Shown in pieces: positions 1 through 64,000 of a stretch of 64,000 nt of DNA. The stretch covers positions 1 through 64,000 of the forward strand of contig NZ_JAHEVJ010000006.1 of the NCBI RefSeq assembly GCF_018599245.1. The letters are read 5' to 3'. The position numbers and the translations under genes are program-made. The DNA is from Aliiroseovarius lamellibrachiae (GTDB lineage: Bacteria; Pseudomonadota; Alphaproteobacteria; Rhodobacterales; Rhodobacteraceae). The notes below the pieces were generated by a model. It made no database searches, was not told where the DNA came from, and saw only the letters and a program-made list of their open reading frames with translations. Every line of letters begins with the position of its first letter. Positions within the stretch are counted from its first letter, which is position 1.

Positions 1-242
1 TGTCGTCCGCGCCGTCTGGCGTCCCGTTGTGCGCCTCAGCGCCGCCGGTGAAGTGGGTTCTAAGGTTATCACCCACTACCCGCAACCCCTTTTTTCTCAA
101 AAATACAGATTTTTGCGATGTTTTTAAAAAATCACATAATATCAATGATTTGCGATGGTTAAACATTGCCTAATTTCGCCTATCAATTTGGAAAGACGAC
201 CTTAGCGCCGTCAAAATGCCCCCATAGGATGTGCTTTGCCCC
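1..242. other. non-coding left edge, no gene recognised
   Basis: I see no convincing gene here. Positions 52-58 and 71-77 form a 7-bp inverted repeat (AGTGGGT/ACCCACT) followed by a T-rich stretch at 90-95, so this could be the end of a transcript entering from the left. One open frame from the window edge stops at 49-51, too short to assign. Positions 95-180 are clearly AT-rich, and the 9-mer TTTGCGATG occurs twice (112-120 and 149-157). Confidence 0.4.
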
Positions 243-243
243 C

Positions 244-429
244 GACTCTCGGGGTTTCATCGTTTGATTCATGCAGGAGAACCCGAAATTTGGGCGAGTC
301 AGCATCCGATTCACCCCTGATTTTTCCAAAATAAAGTTCCGGGTGATTCATTTTTCGGGAATCTGTCATGAGATTCGACCGAAAAACCTGCGACCGTAGA
401 GAATCTCGTCAAGATTCTATCGTGGAGTC
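244..429. promoter_or_regulatory. dense cluster of ten GANTC (CcrM) sites
   Basis: GANTC, the recognition sequence of the alphaproteobacterial cell-cycle methylase CcrM (a ccrM gene lies at 60250), starts at 244, 266, 296, 308, 345, 359, 372, 401, 413 and 425. About 0.7 would be expected in 186 bp of random sequence. Several sites form arms of inverted repeats: 359-364 with 371-376, and 400-406 with 412-418. The sites are directly visible. A role in methylation-dependent regulation, or as paired arms of an RNA, is inference. Confidence 0.7.
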
Positions 430-432
430 GAC

Positions 433-467
433 AAAGCCCCGCCCAAATCACTTAGGCGGGGCTTTTT
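433..467 (+). terminator. intrinsic terminator
   Basis: An 11-bp perfect stem (433-443 with 455-465) with a GC-rich core is followed by a T run at 463-467. No plus-strand gene ends nearby, so it would terminate a transcript through the GANTC cluster. On the minus strand it also lies just 3' of rarD, but the T run there is poor. Confidence 0.75.
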
Positions 468-473
468 CATGTC

Positions 474-1367
474 TTATGCACGCTTCCAGGCACGCAACAT
501 TGGGAAGGTGTAGATCACCAGTGCCAGCCAGATCAGAGGAAAGGCGTAAACGCGCATTCCGCCGAACGGTTCGTTAAAGACGAAGACCGCAATCAAGAAG
601 ATCATCGAGGGGGCGATATACTGTAAGATGCCCACCGTGCTCATCCGCACGCCCTTCGCCCCATTTGCATAGAGCATGAGGGGAACCGAGGTGACCACAC
701 CCGCGCAAAGCAACAAGACGGTGGTGCCCGGCATTGTCAGAAAGACAGCCTGCCCAGTGACAGACAGATACACCATATAGGCCAAGGCAAATGGCGACAG
801 GATCAGGACCTCTAGCAGGAACCCCTGATTGGGGCCGATGGGCAGTGACTTTTTGAAGTACGCGTAAAAGCCCCAGGTGAACATCAACGCCAGCGCAACC
901 AGTGGAAGGCGCCCGGCGTCAAAGGTCAGGATGACCACGGCGGCGGCGGCAAATCCGATTGCAAGCATCTGGGTGCGGTTCAAACGCTCGCCCAGCAACA
1001 CCGCCCCCAACGCAATTGAGAAGAGCGGGTTGATGTAATAGCCCAATGCGGCCTCAAGCGCCTGACCATTGCCGATGGCCCAGATATAGATGCCCCAGTT
1101 GACCGAGATCAGCGCAGCGGTCAGGCCCGCCTGCGCCAGCATCCGCGGATTGCCCAGCGCCTCGCGCAGTTCTTTGGTGCGCTTCAGCGCAATCAACACC
1201 AAAGCGGCGACCGGCACGGACCATACCACCCGGTGCGCCACCACCTCGGCGGCGGGAACATGGGACAAGGCTTTCATATAAAGCGGCAGGAACCCCCACA
1301 GAAAATAGGCGGCGATCACAAATGCCAATCCTTGGGGGGTGTCGATGTTGTCGGGTTTTTGGGTCAT
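474..1367 (-). CDS. rarD: RarD-type EamA permease
   Basis: A 297-residue integral membrane protein of the RarD branch of the drug/metabolite transporter superfamily. About ten hydrophobic segments form two EamA repeats, and the N-terminus (GLAFVIAAYFLWGFLPLYMK) is typical of RarD. The family was named for chloramphenicol sensitivity; the true substrate is generally unknown. The start at 1367 is chosen because TAAGGAG (1374-1380) lies 6 bases upstream; a longer frame to 1412 lacks such support. The gene is monocistronic and opposite to the following glycosyltransferase. Confidence 0.88.
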   Translation of the reverse strand: MTQKPDNIDTPQGLAFVIAAYFLWGFLPLYMKALSHVPAAEVVAHRVVWSVPVAALVLIALKRTKELREALGNPRMLAQAGLTAALISVNWGIYIWAIGNGQALEAALGYYINPLFSIALGAVLLGERLNRTQMLAIGFAAAAVVILTFDAGRLPLVALALMFTWGFYAYFKKSLPIGPNQGFLLEVLILSPFALAYMVYLSVTGQAVFLTMPGTTVLLLCAGVVTSVPLMLYANGAKGVRMSTVGILQYIAPSMIFLIAVFVFNEPFGGMRVYAFPLIWLALVIYTFPMLRAWKRA

Positions 1368-1590
1368 AGCGCGCTCCTTACTGAACATGTATGGCAAATC
1401 AATTGCCCGCACGCGATGGGATAAATGTGCGACGGTTCATCACGATCTTTGATGAGACCCGATCCTTGTTTTCCACGCCCCCTCCCCCAGCCGCCACACA
1501 TATATATGTCATCAGTTTTTGGCGCCGGTCCCGCACTGGTCGCGCGGCTGGGAATAGGCTATTTCGGTGTGGAACTTTTCGGAACCCAAC

Positions 1591-2334
1591 ATGACACAGA
1601 CCCCCACCGTAAGCGTGATCATCCCCACCTATAACGCCGAAGCCTTTCTGCGTGACACGGTGGCCTCGGTTCAGGCGCAAAGCTTTACCGATTGGGAGCT
1701 GATCTTGTCTGATGATGCATCACAAGATGGGACCCTTCCGTTGGCGCAGGAATTGGCGCGACAAGACCCACGGATCAAGATCGTACAGGCCGCGCAAAAC
1801 GGTGGGGCGGCAAAGGCCCGCAACCGCGCCCTTCAGGCAGCAACCGGGCGCTATATGGCCTTTTTGGATGCGGATGATAAATGGCGCCCTGAAAAGCTGT
1901 CTCGGCAACTTGCCTTTATGGCCCAAACCGGCGCCGCGCTCAGCTATACCGAGTTTATGCGCCATTTTGAAAGCGAAACTCGTCACGTAGCCTTACCAGC
2001 CACCGTGGATCGCAAGACCCTGCTGCGCGGCAACCTGATTGCCTGCTCGACCGCCATCTATGACCGTGCGCAATTGGGGCTGGTGGAAATGCCCGACGTG
2101 CGGATGCGGCAGGACTTTGGATTGTGGCTGCGTATTTTGGATCAGATACCCATGGCGCATGGGCTGCAAGAACCGCTGATGGATTACACAGTGCGCAGCG
2201 ATTCACTCTCGTCCAATAAGGTCAAAGCCCTCGCCGCGACCTGGCGGTTGTTTCATCAGGTCGAAGGGTTTGGCGTGCTGAAATCGACCTGGCTGCTGGC
2301 CCATGTGATCGCGGGTCGATTGCGGCGCGGATGA
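1591..2334 (+). CDS. family 2 glycosyltransferase
   Basis: A 247-residue soluble GT-A fold enzyme that would transfer a sugar from a nucleotide-sugar donor, probably for a surface glycan. Visible are the N-terminal VSVIIPTYN strand, an acidic pair at D41-D42, and the metal-binding DADD at 93-96. The protein is short, with only about 150 residues after the DXD motif for the acceptor domain. No membrane segment is seen. The start is the ATG at 1591; an in-frame GTG at 1567 is possible but the family N-terminus fits the ATG. It stands alone, so the acceptor cannot be inferred. Confidence 0.85.
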   Translation: MTQTPTVSVIIPTYNAEAFLRDTVASVQAQSFTDWELILSDDASQDGTLPLAQELARQDPRIKIVQAAQNGGAAKARNRALQAATGRYMAFLDADDKWRPEKLSRQLAFMAQTGAALSYTEFMRHFESETRHVALPATVDRKTLLRGNLIACSTAIYDRAQLGLVEMPDVRMRQDFGLWLRILDQIPMAHGLQEPLMDYTVRSDSLSSNKVKALAATWRLFHQVEGFGVLKSTWLLAHVIAGRLRRG

Positions 2335-2338
2335 AAAA

Positions 2339-2367
2339 GGCGCACCCCGGATGGGATGCGCCGACTT
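2339..2367 (+). terminator. weak hairpin terminator after the glycosyltransferase
   Basis: A GGCGCA (2339-2344) / TGCGCC (2357-2362) stem lies 4 bases after the stop codon and is followed by a short T-rich stretch. Confidence 0.45.
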
Positions 2368-2419
2368 TATGTTTAGCTCACACTATATATAGCTCGCGTT
2401 TGAAGCACCCCTTTTGGGG

Positions 2420-4870
2420 TCAAACCTTCACCCGTTCTGACTTCGGATCATACATGGGTTTCAACGATGCTTCGGCCTTTACCTTCACGCCGCACACGTC
2501 AATTTCATAGGATGAGGCCAGAACATCCGCGGGTTTCTCACCCTCGCAAGGCACATAGCCCAGACCGACGGCCGCGCCCAACGTGTGACCATAGTTGCCC
2601 GACGACAGATACCCCACATATTCGCCGTCCCGGATGATCGGTTCATTGTGAAAGAGCAGCGGTTCCGCATCGGTCAGCTTAAACTGAACCATGCGCATCT
2701 TGGGACCCGTTTCTTTGCGGGCAATCACCGCCTCGCGACCGATGAAATCACAACCTTTGTCGACTTTGACGGCAAAGCCCAGCCCGGCATCCACAACGTG
2801 ATCTTCGCAGGTGATGTCATGGCCAAAATGGCGATAGCCTTTTTCGATCCGACAGCTGTCCATCATATGCATGCCGCAAAGCTTTAACCCCATGTCCTGC
2901 CCTGCTTCGTGCAGCGTCTCAAACACATGGCCCGCCATGTCGGTGCTGGCATAGATCTCCCATCCGAGCTCACCCACATAGGTGACGCGGTGCGCGCGGG
3001 CGAGGCCCATGCCCAACTCGATCTCTTGCGCGGTGCCAAACGGATTGGTCGCATTTGAGAAATCATTGGGCGACACTTTTTCAAGCAGCGCACGCGCATT
3101 TGGACCCATGATCGCCAGCACACCTTCGCCCGCGGTCACATCGGTGATCACCACGTTGAACGCGCCCTTATGTCGCATCATCCACGTTTGATCCGCCAAA
3201 CGGGTCGCCGCCGGGGTCACCACCAGATATGCGGTCTCAGACAGCCGGGTCACGGTCACATCCGCCTCAATCCCACCTGTCCGGTTGAGAAATTGCGTAT
3301 AGACGATCTTGCCGTTGGGCACGGAATAATCGCCGCCACCCACATAGTTCAAAAACGCCTCGGCGTCCGGGCCTTCAACACGGATTTTCCCAAAAGACGA
3401 CATGTCATACATGCCAACATTTTCCCGCACCGCGCGATGTTCTGCGGCTGAGTTTTCAAACCAGTTCTGGCGCTTCCACGTATAGTGATAGTCCCGTTCC
3501 TGGCCTTCATTGGCAAACCAGTTGGCGCGCTCCCAACCAGCGATTTCCCCCATGACCGCCCCTTGTTCCAGCAGGTGATGGTGGAACGGTGTGCGCCGCA
3601 CGCCCCGTGCGGTGGCCTTTTGGCGATAGGGGTAGTGGTCGGCATAAAGCAGGCCCAGCGTTTCTTTCGACCGCTGAAAGAGATATTCCTTGTTGCCCTG
3701 AAACGGTTGCATCCGGGATACGTCAACATCCCCCAGATCAAACGGTTTTTCCCCGCTGTCCATCCATTCGGCCAAGGCCATGCCCGCGCCGCCCGCAGAT
3801 TGAATGCCGATCGAGTTAAAGCCCGCCGCGACCCAGACATTGTCCATTTCAGGCGCAAGCCCCAGATGATAGGCATCATCCGGCGTGAAGCTTTCCGGCC
3901 CATTAAAGAACGTATGGATGCCCGCCTCTGCCAACATCGGCATCCGGTCACAGGCTTGTTCCAAGATCGGTTCAAAGTGGTCAAAATCTTCGGGCAGCTG
4001 ATCAAATTCAAACGTGTCGGGGATGCCCTTCATCGCCCAGGGTTTTGCGTTGGGTTCAAACGCACCGAGCAACATCTTGCCCGCATCTTCTTTGTAATAG
4101 GCGCATTCGTCCGGTACGCGCAGCACCGGCAATTGCTTCAGCCCTTCGATGGCCTCGGTCACGATATAGAAATGCTCACAGGCATGCAGCGGCACATTCA
4201 CCCCCGCCATGCGGCCAACTTCGTGCCCCCACATACCGGCGCAGTTCACCACCATGTCACATTCGATATGACCACTGTCGGACCCATCATCCGCCACCCA
4301 ATCCACACCCGTGACCTTGCGACCCTCTTTGACGATTTCGGTGACTTTGATGCGCTCTTTGACGATGCCGCCACGTTGGCGCGCGCCTTTGGCCAAAGCC
4401 AGCGCAATATTGGCCGGATCGCCCTGTCCGTCGAGCGGCAGATGCACGGCACCGACCACGCCTTCAAGGTTGATATGCGGGTAAAGCTCTTGCACGCGTT
4501 CGTTGGAAATCTCTTCGACCTCCACCCCAAACGCGCGGGCCATCGCCGCCTGACGGTAAATCTCTTCGCGACGCTCTTCGGTCAGCGCCACGGTGATCGA
4601 CCCACAGCGTTTAAACCCGGTGGCAACCCCGGTTTCTTCCTCAAGCGCGCCGTAGAGTTCTTGAGAGTATTTCGCGAGCTTGGTCATATTGGCGGTGGCG
4701 CGCAATTGCGCAATCAGCCCAGCCGCATGCCAAGTCGTGCCGGATGTCAGTTGTTTGCGTTCCAGCAACACAACATCGTTCCAGCCTTTTTTCGTCAGGT
4801 GATAGGCCACGGAACAGCCGATGACACCGCCACCAATGATGACCACACGCGCGCGCTTAGGAAGGCTCAT
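2420..4870 (-). CDS. sarcosine dehydrogenase-like FAD/GcvT protein
   Basis: An 816-residue demethylating dehydrogenase with an N-terminal DAO-type FAD domain (GGGVIG at 13-18), a short FAO central domain near 375-430, a GcvT folate-binding domain and a GcvT C-terminal barrel. His48 in the TSGTTWHAAG motif matches the covalent-flavin histidine of mammalian DMGDH/SARDH. The TSGTTWH...LIAQLR region looks more like sarcosine dehydrogenase than dimethylglycine dehydrogenase, so I infer oxidation of sarcosine to glycine with the one-carbon unit passed to tetrahydrofolate. Three consecutive ATGs occur; the third (4870) sits 7 bases from AAGGAG. It lies 40 bp downstream of the GlxA-type regulator on the same strand. 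Substrate choice is not certain. Confidence 0.82.
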   Translation of the reverse strand: MSLPKRARVVIIGGGVIGCSVAYHLTKKGWNDVVLLERKQLTSGTTWHAAGLIAQLRATANMTKLAKYSQELYGALEEETGVATGFKRCGSITVALTEERREEIYRQAAMARAFGVEVEEISNERVQELYPHINLEGVVGAVHLPLDGQGDPANIALALAKGARQRGGIVKERIKVTEIVKEGRKVTGVDWVADDGSDSGHIECDMVVNCAGMWGHEVGRMAGVNVPLHACEHFYIVTEAIEGLKQLPVLRVPDECAYYKEDAGKMLLGAFEPNAKPWAMKGIPDTFEFDQLPEDFDHFEPILEQACDRMPMLAEAGIHTFFNGPESFTPDDAYHLGLAPEMDNVWVAAGFNSIGIQSAGGAGMALAEWMDSGEKPFDLGDVDVSRMQPFQGNKEYLFQRSKETLGLLYADHYPYRQKATARGVRRTPFHHHLLEQGAVMGEIAGWERANWFANEGQERDYHYTWKRQNWFENSAAEHRAVRENVGMYDMSSFGKIRVEGPDAEAFLNYVGGGDYSVPNGKIVYTQFLNRTGGIEADVTVTRLSETAYLVVTPAATRLADQTWMMRHKGAFNVVITDVTAGEGVLAIMGPNARALLEKVSPNDFSNATNPFGTAQEIELGMGLARAHRVTYVGELGWEIYASTDMAGHVFETLHEAGQDMGLKLCGMHMMDSCRIEKGYRHFGHDITCEDHVVDAGLGFAVKVDKGCDFIGREAVIARKETGPKMRMVQFKLTDAEPLLFHNEPIIRDGEYVGYLSSGNYGHTLGAAVGLGYVPCEGEKPADVLASSYEIDVCGVKVKAEASLKPMYDPKSERVKV

Positions 4871-4910
4871 CATCATACTCCTTGTTGGATTTGCTCTGGT
4901 TTTGACTCTT

Positions 4911-5942
4911 TCATTCGCATGGCATCGCGCGCAGAGATGTATCATAATCGCCATAATTGGCGTGTTTCACACATCGCCGACCGATCTGGTTCTTATCATG
5001 CTTGCGCAGATCCGTTGGCGTGACCCCGAAATGACGGCGGAACAGTGACGAAAACCCATTTGGAAAACCGCACGCCAGACCAACATCCCGCACGCTAAGC
5101 TTGGTTCTTAACAGCAACGTGTTGGCTTGGTTCAGGCGCAGCTCGCGATAGTACCCATTTGGGGTCACATCAAAATGCGACCGGAAATGACGCTCAAGCG
5201 AGCGTTCGGAAATTCCAAGAAACCCGACCAATTCGGAAATCAGCAGCGGTTCTTCCAGGTTGGCCTGCATCAATTCAATGCATTGATCCAACGCCCGGTT
5301 GCCCGTCACGGACAGTTCTTTGCCACCAAAAGGTTGCAAGCTGGACAACGCGCGGATGTTTTCATGAAGCATAATGTCGCCAACTGTCGCAACAGACGCC
5401 GCCGAAATATGCGCACCCAGCAAGGACAACATCAGATCATAGGTGGCCGCCATGCCAGCGCTGGTCGTGATCCGACCGTCATCCACCGCCAAAGCATAAG
5501 ACCCTGCGCCCGGCGTGCCGCGTTCGTTCAAAACCGCACGATTTTCCCAATGCGTCGTATGACCCGGCCCTTGTTCACCGCTTTCCGCAATAAACCGACT
5601 GGCTGCTTCGGACAGCAACACCACCTTTGCCCCATGCCACATATAGGCGGAAGCAATTGGTTTTACCGATAACTCTGGGTGCTCTGGATTGGAATTCCCC
5701 AAGACAAAAAGATAGTCGGCTTTGGGGCGTTCGGGGATCGGACTTGTCGCAACCATCGCTTCGGACCGGCATCCAATTGGGCCCCCGGATTTCGAGCGAA
5801 ACGCCCAATCAAACACCCTTCGAGCCGTGACACGATTGGCGATGCGCAGGATTTCCACAACGGCAGAAAACTCTGTCAGAACAAATCCTTCAGCGACATA
5901 CAGATCGACCGTTACAGGTGTATTTTTTGCTGGATCAGACAT
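4911..5942 (-). CDS. GlxA-family AraC-type regulator (GbdR-like)
   Basis: A 343-residue transcription factor with an N-terminal DJ-1/PfpI (class I amidotransferase-like) sensor domain, about 10-190, and a C-terminal AraC double helix-turn-helix, about 225-305 (LVGFLGISERSLERHF, then VRDVGLACGFPNGFSSLFRR). The cysteine of catalytic amidotransferases is absent, so the domain is presumably ligand-binding. Pseudomonas GbdR, which has this architecture, activates glycine betaine and dimethylglycine catabolism. Flanking by two methylated-glycine dehydrogenases makes the same role likely here. AGGAGG (5950-5955) lies 7 bases before the chosen ATG. Confidence 0.8.
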   Translation of the reverse strand: MSDPAKNTPVTVDLYVAEGFVLTEFSAVVEILRIANRVTARRVFDWAFRSKSGGPIGCRSEAMVATSPIPERPKADYLFVLGNSNPEHPELSVKPIASAYMWHGAKVVLLSEAASRFIAESGEQGPGHTTHWENRAVLNERGTPGAGSYALAVDDGRITTSAGMAATYDLMLSLLGAHISAASVATVGDIMLHENIRALSSLQPFGGKELSVTGNRALDQCIELMQANLEEPLLISELVGFLGISERSLERHFRSHFDVTPNGYYRELRLNQANTLLLRTKLSVRDVGLACGFPNGFSSLFRRHFGVTPTDLRKHDKNQIGRRCVKHANYGDYDTSLRAMPCE

Positions 5943-5963
5943 GTACAAACCTCCTGATGGAGC

Positions 5964-6001
5964 GCCCCTTCCACATACATTCACGCGGAAGGGGCCGTTT
6001 T
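5964..6001. other. strong intergenic hairpin between two same-strand genes
   Basis: A perfect 9-bp stem (5964-5972 with 5987-5995) separates the 817-residue dehydrogenase from the regulator downstream of it. The T run (5998-6001) follows on the plus strand only. For minus-strand transcripts it is more likely an RNA-stabilising or attenuating 3' hairpin than a full terminator. Confidence 0.5.
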
Positions 6002-6002
6002 A

Positions 6003-8456
6003 TCAAGCCCGGATACGGGCGTTTTCCGGATCCCAAAGCGGCTGATCTTCCTGCACCACCGCACGGAAGCTTTCGCCGTAGATGTCGATGGACACTTCGG
6101 TACCCGGCACCGCCAGATCCGACCGGATCATGCCATAGGCGATCGACTTGTTCACGCGATAGCCCCAGCCACCAGACGTGGTTTCCCCAACAACCTCGCC
6201 GCCATGTGAAACGCAGGACATATAAGGCGCATCACAGTCGCCGGCATCCACGACCATGGTCACAAAACGCTTGGCAATGCCCCGCTGTTTTTCGACCAAA
6301 AGGGCGGCTTTGCCTGGGAAATCCTGCGGTTTATCAAGTTTGACAAAACGCTCAAGCCCCCCCTCAAGCACCGAATAATCGGTGGACAATTCGCCTTTCC
6401 AGGTGCGGTATCCTTTTTCAAGACGCAGCGAATCCAGCGCATACATGCCAAACGGCACGGCGCCCGCTTTGGTGATCGCGTCATAAAGCGCGGGTTGGTT
6501 GGCATTGGTGCAATGCACCTCCCAGCCCAATTCGCCGGCAAAGCTGACACGGACCAGACGGCAGGGGGTGCCGGCCACGGTGGCGTCCTGATGGGTCAAC
6601 CACCCGGTCGACAAATCAGCCTCGGTGCCCAAGCTTTCAAACAAGGCACGCGTTTTGGGGCCGGTCACGATCATGGTGCCAAATTCGGTGGAGTGGTCGG
6701 TCAGGGAAATCCCCGCGGGCAGATCCTTTTTCAGCACTTCGAAATCATGCCATTGTGCCGCCGCCGCGGTGATCATGGTGAAATGATCCTCGGCGTGACG
6801 CATACAGGACATTTCGGTCAGGATCCGGCCGCGATCATCAGCGAAATACACAAGGTTCATCCGACCCGCTTTGGGCAGACCCCCGGTGACTTTTCCGCGC
6901 AGATATTCCGCGGCACCCTCGCCTTCCAGATTGAACCGCGTGAACCCCGGCAAATCCAGCACGCCAACACCGTCACGCACCGCTTCGCATTCTTCCTGAA
7001 CACGCACCTGCCACGGACCAGAGCGGCCCCAGGTGTGGGTGGCCTCAAGCGATGTATCATCGCCGTCTTTGGCGAACCAATTGGCGCGCTCCCATCCATT
7101 ATAGGCACCCATTACGCCACCTTTGGCGATCACGGCATCATGGGCCGGCGACAGTTTCTTGCCGCGCCCGGCGGGCCATTCGTGATGCGGGAAATGCATG
7201 GCATATTCGTTGCCATAGGTTTCCATGCCTTTTTGCACGCAATAATCGTGATCGGTGTAATCGGTATAGCGGCGCGGATCGACGGCCCACATGTCCCATT
7301 CGGTGGCCCCATCGACAATCCACTCGGCCATCACCTTGCCGGCGCCACCACCCTGAGCAATACCAAAGGTAAAGACGCAGGCCTCAAAGGCGTTTTTCAC
7401 GCCGGGCATTGGGCCGATCAGCGGCAGACCATCCGGCGCATAGGGAATCGGCCCGTTGATCACACGCGACACACCCGAGGTTTGCATCAGCGGCACCCGT
7501 TCCATCGCGTCAGTCACGATCTCTTCGATCCGGTCAAGGTCGTCATTCCAAAGCTGGAAGCTGAAATCCTCTGGCATCGGGTCTGCGTCGTCTTCCCAAT
7601 GCGCCTTACAGTTGGGTTCATAGGGCCCAAGGTTATAGCCGTGTTTTTCCTGACGCAGGTAATAAGAGACATCCACATCGCGGATCAAAGGCAGTTTTTT
7701 GCCGCCATTTGCCTTGGACCAGGCCTCAACTTCGGGGATTTCATCCGTCAGCAAATATTGGTGGCTCATCACCATCATCGGCACGCTGCGACCGCCGTAG
7801 GGTTTGAACCATTCGCCCACGCGCTGCGCATAATATCCAGCGGCATTGACCACTTTCTCACAGGCGATGTCACCCTTTTCGGTGTGCACCGTCCATGTGC
7901 CATCCTCATGTTGGGTCACGCCGGTGGCGGGGCAAAAGCGGATGATCTTTTGACCCATGTCGCGTGCGCCTTTCGCGAGAGCCTGGGTCAGCTGCGCGGG
8001 GTCGATATCGCCATCTGTAGGGTCATACAACACCCCTTCCAGATCATGGGTTTCAAGGAACGGGTAATGTTCTTTGGTCTCTTCCGGCGTCCACATCTCC
8101 ATCTCGATGCCCTGATAATGCCCCATGGATTTGGCACGCTCAAATTCCTGCATACGCTCTTTGGTGTGGGCCAGACGGATCGAACCCGACTGGTGGTAAT
8201 TCATCGGGTAATCAACCTCTTCACCCAAACGCGCATAAAGCTCGGTTGAATAGCGTTGCATGTTCATGATCGCCCAAGAGGTCGAAAAGGTCGGCACATT
8301 CCCGGCCGCATGCCATGTCGACCCTGCGGTCAGTTCGTTCTTTTCAAGCAGAACACAATCGGTCCAGCCTTTCTTGGCCAGATGATACAGCGTTGAGGTG
8401 CCAATAACGCCGCCGCCAATAATGACAACGCGGGCTTTGGTGGGGAAATCAGACAT
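6003..8456 (-). CDS. dimethylglycine dehydrogenase-like FAD/GcvT protein
   Basis: An 817-residue paralogue of the dehydrogenase at 2420, with the same order: FAD domain (GGGVIG at 14-19), central FAO domain, GcvT and GcvT C-terminal domain. The covalent-flavin histidine is His49 in TAGSTWHAAG. The flavin-site context (TAGSTWH) and the GSIRLA segment resemble mammalian dimethylglycine dehydrogenase more than sarcosine dehydrogenase, so I infer conversion of dimethylglycine to sarcosine. Together with the paralogue and regulator it would carry dimethylglycine to glycine, feeding methylene-THF. The start at 8456 has GGGAG upstream. No betaine demethylase is in the window. Confidence 0.82.
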   Translation of the reverse strand: MSDFPTKARVVIIGGGVIGTSTLYHLAKKGWTDCVLLEKNELTAGSTWHAAGNVPTFSTSWAIMNMQRYSTELYARLGEEVDYPMNYHQSGSIRLAHTKERMQEFERAKSMGHYQGIEMEMWTPEETKEHYPFLETHDLEGVLYDPTDGDIDPAQLTQALAKGARDMGQKIIRFCPATGVTQHEDGTWTVHTEKGDIACEKVVNAAGYYAQRVGEWFKPYGGRSVPMMVMSHQYLLTDEIPEVEAWSKANGGKKLPLIRDVDVSYYLRQEKHGYNLGPYEPNCKAHWEDDADPMPEDFSFQLWNDDLDRIEEIVTDAMERVPLMQTSGVSRVINGPIPYAPDGLPLIGPMPGVKNAFEACVFTFGIAQGGGAGKVMAEWIVDGATEWDMWAVDPRRYTDYTDHDYCVQKGMETYGNEYAMHFPHHEWPAGRGKKLSPAHDAVIAKGGVMGAYNGWERANWFAKDGDDTSLEATHTWGRSGPWQVRVQEECEAVRDGVGVLDLPGFTRFNLEGEGAAEYLRGKVTGGLPKAGRMNLVYFADDRGRILTEMSCMRHAEDHFTMITAAAAQWHDFEVLKKDLPAGISLTDHSTEFGTMIVTGPKTRALFESLGTEADLSTGWLTHQDATVAGTPCRLVRVSFAGELGWEVHCTNANQPALYDAITKAGAVPFGMYALDSLRLEKGYRTWKGELSTDYSVLEGGLERFVKLDKPQDFPGKAALLVEKQRGIAKRFVTMVVDAGDCDAPYMSCVSHGGEVVGETTSGGWGYRVNKSIAYGMIRSDLAVPGTEVSIDIYGESFRAVVQEDQPLWDPENARIRA

Positions 8457-8493
8457 TTGGGGCTCCCAGTGAGTAGATGTTCAGTTTAGGTGT

Positions 8494-9117
8494 TCAATTC
8501 CAGGCCAGACGCGCGGCAAGAGCGCCAAAAATCACGGCTGCGACCTTATTCATAATGTGTGTAGACCGACGCACACGGTCGGCAGCCAAACCGGCAAAGG
8601 TGCCAATCAAAGCATCCGAGATGAAGCCGCCAAACGCCAGCAATCCCCCAAGAAGGACAATTTGGTGCCATTCTGGTCCAACCTCTGGCCGAATGAACTG
8701 CGGCAGGAATGCAAGGATAAACAGGATGACTTTGGCGTTCAGGATGTTGGTCAAAAAACCGCGCCGAAACGCGCGCCACAGGTCTGCGCGCCCTTCACGT
8801 TCGTCGGTTCGGCTTTCGGCGCGCCAGGAATGCCAGGCAAGCCACGCCAGGTAAGCCGCCCCCGCATAACGGATCACATCCAGCGCAACCGGCGTCGATG
8901 CGATCAACACCGCCAGTCCTGCCGCCGCCAACGTCACATGGCACAGCACCCCCAGAATGATGCCAGCGGTGGCTGCAACGCCCGCTTTCGGTCCACCTTT
9001 TACGCCCGAGGCGATGACAAACATCATGTCGGCACCGGGGGTCAGATAAAGGACAACTGATGCGCCGACAAAGGTGGTGATCAGCCAAGGGTCCATATTC
9101 AGTAGCGTTTCGATCAT
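8494..9117 (-). CDS. LysE/RhtB family exporter
   Basis: A 207-residue inner-membrane protein with about six hydrophobic segments and the family N-terminus (LYLTPGADMMFVIASGV). LysE/RhtB proteins export amino acids or related small molecules; the substrate cannot be read from sequence. AAGGAG lies 7 bases upstream of the start at 9117, only one base after the stop of the GFA gene, so the two are co-transcribed with the upstream XRE-cupin regulator. Confidence 0.88.
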   Translation of the reverse strand: MIETLLNMDPWLITTFVGASVVLYLTPGADMMFVIASGVKGGPKAGVAATAGIILGVLCHVTLAAAGLAVLIASTPVALDVIRYAGAAYLAWLAWHSWRAESRTDEREGRADLWRAFRRGFLTNILNAKVILFILAFLPQFIRPEVGPEWHQIVLLGGLLAFGGFISDALIGTFAGLAADRVRRSTHIMNKVAAVIFGALAARLAWN

Positions 9118-9118
9118 A

Positions 9119-9493
9119 CTATTGCTCCTTTTGCGGAAGGCCGTCGGCGATTTGATAGTAATCGCCCTTGTCAGCCACAAAGATATGTTTTTCGAGCGTC
9201 AAGCCCGTGGGCCCGTCGATGGCCCCCAGAGAGAAGCTGATTGTGTCCTCAGCATGTGCTTTCCAAAACAGGAAGGATCCGCATGTGGGGCAACTGCCGC
9301 GCTTGGCAATGGGGCTGGCCTCGTACCACGCGACCGGGCCAGTTACGGTCAGATCTGTTTCAGCGACAAAGGCAGACGACCAGATGCCGCCTGATTGTTT
9401 ACGGCACTGACCGCAATGGCACATCGAGACCCCTTTGGGGGTCGCATCCGTTTCAAACGTGATCCTTTTGCACAGGCAACTTCCACGCAACAT
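9119..9493 (-). CDS. GFA-family zinc protein
   Basis: A 124-residue protein of the GFA/CENP-V family, named for glutathione-dependent formaldehyde-activating enzyme. The zinc ligands are visible: Cys6/Cys8, Cys25/Cys27/Cys30 (CHCGQC) and Cys68/Cys71 (CPTCG). Most family members have no demonstrated activity, so a formaldehyde role should not be assumed. AAGGAT lies 7 bases before the ATG at 9493. It is the middle gene of a three-gene operon (regulator, GFA, LysE exporter), which suggests a small-molecule stress or detoxification unit. Confidence 0.85.
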   Translation of the reverse strand: MLRGSCLCKRITFETDATPKGVSMCHCGQCRKQSGGIWSSAFVAETDLTVTGPVAWYEASPIAKRGSCPTCGSFLFWKAHAEDTISFSLGAIDGPTGLTLEKHIFVADKGDYYQIADGLPQKEQ

Positions 9494-9503
9494 GCTGTTA
9501 TCC

Positions 9504-10076
9504 TTAATAAACTGGAGGGGCGATAACCCAGATGGCCACCGCGGGTTCATCGTAGGGGTTGGCCCATTCATAAACGGCGTATTTGATGCGAAAGCTGTCG
9601 CCCGGGCCCACGGTAAATGCCCGCCCGTTGATGATCAGATCCAGCTTTCCCGACACCAGATACCCGACCTCTTGTGTGGGCCGATCGGCGGGTCTTTCCA
9701 TTCTGGAGCGTGGCGCAAACGTGGAATGCACCATTTCAAAATCATCGGTAAGATCAGGCGATAGAAGCTCTTCTCGTAACCCTTCTTCCCCCGATCCCAT
9801 TGGTCGGCGCGCGCCAGAACGCACCACAAAACCGTTTTCTTCGACGGGGGCTGAGGAATGGGCAAACAACAGCGACATTGGCACATCCAGCGCTTTTGCA
9901 ATGGCGCGCAGATCGGAAATCGACGGTTCTGACATGTCACGCTCGACCTGGCTTAACCAGCCAACGGACCGGCCCAGCGCCTCGGCGAGATCAGACAAAG
10001 TCAACCCGCGGGACTTACGCAACGCACGAAGGTCTGCCCCTAGGCTTTGGGATTTTGTCGGGTCTATTTGCAGCAC
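9504..10076 (-). CDS. XRE regulator with cupin sensor domain
   Basis: A 190-residue regulator with an N-terminal XRE helix-turn-helix (about 12-66, including LAEALGRSVGWLSQVERD) and a C-terminal cupin_2 barrel (about 115-185). This two-domain class, like PuuR, usually binds a small metabolite in the cupin and represses a neighbouring transport or catabolic operon. It starts with GTG; AGGGAGA lies 7 bases upstream. It is the first gene of the operon with the GFA protein and LysE exporter, the probable targets. Confidence 0.88.
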   Translation of the reverse strand: MLQIDPTKSQSLGADLRALRKSRGLTLSDLAEALGRSVGWLSQVERDMSEPSISDLRAIAKALDVPMSLLFAHSSAPVEENGFVVRSGARRPMGSGEEGLREELLSPDLTDDFEMVHSTFAPRSRMERPADRPTQEVGYLVSGKLDLIINGRAFTVGPGDSFRIKYAVYEWANPYDEPAVAIWVIAPPVY

Positions 10077-10264
10077 GCTTGGCTCTCCCTGCTGACCAGA
10101 TTCGGTCTTATGACAGGTTGATCATGAACTAATTCATGAAATTTTCACGTCTTTTTTCACGAAGAATGCAAGAAATCTGCAAAACCGTTTAATAACAACC
10201 GGTTATATCAAAAGCCCATTCACCGGACACATCTCTCTCGGCAAGGTGCGCTGCCCCTCGCGCG

Positions 10265-10283
10265 AAAAGCCCCCCAGGCTTTT
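10265..10283. terminator. symmetrical hairpin in the fRMsr/XRE intergenic region
   Basis: AAAAGCC (10265-10271) pairs with GGCTTTT (10277-10283) around a 5-base loop. It is symmetrical and could act on either strand. It lies beside the intergenic repeat downstream of the free methionine sulfoxide reductase gene. Confidence 0.4.
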
Positions 10284-10290
10284 CAAAATT

Positions 10291-10327
10291 ACCCTCGACC
10301 CCCGAGGTATTTTTGGCAAGAAAAAGA
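10291..10327 (-). repeat. intergenic repeat copy 1
   Basis: Read on the minus strand this has the core TTTTTCTTGCCAAAAATACC followed by TCGGGG, shared with copies at 28217, 30285, 33962, 42120 and 44770. It starts about 8 bp after the stop of the gene at 10336. The family's GAGGGGC hairpin is not intact here. Confidence 0.65.
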
Positions 10328-10335
10328 GCGCGCGG

Positions 10336-10788
10336 TCAGCGGGCGAAGGTGGTGTCGAGAATTTGCGTCAATTCGGTTGCGTCCTCTTGGGTAAACGCAT
10401 CGGGCAAATCACTGTCGATGTCAAAAACAGCGATGACCTGTCCAGTCGCGTTCTTGACCGGCAGAACCAGTTCAGACCGGGTGGAGCTGGCACAGGCGAT
10501 GTGGCCGGGAAAGGCATCAACATCCGCCACCAATTGCACCGCCCCCGTGCGCGCGGCCGCCCCACAAACGCCCCGAGAAAACGGAATTTTCAGACAGCCA
10601 TGCCCGCCCTGATAGGGGCCGATCTTCAACAGCTCTGGTTCGGTGACGCGGTAAAACCCGGTCCAGTGAAAGCGGTCATCGGAATGATGCACTTCGCAGG
10701 TCACGGTGGCCATCAAAGCGACCTCATCCGTCTCGCCCTCGGTCAGGGACGCGATGGTTTTTGATAGATCCAAGTAATTGACGCGCAT
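10336..10788 (-). CDS. msrC: free methionine-(R)-sulfoxide reductase
   Basis: A 150-residue GAF-domain enzyme that reduces free Met-R-sulfoxide with thioredoxin as donor. Cys65, Cys75 and Cys99 keep the spacing (10 and 24) of the three functional cysteines of E. coli fRMsr (84, 94, 118), and the signature around VADVDAFPGHIACASS is present. It is cytosolic and monocistronic, with a terminator of the upstream thiolase gene between the two. The start at 10788 has GGGGAT upstream. Confidence 0.9.
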   Translation of the reverse strand: MRVNYLDLSKTIASLTEGETDEVALMATVTCEVHHSDDRFHWTGFYRVTEPELLKIGPYQGGHGCLKIPFSRGVCGAAARTGAVQLVADVDAFPGHIACASSTRSELVLPVKNATGQVIAVFDIDSDLPDAFTQEDATELTQILDTTFAR

Positions 10789-10802
10789 GACATCCCCAAA
10801 CG

Positions 10803-10830
10803 AAAAAGGGCGCAGGTGATCCGCGCCCTT
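10803..10830 (-). terminator. intrinsic terminator of the thiolase gene
   Basis: On the minus strand an 8-bp AAGGGCGC/GCGCCCTT stem (10823-10830 with 10806-10813) is followed by TTTTT, about 20 bp after the thiolase stop codon. Confidence 0.85.
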
Positions 10831-10851
10831 CCCCCTATTTAATCGCGATTG

Positions 10852-12030
10852 TTACGCGCGTTCAATCGCAATGGCTGTACCTTCGCCACCACCAATGCAA
10901 ATCGCCGCCACGCCGCGTTTCAAGCCACGCTTTTCAAGCGCGTTCAGCAGCGTCACGATGATCCGCGCACCAGAGGCGCCAATCGGATGGCCCAGCGCGC
11001 AGGCGCCGCCATTTACGTTCACCTTGTCGCGCGCAATGCCCATTTCATGCATGAACACCATGGGAACCACGGCAAATGCCTCGTTCACCTCCCACAGGTC
11101 CACGTCATCCACAGCCCAGCCCAAACGGTCGAGCAGTTTTTGCGCCGCGGGCACAGGTGCCGTGGTGAACCAATTGGGTTCTTGGGCGTGGCTGGCGTGG
11201 CCCATAATGCGCGCGCGCACCTTAAGACCGGCGGCCTCAGCGGCCTCTTCCGACGCAACAACCAAGGCGGCCGCCCCGTCCGAGATGGACGACGCATTGG
11301 CCGCCGTCACGGTGCCGTCTTTTTTGAACGCAGGCTTCAGGCTTGGGATTTTTTCCGGGCGGGCGTTGCCGGGCTGTTCATCTTCGCCAACCACAACATC
11401 CCCTTTGCGGGTCTTGATGGTGACGGCGGCAATCTCGCCTTCGAACGCGCCCGTTTTCTGGGCTTCAAGCGCGTTGGACAAAGATTTCAGCGCGTATTCA
11501 TCCTGGGCTTCGCGGGTGAACTGAAATTTCTCGGCGCATTCCTCGGCAAAAGCGCCCATCAGGCGGCCTTTGTCATAGGCATCTTCCAGACCATCCAGAA
11601 ACATGTGATCCACAACGGTGCCATGGCCAATCCGCGCACCGCCGCGCATTTTGGGCAAGAGATAGGGCGCTTCCGTCATGCTTTCCATGCCGCCGGCAAC
11701 CATGATATCCGCACCGCCCAGCGCCACTTGGTCATAGGCAACCATAGTGGTTTTCATGCCTGATCCACACATTTTGTTCAGCGTGGTCGCGGGAACCTCT
11801 TGGCCTAAACCCGCTGCAAACCCTGATTGACGCGCCGGGGCCTGACCTTGGCCTGCGGGCAATACACAGCCCATCAACAGCTCTTCGATCTGCGAAGGCT
11901 TGGCGCCTGCATCGTCCAAAGCCGCCTTGATCGCAGCCCCGCCGAGTTCTGACGCAGTCACACCAGAAAACGTTCCTTGAAATCCACCCATAGGCGTGCG
12001 TGCCGCACCTGCAATCACAACGTTCTTCAT
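10852..12030 (-). CDS. acetyl-CoA acetyltransferase (thiolase II)
   Basis: A 392-residue biosynthetic-type thiolase that condenses two acetyl-CoA to acetoacetyl-CoA, or the reverse. Catalytic residues are visible: Cys88 (NKMCGSG), His348 (GHPIGASG) and Cys378 (CIGGGEG), the same spacing as the well-studied Zoogloea enzyme. The chosen ATG at 12030 has GGAG 6 bases upstream; the frame extends five residues further. No PHB reductase or synthase gene adjoins it, so a PHB, ketone-body or amino-acid pathway cannot be separated here. A terminator follows. Confidence 0.9.
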   Translation of the reverse strand: MKNVVIAGAARTPMGGFQGTFSGVTASELGGAAIKAALDDAGAKPSQIEELLMGCVLPAGQGQAPARQSGFAAGLGQEVPATTLNKMCGSGMKTTMVAYDQVALGGADIMVAGGMESMTEAPYLLPKMRGGARIGHGTVVDHMFLDGLEDAYDKGRLMGAFAEECAEKFQFTREAQDEYALKSLSNALEAQKTGAFEGEIAAVTIKTRKGDVVVGEDEQPGNARPEKIPSLKPAFKKDGTVTAANASSISDGAAALVVASEEAAEAAGLKVRARIMGHASHAQEPNWFTTAPVPAAQKLLDRLGWAVDDVDLWEVNEAFAVVPMVFMHEMGIARDKVNVNGGACALGHPIGASGARIIVTLLNALEKRGLKRGVAAICIGGGEGTAIAIERA

Positions 12031-12181
12031 ATCAGGCTCCATCATCTGTAATTTTCTACCTTCCGCTTACCGAATGGTAACGATCGCCGTCTAGTCTCAT
12101 TCCAAAGTGACCCACCGTAACACCGCAAACTCAACGGTTTTCGGGGTGGGAACCGGGGAAATTGCTGCGAGGAGAACCATT

Positions 12182-12529
12182 GTGCAACTGAGTTTTGAAG
12201 ATATCGACGCCGTCCGTGTTATCACCATCGGCGAAAGCCGGATTGATGCGGCCATCGCCATTAGCTTTAAAGATAACATGCGGGAACTGACCGATACCGG
12301 CCCGGATCGCGTGGTCTTAGACATGACAACTGTCGACTTTATCGACTCCAGTGGCCTTGGTGCCGTTGTTGCCGCGATGAAACAAGTTGATGCCGGGAAA
12401 AAGCTTGAATTGGCTTGCTTGTCACCAACCGTTGCCAAAGTGTTTCGGTTGACCCGGATGGACACCGTCTTCGCCATCCACGCGAATATGCAAGCTGCCC
12501 TAGGTGGCGGTTTGGCCAACGCATCCTGA
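12182..12529 (+). CDS. STAS anti-sigma factor antagonist (RsbV/SpoIIAA-like)
   Basis: A 115-residue single STAS domain. The phosphorylatable serine motif is at DSSG (Ser56/Ser57), as in SpoIIAA and RsbV. In the partner-switch model the unphosphorylated form binds the anti-sigma kinase and frees its partner. GTG start with GAGGAG 7 bases upstream. It is followed after 13 bp by its likely kinase partner. No sigma factor or PP2C phosphatase gene is in the window. Confidence 0.85.
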   Translation: MQLSFEDIDAVRVITIGESRIDAAIAISFKDNMRELTDTGPDRVVLDMTTVDFIDSSGLGAVVAAMKQVDAGKKLELACLSPTVAKVFRLTRMDTVFAIHANMQAALGGGLANAS

Positions 12530-12542
12530 GATCACTGGATCT

Positions 12543-13025
12543 ATGGGCGAAGCACATAATCATATATCAGAGATGGCATCCGCCAATCGGAACGGCATCC
12601 ACATTGTCTTTCCCGGCGACAATCTTGCTGTACGCAAAGCTCTTCGGTCTGTCTTGGATGGGTTAAAACATCTTGAGCTTCCGGGCGAGGTTTTGTCCGT
12701 CGTTGAGATTGTCGTCGCTGAATGTCTGAACAATGTTGTCGAACACGCCTATGCTGATGACACCCAAGGCATGATCGAAATCAACGCCCGGCTGCGTGAA
12801 AATGCGCTGTGGTTCAGAATTGTGGACGACGGTTTCCCCATGCCAGCTGAAACCTTGCCAGACGGACACCCACATGATCTGGACGCGATGCAAGATGATC
12901 TTCCTGAAGGCGGGTTTGGATGGTTCCTCATCAGACAACTGACAAATGATCTGCAATATGTCCGCGATGAAGACCAAAACCGCCTGACATTTTCAATCTC
13001 AACGGTTGAACATAAGCCTCACTAG
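12543..13025 (+). CDS. anti-sigma factor serine kinase (RsbW-like)
   Basis: About 160 residues with a GHKL-type ATPase domain: N-box ECLNNVVEHAY (Glu60, Asn63/64), G1 motif DDG at 95-97, and a G2 glycine motif GGFG at 123-126. It is expected to phosphorylate the adjacent STAS protein and to bind an unlinked partner. The Shine-Dalgarno is weak; ATG 12543 is preferred, with GTG 12504 (overlapping the STAS gene) and ATG 12573 as alternatives. It forms an operon with the STAS gene. Confidence 0.8.
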   Translation: MGEAHNHISEMASANRNGIHIVFPGDNLAVRKALRSVLDGLKHLELPGEVLSVVEIVVAECLNNVVEHAYADDTQGMIEINARLRENALWFRIVDDGFPMPAETLPDGHPHDLDAMQDDLPEGGFGWFLIRQLTNDLQYVRDEDQNRLTFSISTVEHKPH

Positions 13026-13375
13026 ATTATTTCTACGCATGAAAATTCAGCATGATCGGGCGACGTCCTAGATCATCAATAGCCATGCATTGTGCACTGA
13101 CAGATACCCATCATCCAGCCCCCATCATCGGGCTTACAATCCCTCCCTTACCTTACGTCACCAAATGGCCCAACTTCCTCCCTGATACGGCCCTAAATCA
13201 TTGTCAGGTTAGGGGAGTAGCGTAAAGCTTGCCCTGATGCCGTATTGAACAGCCCCCACCCAGTTTGCGGCATCAGGGATAATTTCTCTTCCACCAAACC
13301 TCTCCGCAGTCTCTTGTACAATTGTCCCCTGCAAAAACTTGTCCTAATGTTCATTTGACAACAAATAGGTGGGCA
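13026..13375. other. 350-bp intergenic region with a perfect 11-bp inverted repeat
   Basis: No gene is seen. CCCTGATGCCG (13232-13242) is perfectly repeated in inverted form at 13268-13278 with a 25-base spacer. It lies about 100 bp upstream of the gamma-glutamyltransferase start. It has no T run and so is not a normal terminator; a leader structure or an operator are possible. Confidence 0.5.
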
Positions 13376-14962
13376 ATGCGTAACTTTCATCTTCCTGGCC
13401 GCTCCCCGGCATTTGCCACCAATGGAATGTGCGCCACATCTCATCCGCTCGCCGCGCAAACGGCTCTGGAAATTCTCAAATCTGGCGGGAACGCCGTGGA
13501 CGCCGCCCTTTCTGCCGCCGTTTTGCTGGGGTTTTGCGAACCGCAAATGACGGGTCTTGGCGGTGATTGCTTCGTGTTGCTCTCCCCGCCCGGAACCGAA
13601 GACGTCATTGCTCTGAATGGGTCAGGTCGTGCGCCCGCCGCATTGAATCCCGACCGATTGCGCGCCTCGGGGCATTCAATAATGCCACTGCATGACGCCG
13701 TTTCGGTTACCACCCCCGGGGCCATAGATGCCTTTTGCCGTTTGGCAAAAGACTGGGGCCGGCTAAGCCTTGCGGAGATTTTGGCTCCGGCGATCCACTA
13801 TGCCGAGGACGGAATACCCGTTGCACCGCGCACGGCGTTTGACTGGAAAATTGCGGCACGAGCCGGTGTGTTATCTGGCGTTTCCACGGGGTACTACTTG
13901 CGCAACGGTCAAGCCCCATTACCGGGGGACTTGTTTCGGGCGCCTAAACAAGCAGAGGTCTTGCGGCGCATTGCTCTTGCCGGGCGCGACGGGTTTTATC
14001 TGGGCGACGTCGCGGAAGATATGGTCACGAGCTTGCAGGCTGCGGGCGGATGCCACAGTTTACGCGATTTCGCCGAGACAGAAAGCTTCTACACCAAACC
14101 CATCGCTGGCCATTACAAAGGAATTGAGCTGGTTGAGCATCCACCAAACGGACAAGGAGCAACGGCGATTCTATTGGCTAAGATGCTGGAATGTTTTAAT
14201 CTTCCTGAACTTCGCCCAAACGGCGCCGCGCGGGCCCATATTGAAGCCGAAGCCACCAAGCTGGCCTATGACGCGAGAAACCGATTTATTGCTGACCCCG
14301 ATTCAACCAAACGGCTCGACCATATGTTATCGCCGGAAACGGCCGAACGGCTGGCCGCGCGTATTCATCCGACCCGCGCCATGGTCAATCCTGTGGAAAT
14401 CAGCGAGTCCGTACATAAAGACACTGTCTACATCACCGTTGTTGACCGCGACCGCATGTCGGTGTCGTTGATTTACTCGATTTTCCACGCCTTTGGGTCA
14501 GGGATTTCCTCAAACAAGTTTGGCATTCTGTTTCAAAACCGCGGCGCTGGATTTAACCTGACACCGGGTCATCCGAATGAAGCGGGTGGGGGCAAGCGCC
14601 CGATGCACACCATCATTCCGGGGATGATTCGGGAACGTGGAAAAGTGATTTTGCCGTTTGGTGTGATGGGCGGCGCCTATCAACCCTGTGGGCATGCGCG
14701 TTTTCTCACCAATCTTGTGGATTATGGCATGGATATCCAGACCGCCATCGACGCCCCCCGCAGTTTTGCCGATGGGGGGCTGTTGAAGGTTGAACAGGGC
14801 TATGAGGACAGCGTGTTGGCGAGACTCGCTGAAATCGGTCACACATTGAACACCCCCGAAGGGCCGATTGGTGGTGCGCAGGCCATTCGTATTGACCATG
14901 ATCGGGGCGTGCTGATGGGCGGGTCTGATCCACGCAAGGACGGATGCGCGATCGGTTACTAA
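13376..14962 (+). CDS. gamma-glutamyltransferase family protein
   Basis: A 528-residue Ntn-hydrolase of the gamma-glutamyltransferase family, normally cleaved autocatalytically into large and small subunits. The likely nucleophile is Thr350 (KDTVYITVVD), which would become the first residue of a small subunit of about 180 residues. The N-terminal segment (ATNGMCATSHPLAAQTALEI) matches the family. No signal peptide follows the chosen start, unlike periplasmic glutathione hydrolases, so a cytosolic enzyme on glutathione or another gamma-glutamyl compound is inferred. The start at 13376 is chosen because it follows AGGTGGGCA; the frame extends 18 residues upstream. Confidence 0.88.
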   Translation: MRNFHLPGRSPAFATNGMCATSHPLAAQTALEILKSGGNAVDAALSAAVLLGFCEPQMTGLGGDCFVLLSPPGTEDVIALNGSGRAPAALNPDRLRASGHSIMPLHDAVSVTTPGAIDAFCRLAKDWGRLSLAEILAPAIHYAEDGIPVAPRTAFDWKIAARAGVLSGVSTGYYLRNGQAPLPGDLFRAPKQAEVLRRIALAGRDGFYLGDVAEDMVTSLQAAGGCHSLRDFAETESFYTKPIAGHYKGIELVEHPPNGQGATAILLAKMLECFNLPELRPNGAARAHIEAEATKLAYDARNRFIADPDSTKRLDHMLSPETAERLAARIHPTRAMVNPVEISESVHKDTVYITVVDRDRMSVSLIYSIFHAFGSGISSNKFGILFQNRGAGFNLTPGHPNEAGGGKRPMHTIIPGMIRERGKVILPFGVMGGAYQPCGHARFLTNLVDYGMDIQTAIDAPRSFADGGLLKVEQGYEDSVLARLAEIGHTLNTPEGPIGGAQAIRIDHDRGVLMGGSDPRKDGCAIGY

Positions 14963-14979
14963 TTGAATTTAAACGATTT

Positions 14980-15306
14980 TTAGTTCAGCTGAAAATGCAG
15001 CGGGTACAGGCCATCTTCGAATTCACCAAACAGATCCGGCAAATCTGGGTGGCTGACCGGCTCGCCTGAATAATCCGCAATCAGGTTTTGCTCGGACACA
15101 TAGGCCACGTAGTAGCTTTGGTCATTTTCAGCGAGCAGGTGGTAAAAGGGCTGTTCTTTAGATGGGCGACTTTCCTCGGGAATAGCCTCGTACCAATCTT
15201 CAGTGTTCGAAAACATAGCATCCACGTCAAAAACCACACCCCGAAAAGGGTGTTTGCGGTGGCGCACAATTTGGCCAAGGTGGTACTTTGCGTGTGTCTT
15301 CAACAT
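14980..15306 (-). CDS. hspQ: heat shock protein HspQ
   Basis: A 108-residue protein of the HspQ/YccV family, originally described as a hemimethylated-DNA-binding protein and later as a heat-shock specificity factor for Lon. The conserved N-terminal half (GQIVRHRKHPFRGVVFDVD) and the tail ending GEFEDGLYPLHFQLN are typical. AAGGGC precedes the start. It is monocistronic and convergent with the gamma-glutamyltransferase gene (17 bp apart). Confidence 0.92.
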   Translation of the reverse strand: MLKTHAKYHLGQIVRHRKHPFRGVVFDVDAMFSNTEDWYEAIPEESRPSKEQPFYHLLAENDQSYYVAYVSEQNLIADYSGEPVSHPDLPDLFGEFEDGLYPLHFQLN

Positions 15307-15517
15307 GATTTCAGCCCTTAGAACTTGTTACTACCTTGTTCGTTTCAGGCTTGTCCATGCAGTCAGGGTGATTTTCTAGGAAACAAATTGTCACTCGTTG
15401 ACTGAAGGAACCAATCATACCCCGCGTCGGCGCAGATGTGATCATGTTCGACATTTTCAAATGCGCCAAAAGCCGGTATAATTAGCGCAATAACGTATAA
15501 CAATGCGAGTGAGGCAC

Positions 15518-16099
15518 ATGAGCAGGTTTCTTCGCGCAGCCATTATTCTGATGTTCGTCGCGTCTTGCGGGGGGGGATCCTCCAAGGCGCCGCGAAACTT
15601 GGACAATGCCTGTAGCATCATTAAGCAGCGGCCCAAGATTTATCGGGCCATGAAAAAAACCCAACGAAAATGGGGGGTTCCGGTACATGTGCAAATGGCC
15701 GTGATCCATCAGGAATCAAAATTTATCCCCGACGCGCGCACCCCTGTGCAATATGTTTTGGGTGTTTTACCGATGGGTCGTCAAAGCTCGGCCTATGGGT
15801 ATGCCCAAGCCCTTGATGCCACATGGAAAGAATACCAACGCGCCGAGGGCGGACGCAGCGCCAAACGCACGGATATCAAAGATGCCACCGACTTTATGGG
15901 TTGGTATATGAATGGAACCCGCGACGTCACCGGAATCCCATTGTCGGATGCGCGCGGACAGTATCTGGCCTATCATGAGGGGCGCACCGGCTATCTTCGC
16001 GGCACCTATAAAGGCAAGTCCTGGTTGATGCGCGTTTCTAGTGAAGTCGCTTCAAGATCAAATACTTATCGGTCTCAACTTGCAAGTTGCCGACGCTAA
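15518..16099 (+). CDS. lipoprotein lytic transglycosylase-like (SLT)
   Basis: A 193-residue lipoprotein: the signal segment ends in the lipobox VASC with Cys17. A compact SLT-like domain follows with the probable catalytic Glu66 in HQES and the downstream GYAQALDATW motif. It would cleave glycosidic bonds in peptidoglycan at the outer membrane. ATG 15518 (GAGG 3 bases upstream) is preferred to ATG 15503, which lacks a ribosome site. It ends at a strong terminator. Confidence 0.82.
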   Translation: MSRFLRAAIILMFVASCGGGSSKAPRNLDNACSIIKQRPKIYRAMKKTQRKWGVPVHVQMAVIHQESKFIPDARTPVQYVLGVLPMGRQSSAYGYAQALDATWKEYQRAEGGRSAKRTDIKDATDFMGWYMNGTRDVTGIPLSDARGQYLAYHEGRTGYLRGTYKGKSWLMRVSSEVASRSNTYRSQLASCRR

Positions 16100-16163
16100 T
16101 CGTCTGATTTTGGATCACCTGAATCGCCTGGTGCAGCCGAACATCAATAACTGTGATGCATAG

Positions 16164-16192
16164 AAAGGCCGCCTAAAAAGGTGGCCTTTTTT
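16164..16192 (+). terminator. bidirectional intrinsic terminator
   Basis: A 10-bp stem (16164-16173 with 16180-16189, one G-U pair) ends in TTTTTT at 16187-16192. It serves the transglycosylase gene, and in reverse it lies 8 bp after the lolA stop. Confidence 0.85.
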
Positions 16193-16199
16193 ATATGGT

Positions 16200-16805
16200 C
16201 TACTGCCCTCGGTTGCGCTTTCTGAGTTCGACATTTATCGAAAACAATCCAGAACCCAATGCGCCGCCGGTTTTCAATTCCCCCAAAATCACCGTTGTTT
16301 CGCCACCCGCATTGTCCGTGATCACCCATTGGCGCAGCTCGGTCGGGTTTGATGTGAACATCATTTTGATGCTGCCATATTCCGGGTGTGTCGGGTCCTG
16401 CGCCACCACGGACGTCGACGTTCCATCATAGCTGTGGCCCACCACCATCCGTTCCTGACCAAGATTCACATTCTTCGCCAAAATCACCGAAAGTGGCGTT
16501 TTCTTCAGCGGATATTGCGTAGGGCCAGCGTTAGATTTTCCATCAAAAATAGCAACTTGCGAGCCGCCAACCACCACAAGCGCGTCTTGGGGTGGGTTAT
16601 ACTCAAACCGCGCGCGCCCCGGGCGTTTGATGTAAATCGTGCCGGTCGAAATCGTCCCATCATCGTTGAGCTGCGTAAATTGCGCCTGTGCGGTTTTCAG
16701 CCCGTTCAGATATTTTGAAATCTCATTAAGAGATAATTTTTCGGCCCATGCAGGCCCTGCTGCGACCACAGCAACAGCGGCCAAGGTCATACGAATGACG
16801 TTCAT
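16200..16805 (-). CDS. lolA: outer membrane lipoprotein carrier LolA
   Basis: A 201-residue periplasmic chaperone that takes lipoproteins from LolCDE to the outer membrane. A Sec signal peptide (1-21, ending AWA) is followed by the LolA fold, recognisable from the segment KTAQAQFTQLNDDGTISTG and YIKRPGRARFEY. The start at 16805 has GAGG 8 bases upstream. LolA next to ftsK is a familiar alphaproteobacterial neighbourhood; here a RidA gene lies between them. A repeat-rich leader (16925-17028) lies upstream. Confidence 0.9.
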   Translation of the reverse strand: MNVIRMTLAAVAVVAAGPAWAEKLSLNEISKYLNGLKTAQAQFTQLNDDGTISTGTIYIKRPGRARFEYNPPQDALVVVGGSQVAIFDGKSNAGPTQYPLKKTPLSVILAKNVNLGQERMVVGHSYDGTSTSVVAQDPTHPEYGSIKMMFTSNPTELRQWVITDNAGGETTVILGELKTGGALGSGLFSINVELRKRNRGQ

Positions 16806-16924
16806 AAATCCTACCTCATACTTCCGGGCCAGTTTGCCCGTTTTATGCGGTTGATTTAACCCCAAACCTGCAGTGATAGGCGATAACACGCCAGAAACGG
16901 ATGAGATGGGCAGCGGCGAAAAAA

Positions 16925-17028
16925 CTGTAAACTCTTTAAAGTTTCAAAACCGAAATCTTTAAACTCTTTACAGGTCACATGGGCAAAACTTTAAACTTTT
17001 GCACCCTGCCGCCGCCCAATCTTTAAAC
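16925..17028. promoter_or_regulatory. array of CTTTAAA motifs upstream of lolA
   Basis: The octamer CTTTAAA(C/G) starts at 16934, 16957, 16989 and 17021, spaced 23, 32 and 32 bp. The first two lie in a longer imperfect palindrome: 16925-16941 and 16957-16973 have matching 7-base outer and inner blocks in inverted order. The region between lolA and the RidA gene has no coding potential I can see. A multi-site protein-binding region is inference. Confidence 0.5.
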
Positions 17029-17051
17029 ATTTTACACCCCGAAAAACCGGG

Positions 17052-17399
17052 TTATTCGCTGCACGCCGCCGTCACGATGATCTCAACCTTTAGGTCAGGG
17101 CTGGCCAAATGGGCCGAACCTGTGGCTCGGGCGGGGGCATGGCCTTTCGGCACCCAATTGTCCCAGACCTCATTCATCTCGGCGAAGTCTTTCATGTCAT
17201 CCAACCAAATCACAGCCTGCAACATCTGTTCGGATGAAGAGCCAACCTCCAGCAACAGCTTTTCGATCCGCGCCAGACATTCGCGGGTCTGTTCTGCAAC
17301 CGAAGTGCCGGGATTGCCGACTTGACCAGACAGGTAAACAACACCTTTGTGGGTCACGCTTTGGCTCATGCGGTCATTTGTGTAACGTCTTTGAATCAT
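17052..17399 (-). CDS. RidA family protein
   Basis: A 115-residue YjgF/RidA-family protein. Canonical RidA deaminates reactive enamine/imine intermediates; this one keeps the C-terminal Arg and Glu context (ARATGSAHLASPDLKVEIIV) but belongs to a subgroup whose substrate I cannot name. GAGG lies 6 bases before the ATG at 17399. It lies 75 bp downstream of ftsK with a GGGGTC/GACCCC hairpin (17424-17441) between. Confidence 0.87.
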   Translation of the reverse strand: MIQRRYTNDRMSQSVTHKGVVYLSGQVGNPGTSVAEQTRECLARIEKLLLEVGSSSEQMLQAVIWLDDMKDFAEMNEVWDNWVPKGHAPARATGSAHLASPDLKVEIIVTAACSE

Positions 17400-17473
17400 A
17401 CTCTGCCTCGTGAGTAATGGCGCGGGGTCTCTTTGGACCCCCACGCTCGGTTCTTATGGTTAATTTTTGGTTG

Positions 17474-20400
17474 TTATTGCTGTTCAGGAATGAGAATTTC
17501 GCGCTTGCCCACATGGTTCGAGGCTGAAACCAAACCTTCATCCTCCATCTGCTCCACAAGACGGGCGGCTTTGTTGTAACCAATCGCCAGCTTGCGCTGA
17601 ATGTAAGAGGTCGAACATTTGCGATCCTTGATCACAATCGCCACCGCCTGATCGTAAAGCGCATCTTCGCCATTGGTGTTGCCACCGGTGTTCAGACCAA
17701 GAACGGCATCGATATTGTCGACCTTGTCCTCATCCGGCCCCTCGACCACGCCGCCGATATAAGATGGGGGGCCATAGGATTTCAGATAGGTCACGATTTC
17801 CTCAACCTCTTCATCCGATACAAACGGCCCATGTACACGGGTGATGCGCGCACCGCCCGCCATGTAAAGCATGTCACCCATGCCCAACAATTGCTCGGCG
17901 CCCTGCTCGCCCAAAATGGTGCGGCTGTCGATTTTTGAGGTCACCTGGAACGAAATCCGCGTTGGGAAGTTCGCCTTGATGGTGCCGGTAATCACATCCA
18001 CCGATGGGCGTTGTGTGGCCATGATGATGTGAATACCAGACGCCCGCGCCATTTGCGCAAGACGTTGAATACACGCCTCAATTTCCTTGCCCGCAACCAT
18101 CATCAGGTCGGCCATTTCATCAACCACCACCACGATATAGGGGAGTTTTTCGGGGGTGATTTCTTCCGATTCGAAAATCGGCTCGCCGGTGTCATCGTCA
18201 AATCCGGTCTGAACCGTGCGTTCAAACATTTCGCCTTTGGCCAGCGTGTCTTTGACCCGACCGTTATAGCCCTCGATATTCCGCACGCCCATTTTGGACA
18301 TTTTCCGGTAACGGTCTTCCATTTCACCCACCACCCATTTCAGGGCAACAACCGCCTTTTTCGGGTCGGTCACAACGGGCGACAGAAGGTGCGGGATGCC
18401 GTCATAAACCGACAGTTCCAACATCTTTGGGTCGATCATAATCATCCGGCAATCTTCTGGTGTCAGACGATACAAAAGCGACATGATCATCGTGTTGATG
18501 GCCACGGATTTACCGGACCCGGTGGTCCCCGCGATCAACAGGTGAGGCATCTTGGCAAGGTTTGCGACGATGGGATCACCCCCGATATCTTTGCCCAGCG
18601 CCAACGGCAGCCCGTGGTTGCCATCGCCAAAGTCGCGGGTCGAAAGGATTTCGCGGAACGAGACCATTTCGCGCTTTTCATTGGGCAGTTCGATGCCAAT
18701 CACGCTGCGGCCCGGCACGGTGGACACACGGGCGGACAATGCGGACATGGAACGCGCGATATCATCCGCCAATCCGATCACACGGCTGGCTTTCAAACCC
18801 GGCGCGGGTTCAAGTTCGTACATGGTGACAACGGGGCCGGGGCGCACGGATACGATCTCGCCTTTTACGCCGTAATCATCGAGCACGGTTTCCAACATGC
18901 GCGCATTTTCCTCAAGCGCTTCATCCGACAGGTGGTGACGTTCGATGGTCGCCGGATCCGCAAGCAGGCCGAGCGGGGGCAGTTCAAATTTTGGGGCGTT
19001 TTCGTCGAACTTCAGGCTTGGTTGCGCCTCTGAACGGGCTTGGGTCGACGTCTGGACAGGCTTGCGGACTTTGTGTTCCACAACCTTTTTGGTCGACGGC
19101 ACAAACCCTGCAGAGGGGGGCGTAAATACGCGCGGTGCTGTGGCCGTGGCGGGCGTGGCCATCAGGTCTTCGACCACCAGTTCGCCTTCGTCCATGCCCA
19201 TGGCGGTGGCGAAATCGGGCGACATTTCATCTGGTTCATAGCCCGCATAGACGCTGTCATCAAAATCGGTGGCTTCGGCAAACGGGGCGACCACATCATT
19301 TGGCACGGCGGCTTCCAGGATCATCGGATCCGGGCTGCGGCGATGGCGTGCCACGGCCCGCGCCATTGGGGGTTCATCGCGCATTGCGCCTGGCGCAGGG
19401 GCGGTGGCCATGGTGCGCGAGCGGTTGCGAAGGGCCGTTGCCACTTTGGCTTTGATCCGGTCTTCGCCGCCTTCCGTTTCAGGGATCTCCCCTTCAAACG
19501 CGGGTTGTTCCACCAATTCAGGCTGCGGCGTTGCCCGACGCATCAGCGACGCCAAAAGGCCCTGTTTTTGAACGGGTTCTGGTTCCACATAAGCGCCGAA
19601 GTCATCATCGTAAACGGGGTGATCTTGTGCACTCACAGGGGGTTCCATGTGATAGTCCCGTGCGGTTGCGCCACGTTTGATCGCGGCGGTGCGAAGGGGG
19701 GGCGGTGATGAGAACACTTCATCCTCAAGCACATTTTCGGCGGCCTCTTCAGCCAAACGCAGCTCTTCTTCGCGCGCTTCGGCACGGGCCTCAGACCGGG
19801 CAGCGCGGCGTGCGCTGATGCCTTTGGCGGCCACAACAGTTCCAACAGCCGCACCCTTGGCGGCGCCCTTAACGCTTTTGCCCAAAAGCGCCATGATGCC
19901 CGCGTAGGTCATGATCAGACCGACCAGCAGGAAATGCCCAATGCGTTTCAGTTCAGCCATATTCAGGCCAAGTACAAAGCCCAGCGCCACGACGGTCGCA
20001 GCGCCCGCCACAACGGACATCAGCTTTAGGGAAAATGCGATGCCAAACGGAAGGGCGGCCAGAAATGCGCCCAAAACGGTGTCACCAAACAGCCCCCCCA
20101 TGCCAAAGGAATGGGTCCAGGTCACGCTTGTCACCAGGGTCGAGGCATAGACCGCGGCAAGCGCCACGGCGATGGGCGCAAAGATCACCCGCGACACGGC
20201 ACGCTCGCCGCCCATGTGAAAGGTAAACCGCAGGCCCCAGATGACCAGAATAAGCGGCAAGGCCCAGCTTCCGAGCCCCGAAATCACCGACAAAGGCGAG
20301 GCGATAAAGGCGCCGATGCGCCCCAATGCGTTTTGTGCGGGCGCTTCTGTGGCCGACATCCAACCGGGATCTTCTGGTGAGTAACTGCCCAAAATCAGCG

Positions 20401-20518
20401 CGATAACGATGCCGACGACAATCAAGCCGATGCCAATCAGCTCTTTCCCGCGCCGTTCAATCACCGCTTGGGTGCCACTGTCAAAGATCGGATCTCGTTG
20501 CTTCGCCTGAAACGCCAT
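17474..20518 (-). CDS. ftsK: DNA translocase FtsK
   Basis: A 1014-residue septal DNA pump for chromosome segregation and dimer resolution. Four or so membrane segments (about 25-210) anchor it, followed by an Ala/Glu/Pro-rich linker to about 490, the RecA-like motor with Walker A GTTGSGKS (Lys670), and a C-terminal winged-helix gamma domain (about 945-1010) that would read KOPS and contact XerD. The start at 20518 has AGGGTAGGCGG upstream; the gap to the preceding aminotransferase is 11 bp, so they are co-transcribed. Confidence 0.96.
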
Positions 20519-20529
20519 TCCGCCTACCC

Positions 20530-21711
20530 TCACGTATAGAGACAGTCACGGAGCTTGATCAGCCCGCGCTGCATTTCTTGTTTTGGGGCCACCATGGCGG
20601 CCCGAATATACCCCTTGCCGGGGTTAAAACCATCAACGTCCCGCGACAGATACGCGCCGGGCAACACCCGCACGCCGGTCTCGGTCCATAGCTTCACGGC
20701 CGCCGCTTCGCCGTCTTCCACCGGAAGCCACAGGAAAAACCCGGCCTCTGGCGACATGTATCCCGGCACGCCGGCAAACACCTCGTCCGCGATCTCGAAT
20801 TTTTCCTGATACAGCGCACGGTTCTCGGCCACATGCACATCATCCGCCCAAGCGCGTTCTGAAACACGTTGCAGCGGCAGGGGGATCGGCGACCCCGCGT
20901 AATTTCGCAAACGCCGGATGCGCGCGATGCTTTCGGGGCCGGACGCCACAAAGCCCGACCGCAGCCCCGGCAGATTTGATCGTTTTGACAGCGAGTGGAA
21001 AATGGTCACACGCTCAGGATCTGCGCCGCCCTCATGCGCCACTTCCATTGCGCCCACGGGGGGCGTGTCGCGGTAAATCTCGCCGTAGCATTCATCAGCG
21101 AAGATTTTGAAATCAAACTTTTCCGCCAGCTGGATCAGATTGGCCCAGTAATCGCGGTCCGCCACAGCGCCCTGCGGGTTGGCGGGCGAACAGATATATG
21201 CCACTTCGACCCGGTTCAAAACCTTGGGCGACAGCGACATATAGTCGGGCAAATGACCGGTTTCGGCAGTGGCTGGCACAAACATCGGTTCGGCCCCAAT
21301 GGTGCGCGCGGCCACGGCGTAAACTTGGTAAAACGGGTTTGGGATCAAAACGATAGGCTGTTCACCACGCGAGGTTTCCTCAGGACACAGCGCCAAAAGC
21401 GCGTTGTGCAACCCTTCGCGGGTGCCGTTTAGGGCCATGATCTGATCAACGGGCATATCCACCGAATAACGGCGTTTCAGATAGCCTGAAATCGCCGCCA
21501 GCAATTCGGGCGTGCCTTCATTGGTGGGATAGCGCCCAAATTCATGGGAATGCGCGGCGATGACATCCATCACCCAGTCCGGAAAGGCGTGTTTCGGTTC
21601 GCCGATTGTCATATGCACAGGATCGCCGCCCGGATCCAAATGATCCAGGAGCGCGCGCAAACGCGGAAATGCATAGGCTGGTAAGCCGGAATACCGCTCG
21701 GGAAACGTCAT
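20530..21711 (-). CDS. class I/II PLP aminotransferase
   Basis: A 393-residue fold-type I aminotransferase with Schiff-base Lys243 ([15 protein letters not shown]), the substrate-arginine region near the C-terminus, and the SPANPQG loop at 175-181. It resembles the DapC-type (succinyldiaminopimelate) enzymes often found upstream of ftsK in alphaproteobacteria, but the substrate is not proven by sequence. It is cytosolic and is the first gene of the aminotransferase-ftsK transcription unit. The ribosome site is weak. Confidence 0.85.
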
Positions 21712-21969
21712 AGAACGTCTCTACCTCTATATCTGCCTCAGGTTTTATCGGGATCATGTCGCCCCGTATTCGTTCACAATAGACAGCGATTTTCGGTTGG
21801 TCCAGAAAAACCCCGATATTTTCGTACGTTGTGGATTGGGGGTGTGGTTTTTGGGTCATGTGGGGGGGTATAACTTTGGCGCAATGACGGCTGTGCGGAC
21901 AATATTGCCGTTGATATGCGGTCAACGAATGTAAACTTCATGGATTGGCGGAACGCCTATGCTTGCCGC

Positions 21970-22359
21970 TCAAACATGTAGCTCGACGAGCTGAATGAGG
22001 TTTCCGCAGGTGTCATCAAAGACAGCCATCGTCGCACCGCCAGCCTTCACAGGGGGTTGTGTGAACTCGACACCGATTTTCTCTAGTCTGGCAACCTCCG
22101 CCTCGATGTCGTCAACGCTGAATGCTGAAACGGGAATACCGTCAGCCATAAGCGCTTCCTGATAGGCACGCGATGCTGGATGCGCGTTCGGTTCCAGACC
22201 CAATTCCACGCCTTCGGTCTCTTCCTTCGAAACCACTGTCAGCCAACGGTGTTCGCCTAGTGGGATATCGTGCTTGACGACAAACCCAAGTTTACTCGTG
22301 TAGAAATCGAGTGCTTTAGATTGATCATCGACAGCGATGTTCTTCATGTACATTTTCAT
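21970..22359 (-). CDS. VOC-family (glyoxalase-like) protein
   Basis: A 129-residue protein with one vicinal-oxygen-chelate fold of paired beta-alpha-beta-beta-beta units, related to glyoxalase I and extradiol dioxygenases. AAGGAGA lies 6 bases upstream. Its ATG overlaps the stop codon of the ArsR gene (ATGA), so it is translationally coupled to, and presumably controlled by, that repressor. The ligand or substrate is unknown. Confidence 0.86.
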   Translation of the reverse strand: MKMYMKNIAVDDQSKALDFYTSKLGFVVKHDIPLGEHRWLTVVSKEETEGVELGLEPNAHPASRAYQEALMADGIPVSAFSVDDIEAEVARLEKIGVEFTQPPVKAGGATMAVFDDTCGNLIQLVELHV

Positions 22360-22670
22360 ATGGTGTCTCCTTGAGAATATAGTTCCACCCAGGGGTTGAT
22401 CGCATCCGAAATTGGCGCAGAGAGCAGGGTGTGAATCTTTGTGCGCCCTCGCCAAGTCGTGGTGATCAGACCAGCCTGCTCCAATGTATTCAGATGCCTT
22501 GTGATGCCTTGTCTGGATATTGTGATTGAATGCTCTTCGAACAATCTTGCGCAAAGTTCGAAAAGCGTCTGGTGTTCACGTTTTCTCAACTCATCAAGGA
22601 TCAACAACCGCGTTGTGTCACCAAGGGCGCTGAAAAGAGTGCTTAGCTGTGGGTCAAATTGAATGCTCAT
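22356..22670 (-). CDS. ArsR-family winged-helix repressor
   Basis: A 104-residue ArsR/SmtB-type regulator (LSALGDTTRLLILDELRKRE at the start, recognition helix around SITISRQGITRHLNTLEQAG). No cysteine-rich metal site is apparent, so it is probably a non-metal sensor. It is coupled to the VOC gene by a 4-base overlap, and a 20-bp perfect palindrome lies 9-28 bp before its start, implying autoregulation. The Shine-Dalgarno (GAGG, only one base from ATG) is poorly placed. Confidence 0.88.
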   Translation of the reverse strand: MSIQFDPQLSTLFSALGDTTRLLILDELRKREHQTLFELCARLFEEHSITISRQGITRHLNTLEQAGLITTTWRGRTKIHTLLSAPISDAINPWVELYSQGDTI

Positions 22671-22678
22671 GCCTCATA

Positions 22679-22698
22679 ATGCAACAATATTGTTGCAT
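22679..22698. promoter_or_regulatory. 20-bp perfect palindrome, probable ArsR operator
   Basis: ATGCAACAAT followed directly by ATTGTTGCAT forms an uninterrupted 20-bp palindrome just upstream of the ArsR start codon. Size, symmetry and position are those of an autoregulatory operator of a dimeric winged-helix repressor. Confidence 0.7.
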
Positions 22699-22763
22699 GT
22701 CAAATTGAACCTGCCATTCGTGAAATTTGCAGCATTCGGCAATAATGGGCTCACAGCCGACAT

Positions 22764-24092
22764 TTACGCCAGCACCTTTTCCGCCGCTGCGCCCAGCCGC
22801 AACAACCGCTCCTCTGCCATCGGCGCGCCCAGCATCATGAGGCCAGTCGACGGCAATCCCGTTGGTAAAGACAGCCCACAGCTGCCCATCAAATTGCCCA
22901 TGCGCGTGTTTCTCAGCGCCCAGAGGTTTTCCTCGACGTAATAGTCATGGTCGGACATGAGCCGTTCGACATTGGGCGGCATGATGGTGGAAGTCGGCAG
23001 GATCACCGCGTCAAATCCTGCGGTTTGGGCGTGGAAACTGGCGCGCATCTGAGCCAAAGCTTGCCACGCGCGGACAAATTCGACGCCGGTGAACTGCCCC
23101 CCGGCCCTGAAACGCTCTAGGATTTCGGGGAACATCAGGTCAGGCTGGGCCTCGATCTCGTCATACCATGTGGCGTAGGCCTCGGTGGTGAACAGCACGC
23201 CAGACAGCGCCAGCGCATCCTCAATCACCGGCAATGTGGCGCGGGTCACCTCGGCCCCATTGTCCATCAACCGCCCCACCGCGCTTTCAAATCCGGCGCG
23301 TGGTTCATCGCGCGCATCATTCACGCCGTTTTCCAACACCAAAAGCCGGGTGCCTTTCAGGGTGGCACCCCGCAGATCAGCGGCGGTTCCACCCTCAAGC
23401 ACCGCAAGCATCAGGGCGGCATCTTCCACCGTGCGACAGAGCGGCCCGACGGTATCAAAGCTCGCGACCAAGGGCACAACGCCTTTGGCGGACACGCGGC
23501 CCGCGGTGGTTTTCAGCCCAACCAAATCGTTCCACGCGGAGGGAATGCGCACCGAGCCACCGGTGTCCGACCCAATGCCACAAGGGGCCAGATCGAAGGC
23601 AACGGACGTGGCCGCACCAGATGATGACCCCCCCGACACCGCATCATGATCGTTCACGCAAGGGGGCGTGGCGGTCACGGGGTTAAGGCCGAGACCAGAA
23701 AAGGCAAGCTCGCTCATATGGGTTTTGCCAAGGCAAATCATCCCTTGGGCGGTGGCGTTTTTCAGCACTTCGGCGTCTTCATCCGGCACACGGTCTTTCA
23801 GCAAAGCAGACCCCGCCTCGGTCGCCACCCCCGCCGTATCAAACAGGTCTTTCCAGGACGCTGGCACCCCGTCGACCAGCCCCAAACGCTGTCCTGATTT
23901 GGCGCGGATGCTGGCGGCTTTCGCCTCGGCCATCGCGCGATCTTCGGTCAGGCGGGCATAAATGCGGTCCGCAAACGGGTGGGCTTTGATCGCGTCAAAA
24001 AACGCGGTGGTCAGATCCACCGGGTCAATCTTTCCCGCGCCAATACCGCGCCCCAAATCCCCCACACTCATCTTCAACCACTCATTTGCCAT
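22764..24092 (-). CDS. amidase signature family hydrolase
   Basis: A 442-residue amidase of the Ser-cisSer-Lys family. Lys81 (SWKDLFD), the GGSSSG loop at 154-159 and the nucleophile Ser180 (SDTGGS) are all present, so the enzyme should be active. The substrate could be an amide, allophanate or aminoacyl-tRNA; without gatB/gatC nearby a stand-alone amide hydrolase is more likely. It is divergent from the monooxygenase gene with an 84-bp shared promoter region. Confidence 0.87.
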   Translation of the reverse strand: MANEWLKMSVGDLGRGIGAGKIDPVDLTTAFFDAIKAHPFADRIYARLTEDRAMAEAKAASIRAKSGQRLGLVDGVPASWKDLFDTAGVATEAGSALLKDRVPDEDAEVLKNATAQGMICLGKTHMSELAFSGLGLNPVTATPPCVNDHDAVSGGSSSGAATSVAFDLAPCGIGSDTGGSVRIPSAWNDLVGLKTTAGRVSAKGVVPLVASFDTVGPLCRTVEDAALMLAVLEGGTAADLRGATLKGTRLLVLENGVNDARDEPRAGFESAVGRLMDNGAEVTRATLPVIEDALALSGVLFTTEAYATWYDEIEAQPDLMFPEILERFRAGGQFTGVEFVRAWQALAQMRASFHAQTAGFDAVILPTSTIMPPNVERLMSDHDYYVEENLWALRNTRMGNLMGSCGLSLPTGLPSTGLMMLGAPMAEERLLRLGAAAEKVLA

Positions 24093-24176
24093 GACGCCCT
24101 CCGGTACACTCTTTGGTGACGGTAGCGGCAGGATCGCACATGGACAATCCCCCCCGTTTCGCGCAACAAAGAGCGT

Positions 24177-25403
24177 ATGAAACTGGACGCTGATATTCTG
24201 ATTGTGGGCGGCGGGCTGAATGGTCCGGCGCTGGGGCTGGCGCTTGCGGACACGGGCTTTGACGTCACGATTGTGGACGCGATGCCGAAGGGCGCGCGCG
24301 GAACCGATGGGTTTGACGGGCGCGGCTATGCGCTGGCGCTTGCCTCGACCCGGTTGTTGGGCGCCATTGGTGTGTGGCCCAAAGTGGCCCCCAATGCGCA
24401 GGCTTTACTGGACATTCGCATTTCCGACGGGCGGGCCGGCGAAGGGCCGGGGCCGTTTGTGTTGGAGTTTGATCACGCGGAAATTGACGAAGGCCCGATG
24501 GGGTTCATGGTCGAAGACCGGTTCCTGTCGCGCGCGTTTCTGGACGCGGTAGAGGCGCACCCGCGCATCACATTGATCGATCAGGAAACCGTGGTCGCGC
24601 AAGAGGTGGATACCGCCAGTGTCACGCTGACGCTTGGGTCGGGCAAGGTCCTTACCGGCCGGATGGTTGTGGGCTGTGATGGGCGCCGCTCTGGCACCTG
24701 CGAACGCGCAGGCATCACCCGGCGCGGCCATGATTACGGGCAGACCTCTTTGGTCTGCGCGGTGGATCACGAGCTTCCACATCAAGGCGCTGCGCATCAG
24801 TTTTTCATGCCCCCCGGCCCGCTGGCGATCTTGCCGCTTCCGGGCAATCAAAGTTCAATTGTCTGGACCGAAAGCCACGCAGAGGCCGCGCGCATTCAGG
24901 CGCTGGAGGACGACGGATATCTGGCCGAATTGCGCCCGCGCTTTGGGTCGTTTCTGGGTGAAATCAGCCTTGCGGGCAAACGGTTCACCTATCCTTTGAA
25001 CCTGACCGTGGCAGAGCATTATGTCACCGACCGCGTGGCGTTGGTGGGCGATGCGGCCCACGGGATGCACCCGATTGCGGGGCAAGGGTTAAACGCCGGG
25101 CTGAAAGATGTCGCCGCCTTGGCCGAAGTGCTGGCGCTCGCGCGGCGACGCGGTGAAGACATCGGGCGGATTGACGTGCTGGAACGCTATCAACAATGGC
25201 GGCGTTTTGACGTGATGCAGATGGTTGGCACCACCGAGCTGACCAACCGGTTGTTTTCCAACGACAACCCCATCCTGCGCACCACGCGCGATCTGGGGCT
25301 TGGGCTGGTCAACGCGTTTCCGTCGTTGCGTCGGACATTTATCCGAGAAGCCGCCGGGTTGACTGGAGATTTGCCGAAGCTGTTGCAGGGGCGGCAGATT
25401 TAG
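24177..25403 (+). CDS. UbiH/UbiF-family FAD hydroxylase
   Basis: A 408-residue flavoprotein monooxygenase with the N-terminal GGGLNG dinucleotide-binding motif, the DG motif in VVGCDGRRSG, and the GD motif in ALVGDAAHGMHPIAGQGLN. It resembles UbiH-type enzymes that hydroxylate the ubiquinone ring (2-octaprenyl-6-methoxyphenol hydroxylase group). The exact ring position cannot be set by eye. No ubiquinone neighbours are present, as is usual in alphaproteobacteria. Confidence 0.88.
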   Translation: MKLDADILIVGGGLNGPALGLALADTGFDVTIVDAMPKGARGTDGFDGRGYALALASTRLLGAIGVWPKVAPNAQALLDIRISDGRAGEGPGPFVLEFDHAEIDEGPMGFMVEDRFLSRAFLDAVEAHPRITLIDQETVVAQEVDTASVTLTLGSGKVLTGRMVVGCDGRRSGTCERAGITRRGHDYGQTSLVCAVDHELPHQGAAHQFFMPPGPLAILPLPGNQSSIVWTESHAEAARIQALEDDGYLAELRPRFGSFLGEISLAGKRFTYPLNLTVAEHYVTDRVALVGDAAHGMHPIAGQGLNAGLKDVAALAEVLALARRRGEDIGRIDVLERYQQWRRFDVMQMVGTTELTNRLFSNDNPILRTTRDLGLGLVNAFPSLRRTFIREAAGLTGDLPKLLQGRQI

Positions 25404-25546
25404 GGGGGTGATGTCAGCAATGTGCCGATCAAGCTCTCTTAACTTGATATTCAAGATTCGATGCGTATATAGTGGACAAAAGGTTCCCCTCCGATGATAA
25501 GAACCCAAGGGGTTCTCCAGGTCGGTAGTTGGAGGGGTCACATTCC

Positions 25547-26242
25547 TCAGTAGTAATAGCGAGTTCCGCTTCTAAAGATGTCGAATTCGCTTCGTATTTG
25601 AGATTCAATTACGGTGTACGATGTGTCGTCCCCATGCTCCCATTTTCGAAATACCGCCCAGTTAAAATAGTCAGCAATTTGTAAGCCGTAGTGCGCTCGC
25701 GAAGAATGATGCATTACTCTGTATGGTATCCCTGCAGGAAGCATACCAGCCAGTACCGTCTTTACCGCCTTTTCAACGCTTCTTCTTTTCTTCGCTACTG
25801 GCAAACTGTCTGTAATGACAACAACCTCACCAACACCATGCGCTGCCTTTTCAACAGAATACCTCAATAGATACCCAAGCATCTTAGGATAGAATTTCTC
25901 TGGTGGTTGCAAGGCTGGACCGGTTTTCCGCTTCTCAATAATTACCGAGTCCACAGACTCATGCGGAACCGATCCAGAAAGCATGGAAAATACTTTGCTA
26001 CGAACGTGCTTGTTGTCATCGGCGCAATGGAAATATTCCATCTCAATGCGCGGCTTAATACGATGTTCAATCAGGTCATATTTGTACGTATCTAAACCTG
26101 TGTGCAGCGTGAATGGCCGATACATGCTAGTGCAAGTTAAAGTGAAGTATTTTGTGCCTTTGGACGAGAAGTCAAAATTTCCTCCTTCATCAAGAAATAT
26201 GTACAAAGTAGGAGGAGTGGCAGAGAGAAGCATTTGGGTCAT
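25547..26242 (-). CDS. DUF3800 domain protein, low-GC singleton
   Basis: A 231-residue DUF3800 protein. The N-terminal acidic motif FLDEGG (Asp18/Glu19, usually DESG) and the C-terminal LQIADYFNWA helix are diagnostic. The family has an RNase H-like fold and is often found in mobile or defence-associated DNA, but no activity is established that I can cite. Hand counts on sampled 60-base lines give about 40-48% GC against about 60% for neighbours. No Shine-Dalgarno is visible, and AT-rich flanks of 143 bp and 111 bp surround it. Recent acquisition is inferred; no transposase or integrase is seen. Confidence 0.8.
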   Translation of the reverse strand: MTQMLLSATPPTLYIFLDEGGNFDFSSKGTKYFTLTCTSMYRPFTLHTGLDTYKYDLIEHRIKPRIEMEYFHCADDNKHVRSKVFSMLSGSVPHESVDSVIIEKRKTGPALQPPEKFYPKMLGYLLRYSVEKAAHGVGEVVVITDSLPVAKKRRSVEKAVKTVLAGMLPAGIPYRVMHHSSRAHYGLQIADYFNWAVFRKWEHGDDTSYTVIESQIRSEFDIFRSGTRYYY

Positions 26243-26353
26243 TTAATAGATTAGGTTTCTTTAGTTAATTTTCTCACATCATCCAAACCGAACGCGAGCG
26301 CAGAAGCGGGGAAGAACCGCACGATACACCATACGGCGGTAACGAATACCCCC

Positions 26354-26563
26354 TCACTCCTCCAGCTTCCTTGCCTCATCCACCAGCATCACCGGAATAC
26401 CATCGCGAATAGGAAAGGCGATTTTGGCGGATTTTGACACCAGTTCTTGCGCCTCTGCGTCATAAGACAGGGTGGTTTGGGTGACCGGGCAGACGAGGGC
26501 TTCGATCATGCGGCGGTCGGTTTTGGCGGTGGTTTTATCGGCGTTTGTGGGGGCAGTTGTCAT
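26354..26563 (-). CDS. Trm112 family protein
   Basis: A 69-residue Trm112/YcaR-like protein ([34 protein letters not shown]). Eukaryotic and some bacterial Trm112 proteins activate methyltransferases; only one of the zinc cysteines is present, as is common in short bacterial forms. Its ATG overlaps the stop of the LON-domain gene (ATGA), so it is the last gene of the thioredoxin-LON-Trm112 operon. Confidence 0.88.
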
Positions 26564-27192
26564 TGTAATTTCTCATCTCCATTCCTGCTGCGCAGGGCAA
26601 ATTCCATCAAGGTCACAAGCGTTTCGCGCCGGGTGGTCAGCGAAGGCGCCTCGAGCAACGCTTGTTTGTCTTCGGCATCAAAGGGGCACAGGGTTGAAAG
26701 CGCATTGATCAGCAATTCATCCTCTGCGTCTTTCAGATGTTCCCAGTCGGATTGCAATTCCTCAAGCTCAAAAAACCGCGCGAGGATCGATAAAAACCGG
26801 GGGCGGTCCATGTGGCGATCATGTTCGGGTTGGCCAAGGTCGCGGTCAAATCCGGCCCAGTCGGCGCGCAGGCGTTTATAGGGGGTGAACCCCTCCTCCA
26901 CCTCGCCCATGCGAAAGCGCGACACGCCGGTCAGGGTGATCATATAGCGCCCGTCTTCGGTTTCGGTGAAGGATGTGATGCGCCCGGCACAGCCGATGGA
27001 GTGCAAGCGGTCACTGTCACCGATGGGTTGGATCATGCCAACCAGCCGCCCGGGGGATTTCAGCGCGTCATCCACCATCGCCAGATATCTGGGTTCAAAC
27101 ACATGCAGGGGCAAGCGTCCGCGCGGCAGCAAAAGCGCACCGGATAAGGGGAAAAGCGGGATCGTATCGGGCAGGTCTGCGGGTGTGATCAT
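26560..27192 (-). CDS. LON substrate-binding domain protein
   Basis: A 210-residue protein that is only the N-terminal substrate-binding domain of Lon protease ([20 protein letters not shown], then [15 protein letters not shown]); no AAA+ or protease domain. Its role is unknown, though it may recognise unfolded protein. It is cotranscribed with a thioredoxin-TPR chaperone-like gene upstream (48 bp gap) and Trm112 downstream, an arrangement pointing to protein quality control. Confidence 0.88.
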
Positions 27193-27240
27193 GCCTCACC
27201 CTAACCTGCCCAACCGAAGTGTCAAAGCCTTGATGCGGCT

Positions 27241-28137
27241 TTAGATCAGGATCATCGAGGCCAGTTTGCGGCGGCCATTCAGGGCGACCGGATCATTGGC
27301 CGCAAGCGCGTCAAAGATGGTGAACAGCTGGGCTTTGGCGGCGCCATCGTTCCATTCACGATCCCGGCGGAACAGTTCCAACAGCTCGTCCACAGCGCCC
27401 TGCGCATCACCACTGGCATTCAGCGCGATGGCAAGGTCAAAGCGCGATTGGTGATCATCGGCGTTGGCGTCCACAGCGGCGCGAAGGTCGTTCACGGGGC
27501 CCGCGGTTTCCGCTTGCCGCGCCAGTTCGATCTGCGCGCGGGCCGCTTCCAATTCTGGGGCTTCTGAAATCTCGGCCGGGGCGCCATTCAACACGGCTTC
27601 CGCCTCATCCAACTGACCCAAGGTGATTTGCGCGCGGGCCAGACCACCAAAAGCGGCGGCGCTGTTTGGGTCTTCTTCCAAGATCGCGGCAAAGGTCTGT
27701 GCGGCGTCTTCCGCCTCGCCCGCCTCTAGCATTTCTTCCGCGGCGGCCAATGCATCAGCCAAACCGCCGTCACCGCCCAGTTCCGCCACACGGTCCACAA
27801 AGGTTTTGATCTCGCTGGGGGGCAGCGCGCCTTGGAAACCATCCACGGGTTTGCCTTGGTGAAACGCATAAACCGTTGGGATCGATTGCACCTGCATCTG
27901 GCCCGCGATGCCTTGGTTTTCGTCGACGTTGATCTTGACCATCTTCACGCGACCACCGGCCGCAGTCACAGCCGCCTCAAGCGCCGGTCCAAGCGTCTTG
28001 CATGGGCCGCACCATGGCGCCCAGAAATCGACAATCACCGGCACCTCGTTTGAGGCCTCAATGACCTCTTGCATGAAATTCGCCTCAGAGACGTCTTTAA
28101 TCAACTCGCCCGCTGGGGCCGCTTGTCCGAGTTCCAT
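27241..28137 (-). CDS. thioredoxin-TPR protein (CnoX/YbbN-like)
   Basis: A 298-residue protein with an N-terminal thioredoxin domain (active WCGPC with Cys43/Cys46) and C-terminal tetratricopeptide-like repeats from about 125. This is the architecture of YbbN/CnoX, a co-chaperone that holds oxidised clients for GroEL/DnaK. The intact CxxC suggests real redox activity, unlike E. coli CnoX (SQHC). It is first in the operon with the LON-domain and Trm112 genes. Confidence 0.88.
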   Translation of the reverse strand: MELGQAAPAGELIKDVSEANFMQEVIEASNEVPVIVDFWAPWCGPCKTLGPALEAAVTAAGGRVKMVKINVDENQGIAGQMQVQSIPTVYAFHQGKPVDGFQGALPPSEIKTFVDRVAELGGDGGLADALAAAEEMLEAGEAEDAAQTFAAILEEDPNSAAAFGGLARAQITLGQLDEAEAVLNGAPAEISEAPELEAARAQIELARQAETAGPVNDLRAAVDANADDHQSRFDLAIALNASGDAQGAVDELLELFRRDREWNDGAAKAQLFTIFDALAANDPVALNGRRKLASMILI

Positions 28138-28216
28138 CAGGAAACTCCCATCTTGTTTGCTTGCTCCCTAGATGGCCCATGGCCACGCCCCTTGCAAGAC
28201 GCACAGCCAACGCGCG

Positions 28217-28289
28217 CCCCTTTTTCTTGCCAAAAATACCTCGGGGTGAGGACACGCCCAACGGGCGGGGCCGAGGGGCAGCGCCCCTC
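28217..28289 (+). repeat. intergenic repeat copy 2
   Basis: A full copy: core at 28221-28251, then a hairpin GAGGGGC (28273-28279) / GCCCCTC (28283-28289). It lies about 12 bp 3' of the exonuclease III stop, antiparallel to that gene. Confidence 0.75.
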
Positions 28290-28300
28290 AGACAGCCAGA

Positions 28301-29086
28301 CTACAGATCAAAGCTCGCAAAAACCGGCGCGTGATCGGACGGTTTTTCCCAGCCGCGCGCATCGCGATACACCCGCGAACCATGCGCGGCGTTCGAGATA
28401 TCCGGCGTGGCCCAAACATGATCCAATCGCCGACCTTTGTCCGCCGCGTCCCAATCTTTGGCGCGGTACGACCACCAGCTGTAAAGCTGTCCTTCGGGGA
28501 TATCCTGACGGGTCACATCAACCCATTTGGCGGCGTCTTGCACCTGGGCCAAAGCCTCCACCTCGACCGGGGTGTGGCTGACCACTTTCAAAAGCTTCTT
28601 GTGTGACCAAACATCATCCTCACGCGGGGCAATATTCAGATCCCCCACCAGAATGGATTTCTTGGTGTCCTTCGCAAAATAATCGCGCATTTCAGTGAGA
28701 TAATCGAGCTTTTGACCGAACTTCACATTCACTTCGCGGTCCGGCACATCACCGCCTGCGGGCACATAGAAATTGTGAATGGTGACACCGTTTTCAAGCT
28801 GCCCCGCGATGTGGCGCGCGTGATCAAGACCGGCGAAATCTTCGCTGCCCGCCTCAACCATCGGGATGCGCGACAGGATGGCGACGCCGTTGTACCCTTT
28901 TTGACCCCGCGCCACCATGTGGGTATAGCCAAGCGCGCGGAACCCATCCAAAGGTATTTTATCAACCGGGCTTTTGCATTCCTGAAGGCACAGCACGTCA
29001 GGCGCTTGTTCTTCCAGCAATTTCAGCACGATAGGCTCGCGCAGCCGGACCGAGTTGATGTTCCAGGTGGCAAGCGTAAAGGACAT
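28301..29086 (-). CDS. xthA: exonuclease III / AP endonuclease
   Basis: A 261-residue enzyme of base-excision repair (AP-site incision and 3' exonuclease). Motifs in order: WNINSVR, LQECK (metal Glu), GDLNIAP, GRRLDHVWA and the C-terminal SDHAPV catalytic histidine. ATG 29086 has GGAGAGACCC upstream; the longer frame is unsupported. It is monocistronic, ending beside an intergenic repeat. Confidence 0.93.
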   Translation of the reverse strand: MSFTLATWNINSVRLREPIVLKLLEEQAPDVLCLQECKSPVDKIPLDGFRALGYTHMVARGQKGYNGVAILSRIPMVEAGSEDFAGLDHARHIAGQLENGVTIHNFYVPAGGDVPDREVNVKFGQKLDYLTEMRDYFAKDTKKSILVGDLNIAPREDDVWSHKKLLKVVSHTPVEVEALAQVQDAAKWVDVTRQDIPEGQLYSWWSYRAKDWDAADKGRRLDHVWATPDISNAAHGSRVYRDARGWEKPSDHAPVFASFDL

Positions 29087-29206
29087 GGGTCTCTCCGATA
29101 TTGGGGTGTGCGTGCAGGATGATCGCATTTTGTTCTCAGATGCAAGGCCCTTTTGGCGACCGCACCGGGCGGATAAAACCCCGCCCGATACATGGCGCAT
29201 CAGTGG

Positions 29207-29584
29207 TTAAGCATAGCTGATCACCTCCCATTCCACCCCATCCTGATCGTCGAAATAGAACCGCGTTCCGGGCTCGTAATCGCCGTGATTATGGGGGTGA
29301 AATCCGGCGGCTTTCACCTTCGCCTCCACCGCTGTCAGATCGTCAACCACAACGCCCACATGGTTCAACCCCGCCCGCGTGGAATAGCTGTCTTGCGGGG
29401 CGTTGGTGGGTTTTGCGGGGGCATAAAGCGCGACATAGCTGTCGTCATCCCCCACATGCGCGGTGTGCCCGCCGGACATCGCATCGCCTTGCCAGCGGAT
29501 CCGCCACCCAAACACATCACCCAACCACGCGGCGGTGGCTAAGGGGTCGGTTACGGTGACGTTTACATGTTCCAGAACTGCCAT
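29207..29584 (-). CDS. VOC-family protein in divergence with SoxR
   Basis: A 125-residue vicinal-oxygen-chelate protein (LEHVNVTVTDPLATAAWLGD, LNHVGVVVDDL and a C-terminal FYFDDQDGVEWEVISY strand with the metal Glu). Such proteins include glyoxalases and antibiotic-resistance binding proteins. AAGGAGG lies 6 bases upstream. It is divergent from soxR over an 81-bp region containing a SoxR-like half-palindrome, so it may be a redox-inducible target. Confidence 0.87.
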   Translation of the reverse strand: MAVLEHVNVTVTDPLATAAWLGDVFGWRIRWQGDAMSGGHTAHVGDDDSYVALYAPAKPTNAPQDSYSTRAGLNHVGVVVDDLTAVEAKVKAAGFHPHNHGDYEPGTRFYFDDQDGVEWEVISYA

Positions 29585-29628
29585 TTTGGCCTCCTTGATT
29601 TGCTTCTGGACCCGTGATAATTCCTAAA

Positions 29629-29646
29629 CCTAACTTTAGCTCAAGC
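29629..29646. promoter_or_regulatory. candidate SoxR operator
   Basis: CCTAACTTTAGCTCAAGC has the 18-bp layout and outer bases of the SoxR box (E. coli CCTCAAGTTAACTTGAGG) but is imperfect. It lies 20-37 bp before the soxR start, between soxR and the divergent VOC gene, where SoxR would control both. Confidence 0.45.
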
Positions 29647-29665
29647 TTTATTTTCGCGAGGTGCC

Positions 29666-30163
29666 ATGCCCCAAAACCCAACCCAACGCCGCAACGAAAT
29701 CTCGATCGGAACACTGGCAGGGCGCACCGGATTGGCCGTGTCGGCCATTCGCTATTACGAAACGCAAGGGTTGGTCGCCCCGGAACGCAACGCGGGCGGG
29801 CAGCGGCGATTTTTACGGTCGGACATTCGGCGGTTAAGCTTTGTGATGATCGCGCAGAAGTTCGGGTTCACCTTGGACCGCATCCGCGAAGTGCTGGGGC
29901 GGTTGCCCGAAAAACGCACCCCAAATGCCGCCGATTGGGCCGAAATCTCCCATGATTTTCGCGCAGAGCTGGACGAGCAGATCGCCACCCTCACCCGGTT
30001 GCGTGACAAACTTGACGGCTGCATCGGCTGCGGTTGTCTGTCGCTGGATCGCTGCGCGCTGTACAACCCCGATGATGCGGCAGGGGAAAAAGGCGCAGGG
30101 CCACGGTATTTGCTCGGGGATGAGGTGGTGAAGGCACAGAGCAGAGCCCGCGAATTGCCCTAG
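29666..30163 (+). CDS. soxR: redox-sensing regulator SoxR
   Basis: A 165-residue MerR-family protein with an N-terminal winged HTH (SIGTLAGRTGLAVSAIRYYE), a long dimerisation helix, and the [2Fe-2S] cluster motif C-x2-C-x-C-x5-C (CIGCGCLSLDRC) that defines SoxR. Oxidation of the cluster by redox-cycling compounds activates transcription. GAGGTGCC precedes the ATG. No soxS is expected outside enterobacteria; SoxR there controls small regulons directly, plausibly the divergent VOC gene. Confidence 0.93.
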   Translation: MPQNPTQRRNEISIGTLAGRTGLAVSAIRYYETQGLVAPERNAGGQRRFLRSDIRRLSFVMIAQKFGFTLDRIREVLGRLPEKRTPNAADWAEISHDFRAELDEQIATLTRLRDKLDGCIGCGCLSLDRCALYNPDDAAGEKGAGPRYLLGDEVVKAQSRARELP

Positions 30164-30284
30164 TAATTGAAATATGATTTGTCGCGCATGCTAACCTATG
30201 GCGGCACCCCACATCATCTTCGAAAGATGTGTTGAGTGTTCAAAGTCTCGACATATCCAATTTTGACGGCCGCTTGAAAACCGC

Positions 30285-30345
30285 GCCTTTTTTCTTGCCA
30301 AAAATATCTCGGGGTGAGGCTGCAAGCCGAGGGGCAGCGCCCCTC
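30285..30345 (+). repeat. intergenic repeat copy 3
   Basis: Core CTTGCCAAAAATATCTCGGGG at about 30294-30314 (one base different from copy 2) and hairpin GAGGGGC (30329-30335) / GCCCCTC (30339-30345), ending 2 bp from the stop of the GNAT gene, antiparallel to it. Confidence 0.75.
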
Positions 30346-30347
30346 CC

Positions 30348-30866
30348 TCACAACACCAGCTTCATGTGAATGACCCGTTTGTCATCGCCTCCAAAAGCCT
30401 GCGCGTCGGTGAAATACTCAAACCCCAGACTTTCATAAAGCGGCAGCGCCTCGACGTGGCGATAAAGCGCATCAAGCCAGACAGCGCCGCGCCGTTGTGC
30501 CCGCGCCTCATCCACCAACGCTTGCCCCAATGCACGCCCAATTCCGTGGCCGCGCGCAGTGTCGCGCACATACATCCGGTTCATTTCCACATCGTTGTCG
30601 CCATGCGGTTTCATCATCACAATCCCCGCCGGTTGGTCGTTGTGGAAGGCCAAAAAGCATTCGCCATGGGGCGGCAGAAAGTATTGACCAAAGGCGGCCA
30701 GCTCGCCTTTCACGTTCTGCTCTTTCAGATAGTCATCAATCATTTCAAGCATTTCGGGATAGCGCAGGCGCAGGAAATCAAAGAACTCCCAGACCAAAAC
30801 CCGGACATGATCAATCTCGTCTTCCGTGCGCACGGAGATCACTTTGACGCGTGCCTGACGGGCCAT
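30348..30866 (-). CDS. GNAT-family acetyltransferase
   Basis: A 172-residue GCN5-related N-acetyltransferase. The acetyl-CoA pyrophosphate loop is in VRDTARGHGIGRALGQAL, and a C-terminal beta bulge near ALPLYESLGFEYF. The substrate is unknown. It starts 3 bp after the cupin stop, with AAAGGATAG as ribosome site, so it is the second gene of a two-gene operon. Confidence 0.88.
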   Translation of the reverse strand: MARQARVKVISVRTEDEIDHVRVLVWEFFDFLRLRYPEMLEMIDDYLKEQNVKGELAAFGQYFLPPHGECFLAFHNDQPAGIVMMKPHGDNDVEMNRMYVRDTARGHGIGRALGQALVDEARAQRRGAVWLDALYRHVEALPLYESLGFEYFTDAQAFGGDDKRVIHMKLVL

Positions 30867-30869
30867 GAT

Positions 30870-31205
30870 CTATCCTTTGACCGGATAGCGGTCCGGTTCC
30901 TCAAAGACATCAATGACGCGGCTTCCGGCTTTGATCTTCCCGCCATGCTCAACCCCTGACGGGATGGAATAGCTGTCACCGGGGCCGTACACGCGGGTTT
31001 TTCCGCCAATTGTCAGCTCAATTTCGCCCTCAAGCACCGTGCCCCACTGGGCTTTATGCGAATGGGCGGGCAGCACCAGATCCTGTAAGAAAGTGAAAAA
31101 CACCACCAATCCGGCGTCAGACCTTATGGCTTTGGTTTGAACAATCTCTGTGGGAAACGGCACGTCGAGCGCGGGAAACTCTGCTATGAAATCAGGGAAA
31201 TCCAT
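30870..31205 (-). CDS. small cupin protein
   Basis: A 111-residue single-domain cupin with the two motifs (LPAHSHKAQWGTVLEGEI and GDSYSIPSGVEHG) carrying metal-type histidines (HSH...E and H). Likely a small-molecule binding or isomerase/dioxygenase fold; function unknown. The start at 31205 is preferred over a 34-residue longer frame because it follows AAGG and begins the family-like sequence. Co-transcribed with the GNAT gene. Confidence 0.82.
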   Translation of the reverse strand: MDFPDFIAEFPALDVPFPTEIVQTKAIRSDAGLVVFFTFLQDLVLPAHSHKAQWGTVLEGEIELTIGGKTRVYGPGDSYSIPSGVEHGGKIKAGSRVIDVFEEPDRYPVKG

Positions 31206-31357
31206 GGGGGGCCTTTCGGATTGGTCAAATGTGATGTGGCGGGCTTTTGGATGAACCCACCGGTTTCGCGCGCCTGAGACCCCTGAAAATAGCACAAATG
31301 CGATCAATCACCAAATTTGCACCCGACCAGAGCCAGCCGACGCCCGGAAATACCGCA

Positions 31358-31386
31358 CAAAAAAAACCCGGGCACAAAGGCCCGGG
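31358..31386 (-). terminator. intrinsic terminator of the response regulator gene
   Basis: On the minus strand CCCGGGC (31380-31386) pairs with GCCCGGG (31367-31373) and is followed by TTTTTTTT. Confidence 0.88.
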
Positions 31387-31444
31387 CAGTCTAACAGGGA
31401 GGATGTGCCATTACCCCGGCACCCAGGGATTCTTGTGCGTAGGT

Positions 31445-32131
31445 TCAGCCGTTCAACCGATACCCACCGCTTTCCGTGACCAAAATCCGCGCGTTTGAGG
31501 GATCGGGTTCGATCTTTTGGCGCAGGCGGTAAATATGCGTTTCCAGCGTGTGCGTGGTCACGCCAGCGTTGTAACCCCAAACCTCGTGCAACAGCACATC
31601 GCGGGCCACCACACCATCTGTGGCACGGTAGAGGAACTTCAGAATATTGGTCTCTTTTTCGGTCAAACGCACCTTGCGGTCGTCCTCGGTGATCAACATC
31701 TTCATCGCGGGTTTAAAGGTGTATGGCCCAAGCTGGAACACGGCGTCCTCAGACTGTTCATGCTGGCGCAATTGCGCGCGAATACGGGCCAGAAGCACCG
31801 GGAATTTAAACGGTTTTGCCACGTAATCATTGGCACCCGCATCCAACCCCAAAATCGTGTCTGCGTCGGTGTCATGGCCGGTCAGCATCAAGACAGGGCA
31901 TTTCACACCCTGCTTGCGCATCACGCGGCACAGCTCGCGCCCATCGGTGTCAGGCAGCCCCACATCAAGGATCACAAGGTCATAGATCGCCTCTTTCGCC
32001 TTCACCAAAGCTTCCGATCCATTCCCGGCCTCAAACACATCAAAATCTTCGGTCATCAGAAGCTGTTCGGCCAAGGCCTCGCGCAGATCTTCGTCATCAT
32101 CCACCAACAGGATTTTTTTCAGGTTCGACAT
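31445..32131 (-). CDS. OmpR-family response regulator (CenR-like)
   Basis: A 228-residue two-component regulator: receiver domain with acidic pocket D11-D13 and phospho-acceptor Asp56 (LILDVGLP), then an OmpR-type winged-helix domain (about 130-228, ending VTESGGYRLNG). The N-terminus (LLVDDDEDLREALAEQL) resembles the envelope regulator CenR of Caulobacter and Rhodobacter, but this rests on memory of that protein. No histidine kinase is adjacent, consistent with an orphan-located essential regulator. GGGAGAGCCCC precedes the ATG; a strong terminator follows. Confidence 0.85.
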   Translation of the reverse strand: MSNLKKILLVDDDEDLREALAEQLLMTEDFDVFEAGNGSEALVKAKEAIYDLVILDVGLPDTDGRELCRVMRKQGVKCPVLMLTGHDTDADTILGLDAGANDYVAKPFKFPVLLARIRAQLRQHEQSEDAVFQLGPYTFKPAMKMLITEDDRKVRLTEKETNILKFLYRATDGVVARDVLLHEVWGYNAGVTTHTLETHIYRLRQKIEPDPSNARILVTESGGYRLNG

Positions 32132-32351
32132 GGGGCTCTCCCTTTTGGGTTTTTGTCTTGTTGGATCAGACATGTGACGCGCACACGGTTTTGGCAAGCT
32201 TTGCTACATTTGCCTCACGCCCTCGTGTCCGAACCGGTCCAAATACCCATGAAATGTTTCATTGAGTTTCATTTCGCCCTAGATCAGACCCCGCATTTCA
32301 GGCATCACTTTATGGTCTGAACCCTACAGTTTGGACACAAAGGAGACGCGG

Positions 32352-33437
32352 ATGAGCCTGACCCCAGACCTGAAAGAACGCCTTGCCCGCGCCCGTGCCG
32401 ATTTGCGCATGGGGGTGCCGGTGGTGTTGCAGGATGGGGCGCGATTTGCGGTGGCGGCAGCGGCAGAAACGCTCTCGTCCGGGCGGTTTCAGGATCTTGT
32501 GGAATTGGGCGCCAATGCCCCGGTCCTGGCCATCAGCCCACGCCGCGCCGAAACCCTAAAGGCCCGCGCCTATTCCGAAACCGTCGCGCGTGTTGAACTT
32601 CCAAAAGACGCCGACACGCGCTGGATCTTGGCCGTGGCCGACCCGGCAGATGACCTGAGCCACCCGATGAAAGGCCCGCTGAAAACCCGGCGTGACGGAT
32701 CCGACCTCTTGGAAACGCAGGCCGTTCAGCTGTGTAAATCGGCGCAATTGTTGCCCGCTGCCGTGGTGGTTGAGGTGCCAGATGGCGCAGCACTTGCCCG
32801 CGCCCATGACCTGACCATCCTTGAAATCGACACCGCGCTGGCGGATGAATTGACCCTTGCCCCCGTGGTGCACGCGCGCCTTCCGATGGCTGTGAGTGAG
32901 GCGGGGCGCCTGCATATCTTCCGCCCCGAAGATGGCCGGGAAGAGCATTACGCGGTTGAAATCGGCCGCCCTGCGCGTGACAAACCCGTGCTTGCGCGCC
33001 TGCATTCCGCCTGCTTCACCGGCGATGTTTTAGGCAGCCTGAAATGCGACTGTGGCCCGCAATTGCGCACCGCTTTGGCCCGCATGGGTGAAGAGGGCGC
33101 AGGGGTACTTTTGTACCTGAACCAAGAAGGGCGCGGGATTGGGCTGGCCAACAAAATGCGCGCCTATTCCCTGCAAGATCAAGGGTTTGACACGGTCGAG
33201 GCCAACCACCGCCTTGGGTTTGAGGATGACGAACGTGATTTTCGCATCGGCTCTGAAATCCTGAAAAACATGGGGTTCTCATCCGTTCGTCTGATGACAA
33301 ACAATCCGCGCAAAGTGGACCGGATGAACGCCACCGGGGTTCATGTGGTTGAACGTGTGCCTTTAAAGGTGGGCGAAGGCGCGCATAATGCCGCCTACCT
33401 TGCCACCAAAGCCAAGAAATCCGGGCATATCCTGTGA
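32352..33437 (+). CDS. ribA: GTP cyclohydrolase II
   Basis: A 361-residue protein catalysing the first step of riboflavin synthesis. The C-terminal RibA domain has zinc ligands Cys221, Cys232, Cys234 (CFTGDVLGSLKCDC) and the active motif YLNQEGRGIGLANK. The first 170 residues resemble a degenerate partner domain without recognisable DHBP synthase catalytic motifs, so I would not call it RibBA. GGAG lies 7 bases before ATG 32352. Overlaps the following gene by GTGA. Confidence 0.92.
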   Translation: MSLTPDLKERLARARADLRMGVPVVLQDGARFAVAAAAETLSSGRFQDLVELGANAPVLAISPRRAETLKARAYSETVARVELPKDADTRWILAVADPADDLSHPMKGPLKTRRDGSDLLETQAVQLCKSAQLLPAAVVVEVPDGAALARAHDLTILEIDTALADELTLAPVVHARLPMAVSEAGRLHIFRPEDGREEHYAVEIGRPARDKPVLARLHSACFTGDVLGSLKCDCGPQLRTALARMGEEGAGVLLYLNQEGRGIGLANKMRAYSLQDQGFDTVEANHRLGFEDDERDFRIGSEILKNMGFSSVRLMTNNPRKVDRMNATGVHVVERVPLKVGEGAHNAAYLATKAKKSGHIL

Positions 33438-33955
33438 CCCTGCCCCCCCTTCCGCGACGGCACGATATGATCGTCACCCGCTGGGGCGCGCGATTTATGG
33501 GGCGACACATCCCCTGTGCAATCGGGCGTGGCGGTATGACTGGCAGCAAACACGAAGGCGACGGGGCCACCCCGCGCGGCGTCTGGATGCTGGCGGCGGG
33601 CATGTACCGCGCAGACCGCCGCGCAGCCCCCCACACAACGCTATCCCTGCGTCCCATCGGCCCGCCGGATCGTTGGTCGGATGATGTGGACGATCCCCAA
33701 TACAACCAACATGTGCGCGGTTATTCCTATGGGTTTTCCCACGAAAAACTACGTATGGGCGCGCCATTATATGATGTGTTTCTGATCTCTGATTGGAATT
33801 GGCCGGTCGCAACGCCGGGGCAAGGATCGGCCATTTTTGTCCATAATTGGCGGCGACCGCGCTTTCCAACAGCGGGCTGCATCGCTTTTGCACCCAAAGA
33901 TCTAAACTGGATCCTCGCCCGCTGGCAGATAAGAAACCGCATCATCGTGCGCTGA
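33434..33955 (+). CDS. L,D-transpeptidase (YkuD-like) family protein
   Basis: A 173-residue protein with the C-terminal YkuD-type motif: His137 and Cys149 in VHNWRRPRFPTAGC, where the usual SHGC is TAGC. Members crosslink peptidoglycan via diaminopimelate. No signal peptide is evident, which is unusual for a periplasmic enzyme. It starts with GTG overlapping the ribA stop, so it depends on ribA translation. A cytosolic or non-classically exported protein remains possible. Confidence 0.75.
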   Translation: MTLPPLPRRHDMIVTRWGARFMGRHIPCAIGRGGMTGSKHEGDGATPRGVWMLAAGMYRADRRAAPHTTLSLRPIGPPDRWSDDVDDPQYNQHVRGYSYGFSHEKLRMGAPLYDVFLISDWNWPVATPGQGSAIFVHNWRRPRFPTAGCIAFAPKDLNWILARWQIRNRIIVR

Positions 33956-33961
33956 CCTGCG

Positions 33962-34020
33962 CTTCCCCTTCTCTAAGTATCCTGGGGTGAGCGCGCAGCG
34001 CGAGGGGCAAAGCCCCTTCC
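33962..34020 (+). repeat. intergenic repeat copy 4
   Basis: A diverged copy between convergent genes: TTCTCTAAGTATCCTGGGGTG replaces the usual core, with the hairpin GAGGGGC (34002-34008) / GCCCCTT (34012-34018). It lies 2 bp from the stop of the YggS gene. Confidence 0.65.
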
Positions 34021-34021
34021 C

Positions 34022-34675
34022 TTAACTGTAATCACGCTCGCCAAAGATCGCAGACCCCACACGCACATAAGTCGCCCCTTGGGCAATCGCGCGTTCAAAA
34101 TCACTGCTCATCCCCATGGAAAGTTCCGGCAAATCGTTGCGTCTGGCCATTTTGGCCAGCAGCGCAAAGTGCAAGCTGGGTTCTTCGTCTGCGGGGGGGA
34201 TGCACATCAGCCCTTCGACTGGCAGACCAAGATCGCGGCATTCCGCAACAAAGGCATCCACGTCAGCGGGCAGAACGCCCGCTTTTTGGTCTTCTTCGCC
34301 GGTGTTCACCTGGATCATCAGACGGGGGCAATGCCCCTCTTCTTGTGCAATGCGGGCGATGGTTTTGGCAAGTTTGGGACGGTCGACGGTATGGATCACA
34401 TCAAACAAGCCCATCGCCTGACGGGCTTTGTTGGTTTGCAGCGGGCCGATCAAGTGCAGCTCGATGTCATCGTATTTGGATTTCAGGTCGGGCCATTTGC
34501 CCGCGGCCTCTTGCACCTTGTTTTCACCAAAGATGCGATAGCCCTGATCCAGCACAGCGACCACGCGGTCGAGCGGCTGAACTTTAGAGACGGCAATCAG
34601 ATGGGTGGATCCTGCTGTGCGACCCACGCGGGTCTCTTCTTTACTGATGCGGGATTGAATATCTGAAAGCGGCAT
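34022..34675 (-). CDS. PLP homeostasis protein YggS/PLPBP
   Basis: A 217-residue single-domain fold-type III PLP protein without catalytic partner domain. Lys31 (HLIAVSKVQP) binds PLP; the family maintains vitamin B6 homeostasis. The conserved IFGENKVQEA and SMGMSSDFERAIAQGATYVRVGSAIFG segments make recognition secure. It is monocistronic and downstream of, but separated by a strong terminator from, the porin gene. Confidence 0.94.
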   Translation of the reverse strand: MPLSDIQSRISKEETRVGRTAGSTHLIAVSKVQPLDRVVAVLDQGYRIFGENKVQEAAGKWPDLKSKYDDIELHLIGPLQTNKARQAMGLFDVIHTVDRPKLAKTIARIAQEEGHCPRLMIQVNTGEEDQKAGVLPADVDAFVAECRDLGLPVEGLMCIPPADEEPSLHFALLAKMARRNDLPELSMGMSSDFERAIAQGATYVRVGSAIFGERDYS

Positions 34676-34712
34676 GAGGCACCTTAATTGTGTTTCGTTT
34701 TTTCAGGTGTCC

Positions 34713-34745
34713 CAAAAGAAAAGAGCGGGCACAAGGCCCGCTCTT
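34713..34745 (-). terminator. intrinsic terminator of the porin gene
   Basis: On the minus strand a 10-bp stem (34736-34745 with 34721-34730) is followed by a T-rich tract (TTTTCTTTT), 22 bp after the porin stop. Confidence 0.88.
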
Positions 34746-34767
34746 CGCTTGTAATAATCCGTGAGGA

Positions 34768-35592
34768 TTAGAACGACATGGTGATGCCGAGGTCAGCAAC
34801 AGTGGTGCCGCCAACTTCGCCAACAGCGCCAGCCAAGGTAGCGCCGCCACCCAGGTCGTAGCCGAAGCCGATGCCGTAACCTTCAACATTTGCTACATCG
34901 TCTTTCGAGTAAGCAGCAGTGATGGTGGTTGCGCCCATGGTGTAAGCAGCGGTCAGACCGTATGATTCGCCAACATTCGAAGTGGTCATCAGAGCGTTAA
35001 CCGAGATGTTCGAGATGGTTGCGCCAGCTTTGATCGAGAACGCATCGTTGGTGTCGTCGTAGCCGAGACCAAAGTTGTAGTCGCCCATGTTGTACAGAGC
35101 AGCAACGGAGAAAGTGTCACCGTTTGCTACAGCGTTGCTTTGCGACATGTCGTAAGAAGCAGCGATGGTGAAGTCACCAAATGTGCCTTTGTACATGATC
35201 GAACCAGCGTCTGCTGAGTTGATTTGTGCTTCTGCCAGGTCGTCGGTGCCGATGCCGTCAAAGCCAAGGTCGGACACACCCATGTTTGCGTCAACAGCCG
35301 AACCAACGTCACCAACAGAAAGCTTGCCGAAGCCGCCTTCGATGTATGCAACAACGTCACCAACACCACCAGCGGTGATGGTCATGTCTGCGCCGAAGGT
35401 CAGGCCGCCGTCTGTTTCGCCGGTCATGGCAACAGTCAGGGTGATTTCACGGTGGATCACCAGGTCTTCAACGTTGCCAGCAGCGTCGTTGTATTTCAGA
35501 CCCAAGTTAGCACCACCCGAAAGGTTGATGTCAGCAGCTGCGAAGCCAGCGGTTGCTACCAGTGCGGTTGTAGCAAGAAAGATATTTTTCAT
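34768..35592 (-). CDS. outer-membrane porin
   Basis: A 274-residue beta-barrel porin of the Rhodobacter type. A Sec signal (1-20, ending FAAA) precedes alternating hydrophobic strands rich in Gly, Thr and Asp, ending in a C-terminal aromatic (TMSF), the BAM recognition signal. GAGGG lies 8 bases upstream. Codons look strongly biased (GCA, GTT, ACC), as expected of an abundant protein. The 282-bp region to the divergent lipoprotein gene must contain its promoter; I see no clear operator. Confidence 0.9.
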   Translation of the reverse strand: MKNIFLATTALVATAGFAAADINLSGGANLGLKYNDAAGNVEDLVIHREITLTVAMTGETDGGLTFGADMTITAGGVGDVVAYIEGGFGKLSVGDVGSAVDANMGVSDLGFDGIGTDDLAEAQINSADAGSIMYKGTFGDFTIAASYDMSQSNAVANGDTFSVAALYNMGDYNFGLGYDDTNDAFSIKAGATISNISVNALMTTSNVGESYGLTAAYTMGATTITAAYSKDDVANVEGYGIGFGYDLGGGATLAGAVGEVGGTTVADLGITMSF

Positions 35593-35874
35593 GTCGGTTT
35601 CCCTCATGTGTTTTAAGAGTGCACCTCAAGTCGGGGAATCCGAATTGAGTATGAGCGTGTTTTTCCTTTTCCAGCGCTTCAATGCAAGTGTGCTGAACTG
35701 TAACAACGGATTGTGCCGGGCGTTGATGCTTCTTTGCCACAGTTCTGATCGCGGCGCTGAAACATCGCGAAACAAACCTCTTGGCTGAAAGGCGCGCGAC
35801 ATTTGGGAAAACGCTTGCCCGCCTTGGGGGGCTTATATACTAACAAAGAGACTTTTGGAAAACGGGGCTAATTG

Positions 35875-36384
35875 ATGAACAGCTTGCGGAAAACGACACT
35901 TGGCCTTGCGGTAATTGCGACTTTGGTGCTGTCAGCCTGCGGTGGCGGCGGCGGATCAATTGGTTCGGGCAATATTTTCAAGGGCTCGGGTGGCAAACAA
36001 ACCCAGAGATCCGGCCTGCGCCATACACCACAAACCGCAGAGCGCGAGACGATCTGGGATCTTTTCAACACCTCGGACGACCCGAATACAACCGTTGCCG
36101 TCAACCGGTACATTTGGAACGCATCACTGGATGTGTTGAATTTCATGCCGGTAAAAGCCGCCGATCCGTTTACTGGCATCATCGTGTTTGATTATGGGCG
36201 CCCGCCCGGCGGCGGCACCTTTAAGGCAACCGTTTATGTGCGTGACCCCGCACTTGATGCGCGGTCGCTGTCCGTCGCGCTTTATACGCGCTCTGGTCCC
36301 GCCAGCGCAGAGGCCGTGCGTAAGATCGAAGATGCTATTTTGACCCGCGCGCGTCAGTTGCGGGTTGCTGACGGCAAACTGTAA
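35875..36384 (+). CDS. DUF3576 lipoprotein
   Basis: A 169-residue predicted lipoprotein with signal peptide and lipobox LSAC (Cys22), a glycine-rich linker, then the DUF3576 domain (SLDVLNFMPVKAADPFTGII). The family occurs in alphaproteobacteria beside leuS-lptE-holA, which follow here after one opposed glycosyltransferase gene. An outer-membrane or envelope role is likely but undefined. An in-frame TTG at 35872 precedes the ATG. A terminator follows. Confidence 0.86.
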   Translation: MNSLRKTTLGLAVIATLVLSACGGGGGSIGSGNIFKGSGGKQTQRSGLRHTPQTAERETIWDLFNTSDDPNTTVAVNRYIWNASLDVLNFMPVKAADPFTGIIVFDYGRPPGGGTFKATVYVRDPALDARSLSVALYTRSGPASAEAVRKIEDAILTRARQLRVADGKL

Positions 36385-36410
36385 CGCCGATCAAGATAGA
36401 CAGTCTTTCA

Positions 36411-36436
36411 AACGCGCCTTTCGGGGCGCGTTTTTT
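36411..36436 (+). terminator. intrinsic terminator of the DUF3576 gene
   Basis: AACGCGCC (36411-36418) pairs with GGCGCGTT (36425-36432) and is followed by a six-T run. Confidence 0.88.
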
Positions 36437-36467
36437 GTTGTGCCGTCGATACACTTGCTGAAACGCT

Positions 36468-37721
36468 TTAGCGCGCCACAAACTCTGGGGGGTTAGGGGC
36501 GGCGTCCATCAGCTTTTTAACCCATTCCATCATCCGGGGCTGGCAGACAGTGTTCAGGTCATAATTCTCAACCACCACCTGACGGGCCGCAGCCCCAAGG
36601 CGGGCGCGCAGGGGGGAATCGTCCAAAAGCCCACAAATCTCATCCACCAGCGCCTCTTGGTCATAGAAATCCACCAGCCGCGCGGTTTCATCATGGGCGG
36701 CGACCTCTTCTACCGGTTCGGTTGCGCTGGCGACAATTGCGGCCCCAACGCTCATCGCCTCAAGAAACGACCAGCTGAGCACAAACGGGTAGGTCAGATA
36801 GACATGTACGCGGCTGACCTGAAGCATGCGCGTGAACTGATCATAAGGAATGCGGCCCATATAATGCACCCGCGCCCAGTCTTCGTCCGGGATCTGATCG
36901 CGCACTTCGTCGATATAGATCTGTTTCCAGGTCTGCCCGTCAGGGGGGCGCGCGCCATATGATGTCTCATCGCCGCCGGTGATCAGCACCTTGGCATTGG
37001 GCCGTTCGCGCAAAAGACGCGGCAGGGCGCGCATAAAGATGTGATAGCCGCGATAAGGTTCCAGGTTGCGGTTCACAAAGGTGATCACCTCATCTTTGCG
37101 GGTGAGCGTGCCGAAATCTTCGACCTCAAGCACCACATCTTCATTGCGCACCAGCTGATCGGTGCGGATGCCGTCATGAATCACCTCGATCTTATCCCTA
37201 AATTCCGGCGGAAAGCTGTCGGCCTGAAATTGGGTGGGGCTCAGCCCCGCGTCACCAATGGCGAAATGCATATGGTTGGTGATGTTCTTCATGCGCAGAC
37301 GCAGGGCATCTTCGGGGGTCACGTCACCTTCGAATTTGGCTTGTTCGACGCCGTTATAAAATTCGCAAAACAATCCCAGCCGCGCGTTGGGCCAGACATC
37401 TTTTACAAACAGCGATTCCCCCCAACCGGGGTGGGCGATGATCACATCCGGCGTAAACCCATTTTCCCTGAGCGCCATCGCCGCGGTGAAAAAGCTGTGC
37501 GCGCGGATCAGATGCGTGTTGGTGTTGATCATCCACGGATGTGGATTGGTGCTGTTGGGCGGAATATCCAACGCATAGGGCAACACCTTTACCCCCTTCC
37601 ACAACTGCGGTTCCTTGACCCGCAGCGTCAGCGCCACACATTCATGCCCAAGGGCGGCCAATTCGGGTGCCAAATGCACAAACTGACCCGGAAAGTTTTG
37701 GTGGATAAAAAGGACTTTCAT
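36468..37721 (-). CDS. GT4-type glycosyltransferase
   Basis: A 417-residue GT-B enzyme. The N-terminus (MKVLFIHQNFPGQFVHLAPEL) defines a subgroup whose members I know only as putative glycosyltransferases. The C-terminal half has the nucleotide-sugar-binding region (LITGGDE, VYLTYPFVLSWSFLEAMSVGA). It is placed opposite to and between the DUF3576 gene and leuS, an interruption of an otherwise common order. ATG 37721 fits the family start; ATG 37733 is in frame. Confidence 0.83.
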   Translation of the reverse strand: MKVLFIHQNFPGQFVHLAPELAALGHECVALTLRVKEPQLWKGVKVLPYALDIPPNSTNPHPWMINTNTHLIRAHSFFTAAMALRENGFTPDVIIAHPGWGESLFVKDVWPNARLGLFCEFYNGVEQAKFEGDVTPEDALRLRMKNITNHMHFAIGDAGLSPTQFQADSFPPEFRDKIEVIHDGIRTDQLVRNEDVVLEVEDFGTLTRKDEVITFVNRNLEPYRGYHIFMRALPRLLRERPNAKVLITGGDETSYGARPPDGQTWKQIYIDEVRDQIPDEDWARVHYMGRIPYDQFTRMLQVSRVHVYLTYPFVLSWSFLEAMSVGAAIVASATEPVEEVAAHDETARLVDFYDQEALVDEICGLLDDSPLRARLGAAARQVVVENYDLNTVCQPRMMEWVKKLMDAAPNPPEFVAR

Positions 37722-37893
37722 GGCACTGCTCATAGGGTTTCTTCGTTAACATTTCCGGCAGCATTCTAGGCGGCCCTGTGTCTTTTGCCCAAGATTATCG
37801 CACCCACACCCGCCCGTATAGAGCAAGAAGGCTGGACGCGCCCGCCCGCGCCCCTTATCACCAAGCGCGAATTGAATTGAAAAGGTACGTGAA

Positions 37894-40479
37894 ATGAGCC
37901 GTTACACCGCCGCTGATATCGAAGCAAAATGGCAGCAGGCCTGGGATGAAGCCGGGATTTTCACCGCCAAGCGGGATGAGAGCCGCCCGAAATACTATGT
38001 GCTAGAGATGTTCCCCTATCCAAGTGGGCGCATTCACATGGGGCATGTGCGCAATTACACCATGGGCGATGTGGTCTCGCGTTATAAATCGTCTTGCGGT
38101 TTTTCGGTGCTGCACCCGATGGGTTGGGACGCCTTTGGGATGCCGGCGGAAAACGCGGCGATGGCGCAGGGCGGCCACCCCGGCACATGGACCTATGACA
38201 ATATCAAGACCATGAAAGGTCAGATGAAACCGCTGGGCCTGTCGATTGACTGGAGCCGCGAATTTGCCACTTGTGACCCGGAATATTACGGCCAACAACA
38301 GGCAATGTTCCTTGATTTCATGGACAAAGGCCTGGTTTACCGCAAGAACGCCACCGTGAACTGGGATCCGGTTGATATGACCGTTCTGGCCAATGAACAG
38401 GTGATTGATGGCTGCGGCTGGCGATCAGGTGCGCCGGTGGAACGTCGCGATCTGACCCAATGGTTCTTTAAGATCTCGGATTATTCCGGCGAGCTGTTGG
38501 ACGCGCTGGACGGGCTGGAAAACTGGCCGGAAAAAGTGCGCACCATGCAGGCCAACTGGATTGGCAAATCAAAAGGTCTGCAATTTGCGTTTGAACGCAC
38601 GGATGGTGGCGCGCCGATTGAAGTTTACACCACCCGCCCCGACACCCTGATGGGCGCGTCATTTGTGGGTATTTCCCCGGATCATCCGTTGGCGAAAGAG
38701 TTGGAGGCGAAAAACGCGGACATCGCGGCCTTTAACGCCGAATGTCGTCGCATGGGCACCTCGGCCGCCGAAATGGAAAAGGCCGAGAAGAAGGGCCTTG
38801 ATACCGGGGTGTGCGTGAAGCATCCGCTGGATCCCAATTGGGAACTGCCGATCTGGATCGCCAACTTCATCTTGATGGATTACGGCACCGGCGCTGTGTT
38901 CGCCTGCCCGGCGCACGACCAGCGCGACCTTGATTTTGCGCGGAAATACGACCTGCCGGTGCGCGATACCTTTGTGGCGTTGGACGATCCCAAGCCCGTT
39001 GAAAACACCGCCTTTGTGCCGATGAAATCGGAAAAGGTGAAATGGCTGGATCACTTTGCGGGACTGGATGAGGCCACCGGTGATGACGCCGTCGCCGCCA
39101 CCATTTCCTTTGTTGAGGCCGCCGGTTGGGGCAAAGGGGTCGAACAATTCCGCCTGCGCGATTGGGGGCTAAGCCGCCAACGCTATTGGGGTTGCCCGAT
39201 CCCGGTTGTGCATTGTGATGACTGCGGCGTGGTGCCGGAAAAGAAAGAAAACCTGCCGATCAAATTGCCGTTTGACGAAGGTGGCAAGCCGATTGATTTC
39301 TCGATCCCCGGCAACCCGCTGGACCGCAACCCAGAGTGGCGCAATTGTGCCTGTCCTAGCTGTGGCAAACCCGCCCAGCGCGAGACAGACACGATGGACA
39401 CCTTTGTCGACAGTTCGTGGTATTACGCGCGCTTCACCTCGCCCGGTGCGGCCACGCCCACCGATCTGGCCGAGGCGGAGTATTGGATGAACGTCGATCA
39501 GTATATCGGCGGCATCGAACACGCGATTCTGCACCTTTTGTACTCGCGCTTCTTTGCCCGCGCGATGAACATCACCGGCCATCTGCCCGACAAAGCGACC
39601 GAGCCATTCAACGCGCTGTTCACCCAAGGCATGGTGACCCACGCGATTTACAAAAACGCGGAACGCACCGATGAACATGGTCGCGCGATTTATCATTACC
39701 CGGAAGAGGTCGAGGACCGCGACGGAGTGATGATTGTCACCGCAACGGGCGAAAAAGTCACCGTGATTCCATCCGCCAAAATGTCGAAATCGAAAAACAA
39801 CGTGGTCGACCCAGTCAATATCATCAACGCCTTTGGCGCCGACACCGCGCGCTGGTTTGTGCTGTCTGACAGCCCCCCTGAACGGGACGTGGAATGGACC
39901 GCTTCGGGGGCCGAGGCCGCGCATAAACACCTGTCGCGCGTCTGGATGCTGTGTGACCGCATTGGTGAAATGGACGACACGGCGGGTCAAGGCCCCACCC
40001 AAGCTGATGACGAATTGCTGCGTGAAATGCACAAGGCAATCCACGATGTGACCATGGGCATTGAAAGCTTTGGCTTTAACGCCGCCATCGCCAAGCTTTA
40101 CGGCTTCACCAATACGCTCGCGAAATCCAAAGCGGGCAAAGCGGCGAAACGTCAGGCGATCATGACGCTGGCGCAATTGATGTCACCGATGACGCCGCAT
40201 CTGGCCGAGGATATCTGGGCCCATCAAGGCGGCGAAGGTCTGGTGGCACAGGCCCCTTGGCCCAAAGCGGATGAGGCGATGTTGGTCGACGACACCGTGA
40301 CCCTGCCAATCCAAGTCAACGGCAAACGCCGCGCGGAAATCAGCGTGCCGAAAGATATGGACAAAGCCGAGGTTGAAAAACTCGCGCTTTCCCAAGAAGC
40401 TGTGCTTAAGGTGTTGGACGGAAACACGCCGAAAAAAGTCATTGTAGTCCCGGGACGTATTGTGAATGTGGTTGTCTGA
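37894..40479 (+). CDS. leuS: leucyl-tRNA synthetase
   Basis: An 861-residue class Ia synthetase. HIGH motif HMGH at 48-51, KMSKS at 629-633, a CP1 editing domain between them, a zinc-type cysteine region (CPSCGK), and C-terminal anticodon-binding domain. AAGG lies upstream. The 3' end overlaps lptE by 14 bases, so leuS-lptE-holA is one transcription unit. Confidence 0.97.
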
Positions 40480-40960
40480 TCGCCGAACCTTTCTTGCTTT
40501 TCTTGCCGCGGGCACCCTTGGCGCCTGCGGGTTCACCCCCGTTTATGGCCCTGGTGGCACCGGCGAGGGGCTTCGCGGCGCAATCACCATTGCGGCACCT
40601 GATGATCGCGAAGGGTTTGAACTGGTCAAACAGCTCGAATCACGGCTTGGGCGCAACCTGTCCGCGCCGTACCGTCTGAGCTATAAAATCACCACCCGCA
40701 CCCAAGGCATGGGCGTGACCCCATCGCAGGAAATCACCCGGACCCAGGTGCTTGGCGCGATTGAATATCAGGTCGTGCATGCGGCAAGCGGGGATGTGGT
40801 GCATGAGGGGTCTGTGTCGAACTTCACCTCCTACTCCTCCGAAGGGTCCACCGTGTCGACCGCGTCGGTAGAACGTGACGCTTATCGCCGCTTGATGATC
40901 TCGCTGGCGGATCTGATCACCACCCGCCTGATGGGTGGGTATTCGAGCTGGGCACGATGA
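40466..40960 (+). CDS. lptE: LPS-assembly lipoprotein LptE
   Basis: A 164-residue lipoprotein: signal peptide with lipobox LGAC (Cys21), then the LptE fold with the characteristic N-terminal CGFTPVYG. It plugs the LptD barrel for LPS insertion in the outer membrane. Position directly between leuS and holA confirms the assignment. The start overlaps the end of leuS. Confidence 0.9.
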
Positions 40961-41982
40961 AACTGTCGCCGCGCGACGCCGCGCGATATTTTGCAAAACC
41001 CGAAGCACAGCGCACAGGCGTGCTGATCTATGGCACCGATCCTATGCGCGTGGCGCTGAAACGTCAGGAATTGATCGCCGCCCTCATTGGTCCCGAAGGC
41101 GAAGAGGAAATGCGCCTGACGCGTATGCCCGCCGGTGATTTGCGCAAAGATCCCGCGATGCTGTCGGATGCCATAAAAGCCATCAGCTTTTTCCCCGGCC
41201 CCCGCGTGGCTTTTGTCGAAGACGCCACTGAATTGACAGGGGACATCGTCGCCAAAGCGCTGGAAGACTGGCAAGAAGGCGACGCACAGGTTGTGATCAC
41301 CGGTGGGTCGCTGAAACCCAAAGGCAAACTGCGCAAACTCTTTGAAACCCACCCCAACGCCTATGCGGTTGGCATCTATGATGACCCCCCTTCGCGCGAA
41401 GAAATTGAGGCCGATTTCAAGAAGGCCGGCATTCAACAGATTGACCCCGAAGCAATGACGGACCTGATCGCCCTATCCCGCGATCTGGACCCCGGTGATT
41501 TTCGCCAAACCGTTGAAAAACTAGCCCTTTATAAGCTGTCTGATGACACGCCGGTCAGCCCGGATGATGTGCTGGCGATGGCGCCCGCCTCCACCGAAGC
41601 GGGGCTGGATGACCTCTTGCATATCGTCGCCGAAGGGCGCGCTGGCGAGATCGGCCCGGTGCTGACCAAATTGCAAGCCCAAGGCACCCAAGCGGTGGCG
41701 CTGTGCATCGCCGCCACCCGCCATTTTCGCGCCTTACACGGGGCATCCTCGGACCCCGGCGGCCCGGCGCAAGGCATCAACCGATTGCGCCCGCCCGTGC
41801 ATTTCAAAAACCGCGACCGCATGGTGCGCCAAGCCCAGAAATGGGGGGTGCATCGGTTGGAACAGGCGCTGGAAGTGCTCATTGAAACCGATCTGAAACT
41901 ACGCTCAACCCAAAAGGCGCCGCAATTGGCCTTGGTCGAGCGGACCTTGATCCGACTGGCGATGCTGGGCGGACGGCGATAG
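40957..41982 (+). CDS. holA: DNA polymerase III delta subunit
   Basis: A 341-residue clamp-loader subunit that opens the beta clamp. The N-terminal domain (YGTDPMRVALKRQELIAALIG) is followed by AAA-like and collar regions (LIALSRDLDPGDFRQTVEKLALY). Its ATG overlaps the lptE stop (ATGA). Third gene of the leuS operon. Confidence 0.93.
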   Translation: MKLSPRDAARYFAKPEAQRTGVLIYGTDPMRVALKRQELIAALIGPEGEEEMRLTRMPAGDLRKDPAMLSDAIKAISFFPGPRVAFVEDATELTGDIVAKALEDWQEGDAQVVITGGSLKPKGKLRKLFETHPNAYAVGIYDDPPSREEIEADFKKAGIQQIDPEAMTDLIALSRDLDPGDFRQTVEKLALYKLSDDTPVSPDDVLAMAPASTEAGLDDLLHIVAEGRAGEIGPVLTKLQAQGTQAVALCIAATRHFRALHGASSDPGGPAQGINRLRPPVHFKNRDRMVRQAQKWGVHRLEQALEVLIETDLKLRSTQKAPQLALVERTLIRLAMLGGRR

Positions 41983-42119
41983 ACCCTATCTGGCATGTCG
42001 CGTTCCATCAGATACGGGCATTCATCCTAAAAGCCGAGGCCGCGTTTACGACAGAAAATGCGTTCGGCTGGCTGGATGAATTCAATTCAACGCGGCACAC
42101 TTTAGTGCAAGAAAAAGGC

Positions 42120-42224
42120 AGAGGCCCCCTTTTCCTCTTTCTATAAATATCCCGGGGGTCTGGGGGGGACCCCCAGTTGATAATGCGTCTGGGGGGACCC
42201 CCAGTTGGTGACGCGTCTGGGGCC
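42120..42224 (+). repeat. intergenic repeat copy 5 with a tandem unit
   Basis: A diverged core (CTTTCTATAAATATCCCGGGG) is followed by two near-identical 28-29-bp units, 42158-42186 and 42187-42214, each GTCTGGGGGG(G)ACCCCCAGTTG plus a short tail, then a partial third unit (42215-42224). Each contains a GGGGG/CCCCC hairpin. It lies 4 bp from the stop of the flavoprotein gene. Confidence 0.65.
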
Positions 42225-42228
42225 TTGG

Positions 42229-43404
42229 CTAGCGATCAAGCCATGCCGCCGCCGCGCGCCCTGCACGCCGCCCCGTGGCAAGGCAACCGGTGATCAGATA
42301 GCCACCGGTTGGCGCTTCCCAATCCAGCATTTCACCACAGGCAAACACGCCCGGCATTGGGTTTAGCATCAGCCCTGCGTCCAGACCCTCAAAGGACACA
42401 CCACCCGCAACCGAAATCGCCTCGTCCGTGGGGCGCAGGCCCGCGTGCCGAATGGGCAGCGCTTTGACCAAGGCCGCCAGGTCTTTGGCGTCTTGCGGCA
42501 GGGGGCGCGCGAATTCTTGCAGCAACGCGATCTGCGCAGGACCAAGTTTCAACACTTTACGCAGGTGATTGGTGAGCGAGGTTTTCCCGCGGGGTTTACC
42601 AAGGCGCGTTGCCACATCGTCGGCCGTGCGCCCGGGCACCAGATCCACAAACAGATCCGCGCCTTCGCGCAGGGCTTTGGACACGGCGTAAATCGCGCTC
42701 CCTTCCAGCCCACGGTGGGAAATGACAAATTCGCCCTGAACATCTGTGGCCCCGGCGGTCAGTCGCGCGGGTTTGATCGGCGCGCCGAAATGTTTGGTCA
42801 TGTGGTCGGACCATGCCACGGTAAGCCCGGCGTTTGTCGGTTGAAACGGCGAGGTTTTCACACCGCGCTCTTCCAACCACGGCACCCAAGCAGCATCAGA
42901 CCCAAGGCGCGCCCAACTGGCCCCGCCCAGCGCAAGGATTGTGGCATTTGGCGTGATGTTTTTCACACCATCTGGCGTATCGAATTTCAGCACATCTTCT
43001 TGCCACCCCTGCCAACGCCAGCGGGTGTTAAATGTCACGCCCAAATCAGCCAATTCGCGCAACCAAGCGCGCAGCAAAGGCGAGGCTTTCATCGCCTTTG
43101 GGAACACCCGGCCCGATGACCCGGTGAACACCTCTTGCCCCAGCGCGCGGGCCCATTCCATGACCGCTTCCGGGCCAAACTCTCGGGTGATTTCGCGGAT
43201 CTGCACCCCCCCCGAATAGGCCGCCAAAAAGCGATCCAAAGGTTCGTCTTTGGTTAGGTTCAACCCCGACTTTCCCGCCATCAAAAACTTGCGCGCGGGT
43301 GAGGGTTTCGCCTCGGCCACGGTGACGGTGACGCCCGCACGCGCAAGCTCCTGCGCGGCCATCAACCCGGCGGGTCCAGCCCCAATGACAAGTGCCGTTT
43401 TCAT
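42229..43404 (-). CDS. HI0933-type flavoprotein (TIGR03862-like)
   Basis: A 391-residue FAD protein with N-terminal GAGPAG motif (8-13), the family signature RKFLMAGKSGLNLT, and a C-terminal ACGEMLDWEAPTGGYLITGC segment that closes the FAD site. Members resemble YhiN/HI0933 and lack a defined reaction. Its ATG overlaps the mechanosensitive-channel stop codon (ATGA), so it is translated with that gene. Confidence 0.88.
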   Translation of the reverse strand: MKTALVIGAGPAGLMAAQELARAGVTVTVAEAKPSPARKFLMAGKSGLNLTKDEPLDRFLAAYSGGVQIREITREFGPEAVMEWARALGQEVFTGSSGRVFPKAMKASPLLRAWLRELADLGVTFNTRWRWQGWQEDVLKFDTPDGVKNITPNATILALGGASWARLGSDAAWVPWLEERGVKTSPFQPTNAGLTVAWSDHMTKHFGAPIKPARLTAGATDVQGEFVISHRGLEGSAIYAVSKALREGADLFVDLVPGRTADDVATRLGKPRGKTSLTNHLRKVLKLGPAQIALLQEFARPLPQDAKDLAALVKALPIRHAGLRPTDEAISVAGGVSFEGLDAGLMLNPMPGVFACGEMLDWEAPTGGYLITGCLATGRRAGRAAAAWLDR

Positions 43405-44723
43405 GTTGTGGGCTCGGCGTTTTTCAATTCCACCACACGGTGCGGGAACGGAATTTCGATGTCATTGGCTTTCAGCGTCTTCCAGATTTGCATCATGACG
43501 CGAGGGGTGAATTTGTTGCGCCCGTCATCAATGCCTTCGACCCAAAACTCCAACGCAAAATCCACACCGCTGTCACCAAAGGCGCGCAATTCACAATCGG
43601 GCATGTGTTCGGGCGTATCGGTCAGCACAAAGTCCAATTCCGCGACCGCTGCCTCAACCAATTCCGCAACCTGTTCCAAGTCGCTGTTGTAGCTGACGGA
43701 AAACGGCGCCTCATAGCGGTTTGCGCTGCCCGCGTCGGAGTAATTGATCACGCGGGTTGTGATGAAATGCTCATTCGGGACCACAATCCAGCGGCCATCA
43801 AAGGTTTCCAAAATCGCGGCGCGGGCGGTCATTTTCACGATGGTGCCAGCCTCGCCGCCGTCCAGTTCAACATAATCGCCAACGGTGGCCTGCCCTTCGA
43901 TCAACAGGATCACGCCAGAAATGAAGTTCGATGCGATTTGTTGCAGACCAAAACCAAGCCCAACACCAATGGCACCACCCAAAACCGCCAAGGACGTCAG
44001 GTTGATGCCCATGATGTTCATCAGCACCAGAAACGCCGCGCCGAAGATTGCAATCTCCGCCGCCTTCACCGCCAGCTCGCGGGTGGCGGGGCGCATTTCC
44101 TCTTGTTGTTTGATCAGGTTGGCGGATTGATCATTGGACCAACGGCCAAACCAGAAAATGATCCCGCCGACCACAGCAAAGCGAATGGCAAAGAGCAGCG
44201 AAAAGCTCATGTTTCCAAGGGGGACAACGGTTTCATCAAGCCGGGTCATCACCGGGTCAAGCAGCCCAAGCGTATACAGCGCGGCCATCGGGATCAGGAT
44301 GTATTTGCCCAAAAGCTTCAAGAACGGGTCCGATATAATCTCGCGTGCGAAGGCCCGAACCGCGAGGAACAAAAACACCCGCTTCCCAAACGCAATCACC
44401 GCGCCCGACCCAAAGATCGAGCGTGTGACCTGCTCGCCAATGCCGGTCAACGCAAAGGCCAAAAGTGGCATCAGCAAAGGCAGGAACAACAGCGAAAAAC
44501 GCATCGCCATCGCAAGGTAATCTTTGCGCCCTTTGCTGGGGGTCAGATACTTAAGGATCAGCGGTTCCAGCCGTGCATTGGCATAACGGGCGGCAAAAAA
44601 CGCCACCAGCAACAGACCAAATTGCGACCACGCCGCGGGGGACAAAAGCCACCCTTGGGCCACGTCCCAAGCGGGCTCCACGTAGCCCCATAATTTCACG
44701 ACGATCTCTGGCTGCCCTTCCAT
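43401..44723 (-). CDS. MscS-family mechanosensitive channel
   Basis: A 440-residue membrane protein with several N-terminal hydrophobic segments, then the MscS core: pore helix (LGGAIGVGLGFGLQQIASNF), SGVILLIEGQATVGDYVEL beta domain and a C-terminal cytoplasmic domain. It would release solutes on hypo-osmotic shock; it is larger than E. coli MscS (286). ATG 44723 has GGAGGG at 6 bases. Cotranscribed with the flavoprotein gene. Confidence 0.9.
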   Translation of the reverse strand: MEGQPEIVVKLWGYVEPAWDVAQGWLLSPAAWSQFGLLLVAFFAARYANARLEPLILKYLTPSKGRKDYLAMAMRFSLLFLPLLMPLLAFALTGIGEQVTRSIFGSGAVIAFGKRVFLFLAVRAFAREIISDPFLKLLGKYILIPMAALYTLGLLDPVMTRLDETVVPLGNMSFSLLFAIRFAVVGGIIFWFGRWSNDQSANLIKQQEEMRPATRELAVKAAEIAIFGAAFLVLMNIMGINLTSLAVLGGAIGVGLGFGLQQIASNFISGVILLIEGQATVGDYVELDGGEAGTIVKMTARAAILETFDGRWIVVPNEHFITTRVINYSDAGSANRYEAPFSVSYNSDLEQVAELVEAAVAELDFVLTDTPEHMPDCELRAFGDSGVDFALEFWVEGIDDGRNKFTPRVMMQIWKTLKANDIEIPFPHRVVELKNAEPTT

Positions 44724-44769
44724 CATCCACCCTCCCACTTTTACACACACAGAAAGGCGAGAATCCCCG

Positions 44770-44814
44770 CCTTTTCCTCTTTCCAAAAATATCCCCGCCG
44801 GAGGCATCCGCCCC
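44770..44814 (+). repeat. intergenic repeat copy 6 (diverged)
   Basis: TTTCCTCTTTCCAAAAATATCCCCGCCGGAGGC matches the core layout of the family, but the GAGGGGC hairpin is replaced by a short CGGAGGCATCCG. It lies 10 bp from the stop of the enoyl-CoA hydratase-like gene. Confidence 0.5.
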
Positions 44815-44823
44815 CCATCTCAT

Positions 44824-45450
44824 TTAGCAATGATGCGAACTGGGGATCATCGCCTTCATCACCGCCACATGATCCGGGCTTTGGGCGCGGGCATGATCAG
44901 CCAGTTCCAGCGCCGTGTCGATCAGCACCTCACCCTCGACCACGCGGTCAATCAGACCCCAAGAAAACGCCTCCTCCGCCACGATCTTTTGGCCCGCCAT
45001 CAAAATCATCTTGGTGCGTGCGGGACCAATCAGGGCGCTCATGCGGGCCGGATCTGAGGGTTGCGGCAGAAAGCCCAGCTTCATCACCGGGTAAAAGAAC
45101 TTGGCCGTTGGCACCGCGATGCGAATGTCACAGGCCAGCGCCATGCCCATTGCCCCGCCCGCAAGCGTGCCGTTCAGTGCAGCGATGGTCAGGCAGGGCG
45201 CGCGCGCAATCGCGCCAGACAGGCGTTCCCACACATCATCGGTGGCAAGGCCTGCGCGTGCTTCGTCCAGATCAGCACCCGCCGAGAACACTTTGCCCGC
45301 ACCGGTCAGCACCAAGACCTGCGCGTTGCCCGCGGCGTCGCTTGCGATTTGCGCCAGCTCTTCCAGCATTGCTTTGGTCAGTGAATTCGCTTTGTCGGGG
45401 CGGTTCAAGGTCACCGTCCAGACGCCCGCGTCTTTTGTCAGGTCAATCAT
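44824..45450 (-). CDS. enoyl-CoA hydratase/isomerase superfamily protein
   Basis: A 208-residue crotonase-fold protein, shorter than the usual 255-260. Oxyanion-hole elements are present (SAGADLDE, and GTLAGGAMG), but at the positions of the two catalytic glutamates of classical hydratase I read Gly (GGAMGMAL) and Val (PVMKLG). So it is probably not an ordinary hydratase; isomerase, thioesterase or hydrolase activity is possible. Its ATG overlaps the stop of the short-chain dehydrogenase gene. Confidence 0.82.
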   Translation of the reverse strand: MIDLTKDAGVWTVTLNRPDKANSLTKAMLEELAQIASDAAGNAQVLVLTGAGKVFSAGADLDEARAGLATDDVWERLSGAIARAPCLTIAALNGTLAGGAMGMALACDIRIAVPTAKFFYPVMKLGFLPQPSDPARMSALIGPARTKMILMAGQKIVAEEAFSWGLIDRVVEGEVLIDTALELADHARAQSPDHVAVMKAMIPSSHHC

Positions 45451-46202
45451 CCAAACACACTCGCTCGTTTACGGATTTCTACATCGCGCAGCGACACCTC
45501 TTCGCCCAGAAAATCATCCGCGTCCTGCGAACACATCCACAACAACGTGCGCGCCACCCATTCTGGCGGGATATGATCATCCCAGTTCAGTTTCGACACG
45601 GCGTTGATGCCAGAGGATTTGATCTCGCGTTGCATTTGCGTCGCCACAGTGCCCGGTGACAGACCGATGGCGCGAATGCCTTGTCCCGCGGCTTCCTGAT
45701 GCAAAGCTTCCGTCATCATTTTGGCCCCGGCTTTTGACGCGCAGTAATGTGCCCAGCCTTCGATTGCGCGGTGTGCGGCCCCAGAACTGATGGTCAGAAC
45801 AGTCCCGCCCCCTTGTGCCACCATCAGCGGCATCACGGCGCGCATTCCGTAATAGACGCCCTTCAGGTTCACGTCGATCACATGGCCCCATTCGTCTGGA
45901 TCGCTTTCAATCAGCGGACCGATGGGTTCAATCACGCCCGCGTTGTTGATCAGCACATCCACGCTGCCAAACTTGGCGACAGCGGCATCAATCACCGCTT
46001 TGACATCCGCAAATCGGGACACATCACAGGTCACCGCCAAGGCGTTGTCACCAATCGCATCCGCAATCGCGCCAATCTGCCCGGCACTGCGCGCGGTCAG
46101 CACCACATTTGCACCGGCGGCGGCAAAAATATGCGCGGCGGCCTCTCCGATCCCACGGCTTGCGCCGGTGATTACTACGGTTTTTCCTGTCATATCCAGC
46201 AT
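45447..46202 (-). CDS. short-chain dehydrogenase/reductase
   Basis: A 251-residue classical SDR: TGASRGIG cofactor motif, NNAG, catalytic Ser in ISSG and the YCASK (YxxxK) motif. Substrate unknown; the classical NAD(P) binding fold prevents prediction. GGAGGG lies 8 bases upstream. It overlaps the enoyl-CoA hydratase-like gene by ATGA, suggesting one acyl or hydroxy-acid pathway. Confidence 0.88.
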   Translation of the reverse strand: MLDMTGKTVVITGASRGIGEAAAHIFAAAGANVVLTARSAGQIGAIADAIGDNALAVTCDVSRFADVKAVIDAAVAKFGSVDVLINNAGVIEPIGPLIESDPDEWGHVIDVNLKGVYYGMRAVMPLMVAQGGGTVLTISSGAAHRAIEGWAHYCASKAGAKMMTEALHQEAAGQGIRAIGLSPGTVATQMQREIKSSGINAVSKLNWDDHIPPEWVARTLLWMCSQDADDFLGEEVSLRDVEIRKRASVFG

Positions 46203-46321
46203 GTTGCGGCCCTCCTGCTTTCTGTCCTAACCCATGCGACGGGACGAGGCCAGAGCGCACGCAGACTTGCAGGCGGGGCTTTGGCAGTTTACCTGAAAGG
46301 GGAACAGATAAAGGAACCACC

Positions 46322-47665
46322 ATGACCGCGCTCGACACCCTGACCCAAAAGCTTCTGGATGCTGCTCGCAATGCGGGGGCCGATCAGGCGGACGCTTTGG
46401 CGGTGGATGGCACGTCGCTCTCGATCGACGTGTTGAATGGCAAGCTTGAGCACGCTGAACGCTCTGAAGGTGTCGACATTGGGTTGCGCGTGTTGGTTGG
46501 GCAACGGCAAGCCTGTGTGTCGGCCTCGGATATTTCCGACATGACGATGCAAGCGATGGCGGAACGTGCCGTGGCGATGGCCAAAGAAGCGCCCGAGGAT
46601 CCGCATATTCGCTTGGCCACCGCTGATGAGCTGGCCAACCGCTGGGATTTGGCCGGGCTTGAACTGGCAGATCCGTCAGAAGAACCAGACCCCGCCGCAC
46701 TTGAACGTGACGCAGCCGAGGCCGAAGCCGCCGCGCTGGCCGTATCCGGTGTCAGCCAAGTGTCCTCCGCATCCGCAGGCTATGGCCGCCACCAGTTTCA
46801 CCTTGCCACCTCTAACGGGTTTTCAGGCGGCTACGGCCGCACCAACCGCGCCACGTCTGTCGTTGCGATCACCGGCGAAGGTGCTGCGATGGAGCGCGAT
46901 TACGCGGGCGAAATGCGGGTGTTTCAGGCCGATATGCCCAGCCCGGTTGAGATTGGCACCAAAGCAGGCGAACGCACCGTCGCAATGGCGGGCGCCAAGC
47001 AACCGCCCACCGGCGCCTTTCCGGTGCTTTATGATGAACGCGTGTCGGCGTCCCTGATCGGTCACCTTTTGGGGGCCGCAAATGGGTCGATGATTGCGCG
47101 CGGCAGCTCGTGGTTGCGGGATCATTTGGGCGACGAAATCCTGCCTGCGGGATTGGATTTGATCGAAGATCCCCTGCGCACCCGCGTGATGGGATCGCGC
47201 CCATTTGACGGCGAAGGGCTGGCGACCTCTGCGCGCAAAATCATTGACGCGGGTGTCTTGACGGGCTGGACGCTCGACCTTGCGACAGCTGCGCAACTGG
47301 GCCTGCAAAGCACGGCAAGTGCCTCGCGGGGAACGTCCTCGCCGCCCTCGCCCTCTATCTCAAACGTGGCGCTGACAATGGGCGACGCATCCCGCGAGGA
47401 TTTGATCCGCGATATGGGCACCGGGCTGATTGTCACCTCGATGATCGGGTCCACCATCAACCCCACCACCGGCGATTATTCGCGCGGGGCGTCCGGGTTT
47501 TGGGTCGAAAACGGCGAGATCGCCTATCCGGTGAATGAATGCACCATTGCGGGAAATCTGATCGCCATGCTGAAAACCATCATCCCCGCCAATGACGCCG
47601 AGCCGCATCTGAGTCGCCTTGTGCCAAGCCTGTTGGTGGACGGCATGACGCTGGCCGGAGCGTAA
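46322..47665 (+). CDS. pmbA: PmbA/TldE protein
   Basis: A 447-residue member of the TldD/TldE family. TldE (PmbA) lacks the HExxxH zinc site of TldD but completes the heterodimeric protease that matures microcin B17 and acts on modified peptides. No HExxxH is seen, so TldE not TldD. AAGGAACCACC precedes the ATG. The partner tldD is not in the window. Confidence 0.9.
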   Translation: MTALDTLTQKLLDAARNAGADQADALAVDGTSLSIDVLNGKLEHAERSEGVDIGLRVLVGQRQACVSASDISDMTMQAMAERAVAMAKEAPEDPHIRLATADELANRWDLAGLELADPSEEPDPAALERDAAEAEAAALAVSGVSQVSSASAGYGRHQFHLATSNGFSGGYGRTNRATSVVAITGEGAAMERDYAGEMRVFQADMPSPVEIGTKAGERTVAMAGAKQPPTGAFPVLYDERVSASLIGHLLGAANGSMIARGSSWLRDHLGDEILPAGLDLIEDPLRTRVMGSRPFDGEGLATSARKIIDAGVLTGWTLDLATAAQLGLQSTASASRGTSSPPSPSISNVALTMGDASREDLIRDMGTGLIVTSMIGSTINPTTGDYSRGASGFWVENGEIAYPVNECTIAGNLIAMLKTIIPANDAEPHLSRLVPSLLVDGMTLAGA

Positions 47666-47668
47666 CAA

Positions 47669-48448
47669 GTGAGCGCAGCCGTGGGTGATCTTGACCTTTT
47701 GGTGGATGCGGCAAAAGCGGCGGGTGACATTGCGCGCGGCTTTTTCAAAGCGGACCCAGAGGTGTGGGACAAAGAGGGCGGCCAAGGCCCGGTAACCGAG
47801 GCGGATTTGGCCGTGGACCGGATGCTGCGCGAAGAGCTGACCCGCGCGCGGCCTTATGCGTGGCTGTCTGAAGAAACCGACGACGATCTGGCGCGATTGG
47901 ACGCCGATGAGGTGTTCATCGTTGACCCCATTGATGGCACCCGCGCTTTTATCCAAGGCTCGGAACATTGGGCACATTCGCTGGCCATTGCGCGCGGTGG
48001 CGTTGTGGATACGGCAGTGGTCTATTTACCAGTGGCCGGTAAGCTTTACGCCGCCCAGCGCGGACAGGGTGCGACGCTGAACGGTGCCGCAATTTCAGTC
48101 AGCGGCAGAGAAGGGATTGAGGGGGCCACGGTGTTGGCCTCCAAACCCAATTTCGACGCGACCCATTGGATCGACGCGAAGGTGCCGCCGGTGGAACGCA
48201 AATTCCGATCGTCATTGGCCTATCGTCTGTCGTTGGTGGGCGAAGGTCGGTTTGACGCCATGATGACCTTGCGCGCAACTTGGGAATGGGACGTGGCCGC
48301 CGGAAGCCTGATTGTCGAAGAGGCGGGCGGGCATGTGTCCGACCGCCGCGCGGGGCTTGCACGCTATAACAACCGCGATCCGATGTTGAACGGAATGGTG
48401 GCCGCCAGCCCAAAAGTGCATGACGCCTTGGTGGCGCGGCTCTTGTAA
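47669..48448 (+). CDS. inositol-monophosphatase/CysQ-like phosphatase
   Basis: A 259-residue magnesium-dependent phosphatase. Metal motifs in order: GPVTEADLAVD, LSEET, DPIDGTRAFIQG and WEWDVAAGSLIVEEAGG. Either an inositol monophosphatase or a 3'(2'),5'-bisphosphate nucleotidase (CysQ); the DPIDGTRAF motif leans toward the former/CysQ group without resolving it. GTG start 3 bp after the pmbA stop, so translationally linked. Confidence 0.87.
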   Translation: MSAAVGDLDLLVDAAKAAGDIARGFFKADPEVWDKEGGQGPVTEADLAVDRMLREELTRARPYAWLSEETDDDLARLDADEVFIVDPIDGTRAFIQGSEHWAHSLAIARGGVVDTAVVYLPVAGKLYAAQRGQGATLNGAAISVSGREGIEGATVLASKPNFDATHWIDAKVPPVERKFRSSLAYRLSLVGEGRFDAMMTLRATWEWDVAAGSLIVEEAGGHVSDRRAGLARYNNRDPMLNGMVAASPKVHDALVARLL

Positions 48449-48453
48449 GGTTT

Positions 48454-48467
48454 TGTTAGAACTAACA
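48454..48467. promoter_or_regulatory. candidate GntR-type (LacI family) operator
   Basis: TGTTAGAACTAACA is a perfect palindrome. It matches the arms and 4-base spacing of the E. coli gluconate repressor box (ATGTTA-N4-TAACAT). It is about 80 bp upstream of the LacI-type gene, as expected for autoregulation. Confidence 0.6.
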
Positions 48468-48545
48468 TTCAATGAAAATTAGGCTTTGCGAACAAGATTT
48501 CTGGCGCTAACACTATAGGCACTGAATTTGAAAGAGGTGCCGCCT

Positions 48546-49583
48546 TTGACCAATACGCCGACGACCCCCGCCCGCCGCCCGTTGACGCTTCGTGATGTTT
48601 CCGAGGCCTCTGGTGTCAGTGAAATGACCGTAAGCCGCGTGTTGCGCAATCGGGGGGATGTCAGTCAGGCGACGCGCGAGAAGGTTTTGGCCGCGGCCAA
48701 AGAGCTTGGGTATGTGCCAAATAAAATCGCGGGGGCTTTGGCGTCACAGCGGGTGAATTTGGTCGCGGTGGTGATCCCGTCACTGTCCAACATGGTGTTT
48801 CCAGAGGTTCTGACCGGCATCAATGAAGTGTTGGACGAAACCCCGTTGCAGCCGGTGTTTGGCGTGACCAATTACAAACCGGAACGCGAGGAAAAAGTGC
48901 TGTATGAAATGCTCAGCTGGCGTCCATCCGGGGTGATTGTGGCCGGGCTTGAGCACAGCGAAAACGCCAAGGCGATGTTGCGGGCGGCGGGCATTCCTGT
49001 GGTGGAAATCATGGACACCGACGGGCCAGCGATTGACGCCTGCGTGGGGATTTCGCATCGCCGCGCGGGGCGCAAAATGGCCAAAGCAATCTTAAAAGCG
49101 GGCTATCGCAATATCGGCTTTTTAGGCACCAAAATGCCGCTGGATCACCGCGCCCGGAAACGGTTTGAAGGGTTCACCGAGGCGCTGGCCAAAGAAGGCG
49201 TCGAGATTGTGGATAAGGAATTTTACGAAGGTGGATCCGCGCTGGCCAAAGGTCGCGAGATGACCGAGGCAATGCTGAAACGATCCCCGGAACTCGATTT
49301 TCTATATTATTCCAATGACATGATTGGGGCCGGTGGGCTTTTGTATTGTCTTGATCAAGGCATTGATGTGCCGGGCAAAGTTGGGCTCGCGGGGTTTAAT
49401 GGTGTTGAATTGTTGGACGGCCTGCCGCGGAAATTGGCCACGATGGATGCCTGCCGGATAGAAATCGGTCGCGCCGCTGCGCGCATCATTGCCGAACGCG
49501 CGGCAGGGGATGGTCTGGCCGGTGGGGAACGGGTAGAACTTGCCCCCAAAATCACGCCGGGCGACACGCTTAAGCGGCGCTAG
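48546..49583 (+). CDS. LacI-family transcriptional repressor (gluconate GntR-like)
   Basis: A 345-residue regulator: LacI-type HTH (about 14-33, LRDVSEASGVSEMTVSRVLR), hinge helix (KIAGALASQR) and a periplasmic-binding-protein-like effector domain. Sequence and the upstream TGTTA-N4-TAACA box suggest a gluconate-type repressor, but no sugar-acid transport or kinase gene lies beside it. TTG start with AGAGG 8 bases upstream (48533-48537); TTG 48528 or GTG 48537 are alternatives. Confidence 0.85.
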   Translation: MTNTPTTPARRPLTLRDVSEASGVSEMTVSRVLRNRGDVSQATREKVLAAAKELGYVPNKIAGALASQRVNLVAVVIPSLSNMVFPEVLTGINEVLDETPLQPVFGVTNYKPEREEKVLYEMLSWRPSGVIVAGLEHSENAKAMLRAAGIPVVEIMDTDGPAIDACVGISHRRAGRKMAKAILKAGYRNIGFLGTKMPLDHRARKRFEGFTEALAKEGVEIVDKEFYEGGSALAKGREMTEAMLKRSPELDFLYYSNDMIGAGGLLYCLDQGIDVPGKVGLAGFNGVELLDGLPRKLATMDACRIEIGRAAARIIAERAAGDGLAGGERVELAPKITPGDTLKRR

Positions 49584-49617
49584 ACAAGCGCGCATCAGCG
49601 AATTACAGAAACAACAT

Positions 49618-49694
49618 GGCCCCGTGGCTCAACTGGATAGAGCAGCCCCCTCCTAAGGGGCAGGTTGGTGGTTCGAATCCACCCGGGGTCACCA
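49618..49694 (+). tRNA. tRNA-Arg (anticodon CCT)
   Basis: A 77-nt cloverleaf: 7-bp acceptor stem (one G-U), D arm GCTCAACTGGATAGAGC, anticodon stem GCCCC/GGGGC with loop CTCCTAA (anticodon CCT, reading AGG), T arm with GGTTCGAATCC, and an encoded CCA at 49692-49694. It lies at the boundary of the polysaccharide/spike region; tRNA genes commonly mark integration sites, but I see no duplicated 3' end. Confidence 0.95.
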
Positions 49695-49712
49695 TTTTCA
49701 GTCTTAGCAAGT

Positions 49713-49754
49713 CAACCGCGCCCGGAAGCTCCAAGCGCGGTTGCGGATTTTTTT
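49713..49754 (+). terminator. intrinsic terminator after tRNA-Arg
   Basis: CAACCGCGC (49713-49721) pairs perfectly with GCGCGGTTG (49735-49743) and is followed by seven T at 49748-49754. Confidence 0.9.
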
Positions 49755-49762
49755 CCAAGACA

Positions 49763-50551
49763 TCACAGCGACAGGCCTGTTTTTGCGGCCAAGTAGCTTT
49801 CCATTTGGTCAAGGTCTGTGCCTGCGACGATGCTGTCACTGATCGCCATTTGGTAAACGCGACCTGAAAACGGCAACGAATCACCCCCGCGGGATCCCAG
49901 GTACAGAGGGTGGTTCCCAAAGGTCCCCGCCCCGAGTGATCCGGCGCTTTGGCTGGTCACGCTGCCATTCGCACGCAAGGTCGAACTGGGGGCTGCGATG
50001 TCGACCAAGCCTGTCAGCACGTTGTCAATTGGTGCGGAAAAACCAGATACGTTCAGGTCAACTGTGCTGCTGCCGCGTGCGCGCCAAAAATAATTGTCGG
50101 CGGTTGAGACAGGGGCAAACAGCGCAAAAGTGCCGTTATACGCGCTGGACGAGCTGCTCAGTTCGGCACAACAGGCCGCGGCCGCATCACTGGCTTTTCG
50201 GATCGCCATGAAGACGCTGACTTTGTCGGTATGCACCAAGCTGATCGCATTGGTGTGCATCGCGTCATCGACGCCGTCAAAGTCCAGCCAGTGCAGCGTT
50301 CCATCGGTTCGATAGGTTGGCCGCTCGCCCGCAACAGTTTGGATACAGTGATGACCGTTACCGGACTTATCCTGAATCAGCCCAACGGGCTGACCATCTG
50401 CTGTGACGGGTAGCGTACCGGCGCTGTCTTGAAACATCGAGGAGAGATCCGACGGATCTATCCAAAACGATGGGGACACCGCTGCGGGGGAAAAGGGGGG
50501 AGCCAATTCTCCTTTTGCGGCATCCATAAAGATACCAAGCCCTACTTGCAT
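49763..50551 (-). CDS. LamG/concanavalin-like protein, candidate phage or GTA head-spike fibre
   Basis: About 262 residues. The PSFWIDPSDLSSMFQDSAGT segment, the DKSGNGHHCIQ motif, and the ending YLAAKTGLSL recur, to my recollection, in phage-like and GTA-linked proteins of Rhodobacterales with a jelly-roll lectin fold; no signal peptide. It directly follows a gene with a GTA spike-base tail (shared base at TAATG), so it may be the fibre that would bind surface polysaccharide. It is the terminal gene of the polysaccharide operon. Function is inferred. Confidence 0.6.
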   Translation of the reverse strand: MQVGLGIFMDAAKGELAPPFSPAAVSPSFWIDPSDLSSMFQDSAGTLPVTADGQPVGLIQDKSGNGHHCIQTVAGERPTYRTDGTLHWLDFDGVDDAMHTNAISLVHTDKVSVFMAIRKASDAAAACCAELSSSSSAYNGTFALFAPVSTADNYFWRARGSSTVDLNVSGFSAPIDNVLTGLVDIAAPSSTLRANGSVTSQSAGSLGAGTFGNHPLYLGSRGGDSLPFSGRVYQMAISDSIVAGTDLDQMESYLAAKTGLSL

Positions 50552-51426
50552 TACCACAGCACCACGATGTTGGTTGCGGTGGTCCCTGTCGCATGCACGC
50601 GCTTGACGCGGATGGCATGGGCGACGCCAGCGGCCAGGGTCAGGGTCGCGGTATCGCCGCCCAATGTGGTCACGGTTACATCACCTGCGCCACCCAGCAG
50701 AATGCCACGGCTGACATTGGCAAGGATCAAGTAAAGCACAATCAGCATCAGCCCGGTGCGCGCCGCAAGAAACGCCCCGACGCACGACAGCAGAACCAAC
50801 CCCAGGGCCGACAGACGAAAGGCGCGGAACTGGCGGGCGAACTCGTTGAAAAACACCCCGGTCAGCACGAAGAAAAGCGAGGTCGTGTCATAGCCATTAA
50901 AAGGCCCGCGCGCGCGGTACCCCAAGTCGCGCAACCGATCGACGGATGCCACGGGATAATAACGAAAACTCCAGTCGCGAAACGCCGGAAACGTCAGTTC
51001 AAGCAGCTGCATCGCCAGGATCATCAGCACCAAGACGGCAAGCATACGATAAAGATCAAACGCCCCGGCCTTGAGCAAAACAAAGACAAACCAAACGCCC
51101 ACCGCCCATAAGAACACCTTCATCGGCCAGCTTGCATATTTCACACCGGACATGAAGTTGGACCCCGCCCCAAGACGCATCACCATCAGCACAGAGCAGA
51201 GCACATAAATGAGCAAGATCAGTGTGGTTGCCTGCCGCCAGACCAGGGCATGCGGCTGCGGGTTTTGCGCTGATGACACCGCAAAACTCAGCAAAACGTA
51301 AAGGATCACAAGGTAATCCCAACGCAGGAAAATCACCCCAAGATTGATCACTTCAGGCGCGACAAACAGCAGCGGCAAGGCCAGATGCAAAATCACAAAG
51401 CGTTGGGTTTGGGACTGATCGTGCAT
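50551..51426 (-). CDS. truncated polysaccharide polymerase/ligase-like protein fused to a spike-base tail
   Basis: A 291-residue protein in two parts. Residues 1 to about 236 are polytopic, like O-antigen polymerase/ligase (Wzy/WaaL) proteins, ending near the ligase-like AARTGLMLIVLYL segment where such proteins normally continue for 100 or more residues. Residues from about 237 (VSRGILLGGAGDVTVTTLGG, RVKRVHATGTTATNIVVLW) match the C-terminal half of RcGTA spike-base (rcc01079-like) proteins, typically 85-90 aa. The join is near 50716-50721. Both parts are incomplete, so this looks like a recombination junction; whether the product is functional is unknown. Confidence 0.6.
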   Translation of the reverse strand: MHDQSQTQRFVILHLALPLLFVAPEVINLGVIFLRWDYLVILYVLLSFAVSSAQNPQPHALVWRQATTLILLIYVLCSVLMVMRLGAGSNFMSGVKYASWPMKVFLWAVGVWFVFVLLKAGAFDLYRMLAVLVLMILAMQLLELTFPAFRDWSFRYYPVASVDRLRDLGYRARGPFNGYDTTSLFFVLTGVFFNEFARQFRAFRLSALGLVLLSCVGAFLAARTGLMLIVLYLILANVSRGILLGGAGDVTVTTLGGDTATLTLAAGVAHAIRVKRVHATGTTATNIVVLW

Positions 51427-52323
51427 CTAGCCCCCTTTGGCCCGAAAGGCGCGCAATACACGCGCGGGCGACATGCGTGCGCCCGCCAAACGCAGCCATG
51501 CCCCGATTGGAGAAATACCAAATTCGCGCTTCAGATAGGGTGCAAACCGGCGCAAAAACACGAAGTTATTTCGCAAAACCCAAATCTCAAACCACAAACG
51601 CCCCCCGCGGCGCTGCCCCCCTTTTTTGGCATAGGCCACACTGGGCGAAAGGTGAAAACAGGTGGCTTGCGGCACCAGAAAAACCTTGGCCCCGAACGTC
51701 ATCGATGCCTGCAACTGAGGATCGCTTTCTTCGCGGTAGCCATTCCCGCCATAGGCTTCGTGGAACCGCAAACCGTCGCGAAACAAAGACGCGGGCCAAA
51801 GGGCAACCGCTGTTACAAACGGAAATTGCGTGACCTGACCGGGGTCGGCCCAGGCGCAAAGCAACAGCCGAGACAGGTCAAAATAGCGCTGCGTTTCGCG
51901 ATCAGATCGCGCCAAGGCGTCGGAATTGGATTCACCATCACGCAGGTAAATAACCCGCGGCCCGACCAGCACCGGATGGGGGGCTTCAGGGCGATGCTCA
52001 CGGCAAATCCGCACCATGTCATCCGGCAGGATAATGTCATCATCCGTGGTCAGCACTTCGTCGCCGGTACAGCGTGCCAACCCAGCATTTTTCGCGGCAG
52101 GTGCGCCAAGTCGGGTCGGCGTTGTCACGATAGTCAAGCGGATATCGCGATTTTGACAAGCCACAGCAAGGGCCGCAAAGACCGCGTCATAAGGGTCCGT
52201 GCTGCCGTCATTCACAATCACAATTTCCGCCAATCCATCTTGTGCCAGCCACGATGGCCAGACCTGCGCCAAAACGTCGGGGCGGTTATGGGTGGGGGCA
52301 AGGATGGTTAGCTTCGGTGCCAT
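51427..52323 (-). CDS. family 2 glycosyltransferase
   Basis: A 298-residue GT-A enzyme: LTILAPTHNRPDV, acidic NDGS at 38-41, and TDDDI (Asp94-96) for metal binding. No membrane segment; probably adds a sugar to a lipid-linked repeat unit. GGAG lies 5 bases before ATG 52323, overlapping the preceding GT4 gene by 16 bases. The next gene starts with ATG right after this stop. Confidence 0.88.
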   Translation of the reverse strand: MAPKLTILAPTHNRPDVLAQVWPSWLAQDGLAEIVIVNDGSTDPYDAVFAALAVACQNRDIRLTIVTTPTRLGAPAAKNAGLARCTGDEVLTTDDDIILPDDMVRICREHRPEAPHPVLVGPRVIYLRDGESNSDALARSDRETQRYFDLSRLLLCAWADPGQVTQFPFVTAVALWPASLFRDGLRFHEAYGGNGYREESDPQLQASMTFGAKVFLVPQATCFHLSPSVAYAKKGGQRRGGRLWFEIWVLRNNFVFLRRFAPYLKREFGISPIGAWLRLAGARMSPARVLRAFRAKGG

Positions 52324-53450
52324 GAGAACTCCGGGAAAAGACGCGAAAGCTCGGCCTGCCAATGGCGTTGAACTGCCTCGTATGACACATGGGTTTCGGC
52401 GTATTGGCGATGGGTGTGGCGTGCGGCGGAACCGGCGACGAACACCTGTTCCAGCCCAGATATCCAACCTTCAGCGGCCTCGGGGTCAGCAATCACCGAT
52501 GCCCGAACACCCGCCTCCTTTGCCTGTAAATAATGCGCGGCCTGCCCCACCGGGCTGGTCAAAACCGGGCAGCCACAGGCCTGCGCCTCGCTTGCCACAA
52601 GACTATAGCCTTCAAAGCGCGACGGTTGAATCAAAGCATCCGCTGCCTGATAGGCCGTGACCATTTGCGCGGTGTTAAGCCCGATGCAAGTGGTGACATT
52701 TGGCCCCGTCGGCACGGGCCAGCTGTGCCCCGGTGGTGTCGCGATCAGCACATGCCAGTCGCGCGGCATTTGGGCGACAATTTTGGCGACGCGATCCGCC
52801 CCTTTCGCATATTCCCACCGACCGGCAAACAGGATCACACGGCCAGATGGCGGCAAACCCAACAGCGCACGAGCAGCCGCCTGATCCCCCGGCTGGAACA
52901 AGTCGCAATCCGTCGGCGGTAAAAGGATCGTTTGGTTCACCGGGATCCCTTGCGAGATCAGAACATCGCGCAACCCTTGTGAATTTGCGATGGCGCCAGA
53001 TCTTGATTGAGTGTGACATTCCAGCCGGCGCGCCAAAGCCGTCTTCGCCACTTTCACCCACGCCCGAAGGCCCGAGGCGGGGCGCAAAGCCATGCTGCGA
53101 AATCCGGCGTAACTTCCAAAGAACAAGTGCAGATGACGCGGGTGGGACAGGCCCACCCCCATTAGCTCAATGCTCATCACCACATCGGCCTCCGGCAAGC
53201 CGCTTCGTGTCAATCGCCTGACCGCAAGCGGCGAGGCGAGCATTGGCTCGATCCGGGTCAAAAGCCGCGCAAAGAGCCCCGGCGCAGGCGCATCCTGGTG
53301 CGACAGGAACGTCACCTTTTGACAAATCGGTGCCAGGACGTTGGCCAGATCCTGCAAATGCCGCTCCGCTCCGCCCAATCCCTGCCCGGGGGCCTTTGGG
53401 GCCAGGATCAAAACGCGTGCTTGCGGGGGCGGATGCATCGGCTGGCTCAT
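52308..53450 (-). CDS. GT4-type glycosyltransferase
   Basis: A 380-residue GT-B enzyme with an N-terminal GLGGAERHLQDLA motif and a C-terminal EX7E-like site in QPSRFEGYSLVASEAQACG. The donor is probably a nucleotide-sugar. Member of a coupled polysaccharide operon: its ATG overlaps the stop of the preceding gene (ATGA). Confidence 0.88.
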   Translation of the reverse strand: MSQPMHPPPQARVLILAPKAPGQGLGGAERHLQDLANVLAPICQKVTFLSHQDAPAPGLFARLLTRIEPMLASPLAVRRLTRSGLPEADVVMSIELMGVGLSHPRHLHLFFGSYAGFRSMALRPASGLRAWVKVAKTALARRLECHTQSRSGAIANSQGLRDVLISQGIPVNQTILLPPTDCDLFQPGDQAAARALLGLPPSGRVILFAGRWEYAKGADRVAKIVAQMPRDWHVLIATPPGHSWPVPTGPNVTTCIGLNTAQMVTAYQAADALIQPSRFEGYSLVASEAQACGCPVLTSPVGQAAHYLQAKEAGVRASVIADPEAAEGWISGLEQVFVAGSAARHTHRQYAETHVSYEAVQRHWQAELSRLFPEFSWHRS

Positions 53451-54580
53451 TGCAACAACGCCTCGCTCAATGCTTCATTGGCGAGATTTCGGTCAAACCT
53501 CTTTGCAAACACCGCCCGTTTTTCCGCGCTTTGCCGAAGTGTGCGAACGTCATCAGCAAGTGTCAAAGCCTGCGACGAACACGCCGCCCACGACAGGCAG
53601 GAAGACGCCAGTTCATCCCCCTCAAACAAAGCCAGAACAGCACTGTTTTCTCCGACAATATTCATCGGATGCACACCGCAGGCGAGATATTCAAAGGTCT
53701 TAACCGGCAGGCAATAATTGCGATGAAATGGCAGTGGATTCAGGCCAATATCGCAGGCGTTCAAATGTCGTGCGACCTCAGTCGGGGACAGATTGTTGCG
53801 CCAGAGAATCTGATCGTTGACGCCCAAGTCCTTGGCCTGCGCCTTAAGGTCGATCATGATAGGGCGCGAGAAATCATCCTCGACCGCGATCATCAACAAC
53901 TGCGCGCCCTTGCGCAACGCAGGTGCCAATGCCGGCAAGGCAAGCTCCAACGACTTGCCCCCCAAAATACCAGCATAGACAAACACGGCGCCCGACCCCA
54001 AACCCAGCTCTTTTCGGGTCGCATCACGGGTGTTTTCCGCCAGAGAAAACACATCGCGATCAATGCCATTTGGCGCGATGATTTGCGGAATACCGGGTGT
54101 GCCAAAACTGTCATCCATTTGTGCGCGCAACGCGTCCGACACATAGGCCACCTGATGGGCTGCGGAAAACAAAGAGCGCTCCAGCCAGAGCTTGATCCGG
54201 GTTTTGATCCCCGGCGCAATATCCCCATTGCCCAACGCCTCGCTGACAAATGGATCGCGAATGTCGGCCACAACGTGATAGCCCAAGATCCGCGCAATCC
54301 ATGCCACTTCTGCGGTGGGTGTGGCGGGCGGCGAGGTCACAAAAATCGGGCAACGCTTGTGCGCAAGCAACGCTTTGAACAGCCCAAAGCGCCCGGTGCA
54401 TCGCTTGATCATGAACCCTTCATGACGGTCTGGGCCGGGCTTGCTGGTCAGAAAAGACACCTCCACACCGCGGGCGCGCAGGTGCCGCGCAAGCGATGAA
54501 ACACGCGTTGCGCAAGCCGAGGGGTGCGGCGGGGCGTGATGGGCGTAAATTAACACCCGGCTGGGGCGCGCAGGCGTCAT
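53447..54580 (-). CDS. GT4-type glycosyltransferase
   Basis: A 377-residue GT-B fold protein: N-terminal VLIYAHHAPPHPSACATRVS and C-terminal nucleotide site including YCLPVKTFEYLACGVHPM. The EX7E glutamates are less clear than in neighbours. Overlaps both neighbours by ATGA. Sugar and acceptor unknown. Confidence 0.85.
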   Translation of the reverse strand: MTPARPSRVLIYAHHAPPHPSACATRVSSLARHLRARGVEVSFLTSKPGPDRHEGFMIKRCTGRFGLFKALLAHKRCPIFVTSPPATPTAEVAWIARILGYHVVADIRDPFVSEALGNGDIAPGIKTRIKLWLERSLFSAAHQVAYVSDALRAQMDDSFGTPGIPQIIAPNGIDRDVFSLAENTRDATRKELGLGSGAVFVYAGILGGKSLELALPALAPALRKGAQLLMIAVEDDFSRPIMIDLKAQAKDLGVNDQILWRNNLSPTEVARHLNACDIGLNPLPFHRNYCLPVKTFEYLACGVHPMNIVGENSAVLALFEGDELASSCLSWAACSSQALTLADDVRTLRQSAEKRAVFAKRFDRNLANEALSEALLQ

Positions 54581-55404
54581 TGGTGCCCCTCTAACGGTGG
54601 GTTCGTGTCCGCGAGCGAAACAAAATTGCGATCAAACCGAACCCGAAGCGCAAATTCCGGCAAAGCCGAGATCTGACGCCGCAACCGACGCGGGTTTTGC
54701 ATCAGGCGAAACGCCCACTCCAACCCGGATTTCCGCATCCATTTTGGCGCACGACGCACGTCGCCCGACAGAAAATCGACCGTCCCCCCCAAACCTGACG
54801 CGATCGACACCCCGCATTGCTGCAACAGGGCGCGGTTCTGCGCGATCCACATTTCTTGCCGGGGGGCGCCAAGGCAGACGGCCAAAACGCCAGGACGTGT
54901 TCGGCGCAAATCCGCAATGATCTCATCATGGTCGGGAAGCGACAGGGTGGTGGAGAAATCGGGGGCGCGCCCATGGATTTTCAGGTCGGGATATAGCCCG
55001 CGCAATGTGGCTTTTGCCTTGACCAGCCGATCGGGCGCGCCGCCCAGAATATACATGCTGCGATGCGCGGTCTGGGCCAGTTCTGCCAGATCATAGATCA
55101 GGTCAGATCCGCAAATCCTGTCGACATCCCGCCCCGTTTTGCCCTGCACCGCGCGTTGCAATCCAACGCCATCCACCACATTCAAATCCCCTTTGTTCAG
55201 GGTCGCGCGATAAGCGGGGTTGCGATGGGCGTTCATGCAGATTTCCGGGTTGAGGGTATGGACCACATGCAAGGCACCCTGATCGCCCAGTGCGACCCGC
55301 AATTGCGTCAGAACATCCGCGCGGCAGGTCAGATCCACGCGGGTACCGGCCACATAAACTGGGGGCGGGTTGGCGGTACGAAGCGGGAAGAAACCGGCGT
55401 TCAT
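54577..55404 (-). CDS. WecG/TagA/CpsF (GT26) glycosyltransferase
   Basis: A 275-residue enzyme of the WecG/TagA family that adds a sugar (e.g. ManNAc-type) to a lipid-linked primer at an early step. Motifs: TLNPEICMNAH, DGVGLQ, GAPRQEMWI and DFLSGDVRRAPKWMRKSGLEW. It overlaps the neighbouring GT genes at both ends. Its presence supports a lipid-carrier-linked cell-surface polysaccharide. Confidence 0.9.
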   Translation of the reverse strand: MNAGFFPLRTANPPPVYVAGTRVDLTCRADVLTQLRVALGDQGALHVVHTLNPEICMNAHRNPAYRATLNKGDLNVVDGVGLQRAVQGKTGRDVDRICGSDLIYDLAELAQTAHRSMYILGGAPDRLVKAKATLRGLYPDLKIHGRAPDFSTTLSLPDHDEIIADLRRTRPGVLAVCLGAPRQEMWIAQNRALLQQCGVSIASGLGGTVDFLSGDVRRAPKWMRKSGLEWAFRLMQNPRRLRRQISALPEFALRVRFDRNFVSLADTNPPLEGHQ

Positions 55405-56636
55405 TGTCCCACCTCACCGGCCCAATGCGCCCATTTCTGCCCTTGGAAATGGGTGTTGAAATAGCGCAGCGCCGCTTGGCTGGCGCTGTGCCAGAACACA
55501 CCATCTGACATCAACCTCTGAACCGACGCAGCAAACGCCTGTGGCGAATCCTGCACCAGAATGGCCGGGCCAAATCCCAAGGGAAACCCTTCGATGCCGC
55601 ATGAGGTGGTCACGACGGGCAGTCCGCGCGCCAATGCATTTATGATTTTGATCTTGATGCCAGATCCCGACAAAAGCGGCGCCACAAGGCATTTGGCCGA
55701 TTGGTAAAATGGTTCGAGATCATCGACATACCCATGTGCGCTGAGGTGGTTTGTGGCGCGCAGCTTTCGCGACAATGCCGCAGAGGCCCCTCCCCCGACG
55801 ATCTGATGGTGTAACGGTCTGGGCAAATTGCGCAGCACCTCATCGATATACCATGACAGCCCCTCTTGGTTGGCGTACCAGCTGAGCGTTCCCACGAAAA
55901 GAGCGTCATCCTTGCGGTCATCAAACCCGTTGATGGCCCGATCAAACCCCGCGACACTTGGCAGAAAAACGCGCGTCGTCGGGTGGGAAATCCCGCGTGC
56001 TTCCAGCGCGGTTTCGTCCTCGGCGGACAACAAATGTAGCTCATCAAACTGGCGCATCGCCGCCCGCAAATAGGTCGCGGCTCGGCGACCTTCTTCTTGC
56101 ATCACCCAGCGCGCACCCAGCGAAGCACGTTCAGAGGCGCGGAAAAAAACCTCCGGTTCAGCATTGTGCAAATGAAGGATACGGCGGGTGGCGGGCACCA
56201 GATTGGCCGCTTCGATCATCAACCAGTGATCTACGTATACTAGATCAAATCCGTTGCCTTTCAGTTCTTTAGCGCGATTTAAAAGGGCACCATCACTGTT
56301 GCGCCAGACGCTCAGGGGGAGGCGCTTTTGGTGAGACTTCGCAAGTGACCACACGTTACGCGGCCGCAGATCACCCGCAATGTGCCAGGTCACGTCCGGA
56401 AACCGCGCGCGCGCCGCATCGTCAACAAACATGGTCAGAACGCTGACGGAATGGTGTCGGGTCAGTGCGTCGAGGCGCTCGGCTGTGACCAGCATTCCAC
56501 CGCTGGAGGTGTCAACTGTGACAGCGGGTGTGAGAAACAGAATGGAGTGGCGGCGGGGGCCTTTCTGGGATGCAGGCACAACAGAAAAACAGCGTGACGC
56601 GCGCCCTACACTGTCCTCTTGCTTCACTGCGTCCAT
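55401..56636 (-). CDS. GT4-type glycosyltransferase, first gene of the polysaccharide operon
   Basis: A 411-residue GT-B glycosyltransferase: ILFLTPAVTVDTSSGGMLVT near the start and SGSGIKIKIINALARGLPVVTT in the nucleotide site. GAGG lies 6 bases before ATG 56636; ATG 56648 is an alternative. Promoter must be in the upstream 550-bp non-coding region. The downstream genes overlap by 4-16 bases through the chimeric gene. Confidence 0.87.
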   Translation of the reverse strand: MDAVKQEDSVGRASRCFSVVPASQKGPRRHSILFLTPAVTVDTSSGGMLVTAERLDALTRHHSVSVLTMFVDDAARARFPDVTWHIAGDLRPRNVWSLAKSHQKRLPLSVWRNSDGALLNRAKELKGNGFDLVYVDHWLMIEAANLVPATRRILHLHNAEPEVFFRASERASLGARWVMQEEGRRAATYLRAAMRQFDELHLLSAEDETALEARGISHPTTRVFLPSVAGFDRAINGFDDRKDDALFVGTLSWYANQEGLSWYIDEVLRNLPRPLHHQIVGGGASAALSRKLRATNHLSAHGYVDDLEPFYQSAKCLVAPLLSGSGIKIKIINALARGLPVVTTSCGIEGFPLGFGPAILVQDSPQAFAASVQRLMSDGVFWHSASQAALRYFNTHFQGQKWAHWAGEVGQ

Positions 56637-57184
56637 GGCCTGCCTCATCGTGACGGTCGGATCTGCGCCGTCTCATGAGGACCAAGCCAAGCGCGTTGCG
56701 CTTAAACCGGGGCGGGCACTTTTTACACTTGAAACTCAAAAGACGTGGCAGACATCTTTCAACAACCTAATGAGGATTAACCTTTGGATCAATACAATCC
56801 TAGATGGTTTGTCTTTGTTTCTTTTCCATAAATTGTCGTTTGCCGAATTCCATCCCCCTGCCGGAGCAACATGACAGGGTCAACAACACCATTGCACCGC
56901 GCCAACGCGGCGCTGGCACTGGCCCGGCAGACTGCCCCGACAGACCGGCCCTTCGCGAAAAGCTGAATTCACTTCACTTTTTATAGGAAATATGGCTATT
57001 TTGGCGTGTATGGAAAGGCCGCGTCGCGGCAATGAATTATTGTTCATACCGTTGGTCAATACCCTTTGCATTGGATCAGCTTGGGTCATCGGCATTGTTC
57101 TTTGGTGGCGGTTTTCCCTGCACACCCGAACCAGCCAGACGCAGGCCCATATTTCGATGACGATGCATATTCGAGGTCAGGGGT
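56637..57184. other. 548-bp non-coding region with the polysaccharide operon promoter side
   Basis: AT-rich over 56720-56860, consistent with promoters, but I cannot mark boxes with confidence. A plus-strand 89-codon frame from 56992 (TAGGAAAT before ATG, one predicted membrane helix) is possible but unsupported. GAGG at 57173-57176 might serve a GTG at 57185, an alternative start of the next gene. Confidence 0.35.
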
Positions 57185-57241
57185 GTGCCACGGTCAAATC
57201 CGGGTGGAGTGAGTTTTGCCGATTGTTTTGGGTATCATGTG

Positions 57242-57583
57242 ATGTCGGTCGCCCCCATTGACCAGATGATTGAATTTGCATTGGAAGAGCTGCTGTCTGG
57301 CGACATTTCCCGATGCCGCGCCCTCGTGCGTAAACTGTGCCAAAAATGGCCGTCAGAACCCGCGCTGTGCGTTGTTTTCGCGCTGACAAGTGCCGCATCC
57401 ATGGTCGAGGATAATTTCAAGATCACCGAACAATCTGACGGGCTGAGCTTGCTGGCTTATAAGCTGGTCGCCCTTTTGGCGGCGGATGTTTATGCGGTGG
57501 AAAGCATGGGTCACAAGCCCGCCAAGGCCCGTGATCTGTTGCATTTCTGGCGGCGTGTGGATGGGTATTTTCTGGATCTTTGA
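57242..57583 (+). CDS. conserved-looking small protein of unknown function
   Basis: About 113 residues, soluble, mainly helical, Leu/Ala rich, with sequence MIEFALEELLSGDISRCRAL near the start and HFWRRVDGYFLDL at the end. I do not recognise a family. ATG 57242 is chosen, but an in-frame GTG at 57185 has better ribosome-site spacing. It converges with the membrane winged-helix gene, 7 bp away. Confidence 0.5.
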   Translation: MSVAPIDQMIEFALEELLSGDISRCRALVRKLCQKWPSEPALCVVFALTSAASMVEDNFKITEQSDGLSLLAYKLVALLAADVYAVESMGHKPAKARDLLHFWRRVDGYFLDL

Positions 57584-57590
57584 TTGGCGC

Positions 57591-58295
57591 TCAGAGCATC
57601 TGAATGACGTCTTTGTCGATCGACAGCATATACCCACGACGCGCGATGGTTTTCACCAAAAGCTCGCTCATCATCTGGTTGCCCATCGCATCGCGCAGAC
57701 GCTTGATCCGCGTGGCACCGGCGGCCTCTTCGCAATCGCTGGCATCCCGGCCCGAGATCAGCGCCTCAAGGCCAGACCCGGTCAGAACCTCATCATCCAT
57801 GCGGGCCTCAGCCAATGCGGATAGGGTTTCAATCGCGGCCTCGGTCAGGTTCAGCTCCATGTTATTAAGGTAGACCGTGCGCTCTTCTCGGCTGATCAAC
57901 AGGGAATTCACCTGAATACCGGCACGCTCGATCTCGCCCATGCGGCGGTTCAACCCGATGATGGTGATCAGAAACACCAAGGACGCCACCAACAAAGCCG
58001 TCGCAAAAATCAGCAAGACAAAAATCACCATGCGATAGCTGGTCAGCGTGTCAGCAAAGGAGGTTCCCGATTGGGCGAGGATCTCCAAAAGCTTGATTTC
58101 TGCGCCCGAGGTCAGCCCGTCATTTTCCATAAAGATCCGTTCAACCCGCGCATTAAACGCACCGGCATCCGGAAGGTTCAGGAACAGGAAAATCGCCGCC
58201 AAAAGCAGGATCACAACAATCGCAGCCATGCCAGCCACAATCACCCGCGACGCCCCTTTGCGCGCATCAGTAGCGGAGGAAGAATTGTCCAGCAC
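57591..58295 (-). CDS. membrane-tethered winged-helix regulator
   Basis: About 234 residues: two membrane helices (about 17-40 and 88-114) enclose a loop of about 46 residues, probably periplasmic, then a cytoplasmic OmpR/ToxR-type winged-helix domain (about 125-225, ending IARRGYMLSID). The order is reversed from ToxR/CadC, where the DNA-binding domain is N-terminal. GTG 58295 has AAAAGGA upstream; ATG 58319 is an alternative. Its start overlaps the end of the next gene upstream by 29 bases, so they are one operon. Target genes unknown. Confidence 0.7.
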   Translation of the reverse strand: MLDNSSSATDARKGASRVIVAGMAAIVVILLLAAIFLFLNLPDAGAFNARVERIFMENDGLTSGAEIKLLEILAQSGTSFADTLTSYRMVIFVLLIFATALLVASLVFLITIIGLNRRMGEIERAGIQVNSLLISREERTVYLNNMELNLTEAAIETLSALAEARMDDEVLTGSGLEALISGRDASDCEEAAGATRIKRLRDAMGNQMMSELLVKTIARRGYMLSIDKDVIQML

Positions 58296-58563
58296 TCTGT
58301 TTCCTTTTCTCAAGTCCATCCGCATCAAACAGCGACAATACATTTAACAACACCCAGCCATCAGTCGCCAATCTGGCAGACACTTGGCGGGCGGCGGCGG
58401 CTTTGTTTGCACAGGCCGTATCGGGCAATTCGATGACACCGTAATGAAGCTTAAGCGGGTCGTCACGCTTGGCTTTGTAATCGGCATAACATCCCGCTTG
58501 GGCCGGGGCGGCCACTGCGGCAACAGCGCATGCAAACGTCAGGGATAAAAGGATCTGTTTCAT
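58267..58563 (-). CDS. small secreted protein (unknown family)
   Basis: A 98-residue protein with a Sec signal peptide (about 1-22, ending APAQA) and a mature part starting GCYADYKAKRDDPLKLHYG with two cysteines (24, and in DTACANK), possibly disulfide bonded. I recall similar short proteins in related genomes without function. No clear ribosome site. It overlaps the downstream membrane regulator, a possible signal-sensor pair. Confidence 0.6.
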   Translation of the reverse strand: MKQILLSLTFACAVAAVAAPAQAGCYADYKAKRDDPLKLHYGVIELPDTACANKAAAARQVSARLATDGWVLLNVLSLFDADGLEKRKQSAGQFFLRY

Positions 58564-58768
58564 GGGGAAAACCATGATCGGTGTACCGCAGATATTCAAT
58601 AACAAACCACGTTTTCACGAGTGATAACAGATAACCGCACCGCGATATCGCTTGTCTGGCGGGCCACCGGGCAGGGTGAGGCATCACCGCCCACTACGGG
58701 CCAACACGGTATGCGGCGCAGATCACACACACAAGCGCCGTCCTATTTGCCACCAGAAGGAGCTCACC

Positions 58769-59338
58769 ATGACTCGCCTAACTGAAACCAACACGACAGA
58801 GACAAAGCCCAGCTTGCTGAACCGCGTATTTGCCAAGGCCTCGTTGCGGCGCCTGACCCGTGGTCTCATTGCGCCCTTGCTGGTGGGGGCCTTGACCTTG
58901 ACATCCATCACCGCGCCCCCCGCCTTTGCCGGCCCGCGCAATCAAAACAACAATGACGAGATCAACGGTCTGATTGCTGCGTTGCTTGGGCTGGCTGTCG
59001 TGGGTGCCGTGATCAGCAACAAAAACAATGATCATGACAGCGGCCGCCCCACCAAACCCCGTCGTCCCAAGCGGGGCGGACAGGGCTGGGATGATCGCGG
59101 CATGCATCCGAAATTCCAATTGCCGCGCGATTGTCTGCGTCGCTTCAACACCCAGTATGGTAAAGAAAAATACTGGGGCAAACGCTGTCTGAAACGGAAT
59201 TACGAGTTTTCACGTTCCCTGCCCCGTAGCTGTCGCGACACCATTGTCGCACGGAACAATCGCGGTGTTTATGTCGTACGCAAGGTTTATGAACCGCGCT
59301 GCATGAAGCAGGCAGGATACCGTAAATTGCGCCGGTAA
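58769..59338 (+). CDS. basic exported protein of unknown function
   Basis: A 189-residue protein with an unusually long N-region before a signal-like hydrophobic segment ending PPAFAG at about residue 50, then a second hydrophobic stretch (LIAALLGLAVVGAVIS), a Pro/Lys/Arg-rich linker and a C-terminal domain with four cysteines (RDCLRRF, GKRCLKRN, RSCRDT, PRCMKQ). Four cysteines suggest disulfides in the periplasm. AAGGAG lies 6 bases upstream. Function unknown. Confidence 0.65.
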   Translation: MTRLTETNTTETKPSLLNRVFAKASLRRLTRGLIAPLLVGALTLTSITAPPAFAGPRNQNNNDEINGLIAALLGLAVVGAVISNKNNDHDSGRPTKPRRPKRGGQGWDDRGMHPKFQLPRDCLRRFNTQYGKEKYWGKRCLKRNYEFSRSLPRSCRDTIVARNNRGVYVVRKVYEPRCMKQAGYRKLRR

Positions 59339-59422
59339 GCACAAGAGATGTGCGGCCATCCCCTCAGGTCTTCCTGCGTCCCGCCGCACTTGTATGACCT
59401 TCCTTTCCGGTCATGCACAACT

Positions 59423-59450
59423 GGCGGAAGCTCCGGCTTCCGCCCTTTTT
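59423..59450 (+). terminator. intrinsic terminator upstream of rnhB
   Basis: GGCGGAAG (59423-59430) pairs with CTTCCGCC (59437-59444), followed by TTTTT. It closes the transcript of the exported-protein gene, so rnhB needs its own promoter or read-through. Confidence 0.75.
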
Positions 59451-59487
59451 GCTTGCGATCCATTCTGCAATCGGTCACCCAATTCCC

Positions 59488-60138
59488 ATGACAGAGAAAA
59501 CCGCACCGCCCGCCCCGGACTACAGCTTTGAAACCGCCGCCCATGCCAAAGGGTTTTTGCGCATCGCGGGCGTGGACGAGGTTGGCCGTGGGCCTTTATG
59601 TGGCCCCGTGACCGCCGCCGCCGTGGTGCTGGACCCGGAAAATATTCCCGTGGGCCTGAACGATTCCAAAAAGCTTTCTGCCAAAAAACGCGAAGCGCTT
59701 TATGATCTGATCTTTGAAACCGCTGACGTCTGCATCGCCCATGCCACTGTCGAAGAGATCGACGAGCTGAACATTCTGCGCGCCAGTCATCTGGCGATGG
59801 AACGCGCGGTCGCGGGCTTGGCCACGCCCCCGGATCACCTGTTGATCGACGGAAATATGACCCCACGCGGCATCACCCTTTCAAACGAAACCATCATCAA
59901 AGGCGACGCCCGATCTGTGTCGATTTCAGCGGCCTCAATTGTGGCGAAAATATGTCGCGACCGGATCATGGTGGATTTAGCGCAACAGTTTCCCGGCTAT
60001 GGATGGGAGACAAACGCCGGTTACCCGTCGAAAAGCCACAAGGAAGCCCTGGTCAAACTTGGTGTCACCCCACACCATAGACGTTCGTTCAAACCGGTAC
60101 ACAATATCTTGTATCAACAGAAAAATGTAACCTCCTGA
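59488..60138 (+). CDS. rnhB: ribonuclease HII
   Basis: A 216-residue enzyme removing RNA from RNA-DNA hybrids. The catalytic DEVGRG motif and the downstream LIDGN (Asp) and SASIVAKICRDR motifs are present. The start at 59488 is chosen from the family N-terminus; a frame to 59413 overlaps the upstream terminator hairpin and is unlikely. RNase HII beside CcrM is common in alphaproteobacteria. Confidence 0.94.
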   Translation: MTEKTAPPAPDYSFETAAHAKGFLRIAGVDEVGRGPLCGPVTAAAVVLDPENIPVGLNDSKKLSAKKREALYDLIFETADVCIAHATVEEIDELNILRASHLAMERAVAGLATPPDHLLIDGNMTPRGITLSNETIIKGDARSVSISAASIVAKICRDRIMVDLAQQFPGYGWETNAGYPSKSHKEALVKLGVTPHHRRSFKPVHNILYQQKNVTS

Positions 60139-60164
60139 TTCAAAAAAGAATTTGACCGGGAATC
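60137..60164. promoter_or_regulatory. two GANTC sites in the ccrM leader
   Basis: GATTC at 60137-60141 (overlapping the rnhB stop) and GAATC at 60160-60164 lie 86-113 bp before the ccrM ATG. Caulobacter ccrM has a pair of GANTC sites in its leader that make expression depend on methylation state; the same arrangement is visible here. Function is inferred by analogy. Confidence 0.6.
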
Positions 60165-60219
60165 CACAATTGCCCATCCTAGTACCCAATGAATGAGCGC
60201 AAAAATGCGCCGTCACTAG

Positions 60220-61350
<1,131 letters not shown>

Positions 61351-61419
61351 GACCACCCCTTTTCAATCATAACAAAGAATATCGCTGGGCGCGTCAACGC
61401 GCGCCCGGAACGGGATGTG

Positions 61420-61535
61420 CTGTGTTTGGGTCTGCGCCCAACGGCCCCCGTAGGATAAAGGTGTACCGCCGTGCCTGTGGCAAATTCCACGGCACAACCA
61501 ACTGGCCCCGCTCTGCTCGAGCGGGGCTTTTTTTT
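61420..61535 (+). ncRNA. candidate small RNA with intrinsic terminator
   Basis: No reading frame is seen here. The plus strand shows three hairpins in series: TTGGG/CCCAA (61426-61441), a 9-bp bulged stem GTGCC-T-GTGG/CCAC-GGCAC (61471-61495), and a terminator GCCCCGCTC/GAGCGGGGC (61505-61527) with eight T at 61528-61535. This is the architecture of a trans-acting sRNA. It could also be a ccrM 3' untranslated region; no promoter was found, so this stays a candidate. Confidence 0.45.
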
Positions 61536-61845
61536 AGATACCCGGTGGGATTGGTTTGTCGTCTTTCAGAAAAAAGGCCAGACGATAGGCAACAATGGAC
61601 ATGTTGCGAAATTGCTCTGCGTCATGTGGGTTTGCACCGTTTTTGGCCAGATCAACTGTGTTGATACCGCCCGTTGATCGGTGGAACCCAAAATAAAGCG
61701 CATACATCTGCTTGTCCGCCTGCCCCTCAAACGACAGGGCGTGAGTGACCATTTCGGCCCAATATTTTTCGCCATACATCTCGAGATAGGCCAGCACCCC
61801 GCGTGCGGCCTTAAGGAATGATGCCTTTGCCTGAGGGTCGCTCAT
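61534..61845 (-). CDS. small protein coupled to alkB-type gene
   Basis: A 103-residue helical protein (LKAARGVLAYLEMYGEKYWA near the start) that I do not recognise. Its ATG overlaps the stop of the AlkB-type gene (ATGA), so it is made with it. Its TAA stop overlaps the T run of the opposite-strand terminator. A role with the hydroxylase or in lipid metabolism is possible but unproven. Confidence 0.6.
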   Translation of the reverse strand: MSDPQAKASFLKAARGVLAYLEMYGEKYWAEMVTHALSFEGQADKQMYALYFGFHRSTGGINTVDLAKNGANPHDAEQFRNMSIVAYRLAFFLKDDKPIPPGI

Positions 61846-62981
61846 CTGATCACCGGCGGGGGTAATGTGCCATTTTTATAGGACGTCCAATCGGTGACTT
61901 CTGGATAATACCGCGCACGCCATGCGCGCACACGCGGGTTCATGCGTCGCCGCCAAAGCGGAGGCACCATCGCCATCATGCCCATAATCGGATAGCCAAA
62001 TGGCAATTGCGGCGCCTCACCTTCGGGATAGGTTTGCAACAACGGGAACCGCCGCGCGGGTTTATAGTGGTGATCCGAATGGCGTTGCAGATTGATCAGC
62101 AACCAGTTTGACGCGCGGTGATCCGCGTTCCACGAATGATGCGGCATGACATGTTCGTATTTGCCATGGCCCAGATGTTTGCGGGTCAGCCCGTAATGCT
62201 CCACATAATTCGTCAGTTCCAACTGCCAGACGGCAATCAGCGCTTGGAATGCAAACAGCGCAAGCCCCAGCCAACCGCCGAGGATCACGGCCAAAAGCAC
62301 GGCCATCAATTGCAACACGCCATAGCGCCAAAATGGGTTTTTCCCATCAAGGGACGATAGCCCACGCCGCGCCAGCATCGCCCGCTCTGCCCGCCACGCC
62401 GAGATCGGCGCCTCGCGCAAGACGCGCGCAAAATAGCGGTGGAACCCTTCGTTATATCGGGCCGTGACCGCATCGCGCGTGGTGCCCACATGGGGGTGAT
62501 GCACCAAAAGATGTTCGGTACGGAAGTGGCTGTAAAGCACTGTGGACAAAAGCAAATCTGCCAACCAACGCTCGACCCGGTTGGATTGGTGCATCAGCTC
62601 GTGGCTATAGACAATGCCCACTGTGCCGGACAAAACGCCCACGCCGAAAAAGACACCGAATTTCTCACCAACAGACAGGTGTTCTGCGCCTGTGACATAA
62701 ATCAACATGCCGTAGATCATCACAAATTGGATCGGAAACCAGATCATCGTGATCAAACGGTACCAGAACAGTTGTTCCTCCGTCGTGTCCAGATCAGGAT
62801 TGTCCGTGTTGCGCCCCAACCAAGCATCAAGGCCGGTGTAAAGCCACCAAGTGCCAAAGGGTGGCAAAAGCAAATACCACCCGCCTTTTGTGGCGGCGAA
62901 ATAGACCAGAATGGGCAGCACGATGGAAATTCCAAACGGGGCGGCGTGGCTGAAACGGGCGACTTTTGACGCGGGAACCAT
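61842..62981 (-). CDS. AlkB-type alkane 1-monooxygenase
   Basis: A 379-residue integral-membrane di-iron hydroxylase of the AlkB/xylene monooxygenase family, oxidising alkanes or similar chains at a terminal methyl. The histidine boxes are in order: HELMH, EHLLVHHPH, NYVEHYGL and LQRHSDHH. Several membrane helices flank them. AAGGATC precedes ATG 62981. No rubredoxin or AraC/LuxR regulator is adjacent. The substrate range cannot be read. Confidence 0.88.
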   Translation of the reverse strand: MVPASKVARFSHAAPFGISIVLPILVYFAATKGGWYLLLPPFGTWWLYTGLDAWLGRNTDNPDLDTTEEQLFWYRLITMIWFPIQFVMIYGMLIYVTGAEHLSVGEKFGVFFGVGVLSGTVGIVYSHELMHQSNRVERWLADLLLSTVLYSHFRTEHLLVHHPHVGTTRDAVTARYNEGFHRYFARVLREAPISAWRAERAMLARRGLSSLDGKNPFWRYGVLQLMAVLLAVILGGWLGLALFAFQALIAVWQLELTNYVEHYGLTRKHLGHGKYEHVMPHHSWNADHRASNWLLINLQRHSDHHYKPARRFPLLQTYPEGEAPQLPFGYPIMGMMAMVPPLWRRRMNPRVRAWRARYYPEVTDWTSYKNGTLPPPVIR

Positions 62982-63021
62982 AGCGAGATCCTTATCCTCC
63001 CAAAAAACAACTCGGGGAACA

Positions 63022-64000
63022 TTATCCCACATCCACAAGCGCGACTTGCGCAAAGTCAAGCGCTTTGCGCATAACCGTGGGTAAATCCGACGGGCGGATC
63101 TGTTGAAACTCGCCTTGATTGGGCGCGGCGTCGAGCGGCAGATGCGCCACCCTTAACGCAAGCCGCAGGTGGAAATGTGTGAAGGTATGGCGCACTTCTG
63201 CGCCCGGATCCTGCCAATCCGCCACGATGGGCGGGGCTTCATGTGCGGTCTCGCCCCATTCGGCCCCCGGCCAGCCGAGCATGCCGCCAAGCAGCCCCTT
63301 ATCCGGGCGACGCTCCACCAGCCACGCACCATCCGTGCGCCGCGCCAGATAGGCAATGCCATAGCGCGTCGGCTTCGGCGCTTTTTTGCGCTTACGTGGA
63401 AGCTCTGCTGCGAGGCCAGAGGCGCGCGATTTACACGGCGCACGCCACGGGCAAATTCTGCAGGCTGGTGACTTTGGTGTGCAAATTGTGGCCCCCAGAT
63501 CCATCACGGCTTGGGCATAGTCGCCGGGGCGCGTCAAAGGGGTCAACGCAGAAGCCGCCTCTTTCATCATCGGTTTGGCATCGGGCATTGGGGTTTCGAT
63601 CTGAAACACCCGTGCCATGACCCGCTCCACATTGCCGTCGACAACGGTTTCCGGCAGGTCGTAAGCGATGGCGGATATGGCGGCTGACGTATAGGGTCCG
63701 ATGCCCGGAAGCGTCTCTAACCCAGCGCGATCTGTGGGAAATCCGCCCCTTGCCGTCACTTCGCGGGCGCATTTCAAAAGATTGCGGGCGCGGGCGTAAT
63801 ATCCAAGACCCGCCCATTCCCCCATCACCTGATCATCCTTGGCCGCAGCGAGATCCTCTACCCTGGGCCAAAGGGACAAAAAACGCAGGAAATAGGATTT
63901 CACGGCGGCGACGGTGGTTTGCTGAAGCATAATCTCAGACAGCCAGATGGCGTAGGGATCGGGGATCACACCGACGGCACGATCAGCGGGAGAGACCCGC
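63022..64000 (-). CDS. mutY: A/G-specific adenine glycosylase MutY (5' end cut by window)
   Basis: At least 326 residues; the frame continues past the right edge, where RVSPADRAVG precedes VIPDPYAIWL, so the GTG at 63969 is not the real start. Base-excision repair of A opposite 8-oxoG. Visible are the catalytic Glu in WLSEIMLQQT, a helix-hairpin-helix LPGIGPYTSAAI, the iron-sulfur C-x6-C-x2-C-x5-C (CTPKSPACRICPWRAPC) and a C-terminal NUDIX-like domain. Confidence 0.92.
   Translation of the reverse strand, partial: RVSPADRAVGVIPDPYAIWLSEIMLQQTTVAAVKSYFLRFLSLWPRVEDLAAAKDDQVMGEWAGLGYYARARNLLKCAREVTARGGFPTDRAGLETLPGIGPYTSAAISAIAYDLPETVVDGNVERVMARVFQIETPMPDAKPMMKEAASALTPLTRPGDYAQAVMDLGATICTPKSPACRICPWRAPCKSRASGLAAELPRKRKKAPKPTRYGIAYLARRTDGAWLVERRPDKGLLGGMLGWPGAEWGETAHEAPPIVADWQDPGAEVRHTFTHFHLRLALRVAHLPLDAAPNQGEFQQIRPSDLPTVMRKALDFAQVALVDVG

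Follow-up and report, generated by a model that had tools for sequence, protein, structure and literature searches.

Each RcGTA head spike consists of five base proteins, arranged as a pentamer, and one fibre. The bases hold the capsid through their N-termini, and fibre residues 2-10 (I-A-L-G-L-G-L-G-L) occupy five base pockets, as described in the excerpted text of the structural study (PMC7296036). The base protein Rcc01079 (PDB 6tb9/6tba) belongs to the NCBIfam spike-base family NF048002 (RCAP_Rcc01079). A second solved protein of interest here is the spike base of phage Carin1 (PDB 8cjz). In R. capsulatus, the spike genes adjoin capsule genes, according to the available excerpts of PMC10218006.

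The nearest published parallel that we found for the locus described below is R. capsulatus strain 37b4. The same excerpts report that this strain is without the capsule cluster rcc01081-01086, which adjoins the head-spike genes in other strains, and that the absence of the cluster goes with no binding of RcGTA particles and no recipient ability; further genes of the rcc01067-01088 cosmid are also absent (PMC10218006).

Here we describe a locus of Aliiroseovarius lamellibrachiae at which a spike-base gene and a gene of a polysaccharide cluster have become one reading frame. The chimera is real, and very probably a single microhomology deletion of about 17 kb left an in-frame fusion of a capsule-cluster gene with the spike base, together with GTA particles devoid of spikes, loss of a polysaccharide and a by-product protein. 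The locus differs from strain 37b4 in that the fused junction is visible. Furthermore, R. capsulatus wza, wzb and wzc are located elsewhere and, as far as the excerpts go, are present in 37b4, whereas here genes for Wza and Wzc lie in the lost interval. The result is a well-resolved deletion fusion, ordinary in kind, with an informative gene-loss event; the titles and abstract beginnings listed in the open-access literature searched contained nothing about such a fusion.

Structure of the fused reading frame

The analyzed window is the stretch of 64,000 nucleotides at positions 1 to 64,000 of contig NZ_JAHEVJ010000006.1; it contains no N. Its relevant features are the following.

49618..49694, plus strand: tRNA-Arg (CCT), beside the fibre gene, with the same neighbourhood in G008 (the relative introduced below)
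49763..50557, minus strand: head-spike-fibre-like gene (264 aa) that overlaps the end of the fused ORF and, judged against G008, is full length
50551..51426, minus strand: fused ORF, 291 aa plus stop, ATG start
50554..50724, minus strand: C-terminal part of the GTA head-spike base (NF048002), residues 235-291, with the first 29 residues (G008 numbering) absent
50717..50723, minus strand: 7-bp microhomology TTGCCAA at the deletion junction, from a three-way comparison with both G008 genes
50725..51426, minus strand: membrane-protein front, residues 1-234, multi-helix, encoded in the polysaccharide cluster and like a polymerase only in its context, with the C-terminal part absent
51427..52467, minus strand: family 2 glycosyltransferase, remaining polysaccharide gene (PF00535, E 7.4e-18)
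52308..53450, minus strand: glycosyltransferase group 1, remaining polysaccharide gene (PF00534, E 4.5e-15)
53447..54580, minus strand: glycosyltransferase 4-like, remaining polysaccharide gene (PF13579, E 9.6e-11)
54577..55404, minus strand: WecG/TagA/CpsF glycosyltransferase, remaining polysaccharide gene (PF03808, E 3e-47)

The preliminary description had read this ORF as two incomplete partners joined by recombination, one of them a GTA head-spike base, and both points are borne out. Profile searches gave NF048002 for the tail and no family for the front. NF048002 matches with E 2.8e-14 and 53.2 bits, well over the family cut-off of 28, and covers residues 235-291 only, corresponding to profile positions 28-85 of 85; the base domain is therefore incomplete and is without its capsid-attaching N-terminus. 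PHROG 12296 agrees with this assignment (residues 235-289, E 1.2e-9). Residues 1-234 searched alone matched no family in Pfam at 0.01 or in NCBIfam at 1, and the other matches of the whole ORF were below cut-off and at chance level (Pfam JAMP, E 0.51; PHROG 13250, E 0.13). Neither the front compared with plasmids nor the spike tail compared with phage records at 1e-3 gave a match.

The front had also been called polysaccharide polymerase-like. Its position in the cluster and its hydropathy, with several hydrophobic helices both in the front and in the C-terminal part of the corresponding G008 protein, agree with that name, but no profile confirmed it: searched apart, the front and the G008 C-terminal part matched no known polymerase or ligase family in Pfam or NCBIfam. 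The label thus reflects only genomic place and hydropathy, not a family match. The G008 C-terminal part had no match among PDB sequences at 10. A search for it in 295 genomes, each representing one genus of the family, also came back empty, a result that carries no weight in the absence of a positive control. The predicted structure of the fused protein has a mean pLDDT of 51.9 and is uninformative for the membrane part; the tail alone is modelled with confidence (block means of pLDDT 73-87), to which base homologues in the alignment contributed.

Separate partners in a close relative

The fused protein was compared with a set of 61 genomes, its own and 60 relatives. Matches were found in six of the 61; four have the spike part alone, and one congener, G008, has both parts. 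G008 is the metagenome-assembled genome Rhodobacteraceae bacterium UBA2553 (Rhodobacterales), 87% complete in 170 contigs, and is the sole relative showing the presumed ancestral state. A scan of the fused protein against genome contigs, from which near-own records may have been left out, gave two loci, both on the UBA2553 contig (DDMF01000005.1). The fused form itself occurs in one genome only among those searched.

In G008 the partners are separate genes on a single contig and the same strand, about 17 kb apart. Residues 1-188 of the fused ORF are 91-92% identical to the N-terminal part of a longer G008 gene, residues 235-291 are 96% identical to the G008 base, and residues 210-244 matched at 71%. 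The G008 base is complete, with 86 residues from its ATG. At the DNA level, window positions 45196-50725 and 50705-51688 are colinear with G008 in four pieces of 85-91% identity. The two pieces on the fibre side are 90.9% and 89.1% identical; those on the membrane-protein side reach 85.1% (94 bp) and 89.2% (825 bp). The G008 contig ends soon past the membrane-protein gene, so that colinearity on the right could be followed to position 51688 only, about 1 kb.

At the junction G008 is longer by 16,877 bp, a length that is approximate because the interval and the membrane-protein gene hold runs of N, which also leave a gap in the reading of that gene. The proposed recombination is best understood as the loss of about 16.9 kb from between two genes of a single locus, an event that removed many more genes than the two noticed at first. 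The interval in G008 encodes a YjbH protein, a Poly_export/Wza protein, a Wzc-type protein, an exopolysaccharide sugar phosphotransferase, a phosphomannomutase-like protein and a mannose-1-phosphate guanylyltransferase. Further ORFs appear, from their translations only, to encode a phosphatase, an acetyltransferase, a Wzx-like flippase and a heparinase-like protein; the last two had no Pfam match. Searching the A. lamellibrachiae genome with the interval in two pieces, with 40 of 49 and 40 of 54 first-look candidates scored, revealed no copy besides the junction. The only other hits, at 68 and 72% identity, were two pieces on contig C16, which harbours a different YjbH locus.

The probable deletion junction

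On the minus strand, the window tracks the membrane-protein gene of G008 as far as TTGCCAA and the spike gene of that genome from there on, the seven bases being present in both. The switch had been placed at about 50716-50721, which overlaps the resolved 50717-50723 with one base outside. Among all breakpoint pairs of the two G008 genes (the spike gene taken with 60 upstream bases), a shared run of at least 7 occurs in 0.08%; such a run is rare, and the 7-bp match therefore favours microhomology. There are 39 matches of at least 7 bp between the two genes, up to 10 bp, and TTGCCAA is not the longest. Repeats around the junction are limited to short imperfect pairs. The marks of a microhomology deletion are found together here: both parents are known, with G008 standing in for the ancestor, a short common sequence lies at the join, and the interval is absent. 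Separate partners and a clean junction are, at the level of sequence comparison, demonstrated.

An error of assembly, in which two distant pieces were wrongly merged and about 17 kb left out, would produce the same picture, and the genome is indeed a draft of 20 contigs. However, only 7 bp are common at the junction, far too short a run for an assembler to merge on. The join moreover lies inside a 287-kb contig, and the assembly is rated 99.99% complete, with the left-out DNA found on none of its 20 contigs. We consider such an error highly unlikely, which leaves a small chance of an assembly or mixed-population artefact.

The natural explanation is that an ancestor had a G008-like arrangement, with the membrane-protein and spike-base genes flanking polysaccharide genes. 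About 16.9 kb would then have been deleted, probably by microhomology-mediated repair or slippage at the TTGCCAA common to both genes, removing the intervening polysaccharide genes and leaving what remained of the two genes in a single frame. About one join in three would keep the frame by chance, and selection is not needed to account for this outcome. The lost parts most likely comprise the base N-terminus, the C-terminal part of the membrane protein, and genes that serve to export the polysaccharide and to make its precursors.

Likely consequences for the GTA head spike

The base profile has one match in each of the 21 genomes of the genus, and in all 20 congeners the match is full length (profile 1-84 or 1-85). 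Only in A. lamellibrachiae is the base cut, and no other base was found in its genome. In the congener alignment, the lost N-terminus carries the nearly invariant columns F5, R8, L12, P15, A16, P24 and D26. For the G008 base, the predicted fold (mean pLDDT 83, with lower values in the first 20 residues) has a helix at 4-8, a strand at 19-21 and five strands from 36 on. Since the window fragment starts at base residue 30, it has neither the predicted helix nor the first strand.

Among solved proteins, Rcc01079 is the best relative of the G008 base by sequence (E 7.2e-9), and also by predicted fold, for which Foldseek retrieves 6tb9 (E 2.6e-5, TM 0.76); the Carin1 base is the second solved relative. 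The tail belongs to the same sequence family as Rcc01079, and, as in R. capsulatus according to the excerpts of PMC10218006, the spike base adjoins the fibre gene near polysaccharide genes. What sets the fused ORF apart from Rcc01079 is that 234 residues of a membrane protein stand in place of the first 29 of the base; the Carin1 protein differs in being a phage protein and not fused.

The neighbouring fibre-like gene is 96% identical to its G008 partner and matches PHROG 10356 (virion structural, E 8.1e-14), with a sub-cut-off match to Laminin_G_3 (E 0.0035). Its start, MVMQVGLGIFM, has an alternation resembling that of RcGTA fibre residues 2-10. A GTA structural cluster lies elsewhere, on contig C15. 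Of its 21 listed ORFs 10 were scanned; eight have matches to structural families of GTAs or phages (portal, major capsid, connector, tape measure, distal tail, hub, peptidase and megatron), and two had no match at 1e-10. A second match to the GTA/phage tail protein family TIGR02217 was seen in a congener (G003:C16:235913-236530) and possibly belongs to a related prophage.

With its N-terminus gone, the base fragment should be unable to attach to capsids, and the GTA particles of this strain would most likely lack head spikes despite the full-length fibre gene, and come from a cell lacking the polysaccharide of this cluster. This does not have to end gene transfer, given that spikeless R. capsulatus particles still donate genes at low frequency (excerpts of PMC10218006).

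Likely consequences for the polysaccharide

The genome retains two Poly_export genes, against four in G008, and one sugar phosphotransferase. The GNVR (Wzc-type) domain was not found in it. Among the 20 congeners GNVR is found in 16, in 14 of them over the family cut-off, and G002, G005, G011 (56% complete) and G018 gave no match. Loss of this polysaccharide is likely, and the product of this cluster would no longer be made or exported. Other polysaccharide genes remain elsewhere in the genome, and thus the cell need not be bare.

Because spike and polysaccharide genes sit together, one deletion strikes both a polysaccharide cluster and the part of the particle presumed to bind such polysaccharides. 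The locus offers a naturally occurring example, with base-level resolution, of one event striking the two sides of a presumed particle-surface pair.

Fate of the fused protein

The deletion model treats the fused protein as a probable non-functional by-product. The preliminary description had left a choice between a broken polymerase and a membrane-anchored spike-base fusion; the former is favoured, in so far as the name polymerase holds, since the missing part of the base is the one that holds the capsid in RcGTA, and includes strand 1 of the predicted fold. A functional fusion would imply a base fragment that has kept its binding to the fibre, presenting or sequestering the fibre at the inner membrane, with selection for this role. 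The reading frame remains open without decay, the base fragment and the full-length fibre gene remain adjacent, and the confidently modelled tail keeps five of six predicted strands. Nevertheless, pentamer formation is unlikely for a base that has lost its N-terminus and first strand, the membrane part is itself incomplete, and the finding of the fused form in only one of the genomes searched also counts against function.

Estimates of dN/dS relative to G008 are 0.087 for the front (187 codons) and 0.040 for the tail (57 codons), compared with 0.068, 0.029 and 0.043 for the neighbouring TldD-like, LacI-like and fibre genes; the front is above all three, although values from two sequences cannot separate relaxed from kept constraint. 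The absence of decay fits a recent event but also a retained function, and an open frame with low dN/dS is expected soon after a deletion. A functional fusion is, on balance, improbable.

There is likewise only a very small chance that the protein is made and works as an inner-membrane stub that, through the fibre-binding part of the spike base, holds the fibre in the cell, an accidental membrane-tethered inhibitor of GTA spikes. If so, GTA particles would leave without fibres.

The reverse history, with an ancestral fused state and an insertion of about 17 kb in G008, draws on the different places of spike and polysaccharide genes across the genus, but it is negligibly probable, as bases are complete in all 20 congeners and the insertion would need to complete both proteins simultaneously.

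Genomic context

A listed Poly_export gene lies no more than 20 kb from the spike base in 12 of the 20 congeners, counting one place per genome, on the spike contig, and taking G000, G004 and G011, with none listed there, as not near. This proximity is in line with the adjacency in R. capsulatus given in the excerpts of PMC10218006. The LacI gene and tRNA-Arg that border the spike genes of the window are also close to the base in G008 (about 2 kb) and in G019 (18 kb). A LacI match was obtained in 17 further congeners, where the pair is at least 68 kb away (10 genomes) or on a different contig (seven); G010 had none. It may be that spike and capsule genes move as an island, which in the window and G008 sits beside LacI/tRNA-Arg(CCT), and the present deletion makes the idea that they travel or are lost as one unit testable.

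The G008 base is 31-38% identical to those of 18 congeners and 47% identical to that of G001, and the type shared by the window and G008 differs from the others. The G008, G001 and window bases have two fewer residues near the C-terminus. Judged by these sequences, it looks as if the base type was swapped together with the capsule cluster.

For annotation, the locus calls for caution: NF048002 would name the fused ORF a spike base, as the match passes the cut-off, though the capsid-binding part is missing. Elsewhere in the window, at 31360-31430 on the minus strand, a SorX small RNA (Rfam RF02784) was detected with 59.4 bits against a gathering score of 46.6.
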